Source: a virus
Length of the DNA: 44,533 bases
IMG/VR virus record: IMGVR_UViG_3300032278_004293
Location: 1-44,533 of that record
Direction: 5' to 3' (one strand)
Shown: in pieces, positions 1-44,533 of the stretch
Numbering within the stretch: the first letter of the stretch is position 1
How the letters are laid out: each line of letters opens with the position of its first letter
Program-made: the position numbers and the translations under genes
Notes under the pieces: generated by a model
The model's input: only the letters and a program-made list of their open reading frames with translations
What the model was told of the DNA's origin: nothing
Database searches by the model: none

Positions 1-222
1 CTAAGCGTGGTCGACAGCGCGTGTCGCCACCGCGTCGAGTTTCTGCGCGAGACGCCGAACGTCCGCATCGTCAGGGAAAGCGAACCAGTGGAAATGCCCG
101 TCCTGCCCGATGAAGGAGAGGATGATCCGGTCATCCGCTTCGCGCGTCACCTCGATCTGCCCGCCGGGCAGCTCTCCGCTGGGCTTCCGGCCCTTGCGCC
201 AAAAGAACAGGTCAAACGCCAT
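1..222 (-). CDS. Small hypothetical protein (73 aa)
   Basis: Last gene of a leftward string of tiny genes; its stop codon is the first triplet of the window. I do not recognise the family. The protein has an aromatic N-terminus (MAFDLFFW), a basic stretch, then a mixed strand/helix pattern ending in a short amphipathic helix. The start is supported by an AAAGGAG ribosome site 7 nt upstream of the ATG. It lies 15 nt downstream of the preceding gene, so it is probably co-transcribed. Position between the lysis genes and the presumed left phage end suggests an accessory role, which is inference only. Confidence 0.6.
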   Translation of the reverse strand: MAFDLFFWRKGRKPSGELPGGQIEVTREADDRIILSFIGQDGHFHWFAFPDDADVRRLAQKLDAVATRAVDHA

Positions 223-237
223 CGCGTCGCTCCTTTG

Positions 238-456
238 TCAGGCCGTGTCGTACCCGGCTTCACGAGCCAGACGCTTGAAAACCGTCTCGAGACGGCGGGC
301 TTCCTTGGTCGTCTCATCGGCCGCGCCGTTCACGATCGAGCAGACGTCGGCGTCCTCCTCGAGGTGGCGCAGGGCCCAGGCGACATCCTTGTCAGGCTTC
401 TTTCCGAAGAGCCTCTGACGTCGGCGAGCGCCCTTCATGTCGACCACGTCCGCCAT
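238..456 (-). CDS. Small hypothetical protein (72 aa)
   Basis: Unrecognised, charged, helical protein with a very basic N-terminal segment (KGARRRQRLFGKK) and an acidic centre. The open frame extends 12 codons further upstream, but I chose the internal ATG (MADVV) because AAAGGAG lies a normal distance before it, and because the stop of the upstream gene (471-673 region) then falls just ahead of that site. Part of the translationally packed leftward accessory string. Confidence 0.6.
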   Translation of the reverse strand: MADVVDMKGARRRQRLFGKKPDKDVAWALRHLEEDADVCSIVNGAADETTKEARRLETVFKRLAREAGYDTA

Positions 457-470
457 CGCCCGCTCCTTTC

Positions 471-671
471 TCAGACTGGATTGTTCCGGCAATCGTCGGC
501 CTCATCGAGCCAGGCGTGATAGTTGTCCATCTTGCTGCGGAGATCACGGCGCAGCTGGATCAGACCGCCGCTCATCCGGGCGAATTCCGGATCCTCCTCA
601 GCCAATCGAACGTCACAAGCGGCCTGATGTATTTGCCGCAGGAAAATCAGCTCTCTGATCGCCGGGCTCAT
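471..671 (-). CDS. Small hypothetical protein (66 aa)
   Basis: Unrecognised small protein, largely helical (MSPAIRELIFLRQIHQAACD at the start), with a C-terminal half rich in Asp, Arg and Trp. The start at 671 is preferred over the longer frame because TAGGAG sits just upstream. The TAG of that site is the stop codon of the next upstream gene (683-880), which suggests reinitiation coupling. Confidence 0.6.
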   Translation of the reverse strand: MSPAIRELIFLRQIHQAACDVRLAEEDPEFARMSGGLIQLRRDLRSKMDNYHAWLDEADDCRNNPV

Positions 672-682
672 GGCCGCCGCTC

Positions 683-880
683 CTATTCTGGATTCGCCAT
701 CGCGGCGTCGATCGTCGACTGAAGCTCGGGCGGCGCCCACGCCATGCGGTCCCGGTCACCATATCGGCGAAGCGCGGTGCGGAGGCGCTCGATCTCGGCG
801 GCCGCCTCTTTGCGCAATGGCGTCACCTGGCCGGTCCCGATCGTCACCTGATGGCGGAGTCGATCGACAATATCTGCCAC
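683..880 (-). CDS. Small hypothetical protein with coiled helix (65 aa)
   Basis: Unrecognised protein starting with GTG. TAGGAG lies about 6 nt upstream and overlaps the stop codon of the preceding gene. The centre (EAAAEIERLRTALRRY) is a predicted amphipathic or coiled helix, a segment often seen in small accessory proteins of alphaproteobacterial phages. No enzymatic motif is visible. Role unknown. Confidence 0.6.
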   Translation of the reverse strand: MADIVDRLRHQVTIGTGQVTPLRKEAAAEIERLRTALRRYGDRDRMAWAPPELQSTIDAAMANPE

Positions 881-889
881 GCTCTGCTC

Positions 890-1105
890 CTATCTCTGCG
901 CGTTCCTAGCCGCCCTTCGCCGGGCCCTGAACTGAGCCAGCTCCGAATGCGGGTTTAGCGACAACCAAAGGTCAGGCGTATGCGGGCAGACGCCAAACCA
1001 GGTGCAATCCTCTTGATCGCACCGCTTGCAGTAGATGCCGCCTCCCTCGCCGAAATCATCTGTGGCCGGCGGCGGTGATGCGGTTTCACTCCAATCGAGG
1101 GGCAT
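890..1105 (-). CDS. Small Cys-rich putative zinc-binding protein (71 aa)
   Basis: Four cysteines in the pattern CX2C-X4-C-X5-C (CKRCDQEDCTWFGVC, about residues 26-40), followed by a His, suggest a small zinc-binding fold. The C-terminus is basic (ARRRAARNAQR). This could be a nucleic-acid-binding or inhibitor protein, but I do not recognise the family. The ATG is preceded by TAGGAG, whose TAG is the stop of the 1115-1369 gene. Confidence 0.6.
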   Translation of the reverse strand: MPLDWSETASPPPATDDFGEGGGIYCKRCDQEDCTWFGVCPHTPDLWLSLNPHSELAQFRARRRAARNAQR

Positions 1106-1114
1106 CCTGTGCTC

Positions 1115-1369
1115 CTATTTGGATAGCCAGATAGTGAGAGCCGCGCCACACACCCCACCGAGGATCGCGCCGACAACACCTATGGAGGCGGCCAAAAGAG
1201 CGATCCGCAATTCAGCCTTCAAGCGGCGTTTCTCGAGCTCCGCATGCACTTCGCCAAACTCGAGAGGGTTATCTGCGACAACACGCGGCACTGCCACCCC
1301 TTGCGCGACTCGCATCCGAAGCTGTGCATCGCCCCACTTAGCTGCATCGCCCGGTTCGTACGGTGCCAT
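1115..1369 (-). CDS. Small membrane protein (84 aa)
   Basis: A soluble, partly helical N-terminal part (about residues 1-50) is followed by one long hydrophobic, glycine-rich segment (LLAASIGVVGAILGGVCGAAL) and a short tail ending WLSK. This predicts a single-span inner-membrane protein with the N-terminus in the cytoplasm. The TAG stop overlaps the ribosome site of the next gene, and its own ATG has TAGGAG upstream. Unknown function; a role in superinfection exclusion would fit a small phage membrane protein but is only a guess. Confidence 0.6.
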   Translation of the reverse strand: MAPYEPGDAAKWGDAQLRMRVAQGVAVPRVVADNPLEFGEVHAELEKRRLKAELRIALLAASIGVVGAILGGVCGAALTIWLSK

Positions 1370-1390
1370 GGAAGGTTTCTCCTATCTGGA

Positions 1391-1936
1391 CTACCGGTCC
1401 CACCGGTGGGTTGCTTGCGCCTCCGCCAGGAAGCGATCAATCGCCTCGCGCACAGTCTCTCCGGGCAGCATCGTGGCGCTGGTGCCGACCACTCCACCCT
1501 TCCACGAGCCGCGCTCGCTCCCCATCTCCTCGTCGAACTCGATTAGCAGGCCGTCACGATCAGTTCCCGCGAACGGAAGCCAGCGCAGCCCCCAGAAAAC
1601 CTCCCGAACGCGCTCGCGATACGCCGTCAGCTTCGCTGTCTGCATCTTCCCGTGGCGGGTCGTATAGGTGAACCGCCTGGGGTAAACCTTCGCCGCGGGC
1701 CAGTCGCGGATCGACATCAGCCGGAAGCCGCGCTCGTTCTTCGGGTTGACCTTAACCTCCAGATGGAAAGTGCCGTCCGCCGCCTCCCACCTCTTGCGAT
1801 CAGTGTGACGATACCAAGGCGCCTTGATGTAGAGCCCGCGCTTCCGCTTCGGATGCTTCAAGATCACCTCGGCCGGCCAGTATTGGCACAGGGACCATCC
1901 GAACCAGAGCGGACGCTCGATGAAGATTTCTCGCAT
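1391..1936 (-). CDS. Hypothetical protein (181 aa)
   Basis: Unrecognised soluble protein rich in Trp, Arg and Lys. The N-terminal two thirds alternate aromatic and basic residues (WFGWSLCQYWPAEVILKHPKRKRG) and look strand-rich; the C-terminal third is acidic and ends in a helix (EAIDRFLAEAQA). The ATG has TAGGAG upstream and the gene directly follows the serine recombinase gene. No catalytic motif is visible. It is the largest member of the accessory string. Confidence 0.6.
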   Translation of the reverse strand: MREIFIERPLWFGWSLCQYWPAEVILKHPKRKRGLYIKAPWYRHTDRKRWEAADGTFHLEVKVNPKNERGFRLMSIRDWPAAKVYPRRFTYTTRHGKMQTAKLTAYRERVREVFWGLRWLPFAGTDRDGLLIEFDEEMGSERGSWKGGVVGTSATMLPGETVREAIDRFLAEAQATHRWDR

Positions 1937-1945
1937 GCCCCGCTC

Positions 1946-2674
1946 CTATTCAGACTGATCCCCGCGGCGCGTGGCCTCTTGATCCTGATCCCATTGCTTC
2001 TGCCAGGCGTAGTATGCAGCCCGGCTGATCTTCGGCCCGGGCAGCTCCTTCATCGCCTCCCAGACCCGATTGCCACGCTCACCGTCGCTGAGGAGACCTG
2101 ACGCAAGCGCTACGCGCTCATCGGTCATCGCCTTCGGCCGGCCGCCGACTTCGCCCCGCGCCTTCGCGCGTTCAATCCCGGCGATGGTGCGCTCGCGGAT
2201 CAGGTCGCGCTCCAGCTCGGCGACCACAGCGATGATGTGCAGCATCGCCTTGCCCATCGGTCCCGTGGTGTCGAGGCGCTCGGTCAGGCTGACGAATTTC
2301 ACCCCGCGCTCGGACAGCATGGAAAGCGTGTCCATGATGCCGGTGAGCGTGCGGCCGAGCCGGTCAAGCTTCCAGACGACGAACTCCGCTTCAGGGTGCC
2401 GTGCCACCTTCATCGCCCTGCGGAACTGCGGCCGGTCCATCGTCCCGCCACTGGCGCGATCGACGAAGATGTTCTCGCGCTTCACCCCATAGTCGAGGAG
2501 CGCCTGAATCTGCATGTCGGGGTTCTGATCTGTGGTCGAGACCCGGGCGTATCCGATCTTGTGACCCGGCCAAGGCTGGAATTCTAGGACCGCTTTCTGC
2601 ACCGGAGCTTCAGCAGCGGGCGCGGTCTGGACTCGGTTTCTGGATTTGATCGCTTGGTCAGCCGCCGTTTTCAT
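1946..2674 (-). CDS. Serine recombinase (resolvase/invertase family)
   Basis: Site-specific DNA recombinase of the small serine family, 242 aa. The catalytic domain starts near residue 38: GYARVSTTDQ carries the nucleophile Ser46 and Arg44, and KLDRLGR (about 102-108) supplies further active-site arginines. It is followed by the long E helix (ELERDLIRERTIAGI), a GGRPKAMTD linker and a C-terminal DNA-binding region extended beyond the usual helix-turn-helix. An unusual 37-residue lead precedes the catalytic domain. The ATG at 2674 is preferred over a TTG one codon upstream. The gene overlaps the regulator gene upstream by 17 nt. With a tyrosine integrase at the other end, this enzyme may invert or resolve a segment rather than integrate the phage. 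No recombination site was found by eye. Confidence 0.9.
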   Translation of the reverse strand: MKTAADQAIKSRNRVQTAPAAEAPVQKAVLEFQPWPGHKIGYARVSTTDQNPDMQIQALLDYGVKRENIFVDRASGGTMDRPQFRRAMKVARHPEAEFVVWKLDRLGRTLTGIMDTLSMLSERGVKFVSLTERLDTTGPMGKAMLHIIAVVAELERDLIRERTIAGIERAKARGEVGGRPKAMTDERVALASGLLSDGERGNRVWEAMKELPGPKISRAAYYAWQKQWDQDQEATRRGDQSE

Positions 2675-2810
2675 CAAGGTACTTCTCCAGTGCCTTGGTG
2701 ATCACAGCGTTTTGGGCCGGCGGATACTCCTGCCGGGCGATCCACGCTTTCAACCGCTCGAGCAGCTCGGGCTCGAGGGTGAGCGAAACCATCTTCTTGA
2801 TGCGTGCCAT
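2658..2810 (-). CDS. Ribbon-helix-helix type small regulator (50 aa)
   Basis: Short protein with the CopG/Arc-like pattern: a basic beta strand (KKMVSLTLEPELLERL), a helix, then a second helix ending ALEKYLDENGG. Such proteins dimerise to bind operator DNA. The frame stays open upstream to 2849, but the promoter boxes at 2828-2856 would put transcription initiation near 2821, so I favour one of the two methionines after that point (2816 or 2810). The adjacent inverted repeat makes autoregulation likely. It overlaps the recombinase gene and probably controls it. Confidence 0.7.
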   Translation of the reverse strand: MARIKKMVSLTLEPELLERLKAWIARQEYPPAQNAVITKALEKYLDENGG

Positions 2811-2827
2811 GCCAACCATGGCAGTAC

Positions 2828-2893
2828 CGATAACTTTACGCGCATGCAAGTGTCAATACATGAATTGACATGACTGCACATGCATGGGTAAAA
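2828..2893. promoter_or_regulatory. Divergent promoters with shared inverted-repeat operator
   Basis: TTGACA on the minus strand (2851-2856) is followed after 17 bp by TTATCG (2828-2833), pointing at the regulator and recombinase genes. TTGACA on the plus strand (2865-2870) is followed after 17 bp by a weak GTAAAA, pointing at the 3028 gene. The two -35 boxes are the arms of a perfect 7-bp inverted repeat, TGTCAAT-6 bp-ATTGACA (2851-2870). The arrangement suggests that one bound dimer blocks both promoters. Confidence 0.6.
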
Positions 2894-2960
2894 GCGTTTC
2901 CAGGTCTGGGAGACGTTCGCGGGTGACCAGACGGACCTATGAAATGTCAGAGGAACCCGC

Positions 2961-2992
2961 CGCCCTGCCGGAGCTAGGAACCCGGCAGGGCG
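2961..2992 (+). other. Strong hairpin in the leader of the 3028 gene
   Basis: Perfect 11-bp stem (2961-2971 with 2982-2992) and a 10-nt loop (AGCTAGGAAC), 36 nt before the start codon of the downstream gene. No T-run follows, so it is not a simple terminator. It may protect the mRNA or act as a regulatory leader. Confidence 0.55.
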
Positions 2993-3027
2993 TCATCCAG
3001 CTAACCCGGCCAAAGGAGAACCACCGC

Positions 3028-3516
3028 ATGGCACGCATCTATCTCGCCTCGAGCTGGCGCAATCCGTACCAGCCTTCGATGGTCCATTTCCTTCGCGAGC
3101 ATGGCCACGAGGTCTACGACTTCCGGAACCCGCCGAGCGGCGTCCCGGGCTTCGCTTGGTCCGAGATCGACCCTGACTGGCAGGCGTGGACAGCCGGGGA
3201 ATACCGCCGCCACCTGACCACCCACCCGATCGCCGCACGGGGGTACGTTTCCGACCTGCGCGGGATGGAGTGGGCAGACACCTGCGTCCTGCTTCTTCCC
3301 TGCGGCCGCTCCGCGCACCTTGAGGCTGGCTGGTTCTGCGGTCGGGGCAAGCGGTGCATCATCCTGACGCAGGACGGCGAAGAGCCCGAGCTGATGGCGC
3401 TGATGGCAAACGAAATTTGCGTATCGACCGGAGAGGTCTTGGCAGCGCTCGGAACGCCGGACGTTAACCCGGCTGGCGCTGCCCGTCACGCGGCACTCAA
3501 CGCCCTGTCCAGTTAA
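3028..3516 (+). CDS. Nucleoside 2-deoxyribosyltransferase-like protein
   Basis: Protein of 162 aa with the family hallmarks: N-terminal strand RIYLASSWRNPY, a central SDLRGMEWADTCVLLLP segment, and SAHLEAGW with the probable catalytic glutamate Glu99, followed by a CIIL strand. Family members transfer or hydrolyse the glycosidic bond of deoxynucleosides and nucleotides, so a role in nucleotide salvage or in shaping the phage dNTP pool is likely; the substrate cannot be read from sequence. The start at 3028 is set by AAAGGAG upstream; the frame opens earlier but without support. It is the only plus-strand gene in the left 35 kb and has its own promoter and leader hairpin. Confidence 0.8.
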   Translation: MARIYLASSWRNPYQPSMVHFLREHGHEVYDFRNPPSGVPGFAWSEIDPDWQAWTAGEYRRHLTTHPIAARGYVSDLRGMEWADTCVLLLPCGRSAHLEAGWFCGRGKRCIILTQDGEEPELMALMANEICVSTGEVLAALGTPDVNPAGAARHAALNALSS

Positions 3517-3530
3517 CCCCGGCGAACGGA

Positions 3531-3902
3531 TTACCTGTAGTCGCCAGGCGACGGTGGTGCCGCTTCGACATCCCGCAGCTTCGCCTTCGCCTGGTCCTGC
3601 AGCTTCGACACGGTGACCGGCGTCTTGCTCTTGGCGAAGTGTTCGATCGAGCCGCGCGCCGAACTGTCAGCGTAGCCGACGGCTCGGTTTACGGCATCTT
3701 CGCCGGTGCGCCCCTCCGCCAGCGCGACCTTGATGCCGTTCATCAGCGCCGCGTGGATCGCCGCCGCCGCCTTCTGATCGAAGTAGATGCGCAGGAAGCC
3801 GGGGAGCTTGGCTGAGACGATGCCGAGGGCGGCGGTGATGATGGCCGAGGCCAGTGCAAGGATCGCAGGCGTCAGCGCCTCGAGGATCGAGTTCCAGTCC
3901 AT
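3531..3902 (-). CDS. Putative holin-like membrane protein (123 aa)
   Basis: N-terminal hydrophobic segment (about residues 10-35, ILALASAIITAALGIVSAKLPGF) followed by a soluble helical domain containing GIKVALAEGRTGEDAVNRAVGY and a charged C-terminus. The shape matches the LL-H type phage holins with one membrane span and a cytoplasmic tail. It sits in the same leftward block as the endolysin, which supports a lysis role. AAAGGA precedes the ATG. It could also be a structural membrane-associated protein. Confidence 0.6.
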   Translation of the reverse strand: MDWNSILEALTPAILALASAIITAALGIVSAKLPGFLRIYFDQKAAAAIHAALMNGIKVALAEGRTGEDAVNRAVGYADSSARGSIEHFAKSKTPVTVSKLQDQAKAKLRDVEAAPPSPGDYR

Positions 3903-3927
3903 GATGGTTCCTTTCGTGTGGTGAGGC

Positions 3928-4239
3928 TCAGGCCCCAGGGGTGATGTCGGGAAGGTCGACCGTCTGCCCCGCGAGTTCGTGGGTGCAGTCGGGGAGGAAG
4001 CGGATGCGGCCCGCTTCGACGAAGGAGTGGCAGGTCGGGGCCGTGGCGGTGTGCCAGGGGCCCGGCCGGTTCACGAAGACCGAGGGCCAGAAGGTCGGCG
4101 CGTCTGCGTCGCCGTTCCATTCCCACCGTGGCCGCCCCTGCCCCTTCACGCGGATCTGGTGCATCCGATCGCAGCCCGGGCACATGAAGGCGACGAAGCC
4201 GCCCTCGAGCGAGCGGAGCTTTCGGCCGATCTGCGCCAT
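3928..4239 (-). CDS. DUF6527-like putative zinc-binding protein (103 aa)
   Basis: Small protein with a CPGCDRMHQIRV motif (CX2C plus His), a central RWEWNGD.DAPTFWPSVFV segment and a distal C.H..V/FLPDCTHE element. This layout is typical of the DUF6527 family found next to phage lysis genes. The Cys/His pairs suggest a zinc-stabilised fold; the function is unknown. The start lies 2 nt downstream of the endolysin stop codon, indicating coupled expression with it. Confidence 0.7.
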   Translation of the reverse strand: MAQIGRKLRSLEGGFVAFMCPGCDRMHQIRVKGQGRPRWEWNGDADAPTFWPSVFVNRPGPWHTATAPTCHSFVEAGRIRFLPDCTHELAGQTVDLPDITPGA

Positions 4240-4240
4240 G

Positions 4241-4924
4241 TCAGGCCTCGTTGGTCGTGATCGGCACGCCGGCGGGCGACAGCAGGACGCGGCGGCCGGT
4301 GACTTCGACCCCGGCGGGCCAGCGCGCGGTCAGCAGCCGCGACTTCGAGACCCGGGTGACAGTCACCGCGTTGCTCTGGTTTCCGCCCAGCACATGGAAG
4401 TGCGTGTCGTCCTCGCCGTGGTAGAAGCCGACGTGGCCCTGCCAGCCGCTCAAAGACCCGCGCCAGAACGTCAGGGTGGAGCCGAAGACCGGCGGACAGG
4501 CCTTCCCGAAGCTGCCCCAGTTCCGGGCGCCCAGAGGGTTCTTTGGCAGGTTGATCGACGGGTCCGCCGCCCGGTGGCATGTCGCGACGAAGGCGCCGCA
4601 CCACGGGATGTCGCGCGGATCGATCCAGCTGACCGACTTGTCGAACCATGCCACGAGCCGGGACGTGTCCCGCGCCTCGTGCAGGCCGCGCACGCGCTCT
4701 GCTTCGGCCATCCAGGGCAGCGCGGCTGTCTCGGGCTCCTTCTGCCCGCCCATGAGGGCGGCGGCCGTGAGCGGGCCGTAGTAGGGCCGATCGCGGAAAC
4801 CGATCGAGCGCTTGAAGGCGCGGATCGCCGCGTCGGTGCGCGGGCCGCGAATGCCGTCGATGGGCCCCGGATCGAATCCGAGTGCCGCCAGCCGCGCCTG
4901 CACGGCACGCCAGTTGATGTCCAT
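4241..4924 (-). CDS. Endolysin: peptidoglycan-binding domain plus CHAP-like amidase/peptidase
   Basis: Cell-wall hydrolase of 227 aa. Residues 6-57 form a PG_binding_1 domain (VQARLAALGFDPGPIDG, then TDAAIRAFK). Residues about 85-227 match the TIGR02594 group of papain-like lysins, with Cys109 in IPWCGAFVA and His164 in GHVGFYHG as the likely catalytic pair and Asn182 downstream. It has no signal peptide, so release would depend on a holin. The cluster with membrane proteins at 3531-3902 and 5100-5728 supports the lysis function. A terminator-like hairpin separates it from the membrane-protein pair upstream. Confidence 0.85.
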   Translation of the reverse strand: MDINWRAVQARLAALGFDPGPIDGIRGPRTDAAIRAFKRSIGFRDRPYYGPLTAAALMGGQKEPETAALPWMAEAERVRGLHEARDTSRLVAWFDKSVSWIDPRDIPWCGAFVATCHRAADPSINLPKNPLGARNWGSFGKACPPVFGSTLTFWRGSLSGWQGHVGFYHGEDDTHFHVLGGNQSNAVTVTRVSKSRLLTARWPAGVEVTGRRVLLSPAGVPITTNEA

Positions 4925-5053
4925 GATGTCACCTTTGGAAAGGGCGGATCCGGAAATGGTCGAACAAGAGCCGGTTACGAAACCAAGCCCCTGAGAAATC
5001 GTCTAATTTTGGTGGATCCACGGATTGCGCAACGAGAGCGTTACGAAAGGATC

Positions 5054-5076
5054 AAGAAAGGCCCCGCTGGCGGGGC
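5054..5076 (-). terminator. Rho-independent terminator after the membrane-protein pair
   Basis: On the minus strand a GC-rich palindrome (GCCCCGCCAGCGGGGC, 5061-5076) is followed by CTTTCTTG. It lies between the stop of the 5100 gene and the endolysin start. The T-run is short and interrupted, so termination may be partial. The rest of the 4925-5099 gap shows no gene; GTTACGAAA occurs twice in it. Confidence 0.55.
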
Positions 5077-5099
5077 ATGTGATCAGGTTGTGGGGTGGG

Positions 5100-5378
5100 T
5101 CAGCGGTCGCCGAGCTTCGCGCGGCGGTAGATCGTCAGGAGCAGCGTCACCGCCAGCAACCCCTTCGTCACCACGATCAGCCAGGGGGTGATCGGCGACG
5201 GCGCCATCGCGAGGTTCCGCACCACCATCGTGAACAAGACACTGATGCCGATCAGGGAATAGCCGGCCGCGATCGCGCGGCCAGGCGGACTCGAGCGGGC
5301 GTTGACGTGGGCCAACCACCAGCAGGCGAGGATCACGACACTCGAGGTGGCGTTGTTCGAGATCAGAAGCCAGTCCAT
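5100..5378 (-). CDS. Three-span membrane protein, candidate holin (92 aa)
   Basis: Hydrophobic segments near residues 12-24 (SSVVILACWWLAHV), 38-56 (AAGYSLIGISVLFTMVV) and 64-83 (TPWLIVVTKGLLAVTLLLTIY), ending in a basic tail KLGDR. The size and topology suit a class I holin. The ATG overlaps the stop of the upstream gene (ATGA), so both products are made together, as often seen for holin/antiholin or two-component holins. AAAGGAGA precedes the start. Function is assigned from topology and location only. Confidence 0.6.
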   Translation of the reverse strand: MDWLLISNNATSSVVILACWWLAHVNARSSPPGRAIAAGYSLIGISVLFTMVVRNLAMAPSPITPWLIVVTKGLLAVTLLLTIYRRAKLGDR

Positions 5379-5728
5379 CAGCTATCTCCTTTGCGCAGGA
5401 CGGCCTTCCGGACGCCGCGCATCGCCGCGATCCCGCCCTCGCCCATGATGAAGCCCGCGGCGAGGTAGGCCCATGTCCCTGCCCCCGTGGCGGCTTCGAT
5501 CAGGTGCCCCACAAGGCCGCCAAGGAAGATCGCGCCGAACGCGCCGGCGACGCCCTCCATGATCCTGCGCCGCCACGGAGCCAACGGCGCGAAGACGGCG
5601 CGGACGTAGGCGCCGGCCGCCCCGGCCAGGATCAGAGCGCCGACCTGCTCGGGCATCTGGTCGCGGATCATGCGGCCGCGCTCCATCATGTCCGAGATCA
5701 GGCTCGGGTCTTTCGTCGGGTCGGTCAT
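5378..5728 (-). CDS. Membrane protein, possible holin partner (116 aa)
   Basis: Start at MTDPTKDPSL, with GGAG upstream; the longer open frame further upstream is an antisense shadow. Charged N-terminus (about 1-28), then hydrophobic segments around 29-45, 60-78 and 84-98, rich in Gly and Ala (GVAGAFGAIFLGGLVGHLI). The C-terminus is basic. A glycine-rich multi-span protein next to the 92-aa membrane protein would fit a lysis or superinfection-exclusion role. Confidence 0.6.
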   Translation of the reverse strand: MTDPTKDPSLISDMMERGRMIRDQMPEQVGALILAGAAGAYVRAVFAPLAPWRRRIMEGVAGAFGAIFLGGLVGHLIEAATGAGTWAYLAAGFIMGEGGIAAMRGVRKAVLRKGDS

Positions 5729-5768
5729 AGTCACTCCGGGGATCAGGTCACGAGGGCGGGCGGTGCGA

Positions 5769-6584
5769 TTACCGCAACGCGAGCGGCTTGGCCGCCCAGT
5801 CACGCGCGACGATGTCCGCCACGGGGCGATCATAGGACCCGCCAAGGCGGCAACCCGCCGTCTTGTAGATCCGGCCCGTGTGGTTGGCGGCGAGCTTCGT
5901 CTTGTAGGTCGCGGTGTCGGTGTCCTGCAGCGTTGCCGGCCCTGCGCCGTAGCTGTTGACCAAGGCACCGTTGATGTAGAAATCCATCTGCGTACCGATG
6001 CGGGAGAAGGCCAGCTGACGCGCCGCACCTTGGCCGGTGGAGCCGCCGTTCGATGCGGCCGAGGAGGCACCCGTCCCCAGAACCCCGCGCATCGTCTTGC
6101 CGTCAGCCCCACTATCGATCCAGAGGCTCGCCACGTTCGCGTTGTTGGTCGTGTCCCACAGGATCGGCTGGTAGGCGGCGGTATTGTATCCGCTCGTCGG
6201 CTGCAGGTCCCAGACGATCACGAGGTAGTCATCGTTGCCGGTGGAGAAGTCCATGTAATCGGCGCCGATCTCCACGAAGTCGGTCACGTCCTTGGTCCCG
6301 GCCGGGAAGATGAGCCCGCCCCGGTTGGCGGCCTGGGTGATGGTCGCACCGGCGTTTCGCAGGATGCCGTCCGGAGCCTGCGTGTTCGGCACAGCGAAGT
6401 CCCGTGCCATGTTGCGGAAGGTGGTTCCGTTTGCCGGGGTGGCGTCCGCGCTCGGGTTGCACCAGATATTGGTGAAATCGAAGCACCAAAGCCATTCTTC
6501 GAGGCCGAGAACTGGATCGAGGTCAAGACGCGGCCGGCTCAGGTCGGTCATGGCGCTCGTGGCACGCTGAACGTTGGAGGTCAT
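5769..6584 (-). CDS. Putative tail-associated LamG/ConA-like protein (271 aa)
   Basis: Beta-rich protein with a jelly-roll flavour: repeated aromatic/Gly/Asn strands, and near residue 210 QMDFYINGALVNSYG, which resembles the typical LamG core strand. Such domains bind sugars and occur in tail fibres, baseplates and depolymerases. It follows directly after the tail fibre gene, supporting a role in receptor binding or as a fibre cap. AAAGGAAA precedes the ATG. The ConA-like fold is inferred by eye; the function is not certain. Confidence 0.6.
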   Translation of the reverse strand: MTSNVQRATSAMTDLSRPRLDLDPVLGLEEWLWCFDFTNIWCNPSADATPANGTTFRNMARDFAVPNTQAPDGILRNAGATITQAANRGGLIFPAGTKDVTDFVEIGADYMDFSTGNDDYLVIVWDLQPTSGYNTAAYQPILWDTTNNANVASLWIDSGADGKTMRGVLGTGASSAASNGGSTGQGAARQLAFSRIGTQMDFYINGALVNSYGAGPATLQDTDTATYKTKLAANHTGRIYKTAGCRLGGSYDRPVADIVARDWAAKPLALR

Positions 6585-6610
6585 GTCAGGTTTCCTTTCG
6601 AGAGGTGAGG

Positions 6611-9600
6611 TCAGGAGGCGAGCGCCCAGCTGGGGATCCAGCCGCGCGCGCGGATTTCTTCGTCGAGGATTTCGGCAACCACCTGGTAGCCGGCTGCGCT
6701 CAGATGGACGTTATCCACGCGAAGGCTGTCAGGCGGGATGTCGTTGCCGATGTCGGTAAGGTCCTGCGCGGTCGGCGTGATCCCGGCACGGGACAGACCC
6801 TCCGAGATCAGGCGGCGCCGGATGTCGATGAAGTTCCCCGGGTAGAGATCCTCGAGGTCGTTGTTCAGCCCGATCGTCGTCAGGTAGCGGCTGCCCGACG
6901 GGCCATATTCGACAGGATCATAGTCCCCGTTCATCACCGACAGGATCAGGTAGCGTTTGCCCACGCTTTCGAGCCGGGCCACGCAGGCGGCGATGTTCGC
7001 CTTGATCTGTTCCATCTCGGTTTGGTCGTTGCGGCCGAGCCAGAGGATGGTGATGTCGTCCTGCGCCTCGCCGTTGTCGAAGACCATCGGCGACTGCGCC
7101 GGGCAGGTGATCGGCAGATAGGTGCCGCTGTCTGGGGTAAAGGTGTAGCTCTCCGAGGTGGAAGGCGGACCACCGGACGAGGTGCGGCGGAGCGTGCCGA
7201 GGACGCTCTGGATGCGGACCTTCGCAGTGACCGTGCTGTTGTTGGCAGCGGCGGACAGCGGGAACGGGTGATCGCCATCGGCGGCCATGCCGCCCGAGGT
7301 GGCGAGCTCCACGCCGTCGATATGCGTGATGGTGTTGCTGCCAGCCGCGATCTGGTTGCCGCTGATTGTCACGCGCGCGACGTTCCCCCCCTGGCGCATG
7401 CTGATCTGCTTGGAGGTCTGGGAGCCGATGCCGTTGTTGATGACCGTCGTGCCAAGAAGCGCGGCCAGGGCGGACGGGTAATCAACGGTGCCGCCGCCCT
7501 GGCGTCCATAGGTCAGGCTGTCGCCCCAGCACTGGATCGTCGGCCCGGCCACAAGACCGGGGATGTCTGGCCCAAGGTCGATCCCGGGCACGCGAACCGA
7601 TCCGTCGCGGAAAAAGACGATCCACGGGCGGTCGTAGAGGTCGACGTAGGCCTCGACAACTTCCTTGCCCTCGAAGAAGTAACTTTCCCCCGAAGAGACG
7701 CGCAAGTTGCCCGCGATGGAAACCGAGCCGTCATCGTGCTCGGTGATCCAGGATCGACCGTCTTTGTCCGCGTGCGATCTGCGGACCGGCACGCCATGCA
7801 GATACATCTGCGGCTCGCGCCTAAAGATATCCGATCCGATCTTGTACGACCCGTCGGCAAGCTCCGATACAAATGGCCGTCCGTCGCAGTCGACGCTCGC
7901 GCTGATGACCGGGTAGCCTTCATCATACATCTGCTGAGCTGTCTCGTAGATCTTGCCTCCTGCGATCTCAATGCTGCCATCCGCATACTGAACAAGCACT
8001 GCTCGATCATTTGCGTCTACCAAAGCCCAGGCGACAAGCTTGCCGCGGTGGTACAAGCTTCTGGTTGTGTCGATCTGTTGCCCTCCGGCGAGTGGCAGGA
8101 TGCCGTCGGTTTCACCTAGGCTCAGGTCGTAGAGGCCATCTTCCCGAAGCGAGAGCGACAGCCCGTTGATCCCGGCCGAGATGATCGGCGTCTTGTGGCG
8201 AAGATAGCCATCGACCGTCAGGGCATAGCCGCGCCCGCCAGCGTCCACTTGAGCGGTTACGACCTCCACCCCGTCGTAGTACCAGACATCAGCGTAGTCG
8301 ACGGGCGCACCGTGCGGACCGATCCGGGCGTCCAGGGCGGCCTTGTCCGCGGTCGGCGTCATCGCCTTGTCGGTCGCTTCGCCCGCGATCGCTTCAGCGT
8401 CAGACGCCGCCGGAACGTTGATCGTGCGGCTCGCGCCGAGATCGCCCCCACCGGTGGCGAGGCCTGCGCCGGTGATGGAACGGGCCTCGATCGCGGCGTC
8501 CCCTGCCGCTCGGGCGGCCTCCTCCGCGTCGATGTTCCCTTGCAGGGCCGCGTCTTCGTTCAACCGTGCCGTGGCCTCGACATCGAGCGCCGCTTGAAGG
8601 TTTGCGTCTCCGCTCGACCTCGCCGTCGTCTCGGCGGCCAAATCATCCCTGAGGTCCGCCACGTCAGCGCCTCCAAGGATGACATCCGTGATGTCTTCCC
8701 ACTGGAAGAAGGCCACGCCGGTGGTCGGTGTGTCACCGAAGGCCTCCACGAAGGGAGTGCAATATCGCGCCGTCGCCGGCGGCTCCGATTCCACGCCCGG
8801 TACCTCGGCATCCTTGCTGATGATGACAGAGACGGTGGTGACGCCATCCACGATCAGCGGATTTTCCGCCGAATGCAGTGTGACCGTGCTGACCGTGGCC
8901 TTGTTCTTGTTCAGGTTCCGGAGCTTGATCTGGACCGCGTCGCCGCTCGGGTCGGAGCTGTTCACGAGGCGCTTGTAGGCCACGCGCAGCCGGTAGATGC
9001 GATCCTCCTCCAGCGCGTAGGCGCGGCGCGGCGCGATGGTCCCTGCCCCGGGCAGAGCCCAGACCTTGCCGAGGTCGTCATCCAGCGCAGTCTCTCCCTG
9101 CGTGATCGCGGCGCGCGCCTCGGGTTCACCGGTCAGAACGGAGCTGAACTGTTCGGGCGCGTCGCCCGGGCGGGTCACGTCCGAGATCGCGATGTGATCC
9201 ACCCGGGTGTCGAGCGCGGTGATGGCTGTCGCATTTGCGGAGACGCCCGCCGTGGCTGCATCCAGCGCCGTCTTGGCCGCCGAAGCGGCCCACCATGCCG
9301 CGATGGCCTGCTTGACCCGCAGCGCGCTCCATGCCCGGCGATCTGTTGCCGTGCCTGCCTCTGCATCTGCCTGCGAAACGGTATCAGCGGTCCATTCCCG
9401 CGCATCGGAAAGCGCAGCGTTGCCGGGCTGGATGGCGCTGTCTGCCTTGGTGCCTTGCGCGGCCGTGGCATAGAGGCTGTCGAAGTAGGTCTTCAGTGTG
9501 GCCTTCAGGTTCGCCCACGTCAGCTTCTTCGGGGCGTCGCTGGCCTCGCTGTCGATGATCCCCAGCTGATCAGCATCGTCCGGCGTGGCCTTCCCGGCCA

Positions 9601-9976
9601 GCGCCGTGAACCGCTGCGCCCAGGCGACGGCGAGGTTGGCGGTGATCCACGCGACGATCGCCTGCTTGATCCGCTCGGCCGTCCATGCTCGGCGGGTGGT
9701 CGCGCTGCCCGCCTCGGCCTCCGCTTGCGAGACGGTCGAGGCAGTCCACTCCCGCGCGTCCGTCAGGGCGGCATTGCCCGGCTGGATGGCGGTGTCGGCC
9801 TTCGCGCCCTGGGCTGCCGTGGCAAAGTCTGCCGCGTCTGCCTCGGCTGCGTCGCCAAGCTGATCGACGACGCCCTGAACGACGTCTTCGACCATACCCT
9901 CCAGGTCACCCTTGGCCGCAACTTTGGGGTCGGTCCCTGTGGTGGTCAGGGACGCGGTCGGAACTGTGATAGTCAT
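6611..9976 (-). CDS. Tail fibre with repeat modules and C-terminal SGNH hydrolase domain
   Basis: Long fibre protein (1121 aa). Residues 53-110 and 171-228 are two near-identical Ala-rich modules (AAQG.KAD.AIQPGNAAL.DAREWTA). Residues about 330-530 contain helical Asp/Ala repeats (AETTARSSGDANLQAAL) typical of trimeric fibres. Residues about 562-807 hold six tandem copies of a roughly 40-residue beta repeat (Y..G..V..A.VD..GR...DGS..I). The C-terminus is a GDSL/SGNH esterase: GDSLT at about 818, GRND at about 979 and DNVHLSAAGY at about 1086. A deacetylase/esterase acting on host surface glycans is likely. No signal peptide is present; the short LamG-like gene follows. Confidence 0.85.
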   Translation of the reverse strand: MTITVPTASLTTTGTDPKVAAKGDLEGMVEDVVQGVVDQLGDAAEADAADFATAAQGAKADTAIQPGNAALTDAREWTASTVSQAEAEAGSATTRRAWTAERIKQAIVAWITANLAVAWAQRFTALAGKATPDDADQLGIIDSEASDAPKKLTWANLKATLKTYFDSLYATAAQGTKADSAIQPGNAALSDAREWTADTVSQADAEAGTATDRRAWSALRVKQAIAAWWAASAAKTALDAATAGVSANATAITALDTRVDHIAISDVTRPGDAPEQFSSVLTGEPEARAAITQGETALDDDLGKVWALPGAGTIAPRRAYALEEDRIYRLRVAYKRLVNSSDPSGDAVQIKLRNLNKNKATVSTVTLHSAENPLIVDGVTTVSVIISKDAEVPGVESEPPATARYCTPFVEAFGDTPTTGVAFFQWEDITDVILGGADVADLRDDLAAETTARSSGDANLQAALDVEATARLNEDAALQGNIDAEEAARAAGDAAIEARSITGAGLATGGGDLGASRTINVPAASDAEAIAGEATDKAMTPTADKAALDARIGPHGAPVDYADVWYYDGVEVVTAQVDAGGRGYALTVDGYLRHKTPIISAGINGLSLSLREDGLYDLSLGETDGILPLAGGQQIDTTRSLYHRGKLVAWALVDANDRAVLVQYADGSIEIAGGKIYETAQQMYDEGYPVISASVDCDGRPFVSELADGSYKIGSDIFRREPQMYLHGVPVRRSHADKDGRSWITEHDDGSVSIAGNLRVSSGESYFFEGKEVVEAYVDLYDRPWIVFFRDGSVRVPGIDLGPDIPGLVAGPTIQCWGDSLTYGRQGGGTVDYPSALAALLGTTVINNGIGSQTSKQISMRQGGNVARVTISGNQIAAGSNTITHIDGVELATSGGMAADGDHPFPLSAAANNSTVTAKVRIQSVLGTLRRTSSGGPPSTSESYTFTPDSGTYLPITCPAQSPMVFDNGEAQDDITILWLGRNDQTEMEQIKANIAACVARLESVGKRYLILSVMNGDYDPVEYGPSGSRYLTTIGLNNDLEDLYPGNFIDIRRRLISEGLSRAGITPTAQDLTDIGNDIPPDSLRVDNVHLSAAGYQVVAEILDEEIRARGWIPSWALAS
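7555..8295 (-). repeat. Six-fold ~40-aa repeat region inside the tail fibre gene
   Basis: Tandem protein-level repeats, core Y..G..V..A.VD..GR....DGS..I, ending just before the SGNH domain. Nucleotide identity between copies is low, so the repeats are old. They probably form a rigid beta shaft carrying the enzyme. Confidence 0.7.
9293..9820 (-). repeat. Two duplicated fibre modules (9647-9820 and 9293-9466)
   Basis: Two 58-residue blocks with near-identical protein sequence (AAQG.KAD.AIQPGNAAL.DAREWTA, then RRAW...R.KQAI.AW) separated by about 60 residues. The DNA of the two copies is also clearly related, indicating fairly recent internal duplication or recombination. Confidence 0.75.
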
Positions 9977-9986
9977 GCTGGTCCTC

Positions 9987-12608
9987 TCAGGGGATGGTCA
10001 GTTGGTAGGGCCCGACGGGCGCGCCCTCGGTCCCGGACGCGGACACCGGCACCACCCAATAGTCGGCCGAGCCTTGCGTCAGGAATTGCGGCCCATCCTC
10101 AAACAGGAAGGCCTCATCTACACTCGCGTCGGAATTGTTGCCTGCGAACAGGCTGGCTTGGGTGGCACCCGCCGGTGCGGTCAGGGTGCCAATGAAGGTG
10201 CCAGTGGCGGATTCCGCCGGGCTGTTGGCGATACTGTCGCCGTGTAGACGGAAACGGGTCGCACCGACTGAAATCGACACAGCGGAATAGCGGAACCTGT
10301 AATTAGCGCCGGGCGTTAGGGCGACCGTCTGGAAAAGATCGCTGGCCGGAGTGTTGATCGTGTGACTGGCGACGCCGCCTGACAGTGTCCAGTTTGCACC
10401 CGACCAGTCACTGGCGAACGTAAAATCCGCGTTCGACAACAGGTTCTCCGGGACCTCGCCAGCCGTAACGCTGAAGGCTTCCCCGGCGGCGCCTTCGGTG
10501 AGGCCCTTGACCATCTGCGCCGCCCCGAACCCCGCGCCGACCGCGCTCCTGTAGATACGCACACCGGCGAAGACCGTGCTGTCTGGGGCGGTCAGCTCGA
10601 CATCGATCCGCCCAGGCGCAGCTGTCGCACTGGCGACAGTGACGCTCAGGTTGAAGATCACATTCTCGATCATCACCCAGTTCGATTTGCCCGCCGGGGC
10701 CACTGCGCGGACGCGAACGTCATAGGCCGCCTCGGGCGCGATACCCTGTAGCAGCCCGAACACCTTGTCTGATCCATCCCTGACAGCGCCATCGATGCTG
10801 CCGCCCGGTGTCCAGTCGCCCTCCCCCTCCCGGTACTGCCATTCATAGCTATCGACCGCCTGCGACGGCGAGGGAGCGAAGGCGAAGCGCAGCTGCAGAA
10901 GGGACGCTCCCCCGGCATCGACGGTGCTGATGGCGGCCGAAACGGCTCCGGGCTGACGCAGGGCCTTACGGTCCGCGATGTAGGGCTCGTCGTTGACCTC
11001 TTCCTCATCGGCGTCTTCGTCCCACGCGTAGATCGCGGCGCTGTGCTTCACGAGCGTCGCCGGCAGGCGCAGCGCGACCTCGCCGCTCTCCCCGATCGGG
11101 TCCAGGCCCGGATGAACGCTCTGGACCTCATAGATCCCGTCAAAGGCGTCGAAGGCGCTGTCGCCTGCGCTCAGGGTCAGGGTGGAGCCTCCAACGAGAT
11201 CGAAGCACTCCGGCGGCAGGACAGCCGTGATCCGCTCCTGCCGGCGCATCCGAAGGCCTTCGATCTTGCGCACCCGCATCCCCTGCGTGGCCGAGGGACA
11301 GAACGGCAAGGCCAGATCTCGAACCGTGCGGATGCCCCCGTCCGCGGCGAGCGCGTCGGGGATGTCCCAGGGCTTGAGCTGGGCGGTTTCGTAGCCACGA
11401 GCCGGTGACAGATAGGAGACCCGGAGCGTCGTCACGAGCTCGTGCTCGTCCATCAGCTCGTCGGCCTCGAAGCCTTCCCCCAGGAAGTCGGTCACGCTGA
11501 CTGTCGGGGCCCGATACTCTCCCGCCGCAAGGCCCAGCCTGCCTCCGATGCGGATCAGATTCCCCGCTCCGGACAGCACCAGCGGATTGATCTGATCCTC
11601 GATCTCGCCCACGTCGAAGGCAAGCGTGCCGGCCAGACGGTAGCGCCGCTCGCTGCCGCCGGACTTCAGGCTCACCAGCTCATCCGCGACATCCGCGGCA
11701 TCCTCGAAGCTGTCGAGGTGCAGGTTGCTGGCGCGGTACTGGCGGATCGGGTTCTGCGTCAGAGCGTCGAGCACGCAGAGCGCGTGGTTGTCCGACCATT
11801 CCCACGTGTCCGGATCATCCAGATCGTGCGCCGCGTTGCGCGGATCGCAGACCAGCGACCACTTGCCCTCGATCTCGACCAGCGGCGGCGTGGAGGGCCA
11901 GCGCTCCTGACGTTCGCTGTTGCGCCCCGCGTTGAGCCGCATCCAGATCACCGTCCGGCCCTGCCAGCCGTCGGTGGACTTCCACAGCTCCTCGTCATCG
12001 CCTTCGGCAAAGGGCGCCTGCTCCAGGAACTGCCTGGGCGGCGAGGTTTGGTCGCCCCGGCTGATCCAGACGTTCACGCACCCCGAAAAGGGGTGTTCCG
12101 TTGCCGTTGCACCTCCATAGGTGCCACCTGTCCCGCCACCGTCCGGCGAGCCTTCGAAATCGAACGCGTTCCCGGTCAGCGCGACTTCCCGCTTGTCGAG
12201 GAAGAGCTTGAAGTCCGGCAGGTGGCTCGGGCGGCTGTTGAGAAGCCAGCAGCCCCAGATGTACTCCGCCCGCACCGGCGTGCCGACCGGCGTTCCGGCG
12301 GCGCGCGTCTCGCCGTAGACGAAGCGGAAAGCGGGCTCGGTCGTCGGCGCCGAAAGTTCGCGGGCCAGGTTCTGGGCCTTCGGCATCTTGGGCCCGAACA
12401 ATGCGTTCGACGCCGCCGAAAGGAGCAATGACGCGCCGAGTTGGAGCGTCGCCACGGCCAGCCGTCCCGACAGGATTGCCGGGATGCCGATCGCGTTGAA
12501 CGTGCTGGTCAGCCCGACCAGAGCGCTGGTGATCAGGCTTACCGGATCGGCCTTGGCGGCCGTCGGCATCCAGAGAACCGTGCACAGCAACACCGCCCGA
12601 AGCTTCAT
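9987..12608 (-). CDS. Tail tip / host-specificity (J-like) protein
   Basis: Central tail-tip protein, 873 aa. Start at MKLRAVLL, whose ATG overlaps the stop of the upstream gene (ATGA). N-terminal hydrophobic stretches (residues about 1-20 and 30-65) precede the conserved LARELSAPTTEPAFRFVYGE segment typical of alphaproteobacterial J-like proteins. The middle (about 150-560) is the hub domain. Residues about 600-700 form a fibronectin III-like domain (QYREGEGDWTPGG... YDVRVRAVAPAG), followed by a beta-rich domain ending at the fibre attachment point. Its position between the NlpC/P60-like gene and the fibre gene matches lambda I/J order. It probably binds the receptor and closes the tail tube. 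Confidence 0.85.
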   Translation of the reverse strand: MKLRAVLLCTVLWMPTAAKADPVSLITSALVGLTSTFNAIGIPAILSGRLAVATLQLGASLLLSAASNALFGPKMPKAQNLARELSAPTTEPAFRFVYGETRAAGTPVGTPVRAEYIWGCWLLNSRPSHLPDFKLFLDKREVALTGNAFDFEGSPDGGGTGGTYGGATATEHPFSGCVNVWISRGDQTSPPRQFLEQAPFAEGDDEELWKSTDGWQGRTVIWMRLNAGRNSERQERWPSTPPLVEIEGKWSLVCDPRNAAHDLDDPDTWEWSDNHALCVLDALTQNPIRQYRASNLHLDSFEDAADVADELVSLKSGGSERRYRLAGTLAFDVGEIEDQINPLVLSGAGNLIRIGGRLGLAAGEYRAPTVSVTDFLGEGFEADELMDEHELVTTLRVSYLSPARGYETAQLKPWDIPDALAADGGIRTVRDLALPFCPSATQGMRVRKIEGLRMRRQERITAVLPPECFDLVGGSTLTLSAGDSAFDAFDGIYEVQSVHPGLDPIGESGEVALRLPATLVKHSAAIYAWDEDADEEEVNDEPYIADRKALRQPGAVSAAISTVDAGGASLLQLRFAFAPSPSQAVDSYEWQYREGEGDWTPGGSIDGAVRDGSDKVFGLLQGIAPEAAYDVRVRAVAPAGKSNWVMIENVIFNLSVTVASATAAPGRIDVELTAPDSTVFAGVRIYRSAVGAGFGAAQMVKGLTEGAAGEAFSVTAGEVPENLLSNADFTFASDWSGANWTLSGGVASHTINTPASDLFQTVALTPGANYRFRYSAVSISVGATRFRLHGDSIANSPAESATGTFIGTLTAPAGATQASLFAGNNSDASVDEAFLFEDGPQFLTQGSADYWVVPVSASGTEGAPVGPYQLTIP

Positions 12609-12991
12609 TTGACCCACGCCCTCACAGGTTCCGCCGGCAGGATGACCATTCCCCTCAGCCCCTTGATCGCGACCTTCCCGCCCAGGCAAAGGACGAGTGC
12701 GAAGCCGACCGGACCCGACCAGGGCACCAGGCCGATCGCACCCGGCCGCGGCGCGGAAACGGCAAGTCCGGCCGACGCCGCGAGTGCGTCGAATGCATCC
12801 AGGTCCGCAGGCATGACCCGGCGGGCTTCTTCCACGCTGGCGTAGCGCCCGCGCAGCGCCATCATCGGGTCCACCCCCCGGAGCGCAGCGAAGGCATCGC
12901 AGGCCGCGGTACAGCAATCGGCAGTGCCCCATTGAAACCGCCCGGACATGTGCGCCCTGGCGGCCGTGAAGGCTTCGGCTGTCGTGATCAT
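12605..12991 (-). CDS. NlpC/P60-like tail assembly protein (DUF6950-like, 128 aa)
   Basis: Small cysteine-hydrolase-like protein: GTADCC (about residues 22-27) places a cysteine where the NlpC/P60 nucleophile sits, followed by CDAFAALRG; the second half contains GAIGLVPW and GKVAIKG strands. In lambda-type tails the equivalent gene (K) lies just before I and J and may process peptidoglycan or the tail tip. The catalytic His is not clear by eye, so activity is unproven. Overlaps both neighbours by ATGA. Confidence 0.75.
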   Translation of the reverse strand: MITTAEAFTAARAHMSGRFQWGTADCCTAACDAFAALRGVDPMMALRGRYASVEEARRVMPADLDAFDALAASAGLAVSAPRPGAIGLVPWSGPVGFALVLCLGGKVAIKGLRGMVILPAEPVRAWVK

Positions 12992-13599
12992 CAGGGCTCG
13001 GGCCAGACGCTCGGGTTGACGGCGCGCTTGATCGCGTGCTGCACGTGCCGCCCGGCCGTGTCGCCGGGATAGGCGTCGATCTGATCCTCATAGGTGTGGG
13101 TGATCGAGGCCTGCGCCCGGGCGGACGGACCGATCCCGAGGCCGAGGATCATGTCATGCAGGAATTCGTTGATCGACCCCGTGAAGGAGAACCGTTGCGA
13201 GGCGTAGTAGCCCGAGAAAAGCAGCACCGGATCGCTGACCAGCGTGGTGCCGGCCGTCTCCGTTGTGGCCCCGAACCAGACATTCAGTTCCAGGTTGCGC
13301 AGCTGCTTGCCCTTCTGCGCCAGCAGGTCTTCTCGCGTGCCCGCGACGTGAACGCTTGCGTCACCCGTTGCGAGACCACCGGCTTCTTCCGGGATCTCGA
13401 TCTGGACGAAGCTGACGATCCGCCCGTCGACCTCGGCGCTCATGCCCGTCCAGGTCTGGCCATTCCACGTCAGTTCGCCCACGCCGGAATGCATGTAGAT
13501 GGTCCCGTCCGGCCAGCCGGCCTCGATCAGCAGCGCCGGATGGAAGTGATCGGCCAGGGCGGAGATCAGCCCGGCTGAAACGCCACGGGTCAGCGCCAT
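12991..13599 (-). CDS. Minor tail protein (DUF2163-like), distal tail region (202 aa)
   Basis: The start is placed at MALTRGVSAGL (13599, GGAG upstream) because the longer frame runs into the upstream gene. Beta-rich protein containing LIEAGWPDGTIYMHSGVGELTWNGQTWTG near the N-terminus and AGTREDLLAQKGKQLRNLELNVWFG centrally. This pattern and position suit the lambda L-like or DUF2163 tail protein group, which forms part of the tail tip complex. The assignment to a precise family is tentative. Confidence 0.7.
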   Translation of the reverse strand: MALTRGVSAGLISALADHFHPALLIEAGWPDGTIYMHSGVGELTWNGQTWTGMSAEVDGRIVSFVQIEIPEEAGGLATGDASVHVAGTREDLLAQKGKQLRNLELNVWFGATTETAGTTLVSDPVLLFSGYYASQRFSFTGSINEFLHDMILGLGIGPSARAQASITHTYEDQIDAYPGDTAGRHVQHAIKRAVNPSVWPEP

Positions 13600-14366
13600 G
13601 GGTCTAGCTCCGTCCAGCTGTCGTACTCGTCGGCGAAGACCTCCCGGAAATTCCATGTGAAGACGTAGCCGCGAGGGTCCCGCGGCGCCTGCATGGCCCT
13701 GGGCATGTCCAGTGCCTCGAACACGATGCTTTCGCGATCGCCGATGCTCACCATCCCCTCGAGGGTGAAAGCCGTCTCGGTCCGGATGACCGATCGCCCG
13801 GTTGTCGTGCCGCTCTCAGGGTCTGTCCATGCCACCGAACGCGCGACGGTCAGGACACGGGACGTCTCCGTGCCCTCACTGTTCATCACCTTGATCAGCT
13901 GCGACGGGCGCGCGACGACAACTCCGATCGGCAGCCCGGTCACCACGAGCGCCGGCCATCCGGAATCGGTCGTAGGCTCCCCAGAGAGCGCATAATCGCC
14001 GTCGCCAAAGAGCATTTCGGTTGCGCCGGCGGTCCACACCATTTCGGTCGCACCTTCGACCCAGGCCAGAGGTCCGTTCTTCAGATCCATGCCGGCACCC
14101 GCCAGGTGCCAGAGAGCCGGCAGGCACTCGACGCGAACCAGATGCTGTCCCCCGGCCAGCTGCCGCTTCAGCATCTCGACATAGCCAGCCCCGGACTGGT
14201 CCTCACCGACACCCGTGATCATCGCCGTGGCAAGCCTGCGCCGGCGCAATCTCGAGGACGTCCGGGCACGGCCGCCGAACACCGTGAGCGAACGGCTGAT
14301 CGGGTCGGACGTGTGGAAATCCCATCCGGTGAGGCCGACGGGCGGCCAGGCGATCACATTGGTCAT
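13590..14366 (-). CDS. Distal tail protein-like (258 aa)
   Basis: Follows the tape measure gene with an ATGA overlap and is predicted to be all-beta: MTNVIAWPPVGLTGWDFHTSDPISRS, an RRRLATAMITG strand, GGQHLVRVE, then many alternating hydrophobic strands and ADEYDSWTELDPWR at the end. In siphophages the gene right after the tape measure usually encodes the distal tail (Dit/M-like) protein that joins tube and tip. The family is inferred from position more than from motifs. Confidence 0.65.
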   Translation of the reverse strand: MTNVIAWPPVGLTGWDFHTSDPISRSLTVFGGRARTSSRLRRRRLATAMITGVGEDQSGAGYVEMLKRQLAGGQHLVRVECLPALWHLAGAGMDLKNGPLAWVEGATEMVWTAGATEMLFGDGDYALSGEPTTDSGWPALVVTGLPIGVVVARPSQLIKVMNSEGTETSRVLTVARSVAWTDPESGTTTGRSVIRTETAFTLEGMVSIGDRESIVFEALDMPRAMQAPRDPRGYVFTWNFREVFADEYDSWTELDPWR

Positions 14367-17023
14367 GCGCGCCCCGTCATACTCTTCGGCTGGGTTCGCA
14401 GGTCGCGCGTGATCTTGGAGCGCGTCGCCGCGGAGGCTTGCTGGATCATCGCCCCGGCCTCATTCCGCACGATTTCGACAACGGTGCCAGGCTCGCTGCG
14501 CACGAGAAGCTCGACAGCTCCGCCTGATGCCCTCTGCCCTTTGGTATGGTCGATGACGGTTTCCCGAGGATGAAGCATGGCCAGATAGCCACCGCGGCCG
14601 TCCAGACCGCCCGACCGCGGGCCGTCTCCGGTGTAGCCGCCACCGTCGAAGCTGAACAACCCTCTGAAGAGGGAACCGAGGAAACCACCGCTCGCGCCGC
14701 CGTTCGGTCGTTGAACCGGGAACAACGCATCGGCGAACCCCGTCGCCGCCATGTCGGCCAGGCGGTCGGCCACTTTTCCGAGCACGTTCGCGAAGATTTC
14801 ACCGGCCCCAGCACCCCGGCGCAGGTCGTCAAAGATGCCTTTGAAGGTCGTACGGGCCTCGGAGTTCAGACGCTGCATCTCGGCTTGCGTCGCGACCATG
14901 CTCTGCCGGGTCGCGTCGAGCGCCGTCTTCGCTTTCGTCATCCCTTCCGCCCATTGCTCCGGCGTGATCAGCCCCGCGCGGAGCTGCTCATCCAGCTGGC
15001 GCTGAGTTTCGGCGAAGGCGCGCTGTGCCTCGATCAGCGGGTCCATCAGCCCGAGCATGCGCTGATACTCGTTGTTCGCATTGGCAATCGCCTCCGCCCG
15101 GTCCGTCTGGGCGCGACCGGCGTCATGTGGCGCGATCGGCTGCGCACCAAGCGCCGTCATGATCGACTTGTCATTGACGTACCTCAGGCCCTCCCACTCC
15201 TGACGAAAGCCGTCCACACCTTGGCCCATCCGACGTCTGACCAGTTGCATTGCCAGCCTGTCCTGCATCGCCGGGTCGAACATCTCGCGACCGGTGAGGT
15301 TCAGCTCATTCATCAGGCTGCGGAGTGTCGTCGAAACGATCTGGTATCGGCCGACAGCGCTCGAGTTGAAGCTGTTGTCCGGATGCGCGAGCATCTGGCG
15401 CTGCAGTTCCAACACTTTGTCCAGCGACATGTTGATCAGGTTCACAGGGCCGCCGGTGTAGGCGCCGTAACCCAGCGTCTCATTGTACCCCCGACCTTTG
15501 TCGGTGCCCTCGGCATAGCCGATCAGATCGAGGATCCCGCCCTCCGCCGCCGACTGCAGCCTGGCCGGGTTGCTGGCGAACGCGTCCCACATGCTGCCGA
15601 GGCTGGCGCCCACGCGGCCCATCCACGTGAAGTCCAGCGAACTCAGCACCTGCCCGGATTTCTGCGCCCGCTCGAAGCCGTCCGCAAACAGGGATGCGTA
15701 GGCCGACAGCTTCTCCATGACGCCACCCAGGGCGTCTGCTTCCTTCCGGGTGCTGCCGATGCGGCCGGCGAACTGGTAAGCCACGTCGGCCGCCTGCACC
15801 AGCTTGTCGCGGAACCCCTCTTCAAGAGCCACACCCGCATCTTCAGCCACGCGGAGGATTTCGACCAAGCTGTCGCCAGCCCTTTTGAAATCCCGCTCAT
15901 CCAGTGCCTTGGCATAGGCAGACTGCAGCTCGCGAACCCGCGCGATCTGCTCCAGAGATGGCCCCAGCTGATCGGCAAGCTCGCCCATGTCCTGGTACCG
16001 GCCCTCGAGCGCGGCCAGCTCCTGCTCGAGTTCCGCGACCAGCTGTGCGGCGGCGGCAGCCGCCGGAGAGTTTGCCGCCTGCATGAGCTCGAGCTCACGC
16101 CGGGCCTCTTCCAGCGCGCGACGGGATGCCTCGATTTCCTCCGGCCCTGAATCGATCAGTGAAGCGGCAACGGAACCTGCCTTGTCGCCGAAGGCTTCAG
16201 CGAAACCCGCCACCATATCGTCCCCGAGGATCGCTCCAACCTTCTGCGCGGCCGAACGCGCCTCGATATCGGCGAGCTCGGCAACCAGTTCGCGAACCTG
16301 TTCCGTCACGAGGCCATAGCGCTCCTTCAGCTTGTCCAGCCCGCTTGCGCTGAGCAAAGCGATCGCGGTCTCGGCCCGGTCGATGCTCGAGGTTGCCTCG
16401 TCGATCGAAGAAGCCCACTCCTTGGCCGCCTTCTCCGCTTCCTTCAACTCTTCCTTGGTATCGAAGAGGTTGGCCACCAGCGGCAGCAGCGCGCCGGCGG
16501 CGATACCGGCGGCGATCGCAAATGCTCCGCCCATGTACATGGCGAGGTCCGGCAACTGGATTGCCAACGCACGGATCGGATCACCCGTTGCGGATGCAGA
16601 CTGAGCGACCTGGCTCAGCTGCATCGCAATCCCCCGGCTATCGAACCGCCCGCCCGCGGACGCCAGCCGATCGGCACCTTCGGCCGCGCCCAGGTAAGCG
16701 GTCCGCGCCTGCCGGATCACCGTCTCAGCCTGGGCTTGCGTGGCCACGCCCGCTTTCACTGCGCGGTTCGCGGCCTCCACGGCTTGTTCGTACCTTCGCG
16801 TCGCAGCATGGGCTGGATCGACACTCGCGCGCAGGGCATCAAAGGCCTTCTCCTCGGCGAGGACGGCCGCGGTGGCCTCTCGCGCGACGCGTACGGTGTC
16901 ATTCTCGGCATCGACGATGCGATAGATCGCCTTCACCGCCTTGTTGCTCATCCCCTCGAAGGCGGCAACGACCTGACCGTCACCCTGTGTTTCGAGCCGG
17001 ACGGCAACGCGCTTTTCAGCCAT
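14363..17023 (-). CDS. Tape measure protein with embedded lytic transglycosylase domain
   Basis: 886 aa, long helical protein that sets tail length. The N-terminal 160 residues are helical with an AENDTVRVAREA segment; a hydrophobic stretch near 175-205 (GGAFAIAAGIAAGALLPLVANLF) would enter the host membrane. Residues about 495-600 strongly resemble lambda endolysin R (GH104-type): IGYAEGTDKGRGYNETLGYG with the likely catalytic Glu505, then SAVGRYQIVSTTLR and FDPAMQDRLAMQLVRRR. A C-terminal helical region with QRAFAETQRQLDEQLRAGLI follows. The domain would help the tail pierce peptidoglycan during entry. The start overlaps the frameshifted chaperone frame by 8 nt, as in lambda-like tails. Confidence 0.9.
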   Translation of the reverse strand: MAEKRVAVRLETQGDGQVVAAFEGMSNKAVKAIYRIVDAENDTVRVAREATAAVLAEEKAFDALRASVDPAHAATRRYEQAVEAANRAVKAGVATQAQAETVIRQARTAYLGAAEGADRLASAGGRFDSRGIAMQLSQVAQSASATGDPIRALAIQLPDLAMYMGGAFAIAAGIAAGALLPLVANLFDTKEELKEAEKAAKEWASSIDEATSSIDRAETAIALLSASGLDKLKERYGLVTEQVRELVAELADIEARSAAQKVGAILGDDMVAGFAEAFGDKAGSVAASLIDSGPEEIEASRRALEEARRELELMQAANSPAAAAAAQLVAELEQELAALEGRYQDMGELADQLGPSLEQIARVRELQSAYAKALDERDFKRAGDSLVEILRVAEDAGVALEEGFRDKLVQAADVAYQFAGRIGSTRKEADALGGVMEKLSAYASLFADGFERAQKSGQVLSSLDFTWMGRVGASLGSMWDAFASNPARLQSAAEGGILDLIGYAEGTDKGRGYNETLGYGAYTGGPVNLINMSLDKVLELQRQMLAHPDNSFNSSAVGRYQIVSTTLRSLMNELNLTGREMFDPAMQDRLAMQLVRRRMGQGVDGFRQEWEGLRYVNDKSIMTALGAQPIAPHDAGRAQTDRAEAIANANNEYQRMLGLMDPLIEAQRAFAETQRQLDEQLRAGLITPEQWAEGMTKAKTALDATRQSMVATQAEMQRLNSEARTTFKGIFDDLRRGAGAGEIFANVLGKVADRLADMAATGFADALFPVQRPNGGASGGFLGSLFRGLFSFDGGGYTGDGPRSGGLDGRGGYLAMLHPRETVIDHTKGQRASGGAVELLVRSEPGTVVEIVRNEAGAMIQQASAATRSKITRDLRTQPKSMTGRA

Positions 17024-17710
17024 CAGACGCCTCGTTGATCGCCTGGACGGCGAAGTTTTCGATGATGGGAAGAAGCTCGGCGACCGCGGACGGCGCGATC
17101 TCCATGGCCGACGCCAGTGACAGGGCCGAACTCATGTCGTAGCCGAGCGCGAGAGGCGGGCCCAACCCGCCGGCGGCAAAGCGCATCTGACCGCCGAGAC
17201 GCATCGCGAGATCCCAGACCTGCCGCCCTTCCAGCGACAGGTCCCGTTCCTTCAGGGATGGGCACGCTTCGCATCTTTCCGGGCAGGATCTGCAGTACTC
17301 GCGCCCTCCGCCGAAGTGCCATTCGGCGAGGGCGCTGATGCGTTTCCCTCTTCGATGACCCGAAGACCGGGTTGCACGTAGAGCAGATGAAACGCTGTGA
17401 AGAGCGGCCAGAGGTCCAGAAGGGCGTCGATCATCGTCGGCGTCGGATCGATGGGGTTACCATCCTTGTCGCCGACACCTTCCCAGCCGACGATGGCAAG
17501 CCGAGCGATCGCCTTGTTCATCTCGACGCGGAAGTTGGAAGACAGGCCCTCCGTCTCGGCGTCTCCTTCGGCGGGGTCGGTAAGGCGTGCCAGCGCAGGA
17601 TCAGCCCAGACAGAAGCCATCAGCGTCGAATTAAGGGGGAGAACCTCCACCCGAACGTCCATCCCAAGATCGATCCAGCGCGGACCCGTGGTGATTTCCA
17701 GCCGGATCAT
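17016..17710 (-). CDS. Tail assembly chaperone, -1 frameshift fusion (GT-like, 231 aa)
   Basis: Predicted frameshift product joining the 17252-17710 frame to a second frame that ends at 17016. The first 123 codons are read normally to AAC at 17342; after a -1 slip on GGGAAAC (17342-17348) translation continues RISALAEWHFGGG and on to the 17016 stop. The added part contains a four-cysteine knuckle (CRSCPERCEAC) and the segment GRQVWDLAMRLGGQMRF, which also looks like real coding sequence in this frame. This is the standard G/GT arrangement before a tape measure gene. The extension would bind the tail tube protein or tape measure. Continuity of sensible protein on both sides supports the call. 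Confidence 0.8.
17252..17710 (-). CDS. Tail assembly chaperone, unshifted product (G-like, 152 aa)
   Basis: Short product that terminates in the normal frame. Begins MIRLEITTGPRWIDLGMDVRVEV, overlapping the tail tube stop by ATGA. Residues about 15-110 are a mixed fold; the final 30 residues (after NASAPSPNGTS) are low-complexity Ser/Ala/Lys, as expected where the real fold ends and the frameshift normally takes over. It probably coats the tape measure protein during tail assembly. Confidence 0.8.
   Translation of the reverse strand: MIRLEITTGPRWIDLGMDVRVEVLPLNSTLMASVWADPALARLTDPAEGDAETEGLSSNFRVEMNKAIARLAIVGWEGVGDKDGNPIDPTPTMIDALLDLWPLFTAFHLLYVQPGLRVIEEGNASAPSPNGTSAEGASTADPARKDAKRAHP
17301..17348 (-). 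promoter_or_regulatory. -1 programmed frameshift signal: slippery heptamer and stem-loop
   Basis: Heptamer GGGAAAC at 17342-17348 lies in the zero frame as G GGA AAC, the X XXY YYZ form used for -1 slippage; lambda G/T uses GGGAAAG. After a 6-nt spacer a stem begins: 7 bp (17329-17335 with 17301-17307) plus 7 bp (17322-17328 with 17309-17315), one bulged nucleotide at 17308 and a 6-nt loop (17316-17321). Heptamer, spacing and stem all fit a frameshift stimulator. Confidence 0.85.
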
Positions 17711-18645
17711 CAGTAGGCATCCACCGTGTTGACCAGCGTGGCGGTGACCATGGGATCCCCGCCTGCATCCTGCGACGCCCGCCCGTCGAAGGTCACCTGG
17801 ATGCCGCCCGGCCCCTCGATCATGCGCTTGGGCCGGTCGAGGAAGAGCTTCGGCACCGAGAAGGTCAGACTGTTCGTCCCGTCCGAATAGGCGAAAGTGA
17901 AAGCCGCCGAGCCGCCGGCGATCGCTTGGTCGACCAGCGCCGCCGAGGAGAAGCGCGTCACCAGGCGGACACCGAGTGACGCCATGTTGGGATCGGCACC
18001 GGCAATCAGCCCCCCGTTTCCGACGTTCTCCGCTGGCTCGAGGTTGTTGGAATAGGTGATCTCGGCCGAGACCACGTCCGCAAGTGCCGAGCCGCCCCGG
18101 GTGATGGAGCCCTGCCGCTGCAGGAACCGTTGGTACTCGAATTCGTCCGGCGTACCGGCCTGGGTGCTGGAGTTCACCGTTTCCGCCTGTCCGACAAGCC
18201 CGACGGAGAGCGACGCCCACCCCTTCCGGGCCTGCCCGAACTGCAGCCGGTCCACCATGCAGCCGGTGTGCATCATGTAGTGCGAGACCTCGGGAATTCC
18301 GGTTTCGAGAGCAAGGCTGGGAACGCTCCAGCCGCCGGAACTGAAGACGTGCGTGTAGGTGCTGCTGCCCGTGGTGGCCGGAGCTCCGAAGGCGGCTTTC
18401 AGCCATATACCTACGGCCTCGACATCCAGCGGCACCTCGATGTCGCCGTTCACGTCGAGAGCATCGAGCTGCGGTGCGAGCGGGTCGCGGCCCTGTCCGA
18501 GGACTGGATCGTCGAGCAGCTGTGCTGCGCCACCGAGCATGTTGCGGTTGAACGGCAGCGACATGAACCCGCTGCCGGGCGCCGTGCCATAGGTCGATTC
18601 GAACGCGCCGGACAGGATCGACCGGGCGCCTTGTGCGCGAGGCAT
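17710..18645 (-). CDS. Major tail tube protein (311 aa)
   Basis: Beta-rich protein directly upstream of the chaperone pair, where the tube gene is expected. It begins MPRAQGARSILSGAFESTYGT, has a central HVFSSGGWSVPSLALETG and ends with FDGRASQDAGGDPMVTATLVNTVDAY. This matches the 'phage tail tube protein' family of alphaproteobacterial siphophages; it should polymerise around the tape measure. AAGGAGA lies upstream of the ATG. No Ig-like C-terminal domain is evident. Confidence 0.85.
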   Translation of the reverse strand: MPRAQGARSILSGAFESTYGTAPGSGFMSLPFNRNMLGGAAQLLDDPVLGQGRDPLAPQLDALDVNGDIEVPLDVEAVGIWLKAAFGAPATTGSSTYTHVFSSGGWSVPSLALETGIPEVSHYMMHTGCMVDRLQFGQARKGWASLSVGLVGQAETVNSSTQAGTPDEFEYQRFLQRQGSITRGGSALADVVSAEITYSNNLEPAENVGNGGLIAGADPNMASLGVRLVTRFSSAALVDQAIAGGSAAFTFAYSDGTNSLTFSVPKLFLDRPKRMIEGPGGIQVTFDGRASQDAGGDPMVTATLVNTVDAY

Positions 18646-18657
18646 GTCAGTTCTCCT

Positions 18658-19083
18658 TCAGGTAAGGGGATCGTTGGTGGCGTAGAAGATCCGGATGGGG
18701 ATGATCCCCGACTTCATCTCGGCCGATCCATCGAGCGCGAGATTGCTGGTGTCGGGCGTCTCGCCCTCCACCCAATCGCAGAGGCCACCGAGCGTTCGGT
18801 CGGCCGCCAGGGCGGACGCGATCTGCAGCTTCAGTGCATCGAAGCCCGCGTCCTTGCCGCCATCGTCCCCGACATAGACTTCGAGCGCCGCCACGTGCTC
18901 GACATGATATGTCAGCGGCGACATTGTCGTTTCCATATCCTCGAGCTGACCGTCGATCAGGACGATACGCCCCTCGGGCGGCACTTCCACGGTCAGCGCC
19001 GTCGCCCGCTCGACAGTCGCCGTGGTCGAGGCATTGATCGCCGACTGGATGGCGGCAAGGATGGTTTCGATCTTGGAGGGCAT
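18658..19083 (-). CDS. Tail terminator/completion-like protein (141 aa)
   Basis: Helical start (KIETILAAIQSAINAS), then strands RIVLIDGQ, LTYHVEHVAALEVYVGDDGG, a helix FDALKLQIASALAAD and final strands GIIPIRIFYA. The size, order and strand pattern fit the lambda U/Z-like terminators that cap the tail tube. It lies between the DUF6441-like neck protein and the tube gene. The family is assigned by context and fold impression. Confidence 0.65.
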   Translation of the reverse strand: MPSKIETILAAIQSAINASTTATVERATALTVEVPPEGRIVLIDGQLEDMETTMSPLTYHVEHVAALEVYVGDDGGKDAGFDALKLQIASALAADRTLGGLCDWVEGETPDTSNLALDGSAEMKSGIIPIRIFYATNDPLT

Positions 19084-19086
19084 GGC

Positions 19087-19725
19087 TCAGGTCCAATACC
19101 TGACGATACGTTGATCGATCGACGCTGCGACGGCGTCCACGTCTCGCTCCAGGTCCAGCTTCTTGCGGAGCCTCGCCTGCGGCACGAGCACGAAGATCGG
19201 CACCGTTCTGTTCTTTCGACCGCGGCGCTTGCGTCCCTTGAAGGTGAGCGGATCGCTATAGCGTCTGTCTCGATAGGTGCCGTCATCGACCAGCAGGCCG
19301 GCCCGGCCGGGACGGTACACAAATCGCAACCGCCGCCCCGTGATCTGCTCCCACCGGGCCGGTGTGATCCGCTTGTTATCGGCGCCGCGCATCCGCTGGA
19401 CGTCTGGCGCAACCGGGATGGCCAGCCAGAAACCGTCCTCCGACCGGATCACGACGCCCCGGTTGTGCGCGTCGATGATCACCGGGGCCTTGCTGAAGGT
19501 TACTGCCGCTGCACGAAGGGACACACCGGATTTCGGGTATGTTTGTGCCTGCACCGTCTTCTCGAGCTTACTCCCCAGGCCCGCGCCCGCAATCTGCGCT
19601 CGCCACCGCTTCTTGATATCGAGCGACGCCTCACGGAGGCCGCGCGTCACCGCGCGCCGCCCCTTGTCAAGCTCGGCGCGGTAGAACGCCGGAAGGTCTC
19701 CCTCGACGTCGATCAGGGTACGCAT
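19087..19725 (-). CDS. DUF6441-like neck/tail attachment protein (212 aa)
   Basis: Begins MRTLIDVEGDLPAFYRAELDKGRRAVTRGLREA and has the pattern of the DUF6441 group found between the head-tail joiner and tail terminator in Rhodobacter-type phages. Very basic overall with an RKRRGRK segment; a central VIIDAHNRGVVIRSEDGFWLAIP strand pair. Probably a structural component of the neck, analogous to HK97 gp10-like or lambda Z-like proteins. GGTTTCCGATG around the start gives a weak ribosome site. Confidence 0.7.
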   Translation of the reverse strand: MRTLIDVEGDLPAFYRAELDKGRRAVTRGLREASLDIKKRWRAQIAGAGLGSKLEKTVQAQTYPKSGVSLRAAAVTFSKAPVIIDAHNRGVVIRSEDGFWLAIPVAPDVQRMRGADNKRITPARWEQITGRRLRFVYRPGRAGLLVDDGTYRDRRYSDPLTFKGRKRRGRKNRTVPIFVLVPQARLRKKLDLERDVDAVAASIDQRIVRYWT

Positions 19726-19734
19726 CGGAAACCC

Positions 19735-20049
19735 TCAAGCCGGCCGGGTGTCGAGGCGCCAGAACGTCCGGCGCTCATCCCGCTCGGGGCGGCCTTGCAC
19801 CGTGAAAGTCTCCTGACCGAACGCAAGAACGTCTCCGCTCTTGGGTGTCGGCACAGCCTCCACAGCCACAAGAAACCTCGTCGTGCTGGCTCCGAGACGC
19901 GACTCCCCGAATTGGACCTCGTCGTCGGGCTGAATTGGCACCACGCGGACAGACATGCTCTGGCCCCCGGACGGCGTGTAGGTGGCCTCCTCACCGAATC
20001 CGAGCGGGTCATCGAAGATCGCACGGATATCAGCTGCGAAGTCAATCAT
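19735..20049 (-). CDS. Head-tail attachment protein (FII-like, 104 aa)
   Basis: Short beta-rich protein: MIDFAADIRAIFDDPLGFGEEATYTPSGG, then SMSVRVVPIQPDDEVQFGESR, and TFTVQGRPERDERRTFWRLD. This resembles lambda gpFII/HK97-type head-tail joining proteins that bind the portal-connector and receive the tail. The ATG overlaps the upstream stop (ATGA). Confidence 0.7.
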   Translation of the reverse strand: MIDFAADIRAIFDDPLGFGEEATYTPSGGQSMSVRVVPIQPDDEVQFGESRLGASTTRFLVAVEAVPTPKSGDVLAFGQETFTVQGRPERDERRTFWRLDTRPA

Positions 20050-20417
20050 TCGGCGGGTGTGGTGTCTTCACCGCCGGCGACGGAGTCGGACCCATCCCCG
20101 CCCGGCGCGCTGTCGTCACCTTCGGACAAGGTGTCGGAGCCACCCCCGCTCGGCGCTGTATCGTCCCCGGACTCGACCTCGGGCTCATCCCAGGCAAAGA
20201 TCTGGCGGTTCAGCCGCTTGGTATCCTCCAGCTCCACGCCGAGTTCCTCGCCACGCTTGAACGAAAGCTCCTGCCCGCCGTCCAGTTCGAAGCGGCCGCC
20301 GGACTTCCATTTGCCCAGCACGTGCGCGCGCAGTTCGTGCTGCTTCTTGGTCAGGGTCACTTTCATCGGCCCACGCAGGACCGCGCCCTGCACTGCAATC
20401 ACGCGAACTTTTTCCAT
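20046..20417 (-). CDS. Hypothetical head protein with acidic repeat tail (123 aa)
   Basis: Start at MEKVRVIAVQG with AGGAG upstream. The first 75 residues form a small basic/hydrophobic domain (TLTKKQHELRAHVLGKWKSGGRFELDGGQELSFKRGEELGVEL). The last 45 residues are an extremely acidic, Gly/Ser-rich repeat (GDDTAPSGGGSDT, GDDSAPGGDGSDS). It lies immediately downstream of the capsid gene, so it is likely a head or connector component. I do not recognise the family; the tail could be a flexible linker or a DNA-mimic. Confidence 0.6.
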   Translation of the reverse strand: MEKVRVIAVQGAVLRGPMKVTLTKKQHELRAHVLGKWKSGGRFELDGGQELSFKRGEELGVELEDTKRLNRQIFAWDEPEVESGDDTAPSGGGSDTLSEGDDSAPGGDGSDSVAGGEDTTPAE

Positions 20418-20451
20418 GTCGATCTCCTGATCTGGTCTGACGCTTGGCATG

Positions 20452-20475
20452 GGCGCCCCCGGGTTCGGGGGCGCC
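20452..20475. other. Perfect 10-bp hairpin after the capsid gene
   Basis: GGCGCCCCCG (20452-20461) pairs fully with CGGGGGCGCC (20466-20475), loop GGTT, right after the major capsid stop codon. No T-run follows on either strand. It may protect the capsid mRNA 3' end or reduce read-through into the neck genes, allowing high capsid expression. Confidence 0.6.
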
Positions 20476-20502
20476 ACAGCGAAACGCCAAGAGTGCGCGG
20501 CG

Positions 20503-21453
20503 TCAGATCGCCTGCACCTGCACGGCCTGCTGCCAGTAGCCGTAGCCGACGTTGCGGATGGCCTTCACGCCGTAGTGGTGCATGTCCTCGTTGAACTCGA
20601 GCTCCGAGCCCTCCGCGATCGCCTTGACCGTGACACCCTCCTCTTCCTGCCGGATGAACGGCTTGACGTTCCCGTCGGTGCGGAAGACCGCCAGCTTGTC
20701 GGTCCAGGTCAGGCGCGGGTTCATCGAGAGGGCGAAGTCGAACCCGTCGAGATTGGTCAGCACGTTCGTGTCGCCGCCGCCGACCACCGGGTTGTTGATC
20801 GCCGCGGCGGCGGTCGAGAACCACGCGGTCGGCACCTGCACCAGGAAGCTGCGCGCCATTTCGTTCATGGGCTCGCCCTGGTCATCCTTGAAGCCCAGCA
20901 TCTGCTGCGCCCCGGCCAGGATCATTTCGCGCATTTCCTCGACCGAAGGTTTCGTCGCCGTGCCGTGAACGGCGGCGGGCACACCCGAGATGTCCACCGT
21001 GATCTTGTTCGACTGGGTACCGCTCGCGCCCTCGGCATGGTCGGTGTCGAAGAAGTACTGCCCGTCGTAGCACACACCGCTTTCGGCGGCGGCGATCAGG
21101 CCGGACAGCAGGCTGGCCCAGTGGGTGACGGTGCGATCCGCCATCTCGTTGACCCGCACCATGATCTGGCCGGTCTTGTCGCGGCGCATCCAGTCGACCG
21201 GCACCTCGAGAGTGGCTTCGAACTTCTTGTTCTCGATCGTGATGCCGTTCTCGCGGAAGCCCTTGGCGTGGCGACCGCCGACCCATTCGCGCATGGCCGG
21301 CGCCATCCCGAGCCATTTGTACGTCTCGGATTCCTGATCCGAGCTGAAATACATCCCGAGCGCCTCGACCCAGGACGCGGCCATCGCCACCTCCAGCCGC
21401 TGATAGAAGCGGCCGATGATGGCGCGCGAGGAAAGTCCCTTGTTCGCAGACAT
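20503..21453 (-). CDS. Major capsid protein, Mu gpT-like family (316 aa)
   Basis: Shell subunit. MSANKGLSSRAIIGRFYQRLEVAMAASWVEALGMYFSSDQ and the following WLGMAPAMREWVGGRHAKGF match the Mu-like 'major head subunit gpT' family; ENKKFEATLEVPVDWMRRDKTGQI and FFDTDHAEGASGTQ are further typical blocks. It lies downstream of the decoration protein and the protease/scaffold gene, as expected in a capsid module. The combination with a lambda-type portal, gpW and terminase marks the head module as mosaic. Confidence 0.88.
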   Translation of the reverse strand: MSANKGLSSRAIIGRFYQRLEVAMAASWVEALGMYFSSDQESETYKWLGMAPAMREWVGGRHAKGFRENGITIENKKFEATLEVPVDWMRRDKTGQIMVRVNEMADRTVTHWASLLSGLIAAAESGVCYDGQYFFDTDHAEGASGTQSNKITVDISGVPAAVHGTATKPSVEEMREMILAGAQQMLGFKDDQGEPMNEMARSFLVQVPTAWFSTAAAAINNPVVGGGDTNVLTNLDGFDFALSMNPRLTWTDKLAVFRTDGNVKPFIRQEEEGVTVKAIAEGSELEFNEDMHHYGVKAIRNVGYGYWQQAVQVQAI

Positions 21454-21465
21454 GTTCTGTCCTCC

Positions 21466-21909
21466 TTACACGGTGCCGAGCGCGACGGCGCTTTCATGCG
21501 CCGCGGCCAGCGCCGCATCGAATTCGACGACGGCGATGCCGGTCGAGACCCAGTGGCTCACCACGCCGACGAAGGAGTTCGACCCGCGGGTGAGAGTGAA
21601 GGTGTTGTCGTCGCTGGCGTAGACCGGCGCCCGATCGTTCGCCGTGATGCCGATCGACGAGATCGCGAGCTTCACCCGGCCGCGCGTCCGAACGTGGACG
21701 CGCTTGTCACCGGCCGAACCGGCCGAATTGTCGACGTGCTCGAGGCAGAAGCCCTGGAAGGCATCGCCGGCCTGAAGCGGCCGGGAGTAGCCCGATCCGT
21801 TCTCGCCGACCGCGGCGCCTTCGTAGATGATGTCGGCGGCGATGACGGGATAATCCTCGAGATCGCCGAGCTGGAAGTCGCGCGGGGTGTCCGCGGCAAG
21901 CGTAGCCAT
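21466..21909 (-). CDS. Capsid decoration/cement protein (DUF2190 family, 147 aa)
   Basis: Contains the DUF2190 layout: strand PVIAADIIYEGAAVG near 20-35, SGYSRPLQAGDAFQGFCLEHVDN, then RVHVRTRGRVKL and NSFVGVVSHWVSTGIAVVEFDA. These proteins correspond to lambda gpD-like cement proteins that stabilise the expanded capsid. It is placed directly between scaffold/protease and major capsid genes. Confidence 0.8.
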   Translation of the reverse strand: MATLAADTPRDFQLGDLEDYPVIAADIIYEGAAVGENGSGYSRPLQAGDAFQGFCLEHVDNSAGSAGDKRVHVRTRGRVKLAISSIGITANDRAPVYASDDNTFTLTRGSNSFVGVVSHWVSTGIAVVEFDAALAAAHESAVALGTV

Positions 21910-21935
21910 GTTCGCTCTCCTTGATCAGGCTGGGG

Positions 21936-22445
21936 TCAGTTGGTGCGGCGCAGGATGCGCGCATGGCCGCTGGCTTCGGCCTTGGCAAAGGCCAGGTAGG
22001 CCGCCTTGTCGCCGCCGAACTCGGCGCGGAGATCCGCATCCTTGTCCCACTTCGCCTCGGCGGTTTCCTCCGGCTTCACGCCGGATGCAGTGGCGTCGGA
22101 CGGCGCAGGTGCCTGCGGCACGGCCGCTGCGGCGTCGGCCTCGCGGAGGCCGGCAAGATACCCGCCACCCGCCTTCTTGTCGGCCTTCACCATGTCAAGC
22201 GCCAGCTGCTCGGCGGTGCGCCCGTCTGCCTTTGCCGCCGCGACCAGCTCCTCGTGGCCGGCAACGGCGATCTCGTCGATCGCGGCGATCCGCGCGCGCT
22301 CGGCGGCGACGGCCTTCTCAACCGCGGAATCCACCGCGGCCTTGTTGCCGGTTTCCGCCTTCGCGGCGGCTTCGGTCTCGATCTCCGAGACGAGGTCGGC
22401 CCGGTGCTCACGCAGCGCGGCCGAGGTGAGGCTCTTCCAGTCCAT
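21936..22445 (-). CDS. Nested scaffold protein (Nu3-like, 169 aa)
   Basis: In-frame internal start MDWKSLTSAALREHRADLV inside the protease gene. AAAGGAG lies 6 nt before this ATG, one of the best ribosome sites in the window, which is hard to explain as coding constraint alone. The product would be the Ala/Glu/Lys-rich scaffold domain by itself, exactly as lambda Nu3 is made from within C. Confidence 0.75.
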   Translation of the reverse strand: MDWKSLTSAALREHRADLVSEIETEAAAKAETGNKAAVDSAVEKAVAAERARIAAIDEIAVAGHEELVAAAKADGRTAEQLALDMVKADKKAGGGYLAGLREADAAAAVPQAPAPSDATASGVKPEETAEAKWDKDADLRAEFGGDKAAYLAFAKAEASGHARILRRTN

Positions 22446-23534
22446 GGAAGTCTCCTTTGCTGCGGGGGCGGGAACCGCGTTCGGGGCACTGCGGGCCGCC
22501 AGCCCCGCAGTGATGACTTTGTCGCTGGTCTCGCCTGCCGCGACCGCACCATCCCTGTCAGGGATCAGGGCCGACCTCAGTCCTGCGGACGCAGCGCGCC
22601 CGCCGATCGGGCGGACGGCCGGATTGACCTCTTCGATCAGTGCGGCGAACGCGGCTCGGGCCTCGGACACCTCGTCCGCGAAGCCGATCTCAACAGCGGC
22701 CTGGCCACGAAAAACGGCAGCCTCAGTTGCGAGCGCATCCTCGGCCGACACCGCGCCCCGGCGCCCGGCTTCCACCATCAAGGCGAAGGCGCTCCACATC
22801 TCGTCGCCTTCCCTCTGCAGCTGCTCGCGCACATTCTCTGAGAGGGCCTGGTACGGGTTGCCGTCGACCTTGTTTGCTCCGGAGTGGATGAGGGTCACCT
22901 TGATGCCCTCCTTTTCGAGGTAACCCTCGTAATCGACGTGCATGCAGACCACGCCGACCGACCCGGCTTCGCCGAAGGGCGGCACGGTGATGTGGTTCGC
23001 CTGGCTGGCGATGGCGTAGCCAGCAGAAAGCGCGTAATCGGCAATGAAGGCCCGAACCGGCTTGATTTCGCGAATCTCGCGGATCTGCTGGCCGAGGTCG
23101 AAGATACCCGCGGCCTCCCCGCCGAAGCTGTCGATCTCCAGCGCGATGACGCGAACGGCGTCATCTTCGGCCGCGGCACGAAGCTGGGCGCTGAGGCCTT
23201 CATAGCTGGTGACACCGGAACTTTCACCGATGAACGAGCCGCGGCGCACCAGCGAACCGGTGATCGGGATGACAGCGATACCTTGCACGTTCGAGTAGCT
23301 CTGCACCCGGCGCGCCCGTTGATGCACCTCGTCGCCGAGCAGCGACGCCGCCCGCGGCGTACGATGGGCGTCGGTGATGCGGCCGTCGAAACCCTGCAGC
23401 TCGATCCGAGCGCCGGCCTGACCCAGGAACCGCGGCCCAAGCTGCTGTGCAATCACGGCGGCCTTGGCAGGATCGAGCATCAACGGCGTGTTGAACGCGC
23501 GCTGCGCGATCTGCAGCGTGTCCGGAAAGCTCAT
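21936..23534 (-). CDS. Capsid maturation protease (S49) fused to scaffold
   Basis: 532 aa. Residues about 80-270 form an S49 (SppA/ClpP-like) serine protease: VIALEIDSFGGEAAG, then ALSAGYAIAS with probable nucleophile Ser170, SVGVVCMHVDY and SGANKVDGNPY with the likely lysine base near 222. The C-terminal part (about 364-532) is highly charged, Ala/Glu/Lys-rich helix typical of scaffolds. This is the lambda gpC-type arrangement: the protease cleaves scaffold and other head proteins during prohead maturation. The ATG overlaps the portal stop codon (ATGA). Confidence 0.85.
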   Translation of the reverse strand: MSFPDTLQIAQRAFNTPLMLDPAKAAVIAQQLGPRFLGQAGARIELQGFDGRITDAHRTPRAASLLGDEVHQRARRVQSYSNVQGIAVIPITGSLVRRGSFIGESSGVTSYEGLSAQLRAAAEDDAVRVIALEIDSFGGEAAGIFDLGQQIREIREIKPVRAFIADYALSAGYAIASQANHITVPPFGEAGSVGVVCMHVDYEGYLEKEGIKVTLIHSGANKVDGNPYQALSENVREQLQREGDEMWSAFALMVEAGRRGAVSAEDALATEAAVFRGQAAVEIGFADEVSEARAAFAALIEEVNPAVRPIGGRAASAGLRSALIPDRDGAVAAGETSDKVITAGLAARSAPNAVPAPAAKETSMDWKSLTSAALREHRADLVSEIETEAAAKAETGNKAAVDSAVEKAVAAERARIAAIDEIAVAGHEELVAAAKADGRTAEQLALDMVKADKKAGGGYLAGLREADAAAAVPQAPAPSDATASGVKPEETAEAKWDKDADLRAEFGGDKAAYLAFAKAEASGHARILRRTN

Positions 23535-25126
23535 TGCGGGACCTCCAGGTCATTGTCGTCGTCGGTGTCTTCCTCGCCCGCCTGGGCAGCGGGCTCGGCA
23601 CCCTGAGCGGGCGCGGTGCGATCGTCACTCCCGTCGGCCGCGCGCCGGCGGCTGACGCTTCGATAGTCGGCTCCGAACCGCTCGGCAGCGATCCGGGTCA
23701 GCGAGGTCACGCCCATGTCCAGGTACTTCTCGTCGGCGGTCGCATCCTTCACCGGATCGATGGTCGGCCGCGCCGGGCCCATCCATTCCGCGCCAAGCCA
23801 TGCGCGGCGGCGAAGCGGGTCGTTAAAGAAGCCCGGCGCCTTGAGCGCGCCGCGCGCAATCGCTTCGGTGATCACGTCCTCGTAGATCGGACGGCAGAAC
23901 TGCGTCACATGCCGGGCCCGATCGGTCCGGAAGAATTGCCACGCCATCTCCATCGCCGCGCGGGACGCCGAATAGCTCGCCTGGAACTTCTTCAGGAGGA
24001 GTTCGTAGGGCAGGTCGGTCCCGGCCCCGATCTCCTGCGCGATCGCCTCGATGAACGGCGCGAAAGACGGATTTGGCCGCCCCGGCGCGAAGGTCTGGAT
24101 CTCCTCGTTCGGCAGTAAGTCGAAGATGAGCCCCGGCTCCACCAGTTCGATCCCATTGCCGGCGCCGGATTTTCCCTGCGGCTGAACCGACTGGGTCGAG
24201 AGACCGTCGCCCAGGTTGCCGTCCTCGGACTTCATCCCGATCGCGAAGCACGCGCTGACCACGGCGGCCATCAGCTCTGCCTCCGAATACCGCGAGAGTT
24301 GCTTCAGTGACTCGATCACGGGCGAGAGCATCGGCGCGTATCGCGTCATGTCCGGCCGCCACCGGACACCGTGCACGTGCAGGACCTGCCGCCGGCCGGT
24401 GCTGTCATAGGCCGCGATGCGCTTCCATTCCGGCATGCCGGCCAGATGTCGGTCGATCTCGTGCCGGTTTGCAAAGTGGTATGCAACGGCGGCGCCGTCC
24501 CCGTCCATCTCTACCCCGCCGGCCAACCCCTCGCGGTCGACTGCCCAGTTCGGATTGGACAGACGATCCGCCTCGACCGCCTGGTAGCAGGTGCCCAAGA
24601 GACGACCGCGGCGCTCCTTGAAGCGCCGGATGAACAGGACGTCCCCGCTCATCAGCGTGGAGCGGTACGCGAGGTCCTCGAGACCGGCGAAGGTCTGGGC
24701 TCGGGTCACGTCGCAGTCCGGGCTTTGCGCCCAGTCCTGCCAGATGTCGAGCGCGAGCTCCTCCCAGTCCTCGGCCTCAGTACGGGAAATCCCGAGGCGG
24801 TCGTGATCGATTTCCGGCCGCACCACGTGCCCCGATCCGATCACGTTGATGACCTTCGTCGACACGGCGCTCAGCGCGGTCGGATCGTTCCGCACCAGGT
24901 CGCGCGACCGTGCGCGCAGCGTCGGAAGGTCGAGCAGAGTATCGGCATCGGCACTGGCGCCCAGCGGGTTCCACTGGCTTGTCGCCCCGCGATCCCGACG
25001 CGCGCCCTTGTGTCCTCCCGTCATGGCCGAGAACATCGTCCGCGCCTGGACGCGGCGCAGCCCCGTCGAGGGCGACAGCCAGGCAATCGCCTTGTCGAGG
25101 CGGTTGGCGAGGAGTTTGCGGCTCAC
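23531..25126 (-). CDS. Portal protein (lambda gpB-like family, 531 aa)
   Basis: Dodecameric DNA channel of the capsid vertex. Key blocks: TMFSAMTGGHKGARRDRG near the N-terminus, RSRDLVRNDPTALSAVSTKVINVIGSG, WAQSPDCDVTRAQTF, GDVLFIRRFKE, the VLHVHGVRWRPDMTRYAP segment, and PNPSFAPFIEAIAQEIGAGTDLPYELLLKKFQASYSASRAA, the hallmark of lambda-family portals. The C-terminus is acidic and low in complexity. GTG start; GTGA overlap with the gpW gene stop. Confidence 0.92.
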   Translation of the reverse strand: MSRKLLANRLDKAIAWLSPSTGLRRVQARTMFSAMTGGHKGARRDRGATSQWNPLGASADADTLLDLPTLRARSRDLVRNDPTALSAVSTKVINVIGSGHVVRPEIDHDRLGISRTEAEDWEELALDIWQDWAQSPDCDVTRAQTFAGLEDLAYRSTLMSGDVLFIRRFKERRGRLLGTCYQAVEADRLSNPNWAVDREGLAGGVEMDGDGAAVAYHFANRHEIDRHLAGMPEWKRIAAYDSTGRRQVLHVHGVRWRPDMTRYAPMLSPVIESLKQLSRYSEAELMAAVVSACFAIGMKSEDGNLGDGLSTQSVQPQGKSGAGNGIELVEPGLIFDLLPNEEIQTFAPGRPNPSFAPFIEAIAQEIGAGTDLPYELLLKKFQASYSASRAAMEMAWQFFRTDRARHVTQFCRPIYEDVITEAIARGALKAPGFFNDPLRRRAWLGAEWMGPARPTIDPVKDATADEKYLDMGVTSLTRIAAERFGADYRSVSRRRAADGSDDRTAPAQGAEPAAQAGEEDTDDDNDLEVPQ

Positions 25127-25335
25127 AGCGGATCAGCCCTGCGGAATGCGCCGCCGCGGCGCGAGGCGCGACTGATTTTGCCGATCAGGCGCTCCTCTTC
25201 CTGGGAGAGCCAGCCGAGGTCGAGCTTCGTCAGCGAACGTCCGTCGAGCGTGTAGCTCTGGACACCGCCGCTCAGGATGGCCGAGATCGCCGCCTGGACC
25301 TTCTCCAGGCGGGCCTCGTAATCGATCGTTGGCAT
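25123..25335 (-). CDS. gpW-like head-tail joining protein (70 aa)
   Basis: Short protein with the gpW layout: two helices flanking a hairpin (MPTIDYEARLEKVQAAISAIL, QSYTLDGRSLTKLDL, LSQEEERLIGKIS). gpW attaches to the portal and allows tail joining. Located between terminase and portal as in lambda. Confidence 0.85.
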   Translation of the reverse strand: MPTIDYEARLEKVQAAISAILSGGVQSYTLDGRSLTKLDLGWLSQEEERLIGKISRASRRGGAFRRADPL

Positions 25336-25336
25336 G

Positions 25337-27364
25337 TTACCTCACTCTGCCGCGCACGCCCCTCTGGCGTGTCGGCTGGGACGGTTGCGGGTCGGGCGCC
25401 GGTTCCGGCGGCGCGACCTTGATTTCGAACAGATCGCCCTGCCCGGTGTCCGGGCGGTCCCCGAACCGCTCCAGGCGGAGCGTCGACCACTGCTCAGGTT
25501 TCAGCCGGTCAAGGCCCAGATGATACGCCAGCGCCCGGGCGTAGCAGGCGATGTCCAGCGCTTCGTTCGGGCGCCCCTGCAGCTTGTCCCAGCGGTGCGT
25601 AACGATCCCCGACCGGGTTTCGACCTGTACCAGGTGCTCCGAGGTCAGCTGCTCGGCGTAGGCGAGGTCGATCTCGCCCGGTAGGATCATCGCGCCCGGG
25701 CGGCGAGCTCCGTTTTCGTCCGGCCCCATCAGCGTCTTGCGAACTGACCCGTAAAGGTCCGATTTCAGCGGGAAGGTTCCGACCGGCCAGATCGTGGCGC
25801 CGTTCTTCACCCGCTTGCCGTTCAGCTTCACGTCGACCTTGCGCGGAGAGCCGATAAAAGGCTCCGTGCGCCCGTCCCGGCCGTCCGTGGCAAAGACGCG
25901 CGGACGGCCGCGCGTGTAGTTGTAGACCATCTGACTCGCGAAACCCGAGTCCACAGCCCAGGCATCGACCTCGGCTTCCCCGTAGCCACCCGGCGCATAG
26001 CGCCGTGACAGCATCATCTCGTCGTGCCGAGACCAGGTTGACTGATCGTAGGGGTCGCCCTCGATCACTCCCCAGTCCACCAACCAGCGGGTCATGCCCT
26101 CCGACCATCCCCAGACCGCCCATTCGAGCCGGTTGCCCTGCACATCGGTGGCGCCGGTGAAGAACACCGGGCCGATCGGCGGCTTGCCCTTCTCGATCTG
26201 CGGGACCCGGCAGGCGAATAGCTGCTCGGCGTCGGGGGCATCCCCCTTGTCCTCGTAGGCCTCTCCCAGAACCTGCTGGGTGAACACCCGCAAGGTCTCC
26301 GGATTGTCCTTCTGGTCGAGCCACTCCGCGACGATCGAATCCCAGCTGGTGAACAGGCTGTAGGCCTTCCAGATGTGGAACCCTCGCACACGGCCGGGCA
26401 CGTGGCGCGCCCGCCATCGCTCCAGTTCATCGGCCGGGAAACTCAGCCCTGGACCATCATCGCCGGCGGTCGCGATCCACACCCCCCGAGGCATGATCGC
26501 CGGCTTCTCGATGTGTTCGATCACGCAGCCGTTCTCTCGGCACTCAAACCATGCGCGGTGCGGCCATTCGTCGTGCTCCCACTTCAGGTGCTCGAAGGTG
26601 AGCACCTGGTAGGCGCCGCAATGAGGACAGGGCACGTAGCGGAGCCGCTTGTCCGAGGTTCCGAACATCGCGGTGATGCGGCACGCCCCGAGGATCCCCG
26701 GGGTCGACACCCAGAGCCGTTTCCGGTCCCGCTCGTAAGTTTCCGTGCGCTTCTTTAGCTGGGCGACCGGATCGCCTCGATCCCCGGCCTCCGCCGGCCA
26801 CTCGCTGACCTCATCGCCGATCGTGTACCGAGCCGACAGCATCTGCAGTCCCTTCGAAGATCCTGCGAAGGTGATCTGCGCGAACCCGCCCCGGAACCTC
26901 TTGAACGCCGCCGTCGAACCGTGCTCGCTACGGCTCTTCATCTCCAGAACGCGCGCCCTCAGCGTCGGCGTCTCGTCGATCGCGGGCTGCAGCTTGGTCC
27001 GGACATACTTCGTCGCCTCGTCGGTGCTCGGCAGCACGATGATCATCGGACCGGGATCCTGCTCGACCACGTAGCCGAAGAAGTTCGCGCCCGCCTCGGA
27101 CTTGCCGACCTGCGCCGAAGCCACCACAGCCACATCCTCCGCCGGATCATCCGGGCCGAGTGCATCCATGATCTCAACCAGGTGCGGCGCCCTGGCATTG
27201 CGCCACGGGCCGGGATATCGGGATCCGCTCTCGGCCGAGACGATCCTCCGCGCCTCGGCCCATTCCGAAACACCCATTCGGGGCGACGGCTTCATCGCAG
27301 ACGCGAGGCCTCCCAGAACCACCGGCCGCGCCGGCGGGAGCTGGGAGAGCGCGTCAAGCTGCAT
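25337..27364 (-). CDS. Terminase large subunit (lambda gpA family, 675 aa)
   Basis: Packaging ATPase and nuclease. VVASAQVGKSEAG (about residues 81-93) is the modified Walker A loop of gpA terminases, and IIVLPSTDEATKYVRTKL is the following adenine-binding block. CPHCGAYQVLTFEHLKWEHDEW is the family-typical Cys-containing region, and the C-terminal half has WAVDSGFASQMVYNYTRGRP, part of the nuclease core. A GTG two codons upstream (27370) is an alternative start. It overlaps the small subunit gene by 11 nt. gpA-type enzymes usually cut at cos sites. Confidence 0.92.
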   Translation of the reverse strand: MQLDALSQLPPARPVVLGGLASAMKPSPRMGVSEWAEARRIVSAESGSRYPGPWRNARAPHLVEIMDALGPDDPAEDVAVVASAQVGKSEAGANFFGYVVEQDPGPMIIVLPSTDEATKYVRTKLQPAIDETPTLRARVLEMKSRSEHGSTAAFKRFRGGFAQITFAGSSKGLQMLSARYTIGDEVSEWPAEAGDRGDPVAQLKKRTETYERDRKRLWVSTPGILGACRITAMFGTSDKRLRYVPCPHCGAYQVLTFEHLKWEHDEWPHRAWFECRENGCVIEHIEKPAIMPRGVWIATAGDDGPGLSFPADELERWRARHVPGRVRGFHIWKAYSLFTSWDSIVAEWLDQKDNPETLRVFTQQVLGEAYEDKGDAPDAEQLFACRVPQIEKGKPPIGPVFFTGATDVQGNRLEWAVWGWSEGMTRWLVDWGVIEGDPYDQSTWSRHDEMMLSRRYAPGGYGEAEVDAWAVDSGFASQMVYNYTRGRPRVFATDGRDGRTEPFIGSPRKVDVKLNGKRVKNGATIWPVGTFPLKSDLYGSVRKTLMGPDENGARRPGAMILPGEIDLAYAEQLTSEHLVQVETRSGIVTHRWDKLQGRPNEALDIACYARALAYHLGLDRLKPEQWSTLRLERFGDRPDTGQGDLFEIKVAPPEPAPDPQPSQPTRQRGVRGRVR

Positions 27365-27890
27365 CGGCACCCTCTGTTTCGGCCGCGGCCGACGCCAGCG
27401 CCCGCGCCGCCGAGGCCAGGAACTCCCGCATCATCTCGTCGAGGGCGCGCTCCATGGCTCGGGTGTCGTCAATCATGGCCAGGGCTTCTGCGCGGTCCCT
27501 GACCAGCTGGGCCGCCTTCTGCCTCATCAGGTCTCCGGCTTCAGCGACCGCGGCCTCGACCTCTTCGCGCCGCAGCGTCATTTTCAGCCGGTCCGCCAGG
27601 TCGAGCTCGTCGCTCGTGGCTTTCGCGGCCGCGCTGCGGGCCCGCTGATCATTCAGCGACGGTCCTGCTGGAGTTTCCCGGCGCCGGGACGGTGCGGGCT
27701 CATCTCCAGCCGCCACCTTGCGAGTCTGGAGCGCCGGATTGACCACGGTGTCGCGATGACGCTCCAGCTCGGCGACGGAAACCCGGTTGTGCGCGTCCAG
27801 AAGTGCCGGGTGCTTCTTCACCCAGCGGGTAATCGTGGATTTGTCGAGGCCGAGCTGCCGTGCCGCCTCTGCCCTCGTCACCCGTCCCAT
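27354..27890 (-). CDS. Terminase small subunit / Nu1-like DNA-binding protein (178 aa)
   Basis: The N-terminal helix-turn-helix (TRAEAARQLGLDKSTITRWVKKHPALLD, residues 4-31) resembles Nu1-type winged HTH domains that recognise the packaging site. The C-terminal half is long charged helix (DELDLADRLKMTLRREEVEAAVAEAGDLMRQ) for contact with the large subunit. The frame opens 23 codons earlier; MGRVTRAE is preferred because the HTH follows immediately, although its ribosome site is weak. The upstream gap is the natural location for cos. Confidence 0.8.
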   Translation of the reverse strand: MGRVTRAEAARQLGLDKSTITRWVKKHPALLDAHNRVSVAELERHRDTVVNPALQTRKVAAGDEPAPSRRRETPAGPSLNDQRARSAAAKATSDELDLADRLKMTLRREEVEAAVAEAGDLMRQKAAQLVRDRAEALAMIDDTRAMERALDEMMREFLASAARALASAAAETEGADAA

Positions 27891-28111
27891 GTCTGCCGCC
27901 TGATCGCCTCCGTTGCGGTTGCACCGGGCGTCAGTTGCACCGGCCGAGAAAAGTTGCACCCTTCCAAAACCCGGCGACTGATAAACTCATGCGCTACGCC
28001 GCACCGTATACGCTCAGGCTCCGGAAGGACCCGTTCGGGGGTGGCCAGCCGCCCCGCCGCTGCAGCTGGCCTCTGCTGATCGCGCCTGTCGGCGGGCGCG
28101 TTCTGGGGTAT

Positions 28112-28186
28112 TGGTTGCCGGGGACGGGATCGAACCGCCGACCTCGTGGTTATGAGCCACGCGAGCTACCGCTGCTCCACCCGGAC
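28112..28186 (-). tRNA. tRNA-Met (CAT), initiator-like
   Basis: Cloverleaf read on the minus strand: D-stem GAGC/GCTC with loop AGCGGTA, anticodon arm CGTGG-CTCATAA-CCACG (anticodon CAT), variable AGGTC, T-arm GGCGG-TTCGATC-CCGTC and an encoded CCA. The acceptor GTCCGGG/CCCGGCA pairs at five positions and is unpaired at 1:72 and 2:71 (or pairs with one bulged U if the 5' end is moved by one). The A11:U24 pair and open 1:72 position are initiator traits; only two of the three initiator G:C pairs at the base of the anticodon stem are present. A tRNA-Ile(CAT) is less likely. Confidence 0.85.
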
Positions 28187-28246
28187 ACGATGGCGCCGGG
28201 CTTTCCCCGGCCCGGTGCATCTCAATCTCCATCGCTGGACATGAGA

Positions 28247-28278
28247 GCGCCCGGCAGCGGTGTATCCGCTCCGGGCGC
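28247..28278. other. Strong nested hairpin upstream of the tRNA
   Basis: GCGCCCGG (28247-28254) pairs with CCGGGCGC (28271-28278); inside, AGCGG (28256-28260) pairs with CCGCT (28266-28270), with a single unpaired C and loop TGTAT. No T-run follows. It may be a packaging-region element, RNA processing signal or terminator of the 28340 gene transcript. Confidence 0.55.
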
Positions 28279-28339
28279 AACTTTAGATCATGCCATACCT
28301 GATGCCAGCGAGTGTCGCCGGTGTCAACAGATTTGGTGT

Positions 28340-29065
28340 TTAGAGACCGTATATCGCGCTCAGGGCGCGCGATAGGGCCTTCTGTAGTGTTTCAAGATAC
28401 CTCGTCTGTTTCGGCCACCCACGGCGCGCCAGAAGGGCGGTCAGAGGTTCGCGCCGAATGAGCGCCCACGCCACCACATCCTGAATGAAGATCGACCGCC
28501 GACCCAGTTGGGCCGCCGGACCTTCGGCACGCAGCACATGGACGTGACCGAGCTTCTCGTCATGGAAGCATTCCACGATCCGCCGATCCATGCGCTTGAG
28601 CCGCTGGATGCTATCGATCATTGCGTCCATCACCCCCGCCGCGTCGCCGCCGCCAGTACCCCCATCCAGCGATGAGCATTTCACCTGACCTGCCTGCACC
28701 TTGTGGACCAGCGCCTCATACTCGGCCGCCGCCATGTGTTCGGCTGGACTGAAGATCGGACCCGGACGCTTGCGCGACCGGCTCCGGACCTCGATCAGGT
28801 CGAGAGCCGAGGCGCAACGCACTGCATCACCCACCTTCGGCCTGACACTGCGACGGCGTGGACCGTTGGCGGTCATGTAAACCTCGACCTCCCGAAACAC
28901 TCGCGCAGGACCGCGCGCAGGCGACACCGGTATCTCCGTGCTGCACCCTTCAGGCGGCGTCGCCCCATCCATCAGCCGCTTTATGCGTTCGCCCTCCGCT
29001 TGAAGCTGCGATCTGCCGTCGCTCTTCCGCTTTGCCATCATGTCCCTCACCTGCTCAATCAACAT
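28340..29065 (-). CDS. Hypothetical protein, possible late regulator (241 aa)
   Basis: Unrecognised soluble protein. A basic N-terminus (MMAKRKSDGRSQLQAEGERIKRLMDG), a VRPKVGDAVRCASALDLIEVRSRSRKRPGPIFSPAEHMAAAEYEALVHKVQAG core, and a C-terminal helical region with ALIRREPLTALLARRGWPKQTRYLETLQKALSRAL that looks like a DNA-binding helix-turn-helix. It sits alone between the origin-like array and the packaging genes, where many phages carry the late-transcription activator; that role is inference. AAGG precedes the ATG. Confidence 0.6.
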   Translation of the reverse strand: MLIEQVRDMMAKRKSDGRSQLQAEGERIKRLMDGATPPEGCSTEIPVSPARGPARVFREVEVYMTANGPRRRSVRPKVGDAVRCASALDLIEVRSRSRKRPGPIFSPAEHMAAAEYEALVHKVQAGQVKCSSLDGGTGGGDAAGVMDAMIDSIQRLKRMDRRIVECFHDEKLGHVHVLRAEGPAAQLGRRSIFIQDVVAWALIRREPLTALLARRGWPKQTRYLETLQKALSRALSAIYGL

Positions 29066-29120
29066 CTTGTGCCCTTCGCAAATCCGCCGACTTCATATTG
29101 ACGCCTCCTTCCCAGACTTA

Positions 29121-29456
29121 CGGCCCGAACGGCTTGAGTTCAGAAACAGCCGCCCGAAAGTCGGCCCGAGAATTTCGGGACCGACACTTATAACCCTTTG
29201 TTTTGATGCTTGTTCTTTTCCGAAGAATAGAGATGTCGGCTTGAACGGCTTGAAAATGGGGGGTTATCGTATGTGAGGACACACCACCCCCTGCACCCCC
29301 TTCTCGCGCGCGCATATGCGTACCTCGCAATCTCGGGCCGTTCGGGCCGTTCGGGCCGTCAGGTGGCGGCCAACCCCTTGATCGAAAGAGACTTCCCCCA
29401 CACCCCCGAATTCGCATCTCAAGCCGACGCGGCGTCGTCTCGGGCCGCTCAAGCCG
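29121..29456. other. Iteron array with AT-rich core: candidate replication origin
   Basis: Eleven copies of TCRRGCCG. Five read CGGCYYGA on the plus strand (29121, 29130, 29162, 29237, 29246) and six read TCRRGCCG (29333, 29342, 29351, 29419, 29440, 29449), so the two groups face each other. Several are spaced exactly 9 bp apart. Between them, 29191-29240 has 20 G/C in 50 bases, far below the surroundings. It lies directly downstream of the P4/D5-type helicase-primase gene, whose relatives bind iterons at the origin. The whole 29066-29542 gap has no credible gene. Confidence 0.65.
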
Positions 29457-29542
29457 ACGAAAGCGGGTCCGCAAAGCGAAGGCGGCCGGAGCACCGCCCG
29501 ACCGCCTGACCATCCGTAGTCCCGAAAAGGGGGCGCGGGGGA

Positions 29543-31330
29543 TCACCAATCCGCCTCCGATCCCGGCCTGGTGCCGTATCCGTGCCCGTCGTTGCGCCGC
29601 TCGAACCGATCGCTGAACGTGTCTGTCAGGCGGACGCCGCGATAGCCGGTTGCCTTCTGCTTTCCCGGCACCATGGCCTTGCCCGTGGCGGGATGACGCC
29701 ATCGGCCGGCCTTGTCCTTCAGGCGAAGCGAAACCGTCCGTCCGCCCCACCTGGTCTCTCCGTTCTCTTCCAGCCAGAAATTGAAAGCCTCGATCAGGTC
29801 CTTCGACAGGATGAAGTCATCGCCACCATCCATCACGGTGCACTCGCCGAGGAAGGCGCCGACGGGGTCGCTGTCCTTGCGGTATCCGTCCGTGGCCTCT
29901 GTCACCTGCGCCGGCACCTGCAGGCCGCCTTCCAGGTAATCCTGCAGGCCCTCGACCATCCATGCGAAAACCGCATCGCGCTCGCCCCAGAGCGTTTCGC
30001 CCAGGTTCGGATCGCGCTCGGCCTCCGGTATCTGGACGTCGAAGGGCACGAGAAGCACCCGACGCCAGATCCCGTCGTCGGTGCCGCGGATCTCCGGCTT
30101 GTGGTTGCCGCTGATCGTCAGCTTGAAGAACGTCTTGATGAAGACGAAGTCGGAATGCAGCGCGCGGACCGGAATCGGTTCTCCGGAGGTCAGGCTCTTG
30201 ATCATGCCTTCCTTGAACCGCTCACCCTGTTCGGGTTCGGAAGAACGCACCGCGCGGGCGCCGATCAGGGGGATCAGCTCGGGCGTGGCATCGGAACCGC
30301 CGCGGCGCGACTGGCCGGTCAGCGCCTCGATCGGCGCGGTCGCGGCGTAGCTGTCCATGATCCTGCAGATCAGGTCGACCAAGACCGACTTCCCGTTGGC
30401 GCCGTGGCCGTAGAAGAAGGCGAGCTTCTGGACCGGGATGCCGGACATCGACAGGCCGAACCACCGCTGGATGAAACGCCGCATCTCCTCGTTCGGCTGG
30501 GCGCGACGCAGGAACTTGTCGAACTCCTTCGCCTTCGGTGGCGGGCCGTCCGGATCGAAGGTGACCGGCATGCACTTGGTGAGCAGGTCTTCGCGTTCGT
30601 GCGGGGACTGCTTCACCTCGACGGTCGGACTCGCGCCTTGATCGTCGCCCGCGGTCACCATGAAGCGCACGGTACCGGAAAGGCAATTCACCGCGAGAGG
30701 ATCAGCGTCGAGGCTTTCCAGCGGCCGCGACAGGTTGACACCGGCCTCTTTCAGCATCGCATCGATCTTACCGCTGTTGCCGGTCGTTTTCGACCAGCGG
30801 CGGTGTTCGGCCTTCCTTCCGCCAAGAGCCTTCTTTGCGGCTTCGCCACGGCTCACGGACGCGCGCGCTCGGCCCAGTTCCTCTTCCTCTTCGTGCGTGC
30901 GCTCTGCCAGATCGCCGAGTCGCTTGGCTTCGGCGCGGGCGACGGGCAGGCCGTCGATCGCCCGCTTTTCCCAATCCTCGAGCGCGATGTGGGGGAGTTC
31001 CTGCAGGATCTGCGGCGAGACGAGCTGCGCCATCTCGCGCACCTTCAGTTCATCATCATCCCGGGCCCAATGCGTGCCGTTCCACGTGTGCCAGGCGACC
31101 CTTGGCACCCTGAGCGCCTGATCTCCGAAGTAGGTTTCAAACCGCATACCGTTGCCGATGTCGTTGAGCGGGTAATGCGCCGCCTCTTCCGATCGAGGCG
31201 CCGGTTCCGGACGCTTCTTTCCCGTGCCGCCGTTGTCGGACGGCTCTTCCGATCCCTGCGGGGTCTCGCCCATGTCGACATCTTCGGCCTGATCGAAGGC
31301 CTCTCTGATGGGGGTGCGGGGGTCAGACAT
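29543..31330 (-). CDS. P4/D5-type helicase-primase (phage replication ATPase, 595 aa)
   Basis: Superfamily 3 helicase with a D5_N-like lead. N-terminal acidic, disordered region (1-50), then a domain with YFGDQALRVPRVAWHTWNG.HWARDD typical of D5_N primases, and SGKIDAMLKEA. Walker A FYGHGANGKSVLVDLI is at about residues 305-320, followed by FKLTISGNHKPEIRGTDDGIWRRVLLVPF (sensor and arginine finger region). It unwinds DNA at the phage origin and works with the Toprim primase made by the overlapping upstream gene. The final 100 residues form a probable DNA-binding extension. Confidence 0.9.
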   Translation of the reverse strand: MSDPRTPIREAFDQAEDVDMGETPQGSEEPSDNGGTGKKRPEPAPRSEEAAHYPLNDIGNGMRFETYFGDQALRVPRVAWHTWNGTHWARDDDELKVREMAQLVSPQILQELPHIALEDWEKRAIDGLPVARAEAKRLGDLAERTHEEEEELGRARASVSRGEAAKKALGGRKAEHRRWSKTTGNSGKIDAMLKEAGVNLSRPLESLDADPLAVNCLSGTVRFMVTAGDDQGASPTVEVKQSPHEREDLLTKCMPVTFDPDGPPPKAKEFDKFLRRAQPNEEMRRFIQRWFGLSMSGIPVQKLAFFYGHGANGKSVLVDLICRIMDSYAATAPIEALTGQSRRGGSDATPELIPLIGARAVRSSEPEQGERFKEGMIKSLTSGEPIPVRALHSDFVFIKTFFKLTISGNHKPEIRGTDDGIWRRVLLVPFDVQIPEAERDPNLGETLWGERDAVFAWMVEGLQDYLEGGLQVPAQVTEATDGYRKDSDPVGAFLGECTVMDGGDDFILSKDLIEAFNFWLEENGETRWGGRTVSLRLKDKAGRWRHPATGKAMVPGKQKATGYRGVRLTDTFSDRFERRNDGHGYGTRPGSEADW

Positions 31331-32456
31331 CGCGCGCGCCCATCAGAAGATCATTCAGGTCGCGGCCTTCGCCCGGGTGGACAAGGCGAATCCGCTCCAC
31401 TGTCGATATGCTGGCCTTTGCGCGGCGCAGACCGGCCAGCATCTGCGCCCGGGTCAGGCGCGGTTCGCTGTCCCCGTCCTGCACAAAGACGAGCTCGCGC
31501 ACACCGACGGGCGGCAGAAAGGCCTCATCGTCTTCGAGGTCAGGGATGCCGGCGTATTTAAGGCCGGGCCCGAGCTTCCTTCGCCCAGCCATGTTCCCCA
31601 TGCTGATGCCGGCCCAGAAGTGGCACCCCGGATCCGGCCGGGCGACGCGCGCAGAGAGCGTGGTCTCGATGCCCTCGCCCATGACCAGCGTGGTGCGCTC
31701 CCCCTCCCCGCCGAGACGGATCGCGCAGCCCTTGACGTGGCCCCAGGTCTTCTTCGCCTTCAGCTTCTGGCCACCGAAGGTGAGAACCGCTGTCCCCTTG
31801 CGCTGGCGCGGGTCCAGCCAAGTGCGGTGCACCCCGACCACCCGGTTCTCCGCATCCGTGACCGCGGCAATCATCGCCGGGCCCCGGTGTGCCTCGACCC
31901 ACTGGCCGCCGTTCGCATGATCCTGCACCATGTAAGGTAGCGCCGGGTGAAACCTCAGCGTCGGCGGGAAGCGCGGGAGCCAGTGCATGCGGATACCGCG
32001 CTGCTCGAGGTAGTCCGCGACAGGCGAACCGGCCGCGGGGACACTCTCGTGCCAGATATCGCGGGCCCGAAGGATCGCCGCTCTACGATAGCGCGCCGCC
32101 TGATCGTCCTTCCTGCGCCGATCTCTCTCCCGCTCACGCTCACGCCGCGCGCGCTCCTCAGGGTCGATGGCGATCTCGGCGGCCCCGACGAGATAGTCGA
32201 CGGCGGCCCCAAATTCGCAGTTCATGACTAACCGAACCAGACCGATGCCGTCGGCGCCCAGGCCGTCACTGCAGCCGTGACGGCAATTCCAGACCCCCTT
32301 GATCGTGTTGATCGAGAACCGGTCATCGCCGCCACACCGGGGGCATGGGCCCGTGCGTTCTCGGCCGGAGCGCGTGAGCCGGTCGATGGCCAGCCGCTCC
32401 GCGACTTCCTCGATCGGGATCGACTGCGCCTCTTTCAGACGGTCGTCATCGATCAT
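31323..32456 (-). CDS. Zinc-ribbon/Toprim primase (377 aa)
   Basis: The N-terminal zinc ribbon has GPCPRCGGDDRFSI (Cys38, Cys41) and VWNCRHGC (Cys58, Cys62), as in DnaG-type primases. A charged helix (RERERERDRRRKDD) links to a DUF7146-like segment (VADYLEQRGIRMHWLPRFPPTLRFHPAL), then Toprim: LVMGEGIETTLSA (catalytic Glu) and ELVFVQDGDSE (DxD). It makes RNA primers for phage replication. It overlaps the helicase gene by 8 nt and the upstream small gene by 11 nt. Confidence 0.88.
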   Translation of the reverse strand: MIDDDRLKEAQSIPIEEVAERLAIDRLTRSGRERTGPCPRCGGDDRFSINTIKGVWNCRHGCSDGLGADGIGLVRLVMNCEFGAAVDYLVGAAEIAIDPEERARRERERERDRRRKDDQAARYRRAAILRARDIWHESVPAAGSPVADYLEQRGIRMHWLPRFPPTLRFHPALPYMVQDHANGGQWVEAHRGPAMIAAVTDAENRVVGVHRTWLDPRQRKGTAVLTFGGQKLKAKKTWGHVKGCAIRLGGEGERTTLVMGEGIETTLSARVARPDPGCHFWAGISMGNMAGRRKLGPGLKYAGIPDLEDDEAFLPPVGVRELVFVQDGDSEPRLTRAQMLAGLRRAKASISTVERIRLVHPGEGRDLNDLLMGARDV

Positions 32457-32712
32457 CGCACGCCCCCAACTCGGGGTTTCGGCGATGATGCGCGAATGTC
32501 AGAAAGTCCGGCCGCCCATCCTCGGGAAGATCCTGCCAATCGAGGAATACCCGCTCGATCTGGCTCTGCCGGCTCTGCGCGATCTCCTTCAGTCTCGCGT
32601 TCAGGACCGCGGCGGCCTCACTAAAAGCATAGGCCTCCACAAGCTGCAGCACCACATGCTGAACCTCGCGATCTCGCGGAGACGCGTCGGGAAGGGCGAT
32701 TTCCCCCGTCAT
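32446..32712 (-). CDS. Hypothetical early protein (88 aa)
   Basis: Unrecognised acidic helical protein (QHVVLQLVEAYAFSEAAAVLNARLKEIAQ). A GTG one codon earlier is an alternative start; GAGG precedes both. It overlaps the primase gene start, so it is likely coupled to replication gene expression. Possibly a small replication accessory factor. Confidence 0.6.
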   Translation of the reverse strand: MTGEIALPDASPRDREVQHVVLQLVEAYAFSEAAAVLNARLKEIAQSRQSQIERVFLDWQDLPEDGRPDFLTFAHHRRNPELGACDDR

Positions 32713-32738
32713 CACTTACCTCATCATGTTCGGGCGGT

Positions 32739-33083
32739 TCAGGCCGCCTTGTCATTACCCGGCCGGAGGCCGAGGGCATTCAGCACCGACGGGTCCAGAC
32801 CGGCGCCAAGCGCCGCGTCCTCCGACCGATCGAGAAAGAAGTCGAAGATCGCCCGCTCTAGGGAGCGCTCCGCAGCCGCAACATCCAGTCCCGACGGACC
32901 GGCCCGGCTCAGGACGACCGCCGCACGCACCAGGTCTCCGGCATCAAGATCAGTGGCATGAGGTCGCGTCAGAACGTCCAGACGCTCCTGCAGGAGGCTG
33001 CGCGCGGCAGGTGACACACCTTTCGCGGCGAGCCAGGCGACGCAGGTCGCGGTAATCGCACGGCTGGTGGCTGGATCGATCAT
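32739..33083 (-). CDS. Hypothetical early protein (114 aa)
   Basis: Unrecognised all-helical protein: TSRAITATCVAWLAAKGVSPAARSLLQERLDVL, DLVRAAVVLSRAG and an acidic C-terminal helix FDFFLDRSEDAAL. The start codon overlaps the previous stop (TGATG). No motif visible; early operon context. Confidence 0.6.
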   Translation of the reverse strand: MIDPATSRAITATCVAWLAAKGVSPAARSLLQERLDVLTRPHATDLDAGDLVRAAVVLSRAGPSGLDVAAAERSLERAIFDFFLDRSEDAALGAGLDPSVLNALGLRPGNDKAA

Positions 33084-33568
33084 CAATGCACCGCGAACGC
33101 CAGCGCGCGGGAAAGCCGCTCGCGGGTCTCTTCATGGGGAAGCGCGGCACGCACCACCCGGCGGATCGCACTCGCGTCTGCCCCGGCCAGGGCCGCGACC
33201 ATCGCGAAGTCCCGGCTGTCGATCCAGCTTTCGTGGATCACCCCGGCTGCACCAAGGTGATTTCCCTTCCCGCTCCCCGTGAGCATGGTGCGAAGGCACG
33301 AGATCATCACGGCCGACCACAGTGCGCGGCACCGCTGCCACTGATAGGGCAGCGCCATGTCGAACCAGTCGTCCGGCCAGGGCAGGCGGCTTTCGTTCGG
33401 GTCGTCCCCCGGTGCGTCGCGGGCCATCTGGCGCAGCTCGGCCCTCAGTTCCTCGGTCCGCGACGGGCGCGGGGTGAAGCCGGGAATGCGCCGGTTGGCG
33501 GGGCGCGCCAACGGGAGGCTGTCCTCCGTCTCGGCGAATGCGTCGAAGAGCGCGGCGAGGTCGTTCAT
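33083..33568 (-). CDS. Hypothetical early protein (161 aa)
   Basis: The start is set at MNDLAALFDAFAETED, which follows GGTGAG and lies 1 nt beyond the upstream stop; the longer frame upstream is a shadow of the 33570 gene. Helical protein with Pro/Arg-rich linker (RPANRRIPGFTPRPSRTEELRAELRQM), a Trp-rich centre (LPWPDDWFDMALPYQWQRCRALWSAVM) and a C-terminal HTH-like half (ADASAIRRVVRAALPHEETRERLSRAL). No assigned family. Confidence 0.6.
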   Translation of the reverse strand: MNDLAALFDAFAETEDSLPLARPANRRIPGFTPRPSRTEELRAELRQMARDAPGDDPNESRLPWPDDWFDMALPYQWQRCRALWSAVMISCLRTMLTGSGKGNHLGAAGVIHESWIDSRDFAMVAALAGADASAIRRVVRAALPHEETRERLSRALAFAVH

Positions 33569-33569
33569 C

Positions 33570-34013
33570 TCACCGCTCCATGATCGGGCTGCTGTGAGCC
33601 TTTCTCGGGTCCGGCCGCGCCCACTCGGGCATCTTGAAGAGCGCCGCCCCGCTGTTGGCGCCGACCTCCGGCATCTGGCGCGCGGGCAATTTGCCATTTG
33701 GCACCTGACGCCAGCACTGGACCTTGCAAAACACCCCGCCCCGCGTGCCGGCTGAAAGCGGGATCGCCTGCGGGTCGCCGGCATTGGTGACCTCCACCGC
33801 CAGAAGATGTGTCTTCCCGGCGTCGTCGTTGATCGACAGCTTCAGAAAGTCTTTCTTCGGATCGAGGTCCCGCCCCGCCAACCGCTTGACGGCCGCAGCA
33901 GTCAGGCTGATCCGGATATGCTGCCCGGCCTTGGTTTCCCCAAGCCCGATCGAGACGCCGGACCCCCCCCCTGATTTGGCGGCGGCGAGTGGACGGATCG
34001 CGATCATCGGCAT
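33570..34013 (-). CDS. Hypothetical early protein with Ser/Gly tract (147 aa)
   Basis: Start at MPMIAIRPLAAAKSGGGSG with AAAGGAG 7 nt upstream. After a flexible Ser/Gly tract the protein is beta-rich (HIRISLTAAAVKRLAGRDL, FLKLSINDD, HLLAVEVTN), resembling small DNA-binding or structural phage proteins. The Gly tract is coded by a run of nine G (C at 33963-33971), a possible slippage site. Function unknown. Confidence 0.6.
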   Translation of the reverse strand: MPMIAIRPLAAAKSGGGSGVSIGLGETKAGQHIRISLTAAAVKRLAGRDLDPKKDFLKLSINDDAGKTHLLAVEVTNAGDPQAIPLSAGTRGGVFCKVQCWRQVPNGKLPARQMPEVGANSGAALFKMPEWARPDPRKAHSSPIMER

Positions 34014-34249
34014 GGCGTTTCTCCTTTGCTTGCGGCCGTCGCCGCGAAGTTGCGAATGGCGGCACCGGCCGCCTCGAACTCCGAGGCGAGGCTGGGTCCG
34101 ATGAACCCGGACGCGATCGGCGTGCCGGCATGTTCGGTGCGAAGCGCCCAGGGCAGCGCACCGCATTCGGTCAGGCCAAGCTCGAGCGTCAGGTGGCCGA
34201 GCGGCATCCGGTGACGCCGCACGAAGCTCAGCCGCTGCGCGCCGCTCAT
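34004..34249 (-). CDS. Hypothetical early protein (81 aa)
   Basis: Unrecognised small protein: MSGAQRLSFVRRHRMPLGHLTLELGLTECG, then ALRTEHAGTPIASGFIGPSLASEFEAAGAAIRNF. It overlaps both neighbours (ATGA with the upstream gene, 10 nt with the downstream start). Role unknown. Confidence 0.55.
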   Translation of the reverse strand: MSGAQRLSFVRRHRMPLGHLTLELGLTECGALPWALRTEHAGTPIASGFIGPSLASEFEAAGAAIRNFAATAASKGETPCR

Positions 34250-34593
34250 GCCGCCACCTTCGCGATCCAGAGAGTGACCTCGCCGCTCACGACGGTGCGC
34301 AGTTGACCGCTCGCTGCGAGCTTGTGCATGTGGTGCCGCACCCGCGCGGTGTTTTCGCCAAGGGCATTCGCGACCTCGGACACCGTTCGGAATTCCTGCA
34401 GTACAACAAGGATCGCACGGCGCATGGCTTTGCCCTTCGCGATGTTCACCGGGTTTCCGCGCTCCGGCTCATCAGGATCCCTGACCCGGCTCCTCGGCTC
34501 CAGACGCCACGCGGTGCGAAGGGCGTCCTCCCACCCGTTCGGTATGATCATGCGCAGCTGCGCCTGCGGAATCGTGGCGAGGCAATCAGACAT
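34246..34593 (-). CDS. Winged helix-turn-helix protein (115 aa)
   Basis: The C-terminal half (MRRAILVVLQEFRTVSEVANALGENTARVRHHMHKLAASGQL) is a clear winged HTH, with a recognition helix around NTARVRHHMHKL and wing RTVVSGEVTLWI. The N-terminal part includes IPNGWEDALRTAWRLEPRSR. It may regulate early genes or act as a replication-initiation helper. The start MSDCLATIP has a weak ribosome site but overlaps the upstream gene by 8 nt, suggesting coupling. Confidence 0.7.
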   Translation of the reverse strand: MSDCLATIPQAQLRMIIPNGWEDALRTAWRLEPRSRVRDPDEPERGNPVNIAKGKAMRRAILVVLQEFRTVSEVANALGENTARVRHHMHKLAASGQLRTVVSGEVTLWIAKVAA

Positions 34594-35185
34594 CTCGAGC
34601 GCCCCCGGAAAGGCTGCGCGGGAACGTCTCCAGGGAGGTGGAAGCGGAGCGTTCCCGCGCAGAGGTGGCCGGACAGGGTCTCGCCCTCCCCTCCGGCCCC
34701 GAGGCAGGGTCCAGAGACCCATTCCGTGAGTGGTTGCCCCGTTCGTCGATCGCGCTGATGGCCGCCTGCGCCGCTTCGATGATGTCGAGGAGTTCAGATC
34801 GAGCCGCCTCAGGCGAGCCGCCGTCCTCGAGCGCGACGAGCGCCGATGCGCCTTCGCCGCCTTCCTTGATCAGCGCGCGGGCGTGCTGGAGGATCGTGAC
34901 CGCGTCCCCGGCCTTGGATCCTCCAGCTTCCTGCCCCACGGCTCCGATCGCGTCGCTGACGCGCCGGGATCCGGTGATCGCCTGCAGGGCGATGATGTCG
35001 GTGTAACTCCAGGTGCGGCTGCCGTTCATCTTCCGGCTCAGGTCGGCCGTGTCGAAGACGTCGCCGCAATCTCCGGTCGGGTGCCAGAAGTCGGCGATCT
35101 CTTTCGCCGCGCTCTGCTGGTTCGGGAAATGCCGGGTGACGAGGCCGCGCATCAGCGCGTGCACCTGGGCGCGCGGGTCAGCCAT
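34586..35185 (-). CDS. CII-like (CP76-type) regulator (199 aa)
   Basis: N-terminal helix, then a segment DTADLSRKMNGSRTWSYTDIIALQAITGSRRVSDAI (about residues 45-80) matching the layout of Phage_CP76/CII-like regulators (..LS.K.N......T..D..AL...TG...). The C-terminal third is Ser/Arg-rich and probably disordered. Such proteins activate lysogeny promoters in P2/CP76-type phages, so a role in the lysis-lysogeny decision is plausible. The match is by pattern only. AAAGGT lies upstream of the ATG. Confidence 0.55.
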   Translation of the reverse strand: MADPRAQVHALMRGLVTRHFPNQQSAAKEIADFWHPTGDCGDVFDTADLSRKMNGSRTWSYTDIIALQAITGSRRVSDAIGAVGQEAGGSKAGDAVTILQHARALIKEGGEGASALVALEDGGSPEAARSELLDIIEAAQAAISAIDERGNHSRNGSLDPASGPEGRARPCPATSARERSASTSLETFPRSLSGGARDV

Positions 35186-35232
35186 GTTGTGACCTTTCAG
35201 CTTGGCAGGAATGGCGGGTTTCGCTGAAGGTG

Positions 35233-35251
35233 CTTCGATCGAACATCGAAG
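35233..35251 (+). promoter_or_regulatory. Inverted repeat overlapping the ribosome site of the 35260 gene
   Basis: CTTCGAT-CGAAC-ATCGAAG forms a 7-bp hairpin; its right arm runs into GGAG of the 35260 gene. It could hide the ribosome site in the mRNA or act as an operator between the divergent 35185 and 35260 genes. Confidence 0.45.
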
Positions 35252-35259
35252 GAGTCAGC

Positions 35260-35571
35260 ATGCCAGGAAGTTTTACCGTGTCGCAGTTCCAGCAGTGGGA
35301 CTCGGCCATCGGGCCGACGACACCGAAGAAGGCCAGCGCGACGGAACTGTCGGAGGCTCGCATCATAAGCGGGGTCGCACTCCACACTGCCTCTGACGGA
35401 ATAATGCTGCGCATGTCGGACGAAACCGGTGCGATCATCGACATTCGGCTGAACGCAGCAGTCGCTCTGCGGCTGGCCGACAGTATCCCGGGGGCCGCGA
35501 TGATGGCCGGATGGCTTGATCCAGACGGCACAGTCAATGCCCTCCCCGATCGGCCGACGCGCGGACGTTGA
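35260..35571 (+). CDS. Hypothetical protein (103 aa)
   Basis: Start at MPGSFTVSQFQQWDSAIG with AAGGAG upstream. The core (ARIISGVALHTASDGIMLRMSDETGAIIDIRLNAAVALRLADSI) alternates strands and a helix and reads like real coding sequence. It faces the leftward early genes, so it is transcribed separately, probably from the divergent region 35186-35259. Unrecognised; could be an antitermination or anti-repressor factor. Confidence 0.55.
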   Translation: MPGSFTVSQFQQWDSAIGPTTPKKASATELSEARIISGVALHTASDGIMLRMSDETGAIIDIRLNAAVALRLADSIPGAAMMAGWLDPDGTVNALPDRPTRGR

Positions 35572-35701
35572 TCGGCGCACCGTTCGTAAGCGGAACGACT
35601 TCGGCGATTGAAGAAGCTTCGCCGGAAGGCTCGACCTCACGGACGCGACGTTCTCCGGTGAGCGGCACCAGCCTCGGATCACAGGCGCGCGGGTCAGCCA
35701 T
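35534..35701 (-). CDS. Small hypothetical protein, possible truncated duplicate (55 aa)
   Basis: Begins MADPRA like the 34586-35185 product, and the 19 nt around both starts are identical (35168-35186 and 35684-35702). After the first residues the two proteins differ. It overlaps the opposite-strand 35260 gene by 38 nt. Could be a duplicated gene start, a remnant or a small peptide of the leftward operon. Confidence 0.4.
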   Translation of the reverse strand: MADPRACDPRLVPLTGERRVREVEPSGEASSIAEVVPLTNGAPINVRASADRGGH

Positions 35702-35773
35702 GCTGGGAAACCTCATTGCTTTGCCCGTAGCCAGCGGAGGTGGCAGGCTTCAGGTATGGAAAGGAGACACACA

Positions 35774-36013
35774 TCACGCCGCGTCCTCCGAGGTCACGTT
35801 TCCGGTCTCGGAGGGGGCGGTTGATGCCGCCCGGTCCGCACGTTCCTTGGCCAACGCCTCGCGCACTTGCTGCTCGGTGTCGGGCCAGATGCGCCCGCCC
35901 TCGCGCAGACGGGGGATCAGCCTCCCGTTCTTGGCGAGGATGATGCCAACACGATGCTCAGAGAGACCGGTTTCCAGCACGAAGGCGTCGAGTTCTTGAA
36001 GAAGGGTGCTCAT
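35774..36013 (-). CDS. Cro-like regulator (79 aa)
   Basis: First gene of the leftward early operon. The start at MSTLLQELDAFVLETG lies only about 11 nt downstream of the -10 box, so the message is leaderless or nearly so. The core ELDAFVLETGLSEHRVGIILAKNGRLIPRLREGG is a small HTH of the Cro/YdaS type; the tail is acidic and flexible. It likely represses its own and the opposing repressor promoter during lytic growth. Confidence 0.65.
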   Translation of the reverse strand: MSTLLQELDAFVLETGLSEHRVGIILAKNGRLIPRLREGGRIWPDTEQQVREALAKERADRAASTAPSETGNVTSEDAA

Positions 36014-36023
36014 GATGCACGGC

Positions 36024-36051
36024 ATACTACACGCTTTAGCGTGCAGGTCAA
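36024..36051 (-). promoter_or_regulatory. Leftward early promoter with operator between -35 and -10
   Basis: -35 TTGACC (36046-36051), 16 bp, -10 TAGTAT (36024-36029) on the minus strand. The spacer contains the palindrome CACGCTTTAGCGTG (36030-36043). A repressor bound here would block RNA polymerase directly. A weaker copy, CACGCAATAACGTT, follows at 36054-36067, 24 bp away. Confidence 0.75.
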
Positions 36052-36074
36052 CGCACGCAATAACGTTCGCGCCC

Positions 36075-36094
36075 ACCTTTTAAGGTCGTGCTAC
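36075..36094 (+). promoter_or_regulatory. Repressor promoter region with a second palindrome type
   Basis: Before the 36104 gene, weak boxes TTCGCG (36066-36071) and TGCTAC (36089-36094) are 17 bp apart, and ACCTTTTAAGGT (36075-36086) lies between them. Transcription initiation would fall near the ATG, giving a leaderless message. The different palindrome suggests control by another protein than the CACGCT-type operators. Confidence 0.45.
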
Positions 36095-36103
36095 AACCCG
36101 GGC

Positions 36104-36478
36104 ATGAATGACGGGTGGTTTCAAAGGCTTGTGGAACTGATCGACGCCGATAGCCGGAGCTATCGGGAGCTGAGCAGGGATGCCAAATGCGGGCCGAACT
36201 TTGTCCAGCAAATGATAAAGGACGGCAAAGATCCCCGCGCCAGTCAGCTCAACCGCCTACTGGATGCCTTGGGGGATGGCGCGGACGTCTACGTCATGAC
36301 CGGCCTGAAGCTGTCACGGGAAGGTCTTGAGTTTCTTCGCGTCGTCTCGGCGCTCGACGAAGGTGCACGTCAGGATGCGATGTCCCTGCTACAGAGGCTG
36401 AAAGGCAACCAATCTGAGCCAGGGCAATCGCCCGCCGAGCAGCGGGAAGAGCCCTCCACAGCAGAAACATCTCAATGA
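36104..36478 (+). CDS. CI-like repressor without protease domain (124 aa)
   Basis: Divergent from the Cro-like gene across the operators. The N-terminal HTH is SYRELSRDAKCGPNFVQQMIKDGKDPRASQLNRLLDALG (about residues 18-56); then LEFLRVVSALDEGARQDAMSLLQRLKG, a helical oligomerisation region, and a Ser/Glu-rich tail. No S24 peptidase (Ser-Lys) domain exists, so RecA-driven self-cleavage is unlikely and induction must use another route. Likely master repressor binding the CACGCTnnAGCGTG sites. Confidence 0.75.
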   Translation: MNDGWFQRLVELIDADSRSYRELSRDAKCGPNFVQQMIKDGKDPRASQLNRLLDALGDGADVYVMTGLKLSREGLEFLRVVSALDEGARQDAMSLLQRLKGNQSEPGQSPAEQREEPSTAETSQ

Positions 36479-36570
36479 TCTCTTCCGGCGCGTCCATTCC
36501 CCATCCCTCCGTTCTCTTTTCGTTCAAGCTACGGCCCGGCGCTGAGTCGGGTCAAGGAAGCTGACGCGCC

Positions 36571-36633
36571 ATGGCGTCGGAGGACAAGGTTGCGATTTTG
36601 GCGCGGCTGGTAGCGGCTGCGGTGAGGGGGTAG
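36571..36633 (+). CDS. Short leader-type ORF (20 aa) before the cargo genes
   Basis: ATG with AAGGAAG upstream encodes a short helical peptide (MASEDKVAILARLVAAAVRG) and stops 4 nt before the TTG start of the next gene, in another frame. It may be a real micropeptide, a coupling leader or the remnant of a longer gene. The rest of 36479-36637 shows nothing definite. Confidence 0.3.
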   Translation: MASEDKVAILARLVAAAVRG

Positions 36634-36637
36634 GCGC

Positions 36638-37135
36638 TTGGCACAGCTGAGCACTGTTCGGGCAGAGCTTTCATCGCTCAAGCTGGTATCCGAAGACACC
36701 GGATGGCGAAGCGACGAAATGCCGAAGCGCTTCGGACCATTCGAACGAAAGCGGCCAGCGTTAAACGGATGGGAGTGGCGATGCCTGTCAACTCAAGCCT
36801 CCGACGGGCGGGCGTACCGTATCCTACTCGAAGTCTCGCCACGCTATGACAAGTGGAAGGCGATGCTGATCGAGGAGCTTGAGGATGGCGGGAGGCGTGT
36901 GATCATCCGATATGAGGATCAGCCAGGGCGTCAGGGCGGTTTGCATGTTCATGCGCATTGCGACTCTGGAACGGAATTGACCGGTGCGGCGTCGGTGAGT
37001 ATGCGCTACACTCTCCCGGATCACGGGCGACGCAGGAGGCGTCGTGGAGGATGGACTAAGGCGCTGTTCTCGAGAAAGGTTGGCGATTTCTTCAACACCA
37101 ACCTCAGTGGCGACCAAGAGGAAATGGAACTATGA
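36638..37135 (+). CDS. Unrecognised cargo protein with HxHxHC motif (165 aa)
   Basis: First gene of a two-gene unit; TTG start with GAGG upstream. The middle is strand-rich (RAYRILLEVSPRYDKWKAMLIEELEDGGRRVIIRYED), followed by GGLHVHAHCDSGTELTG, a His/Cys cluster that could bind metal, and a strongly basic patch (GRRRRRRGGWTKALF) likely to contact nucleic acid or membrane. The stop overlaps the DUF1828 gene start (ATGA). Lower GC than flanking genes. The family is not identified; a toxin, defence or regulatory role is possible given the partner. Confidence 0.6.
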   Translation: MAQLSTVRAELSSLKLVSEDTGWRSDEMPKRFGPFERKRPALNGWEWRCLSTQASDGRAYRILLEVSPRYDKWKAMLIEELEDGGRRVIIRYEDQPGRQGGLHVHAHCDSGTELTGAASVSMRYTLPDHGRRRRRRGGWTKALFSRKVGDFFNTNLSGDQEEMEL

Positions 37136-37932
37136 CGGCCATCGGCGGCCTTTCCGCGGCTCTGCATGAGAAGTTCTGTGCTGACTTGGATGTCACCGCA
37201 GTTCCCGCGGGATATGCCGTCACGACAGGGTTCATGATGCCCGACGGAGATCCGCTCTCTTTCTACCTTGTGGTCGAGGGTGAAGGGCAGTACCGCCTAG
37301 AGGATGATGGGACCTTCCTGCCAAACGCAATCGCGGCCGGCCTGGACCTGAAATCATCAGTACGCGACGCCCTCCTGCGAGGCATACTTGCCGAAGAAGG
37401 CGCCCACTACGACAACGACTACGCCATCCGGACGGCAGTCATTCCGGAGGCCGAGGTCGGCGCAGCTGCGATGAAGTTCGTCTCCGCGCTGATCAGGCTC
37501 AGGGACCTATCGCTACTGAGCCGAGAGAATGTCGCCGCCTCCTTTGCGGAGGACGTCAAACGAGCCCTTTCGCCGGCACTTCCGAATTACATCGAGATTG
37601 ATGAAGAAGCCACTCAAGACCCATTTTCCGCTGACATCGTGCTCCGTCGAAAGGAGACCGGCCTGAAAGCGGCTCGCGTTTTTGCCGCGGGAAACGACCT
37701 ACGAATGATGGATGCGTTGGTGCAGCACCAGAACTCTCAAGCGTCGGAATCCCCGGTGATTGCTGTGGTTGACCGCCGAAAAGGCCATGTGAGCGAGAAG
37801 CGCTTCAACAACGCGACGAACCTCGGGCTCCGCATGGCTGTGGTAGACGGGACTGATGAAGGTTGGGTCCGGAGGGTTCTCGAACTAGCTGACCCGGCGA
37901 ACGATCCCCCGCCGCGGTCTCGCGTCTCCTAA
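37132..37932 (+). CDS. DUF1828/DUF1829 two-domain protein (266 aa)
   Basis: Residues about 1-100 fit DUF1828 (VPAGYAVTTGFMMPDGDPLSFYLVVEGEGQYRLEDDGTFLPN...GLDLK) and about 115-255 fit DUF1829 (KFVSALIRLRDLSLLSRENVAASFAEDVKRAL ... IVAVVDRRKGHVSEKRFNNATNLGLRMAVVDG). These families occur together in phages and mobile elements, often as the second gene of small two-gene units; their function is not established. Here it closes a cargo unit ended by a strong terminator. Counted lines give about 52-53% G+C. Confidence 0.75.
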   Translation: MTAIGGLSAALHEKFCADLDVTAVPAGYAVTTGFMMPDGDPLSFYLVVEGEGQYRLEDDGTFLPNAIAAGLDLKSSVRDALLRGILAEEGAHYDNDYAIRTAVIPEAEVGAAAMKFVSALIRLRDLSLLSRENVAASFAEDVKRALSPALPNYIEIDEEATQDPFSADIVLRRKETGLKAARVFAAGNDLRMMDALVQHQNSQASESPVIAVVDRRKGHVSEKRFNNATNLGLRMAVVDGTDEGWVRRVLELADPANDPPPRSRVS

Positions 37933-37949
37933 TCCCAACCCACCCCTCC

Positions 37950-37973
37950 GCCCGGCCCTGCGCCGGGCTTTTT
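37950..37973 (+). terminator. Rho-independent terminator after the cargo unit
   Basis: GCCCGGC (37950-37956), loop CCTGC, GCCGGGC (37962-37968), then TTTTT (37969-37973). A textbook intrinsic terminator that isolates the cargo genes from the right operon. Confidence 0.85.
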
Positions 37974-38008
37974 CATGCGCCAGCACCGCGCTGGCAGGGG
38001 TGTTGTAG

Positions 38009-38092
38009 CACGCTGAGTCGTGCACGTCATTCGCCACCTGCACGCTATAGCGTGTTTTTCCACTTGCGCCGCACGCCGTAGCGTGCAATTAT
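38009..38092 (+). promoter_or_regulatory. Right operon promoter with three repressor operators
   Basis: Three CACGCTnnAGCGTG-type palindromes: CACGCTGAGTCGTG (38009-38022, imperfect), CACGCTATAGCGTG (38041-38054, perfect) and CACGCCGTAGCGTG (38072-38085), 31-32 bp apart or three helical turns. The last lies between -35 TTGCGC (38064-38069) and -10 AATTAT (38087-38092), 17 bp spacing, of the promoter for the 38166 operon. Cooperative repression is likely. Confidence 0.75.
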
Positions 38093-38165
38093 CCTCCCCA
38101 CACACCCCGCATCCTGTGGCCCGTCGAAGAGGCGCAAGCTGATCGCGGGAGAGTTGGAGGACGCA

Positions 38166-38486
38166 ATGCTCACACCCGACATCATCGCCACCGCGCGGAC
38201 CGTGGTGACCCATCCGGAGGATTACCTGCGCCGCCCGGACCTGCTCCGGGACGGCTGGCTCGCGCTGAAGGAGGCACAGGGTGCCCCGATCACCCGCGAA
38301 CGCCAGGCGCGGATCGCGCCGGTGGCCATCCTGAACCCGCCCGCCGTGCAGGCCCGCGTCGACGCGATCACCGGCGTCACCTCCGGCGGCTGGCGCCAGA
38401 TTACCCGCTGCATCGACCCGCTGCTTCGCAAGCGCGCCGCCCTCGCCCGCCTCGGCCACCGCCCCGACGGAGGTGACGCGGCATGA
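38166..38486 (+). CDS. Hypothetical protein, first gene of right operon (106 aa)
   Basis: ATG with GGAGG upstream. Helical: LTPDIIATARTVVTHPEDYLRRPDLLRDGWLALKEAQGAPITRERQARIAPVAI, then a basic end (LLRKRAALARLGHRP). It could bind DNA, but no family is recognised. The stop overlaps the next start (ATGA). Confidence 0.6.
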   Translation: MLTPDIIATARTVVTHPEDYLRRPDLLRDGWLALKEAQGAPITRERQARIAPVAILNPPAVQARVDAITGVTSGGWRQITRCIDPLLRKRAALARLGHRPDGGDAA

Positions 38487-38953
38487 GCGACGATATCGAA
38501 ATCCCCTGCGTCGAGCTCTGCGACGGCTGGACCGTCGATGACATCATCACCGAAGAGGATTGCGATGACGCTTTCGCCTATCTGACGCAGGCCATCGCGA
38601 CGATCGAGAACCGGATCGACGAACTGGAGGTTGGCGGGCAGCGCGGCACATCCGTCTTTGCCCGGACGAAGGCAGCCTTGCGGTGGAGGAAGGCCGCGAT
38701 GCAGATCGTCTCGATCAAGCGCGGGCGGATCAGCCGCGCGGAGAAACTCACACGGGACGCCACGTCCGAGCGCAAGATCATCGAGTACGTCAAGGCTATG
38801 CACCCGGAGGCGTTCCGGGAAGCCGTCGAGCATGCAACCGGCTCCACAGCACCCGTCCGATCTTCGGTCGCCAGCCTCGTGGAGGCAGCTGTCAGGAAGG
38901 CCATGGCGGACCACGAGGCGCGGCATCATGCGCCGAAACGGGTGACGGCATGA
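38483..38953 (+). CDS. Hypothetical protein (156 aa)
   Basis: Acidic N-terminus (MSDDIEIPCVELCDGWTVDDIITEEDCDDAF), a helix AIATIENRIDELEVGG, then basic helices (TKAALRWRKAAMQIVSIKRGRISRAEKL) suggestive of nucleic-acid contact, and a HHAPKRVTA tail. Unrecognised; ATGA overlaps on both sides. Confidence 0.6.
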   Translation: MSDDIEIPCVELCDGWTVDDIITEEDCDDAFAYLTQAIATIENRIDELEVGGQRGTSVFARTKAALRWRKAAMQIVSIKRGRISRAEKLTRDATSERKIIEYVKAMHPEAFREAVEHATGSTAPVRSSVASLVEAAVRKAMADHEARHHAPKRVTA

Positions 38954-39138
38954 TCGAGTACCTGGCTGACAATTACGCCCGATCACAGCGACAGCCCCGC
39001 CGCATCGCGCCGACGCTCGCCGTCTTCCTCGGTGCGGCGGCTGGACTGCTTCTCTTCGTCGCCGTCTTTCATGACGCGCCTGCGCGCATCGCGCGGGATC
39101 ACATAGCAGCCGAGGGAATGATCGGAGCGAAGTGGTGA
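38950..39138 (+). CDS. Small membrane protein (62 aa)
   Basis: MIEYLADNYARSQRQPRRIAPTL is followed by one hydrophobic span (AVFLGAAAGLLLFVAVFH) and a short soluble tail. Single-pass inner-membrane protein predicted; could serve in superinfection exclusion. Overlaps the neighbours by ATGA and GTGA. Confidence 0.55.
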   Translation: MIEYLADNYARSQRQPRRIAPTLAVFLGAAAGLLLFVAVFHDAPARIARDHIAAEGMIGAKW

Positions 39139-39428
39139 AAGGCCGCGACGCGATCGAGGAGCTGGCGCGCGAAGTCCGGATGGATGCCGCGATGGTGCGC
39201 GCTCGGGAGCGCTTGGTTTCCCGGCTGGAGGCTTTCGCCGCGCAGCTACGCCAGATCGGCTTCACCCGCGTGACCGTGGCGCGCGATCCGACAGGCATGC
39301 TGCTGCTCTCGATCGATCCGGAGGTGATTTCAGTGTCGATGCCAAACGATTCCGAGCTTTCGCCGCGCCAAACCGAACCCCAGTGCCCGGTCTGCGTACC
39401 GCATCTGACCGAAGGAGAGCAGCCATGA
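39135..39428 (+). CDS. Hypothetical protein with C-terminal CPVC motif (97 aa)
   Basis: Helical N-terminal two thirds (DAIEELAREVRMDAAMVRARERLVSRLEAFAAQLRQIG) with strands FTRVTVARDPTGMLLLSIDP, and a final CPVCVPHL motif that may bind metal. GTG at 39135 overlaps the upstream stop; a GTG one codon earlier is possible. Confidence 0.55.
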   Translation: MKGRDAIEELAREVRMDAAMVRARERLVSRLEAFAAQLRQIGFTRVTVARDPTGMLLLSIDPEVISVSMPNDSELSPRQTEPQCPVCVPHLTEGEQP

Positions 39429-39631
39429 CGACCATCTGCGACCACCCCGAATGCGGCGCCCCGGCCAAGCGGATCGCGGCCAAGGTCAGCACCTGGCACT
39501 GCCGTCCGACATTCGACGACGAGAACATCGACGTCGAGTTCACCGAGTTCTCGGCGGACCTCTGCGAAAAGCACGCGGGCGAGCTGCTGACGTGCCTGCG
39601 CGGCATGATGACGGAGAGGGGCGGGGAATGA
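39425..39631 (+). CDS. Small zinc-binding-type protein (68 aa)
   Basis: Cys/His arrangement CDHPEC ... WHC ... DLCEKHAGELLTC suggests a treble-clef-like zinc site. ATGA overlaps on both sides link it to the methyltransferase gene that follows. Function unknown. Confidence 0.6.
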   Translation: MTTICDHPECGAPAKRIAAKVSTWHCRPTFDDENIDVEFTEFSADLCEKHAGELLTCLRGMMTERGGE

Positions 39632-41361
39632 ACCAGGCGAACCTCCTCTTCGACTTCCCGACGGCCGCGCCTGTCCAGGGGCGCCCGCTCATCATCGACA
39701 GCTTCGCCGGGGGCGGCGGTGCCAGCACCGGGATCGAGATGGCGCTCGGACGCTCGCCCGACGTGGCGATCAACCACGACGCCGAGGCGCTGGCGATGCA
39801 CGAGGTCAACCACCCGGACACCCTGCACATGCAGGCCAGTGTCTACGCGGTGGACCCGCGCGAGGTCACCGGGCGGCGACCGGTCGGGCTCATGTGGTTC
39901 AGCCCGGACTGCAAGCACCACTCGAAGGCGAAAGGCGGGCGCCCGGTCGAGAAGAACATCCGGGATCTCGCGTGGGTGGTGGTCCACTACGCCAAGCTCG
40001 TCTCGCCCGATGTCATCATGCTAGAGAACGTCGAGGAGTTTCAGGACTGGTGCCCGCTGACGCCCGACCACAAGCCGGACCTGTCCCGCAAGGGCGAGAC
40101 CTTCCGGGCGTGGGTCCGGGAACTCCGGCGCCTCGGCTACAAGGTCGAGTGGCGCGAGCTGCGCGCCTGTGACTATGGCGCCCCGACGATCCGCAAGCGG
40201 CTCTTCGTCATCGCCCGGCGTGATGGCCTGCCCATCGTCTGGCCGGAGCCGACGCACGGTGCGCCCGACAGCCCGGAGGTCATCGCCGGGACGCGGAAGC
40301 CGTGGCGCACCGCCGCCGAGATCATCGACTGGTCACTGCCCTGCCCGTCCATCTTCGACACGTCGGACGAGATCATGGCGAAGCACGGGCTGCGCGCCGT
40401 GCGCCCGCTCAAGGACGCGACCCTGCGCCGGATCGCGCGCGGCGTCATGCGCTACGTGGTCGAGGCGAAGGAGCCGTTCATCGTCTCGGTCGCGCACGGG
40501 CATTCCGGCGGGCGGCGCGAGTATCCGCTCGGCGATCCCATCGGCACGCAATCGGCGGGCGGGACGCAGCACGGTCTTGTCGTCCCCACGCTGATCCAGA
40601 CCGGCTACGGCGAGCGCCCCGGGCAGGACCCGCGCGTCCCCGGCCTCGAGAAGCCGATCGGCACGATGGTCGCGGGCGGGGCGAAGCACGCGCTGGTGGC
40701 CGCCTTCCTCGCCCAGCACAATGCCGGGGCCCCGATGGAGAACAACGCCGGCCGCGCCGCAACCGATCCGCTCTCGACACTCACCACGCGCGGGACACAG
40801 CAGCAGGTCGTGGCCGCGCACCTGATGATGATGCGGAACAGCGGGAAGCCGTGGACAGCGCCCGACGAGCCGATGCACACCGTCACCGCCGGCGGTGCCC
40901 ATCCCGCTCTGGTGGCGGCCAGCATGGTGAACCTGCGCGGCACCGCCGACGGCCAGCTCAAGGGCCTGCCGATAGACGCGCCGGTCCCGACCGTCTCCGC
41001 CGGTGGCGGGCACGCGGGCCTGGTCGCGGCCTTCCTGCAGAAATACTACGGCGCCGGGACCGGGCAGACGCCCTCCGATCCGCTCCACACCCTCGGCACC
41101 CGTGACACCTTCGGGCTGGTGACGGTCGAGGTCGACGGCGAGACCTACGCGATCGCGGACATCGGGATGCGGATGCTGACCCCGCGCGAGCAGTTCCGCG
41201 CGCAGGGCTTCCCGGACAGCTACATCATCGACCGCGGGCCCGACGGCTCGCCGATGACGAAGACGGCACAGACCCGCATGTGCGGAAATTCGGTCTGCCC
41301 GCCGCTCGCCGCCGCACTGGCCCGGGCGAACTGTGCGCATCTGGCGGAGGTCCCGGTATGA
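39628..41361 (+). CDS. DNA C5-cytosine methyltransferase with repeat-bearing recognition region (577 aa)
   Basis: Methylates cytosine in DNA. Motif I DSFAGGGGAS (about 24-34), catalytic loop WFSPDCKHHSKAKGG with Cys95 (the usual PCQ is replaced by PDC), ENV-type LENVEEF (132-138), motif VIII ACDYGAPTIRKRLFVIARR, and C-terminal motifs IX/X with LTPREQFRAQGFP and CGNSVCPPLAAALA. Between motifs VIII and IX, about residues 300-495 hold six copies of a ~38-residue unit (P..T..AGG..H.LV...L) instead of a usual short target region. No restriction enzyme is next to it, so it acts as a solitary phage enzyme, likely shielding phage DNA or affecting regulation. Confidence 0.9.
   Translation: MNQANLLFDFPTAAPVQGRPLIIDSFAGGGGASTGIEMALGRSPDVAINHDAEALAMHEVNHPDTLHMQASVYAVDPREVTGRRPVGLMWFSPDCKHHSKAKGGRPVEKNIRDLAWVVVHYAKLVSPDVIMLENVEEFQDWCPLTPDHKPDLSRKGETFRAWVRELRRLGYKVEWRELRACDYGAPTIRKRLFVIARRDGLPIVWPEPTHGAPDSPEVIAGTRKPWRTAAEIIDWSLPCPSIFDTSDEIMAKHGLRAVRPLKDATLRRIARGVMRYVVEAKEPFIVSVAHGHSGGRREYPLGDPIGTQSAGGTQHGLVVPTLIQTGYGERPGQDPRVPGLEKPIGTMVAGGAKHALVAAFLAQHNAGAPMENNAGRAATDPLSTLTTRGTQQQVVAAHLMMMRNSGKPWTAPDEPMHTVTAGGAHPALVAASMVNLRGTADGQLKGLPIDAPVPTVSAGGGHAGLVAAFLQKYYGAGTGQTPSDPLHTLGTRDTFGLVTVEVDGETYAIADIGMRMLTPREQFRAQGFPDSYIIDRGPDGSPMTKTAQTRMCGNSVCPPLAAALARANCAHLAEVPV
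40527..41110 (+). repeat. Six-fold ~38-aa repeat in the methyltransferase recognition region
   Basis: Units start at DPIGTQSAGG, KPIGTMVAGG, DPLSTLTTRG, EPMHTVTAGG, APVPTVSAGG and DPLHTLGTRD. Each has an H/Q and LV/VV a few residues later and a variable spacer. The regular design looks modular, as if units could be gained or lost to change recognition. Confidence 0.8.
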
Positions 41362-41615
41362 GCGATATCACCCCCATCTCAACCCTGCTGGCTGCCGCAT
41401 CCTCTGCCACTGCCGCCGCAACCGACATGATCGAGACGGCGCGCGACGGAGAGATCACTCCGTTCAGCAACGTGGGTTCCGGAGAAACCGCAACAGTCCT
41501 GGCCGACAGTCTCCGCCTGCTTCTTGAGGCGACGTCGGGTGATCGCGCTGACGACGATGAGGCGAACCAGCTTCTCGGCGCGCTGCAGAAGTACCTGGAG
41601 GACCAAAATGGCTGA
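41358..41615 (+). CDS. Small hypothetical protein (85 aa)
   Basis: MSDITPISTLLAAASSATAAATDMIETARDG, a central NVGSGETATVLADSLRLLLEATS and acidic C-terminus. Ala/Thr-rich helical protein with no recognised family. ATGA overlap with the methyltransferase stop; 8-nt overlap with the next gene. Confidence 0.55.
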   Translation: MSDITPISTLLAAASSATAAATDMIETARDGEITPFSNVGSGETATVLADSLRLLLEATSGDRADDDEANQLLGALQKYLEDQNG

Positions 41616-42585
41616 GAACTCCAAGATCGAATGGACCGATCACACCTTCAACCCATGGATCGGATGCACCGCGGTCAGCCCGGCCTGCGACCACTGCTAT
41701 GCCGAGAGCATGATGGACACCCGGCTGGGCCGGGTAGAATGGGGCCCGCACGGAGAGCGCAAGCGCACGAGCGAGGGCTACTGGAAGGCGCCGCACCGGT
41801 GGAACAGGATCGCAGCGGATCAGGGCGTCCGCTTCCGCGTCTTCTGCGCAAGCCTCGCCGATGTCTTCGACAACCACCGCTCGATCGAGCCGCAGTGGCG
41901 TCGCGATCTGTGGACCATGATCGAGGCGACACCGAACCTCGACTGGCTCCTGCTGACGAAGCGGCCGCAGAACGTGTCGAAGTTCGTGCTGAACCGCTGG
42001 ATGGAAGAGGGCTTCCCGGACAACGTCTGGCTCGGGATCTCGGTAGAGAACCAGGAGGAGGCGGACCGGCGCATTCCTGTGCTGCTGTCGCTTCCCGTGC
42101 CGACCACGTTCCTGAGCATGGAGCCTTTGCTCGGGCCGGTGGAAATCCCCCGCTATGTGCTTCTGCCCCGTACCGTTCGCGGCGACTGGCCCATCGGCCA
42201 TGACACGGTCGCGCGGGCTGGCCTGCATTGTGTGCGCCGCAACACCCACGGCGCCCGCTCAGTGCTCGCCGAAAACGGCACCTGGCTCGGGATCAAGCCG
42301 CACGAGTGCGAGGACGTGGACGTGTCCTGGATCATCGCCGGCGGCGAGAGCGGACCCCACGCCCGCCCGTCGAACCCGCAGTGGTTCCGCGATCTGCGCG
42401 ACCAGTGCCAGCGGGCCGACATCCCCTTCCTGTTCAAGCAATGGGGCGAGTGGGTCTCGGTCTCAGAGGTGGAGGGCCGTGGGGAGCACTTCCAGTTTCC
42501 CGATGGCTGCACGGTCCGCCGCACCGGCAAGAAGGCGGCGGGGCGAGAGCTGGACGGCAGGACGTGGGACGAGGTGCCGGGATGA
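41608..42585 (+). CDS. DUF5131 (phage Gp37/Gp68) family protein (325 aa)
   Basis: Starts MAENSKIEWTDHTFNPWIGC; cysteines at 20, 27 and 30 (CX6CX2C) are the family hallmark and resemble a metal or Fe-S cluster site. Further typical blocks: FCASLADVFDNH, WLLLTKRPQNV, VWLGISVENQEEADRRIPVLLSLP, FLSMEPLLGPVEI and WIIAGGESGPHARP with FKQWGEW near the end. The layout is reminiscent of radical-SAM enzymes, which would suit nucleotide or DNA modification, but the reaction is unknown. It sits with a methyltransferase and DUF4326 protein. Confidence 0.85.
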   Translation: MAENSKIEWTDHTFNPWIGCTAVSPACDHCYAESMMDTRLGRVEWGPHGERKRTSEGYWKAPHRWNRIAADQGVRFRVFCASLADVFDNHRSIEPQWRRDLWTMIEATPNLDWLLLTKRPQNVSKFVLNRWMEEGFPDNVWLGISVENQEEADRRIPVLLSLPVPTTFLSMEPLLGPVEIPRYVLLPRTVRGDWPIGHDTVARAGLHCVRRNTHGARSVLAENGTWLGIKPHECEDVDVSWIIAGGESGPHARPSNPQWFRDLRDQCQRADIPFLFKQWGEWVSVSEVEGRGEHFQFPDGCTVRRTGKKAAGRELDGRTWDEVPG

Positions 42586-42923
42586 TCCGGGTTACCTTCG
42601 AACTCCTCCCGGGCGGCAGCGAGGCCCGCGCGCGCACCATCGGCATCATGGAGATCGCGAACGTGGGCACACACCTGGACGGCACGGCCGACTATTCAGT
42701 TGCGATGAAGAAGACGCCGCCGTTCCGCGGGGCATTGCATCAGGCCTGGAAGCGCGGCCGGGTGTCCGACACCGATGGTCGTTTGGGCCGCGCGATCGCG
42801 GGTGAAGACGAAGAGATGATCGTGGCAATGGTAGAAGGGCATCACCGCACCCGCCGAGGCGTCTACGATCTGCTTTTCCGCGCGATGGTGGCCTGCGGAC
42901 TGGAGCGGAGGAACCCGAGATGA
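42582..42923 (+). CDS. Hypothetical protein (113 aa)
   Basis: Strand-rich start (IRVTFELLPGGSEARARTIGIMEIANVGTHLDGTADYSVAMKK) and a helical end with VEGHHRTRRGVYDLLFRAMVACGL. Unrecognised, wedged by ATGA overlaps between the DUF5131 and DUF4326 genes, so probably functionally tied to them. Confidence 0.6.
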   Translation: MIRVTFELLPGGSEARARTIGIMEIANVGTHLDGTADYSVAMKKTPPFRGALHQAWKRGRVSDTDGRLGRAIAGEDEEMIVAMVEGHHRTRRGVYDLLFRAMVACGLERRNPR

Positions 42924-43270
42924 CCCGACCCCGCCGCATCCAGCTCAGCCGCCAGAAGGGCTGGCGCAAGCCCGAGGGCGCCGTCGTGGTGGCCCGGCCG
43001 ACGAAGTGGGGAAACCCTTTCATCGTCGGCACCCACGGCGACGCAGCGGGCTGCGTGGCGCGCTACCGCCGCCTGATCGGGGCCGACTGGGGCGGCTCCT
43101 TCATCGACATGCTGACGCAGCCAGCGCTGGCACACGCGGTGCAGATGGCAGCGGCCGACCACGTTCGCGCGCACCTGGACGAGCTGCGCGGCCGGGACCT
43201 CTGCTGCTGGTGCGCGCTGGATGCGCCCTGCCATGCGGACGTGCTGATCGAGATGGCGAACAGGGGCTAG
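42920..43270 (+). CDS. DUF4326 family protein (116 aa)
   Basis: RRIQLSRQKGWRKPEGAVVVARPTKWGNPFIVG is the family signature, and the C-terminal CCWCALDAPCHADVL gives Cys/His ligands for a probable metal. The family is small, phage-associated and of unknown function. Its neighbours suggest a part in DNA or nucleotide modification; this is inference. Confidence 0.85.
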   Translation: MTRPRRIQLSRQKGWRKPEGAVVVARPTKWGNPFIVGTHGDAAGCVARYRRLIGADWGGSFIDMLTQPALAHAVQMAAADHVRAHLDELRGRDLCCWCALDAPCHADVLIEMANRG

Positions 43271-43274
43271 TTGG

Positions 43275-43448
43275 ATGGGGGCGCCGAGACTGACGCAGGC
43301 CAAGATCACGAGAGCCGTGAAGGCCGCAGAAGCGTGCGGTCTTGTTGTCGCCGGCCTCAAGATCGGGCCCGACGGTAGCATCGAAATTCGTTGCCAAGTG
43401 GACAAGACCGCCGAAACGCCGCAACGTCGGGAGCCGAAGGAATGGTGA
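43275..43448 (+). CDS. Small protein preceding the integrase (57 aa)
   Basis: MGAPRLTQAKITRAVKAAEACGLVVAGLKIGPDGSIEIR: helix then strand hairpin, a layout common to tiny genes just before integrases in alphaproteobacterial prophages. A helper or excisionase-like role is possible but not shown. Its stop overlaps the integrase start. Confidence 0.6.
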   Translation: MGAPRLTQAKITRAVKAAEACGLVVAGLKIGPDGSIEIRCQVDKTAETPQRREPKEW

Positions 43449-44533
43449 CTGACATGCGCAAGAACTATCCCGGCCTCACCGTCGAGACCCTGCCCTCCGG
43501 AAGCACTCGAATCAGGGTTCGCGTTGAGGGCAATCCCAACAGGAAGATCGTCCTGTCGGTCGGGTTGGACCACCCGCACTTCTCCGAGCACTACCATGCT
43601 GCGCGAGCCGGCCAGAAGATCGAGCCCAGAGCCGAAACAGTCGCTGTGCCGCGATCGATGGACTGGCTGAAGGACAAGTACCTCGCTCACCTGGAACGCA
43701 TGGTTGAAGCCAGCCTGGCATCGCCCACCACGCTGCGACAGCGCAGGAGCCTCCTCACACGCCTCTGCCGCCACCAGACGGACAGCGGCGATCGATACGG
43801 GGAGATGAAGCTGGAAGCGCCCCAGAGCGCCTTCGTACGCGTTCGCGATGCCATGGCCGCGACGCCCGCCGAAGCCGACAATATGGTGAAAGCGACGAAG
43901 GCAATGTACGTGTGGGCGATCGACAGCGGATTCGCGAGCGCGAATCCGGTCGTCGGAATAGCGAGGATCCACAAGAGCAAGGGCGGCGCCAAGCCCTGGA
44001 CCGCCAACGATCTACTGAAATTCCGCAAGGCCCACCCACAGGGGACAATGGCCCATCTCGCGCTGACCCTGCACATGTTCACGGCCTGCAGGTCCAGTGA
44101 CGCGATCTGGCTCGGCCGCGATCAGGAGTTCACCAAAGACGGCGTGCGATGGCTGGAGTTTCAGCCACGCAAGAAGGGCTCCGCTCTGGTTCAGATACCG
44201 ATGATGCCGCAGCTGAGGGCGGCGATCGCCGCAGTCGGCAGGATCGGGCCTGCTTATGTTCTGAGCGAGCATGGCAGACCGTATCGCAACGCCGAAAGCT
44301 ACCGCATGCGCTTTCGCCGCTGGTGCGACGATGCAGGGCTCACAGATCGATCTAGCCACGGCATTAGAAAGGCTATGTCGGAGCTTCTCGCGGAGGCTGG
44401 ATGCTCCGAACACCAGATCATGGCAGTGATGAGTCACACCCAACCCAGCACGTCTGCGATCTACACGAGGCGCGCGGATCGGGCGAGGATGGCGGCGCAA
44501 GCGATGGCTGCCGCAGAGGGCCTGGAATGGTGA
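43442..44533 (+). CDS. int: Tyrosine integrase (363 aa)
   Basis: Phage integrase at the right end. Catalytic residues: Arg217 (TACRSSDA), His306/Arg309 (HGIRKAM), His332 (MSHTQ) and Tyr341 (IYTRR). The N-terminal 100 residues hold the arm-binding and core-binding domain (VPRSMDWLKDKYLAHLERM, then LRQRRSLLTRLC). The start at 43442 has GGAG upstream and overlaps the previous stop; GTG 43445 or ATG 43454 are alternatives. The gene ends the window, so attP/attR lies at or beyond the edge. It catalyses integration and, with a helper, excision. Confidence 0.92.
   Translation: MVTDMRKNYPGLTVETLPSGSTRIRVRVEGNPNRKIVLSVGLDHPHFSEHYHAARAGQKIEPRAETVAVPRSMDWLKDKYLAHLERMVEASLASPTTLRQRRSLLTRLCRHQTDSGDRYGEMKLEAPQSAFVRVRDAMAATPAEADNMVKATKAMYVWAIDSGFASANPVVGIARIHKSKGGAKPWTANDLLKFRKAHPQGTMAHLALTLHMFTACRSSDAIWLGRDQEFTKDGVRWLEFQPRKKGSALVQIPMMPQLRAAIAAVGRIGPAYVLSEHGRPYRNAESYRMRFRRWCDDAGLTDRSSHGIRKAMSELLAEAGCSEHQIMAVMSHTQPSTSAIYTRRADRARMAAQAMAAAEGLEW

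Follow-up and report, generated by a model that had tools for sequence, protein, structure and literature searches.

The window analysed here is a viral record of 44,533 nucleotides (IMGVR_UViG_3300032278_004293), and in it the tail assembly chaperone gene of a siphophage is, with a probability of about 0.94, read by programmed -1 ribosomal frameshifting. The locus belongs, with good support, to the lambda G/GT kind. Both the occurrence of shifting and its efficiency we infer from the anatomy of the locus, its conservation, the coding of both frames, homology and predicted folds. The same slip site and hairpin are present in well over a hundred phages and prophages, mostly alphaproteobacterial.

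Anatomy of the chaperone locus

On the minus strand the gene order is tube, chaperone, tape measure. The tail tube protein gene (17710-18645; PF18906, Phage_tube_2, 1.1e-45) lies directly upstream and the tape measure protein gene (14363-17023; matching PHROGs for tail length tape measure proteins such as phrog_8892, 1.3e-11) directly downstream, with two overlapping open reading frames between them. ORF1 (minus strand, 17252-17710, 152 aa), the start of which overlaps the stop of the tube gene by one base, represents the unshifted, G-like chaperone. As in other G/GT loci, it is a relative of known tail assembly chaperones. It matches phrog_313, 'Tail assembly chaperone' (E = 1.3e-15), as do 44 of the 46 aligned members of its family, and its AlphaFold model (pLDDT 90.4) matches many phage tail assembly chaperones in Foldseek (probability 1.0, best E 2.4e-4), among them the chaperones of Stenotrophomonas phage BUCT548, Salmonella phage 9NA, Acinetobacter phage Loki and mycobacteriophage Madruga. 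A sequence search for solved-structure relatives of ORF1 gave nothing credible.

The slippery heptamer G GGA AAC (minus strand, 17342-17348) is the single occurrence of GGGAAAC in the region and is read as GA[G GGA AAC] in the ORF1 frame; past it, the zero-frame tail of ORF1 is ASAPSPNGTSAEGASTADPARKDAKRAHP. A 6-nt spacer (minus strand, 17336-17341) leads to a putative stimulatory hairpin (minus strand, 17301-17335), in which 17335-17322 pairs with 17315-17301 to give 14 pairs; a single base bulges from the 3' arm, and the 6-nt loop is TGGCAC.

After the slip, the -1 frame (minus strand, 17016-17342) reads RISALAEW and onward for 108 codons to a TGA at 17018-17016, overlapping the tape measure gene (ATG at 17023) by 8 nt. 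This T-like extension has cysteines at positions 17, 20, 24 and 27, a CX2CX3CX2C motif that may bind metal; across relatives three of the four are invariant and one nearly so. Residues 65-106 match PF24752 (DUF7697) at 3e-14, with 53.1 bits against a gathering threshold of 27 bits. All 47 of 47 diverse homologues of the extension match DUF7697, and 14 of them match DUF1799 in addition. Its AlphaFold model has a pLDDT of 91.9, and the top Foldseek match is a 'Tape measure chaperone' of Enterobacter phage F20 (E 2e-3, probability 1.0), with others of that name from Klebsiella phage Solomon and Salmonella phage Shivani. These model-based matches are suggestive rather than conclusive. The Foldseek matches of both ORF1 and the extension are moderate (TM about 0.5-0.6), and this counts against the frameshift reading. 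For the T domain no solved-structure relatives were found by sequence, and a PDB fold search returned nothing credible.

The first-pass annotation had proposed this same layout: an in-frame GGGAAAC that differs from the lambda GGGAAAG in the last base only, a 14-bp stem with a 6-nt loop beginning 6 nt farther on, a -1 frame open for 108 codons and ending 8 nt inside the tape measure gene, and a four-cysteine knuckle. The coordinates bear it out, the bulged base being the only detail missed. Its broader statement, that every part of a G/GT element is present, also holds, as the ORF layout, a conserved in-frame heptamer, a -1 ORF lacking its own start and chaperone homology are all found.

Conservation of the slip site and hairpin

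Is the element maintained in related genomes? Protein searches of viral contigs, phage records and bacterial genomes gave 169 usable loci including the window, some of them duplicates of one contig, which reduce to 139 distinct 160-nt segments. An X XXY YYZ heptamer stands at the codon equivalent to AAC-CGC in 166 of the 169 loci (136 of the 139 segments); of the other three loci, two have bases masked at this point and the third is aligned only in part. The types are A AAA AAC (141), G GGA AAC (20), A AAA AAA (4) and A AAA AAG (1). Thus, the form in the window is a minority form, A AAA AAC is the family norm, and the heptamer is not odd within this lineage. Among 123 distinct segments, AAA at heptamer positions -3 to -1 is invariant, and the bases at -6 to -4 are either AAA (106) or GGG (17), with no intermediates. 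The triplet has switched at least five times on the protein tree, two of the switches being forced by well-supported branches. Since the zero-frame residue at this codon changes with the triplet (Lys to Gly), it is the ability to slip that has been kept. Heptamer and downstream frame are both conserved, as the first-pass annotation had expected if the element were genuine.

The 169 loci were found with patterns that cover the conserved peptide beside the slip site. For this reason a further survey of 190 genomes of one class was carried out with the DUF7697 profile alone, the slip region being unused. In eight of the nine loci recovered, A AAA AAC or G GGA AAC lies upstream with an open -1 frame; the ninth is without a heptamer and looks degenerate or unrelated. 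One of the eight (L207) has the peptide HWAWRGGG in place of EWHFGGG and a different stem sequence, and keeps a long hairpin (-31.9 kcal/mol); in another (L208) the hairpin is weak (-14.6 kcal/mol).

In the window, the hairpin has a folding energy of -28.2 kcal/mol over 47 nt. Forty-two slippery-type heptamers occur in the whole window, both strands counted, and no other is followed by as strong a fold as the one at 17348-17342; when 3000 random 47-nt stretches were folded, 0.1% did equally well. Shuffling the synonymous codons of its own -1 ORF gives z = -2.5 (p = 0.01) for the hairpin. Conservation in relatives is stronger evidence than these window-only chance statistics. The window and some relatives carry the one-base bulge and others do not, which limits fixed-register covariation; consequently, each sequence was folded against synonymous shuffles, and synonymous codons were permuted within columns between sequences. 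Over 119 distinct segments the mean hairpin z is -2.29, with 76% individually at p<=0.05. The observed mean fold of -27.29 weakens to -25.96 +/- 0.15 on column permutation, a contrast inflated by the relatedness of the sequences, and this weakening indicates that the stem arms covary. Four stem pairs are changed on both sides among 20 diverse sequences. The stem-loop is thus conserved among homologues beyond coding constraint, a few nucleotides 3' of the heptamer, as in the dnaX type of element.

In 19 of the 119 distinct segments, a zero-frame stop follows the slip directly. This is expected if the unshifted tail is dispensable, and it also means that the stem in those segments is no by-product of ORF1 coding. 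Short and long zero-frame tails require seven changes on the tree. In L016, L061, L075, L095, L137 and others, about one-sixth of distinct relatives, the zero-frame stop is one codon past the heptamer, so that the slip site is also the end of the short chaperone.

Rfam gave the hairpin no match to any described RNA family at E<=1, and the literature search found no paper describing it. A terminator or promoter was considered at this position and ruled out, no such pattern being present.

Some features of the slip region count against the frameshift reading. GGA at -15 to -13, present in most relatives, is absent from the window, where no clear Shine-Dalgarno stimulator is seen. Also, a Chelatococcus sambhunathii prophage contig (L046 and L105, both within the 166) has an extra A, A8 for A7 at approximately 2994-3001, and here ORF1 and the -1 ORF form one continuous frame; the cause could be an error of sequencing, decay of the prophage or a genuine fusion in frame.

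The proposed frameshift and its alternatives

How might the ribosome move between the two frames? Most ribosomes would reach the ORF1 stop and produce the short chaperone. A fraction would be held up by the hairpin while tRNA-Gly occupies GGA and tRNA-Asn occupies AAC. Each tRNA would then slip back by one base, to pair with GGG and AAA respectively, after which translation would continue in the -1 frame. The predicted product is ORF1 residues 1-122 fused to the 108-residue extension, with its Cys4 motif and DUF7697. By analogy with lambda (PMC5009743), the role of the short form would be to coat the tape measure, and that of the long form to recruit tail tube subunits.

A fusion could also arise if RNA polymerase gained or lost a base at the run and translation were normal. 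The A7 runs of most relatives, and the A8 of the one prophage where the frames are joined, offer a hint in this direction, as bacterial slippage is known on runs of nine A or T (PMC5009743). The window and 19 other loci carry GGGAAAC, however, with no homopolymer longer than three and with the same frames and hairpin, and the A/G triplet switching preserves dual-tRNA re-pairing rather than a homopolymer. Polymerase slippage is hardly possible on GGGAAAC, and tandem -1 slippage of tRNA-Gly and tRNA-Asn at a hairpin pause is thus the best account; the transcriptional route is very improbable. Marginally less probable again is translation of ORF2 as a separate protein from its own start codon, as annotated in the records of Synechococcus phage Sc-Yong805-1 and Nostoc phage Nsp-JY21, where it is a separate CDS. 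An internal ATG does exist in the window, at 17204, but it is the first ATG, GTG or TTG of the -1 frame, 138 nt past the slip, and the conserved RxxALAEWHFGGG sequence and the four cysteines lie upstream of it. With no start before 17204 and its most conserved residues ahead of that point, the -1 frame must be reached from ORF1, and a -1 ORF that is conserved, open and startless in this way is typical of G/GT elements. Start positions also vary between relatives, and a separate protein would leave the conserved heptamer without explanation.

Could the heptamer be there by chance, or a sequencing frameshift have split one ORF? Short motifs are common, as the number of slippery-type heptamers in the window illustrates, but independent isolates, prophages and metagenome contigs all show the heptamer at this position with the two frames in the same relation, and triplet and hairpin covary. 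The odds of either are negligible.

Frameshifting at the heptamer remains the preferred reading, and one point from the literature counts against it: in E. coli, A AAA AAC shifts far less readily than A AAA AAG (PMC5009743). A tentative proposal, put at slightly under even odds, is that a large, mainly alphaproteobacterial phage lineage has an element of its own that combines AAC-ending heptamers, an obligatory conserved hairpin and a Cys4-DUF7697 T domain, the first half of which is missing from the domain databases as gene callers start inside it. As part of this proposal, the hairpin might be what makes AAC-ending heptamers effective, given the weakness of A AAA AAC in E. coli. Were it correct, one would expect a shift efficiency and a demand on host tRNAs unlike those of the lambda model. 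The tRNA-Lys isoacceptors were also considered as the cause of AAC over AAG heptamers. Four genomes (Bradyrhizobiaceae, Xanthobacter, Ectorhizobium and Pannonibacter) yielded a CUU tRNA-Lys, but in the two Rhodobacteraceae searched UUU was the only one found, so the isoacceptors do not account for the pattern.

Relation to known systems and other features

The closest known counterparts are in the Rhodobacter phages RcOceanus, RcKemmy and RcKvothe, where a two-piece joined tail assembly chaperone CDS is already annotated. These share with the window a homologous ORF1 (42-46% identity), the -1 ORF (43%), G GGA AAC, the placement between tube and tape measure genes and a hairpin with a compensated lower stem, but they differ in stem sequence and zero-frame tail. 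A paper on R. capsulatus phages mentions that a programmed frameshift is usual in tail assembly chaperone genes (PMC8601537); the literature search found no experimental test of the joined CDS. The lambda gpG/gpGT system resembles the window in where the genes lie, in the -1 direction, in a heptamer of the form G GGA AA(N) and in the logic of short and long products (PMC5009743), whereas the window has AAC for AAG, a strong 3' hairpin and the DUF7697/Cys4 extension. G GGA AAC is also present in the tail g-t gene of the haloarchaeal virus HCTV-1 (PMC5009743), although the host is archaeal and the likeness is one of shift site, homology aside. In haloviruses, g-t shift sites of both forms, G GGA AAC and A AAA AAC, are on record (PMC5009743), and A AAA AAC has been proposed as the shift site for Loki (PMC5313236). 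In E. coli dnaX, too, a simple stem-loop downstream of the heptamer acts as stimulator (PMC5009743), but the gene is unrelated, its shifted product is the short one and it has a Shine-Dalgarno stimulator; no clear upstream stimulator of this type is seen in the window. Taken with the joined CDS of the Rhodobacter phages and the reported shift sites, the dnaX stem-loops place the window element within a known kind. The strong simple stem, which the first-pass annotation had called unusual, is instead the rule in this lineage, and simple stem-loops are familiar from dnaX.

What is new is modest: a role for DUF7697 and phrog_11212, and a conserved hairpin that Rfam does not contain. These additions leave the general view of tail assembly as it was. 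The PF24752 and phrog_11212 models hold only the C-terminal ~50 residues and are both labelled 'unknown', and the literature search found no papers on DUF7697. The present comparisons show that they represent the C-terminal half of the T domain, part of the long chaperone form, which gives them a likely function. The separate CDS calls in Sc-Yong805-1 and Nsp-JY21 illustrate how annotation can lose the first half of this domain, and the analysis suggests that many alphaproteobacterial prophage annotations miss the fused chaperone. The relatives also constitute a natural series of heptamer and hairpin variants for frameshifting studies outside E. coli. In L087 and L088 the T-domain ORF is annotated at 1965-2198 as a separate CDS from an internal start, and the conserved Cys4 part is lost.

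Other loci in the window are also of interest. The tape measure protein (14363-17023, minus strand) matches endolysin/tail-lysozyme PHROGs as well (phrog_90, 2.2e-17, residues 489-709) and may, from this sequence match, contain an embedded cell-wall enzyme domain. An integrase gene (PF00589; 43391-44533, plus strand) extends as far as one end of the record, and close to the other is a serine resolvase domain (PF00239; 1946-2677, minus strand); the record is probably that of a temperate phage or prophage that has recombinases of two types. A gene for a 636-aa DNA methyltransferase-like protein (39451-41361) is followed by a DUF5131 gene (41524-42585), both on the plus strand, opposite to the structural genes.
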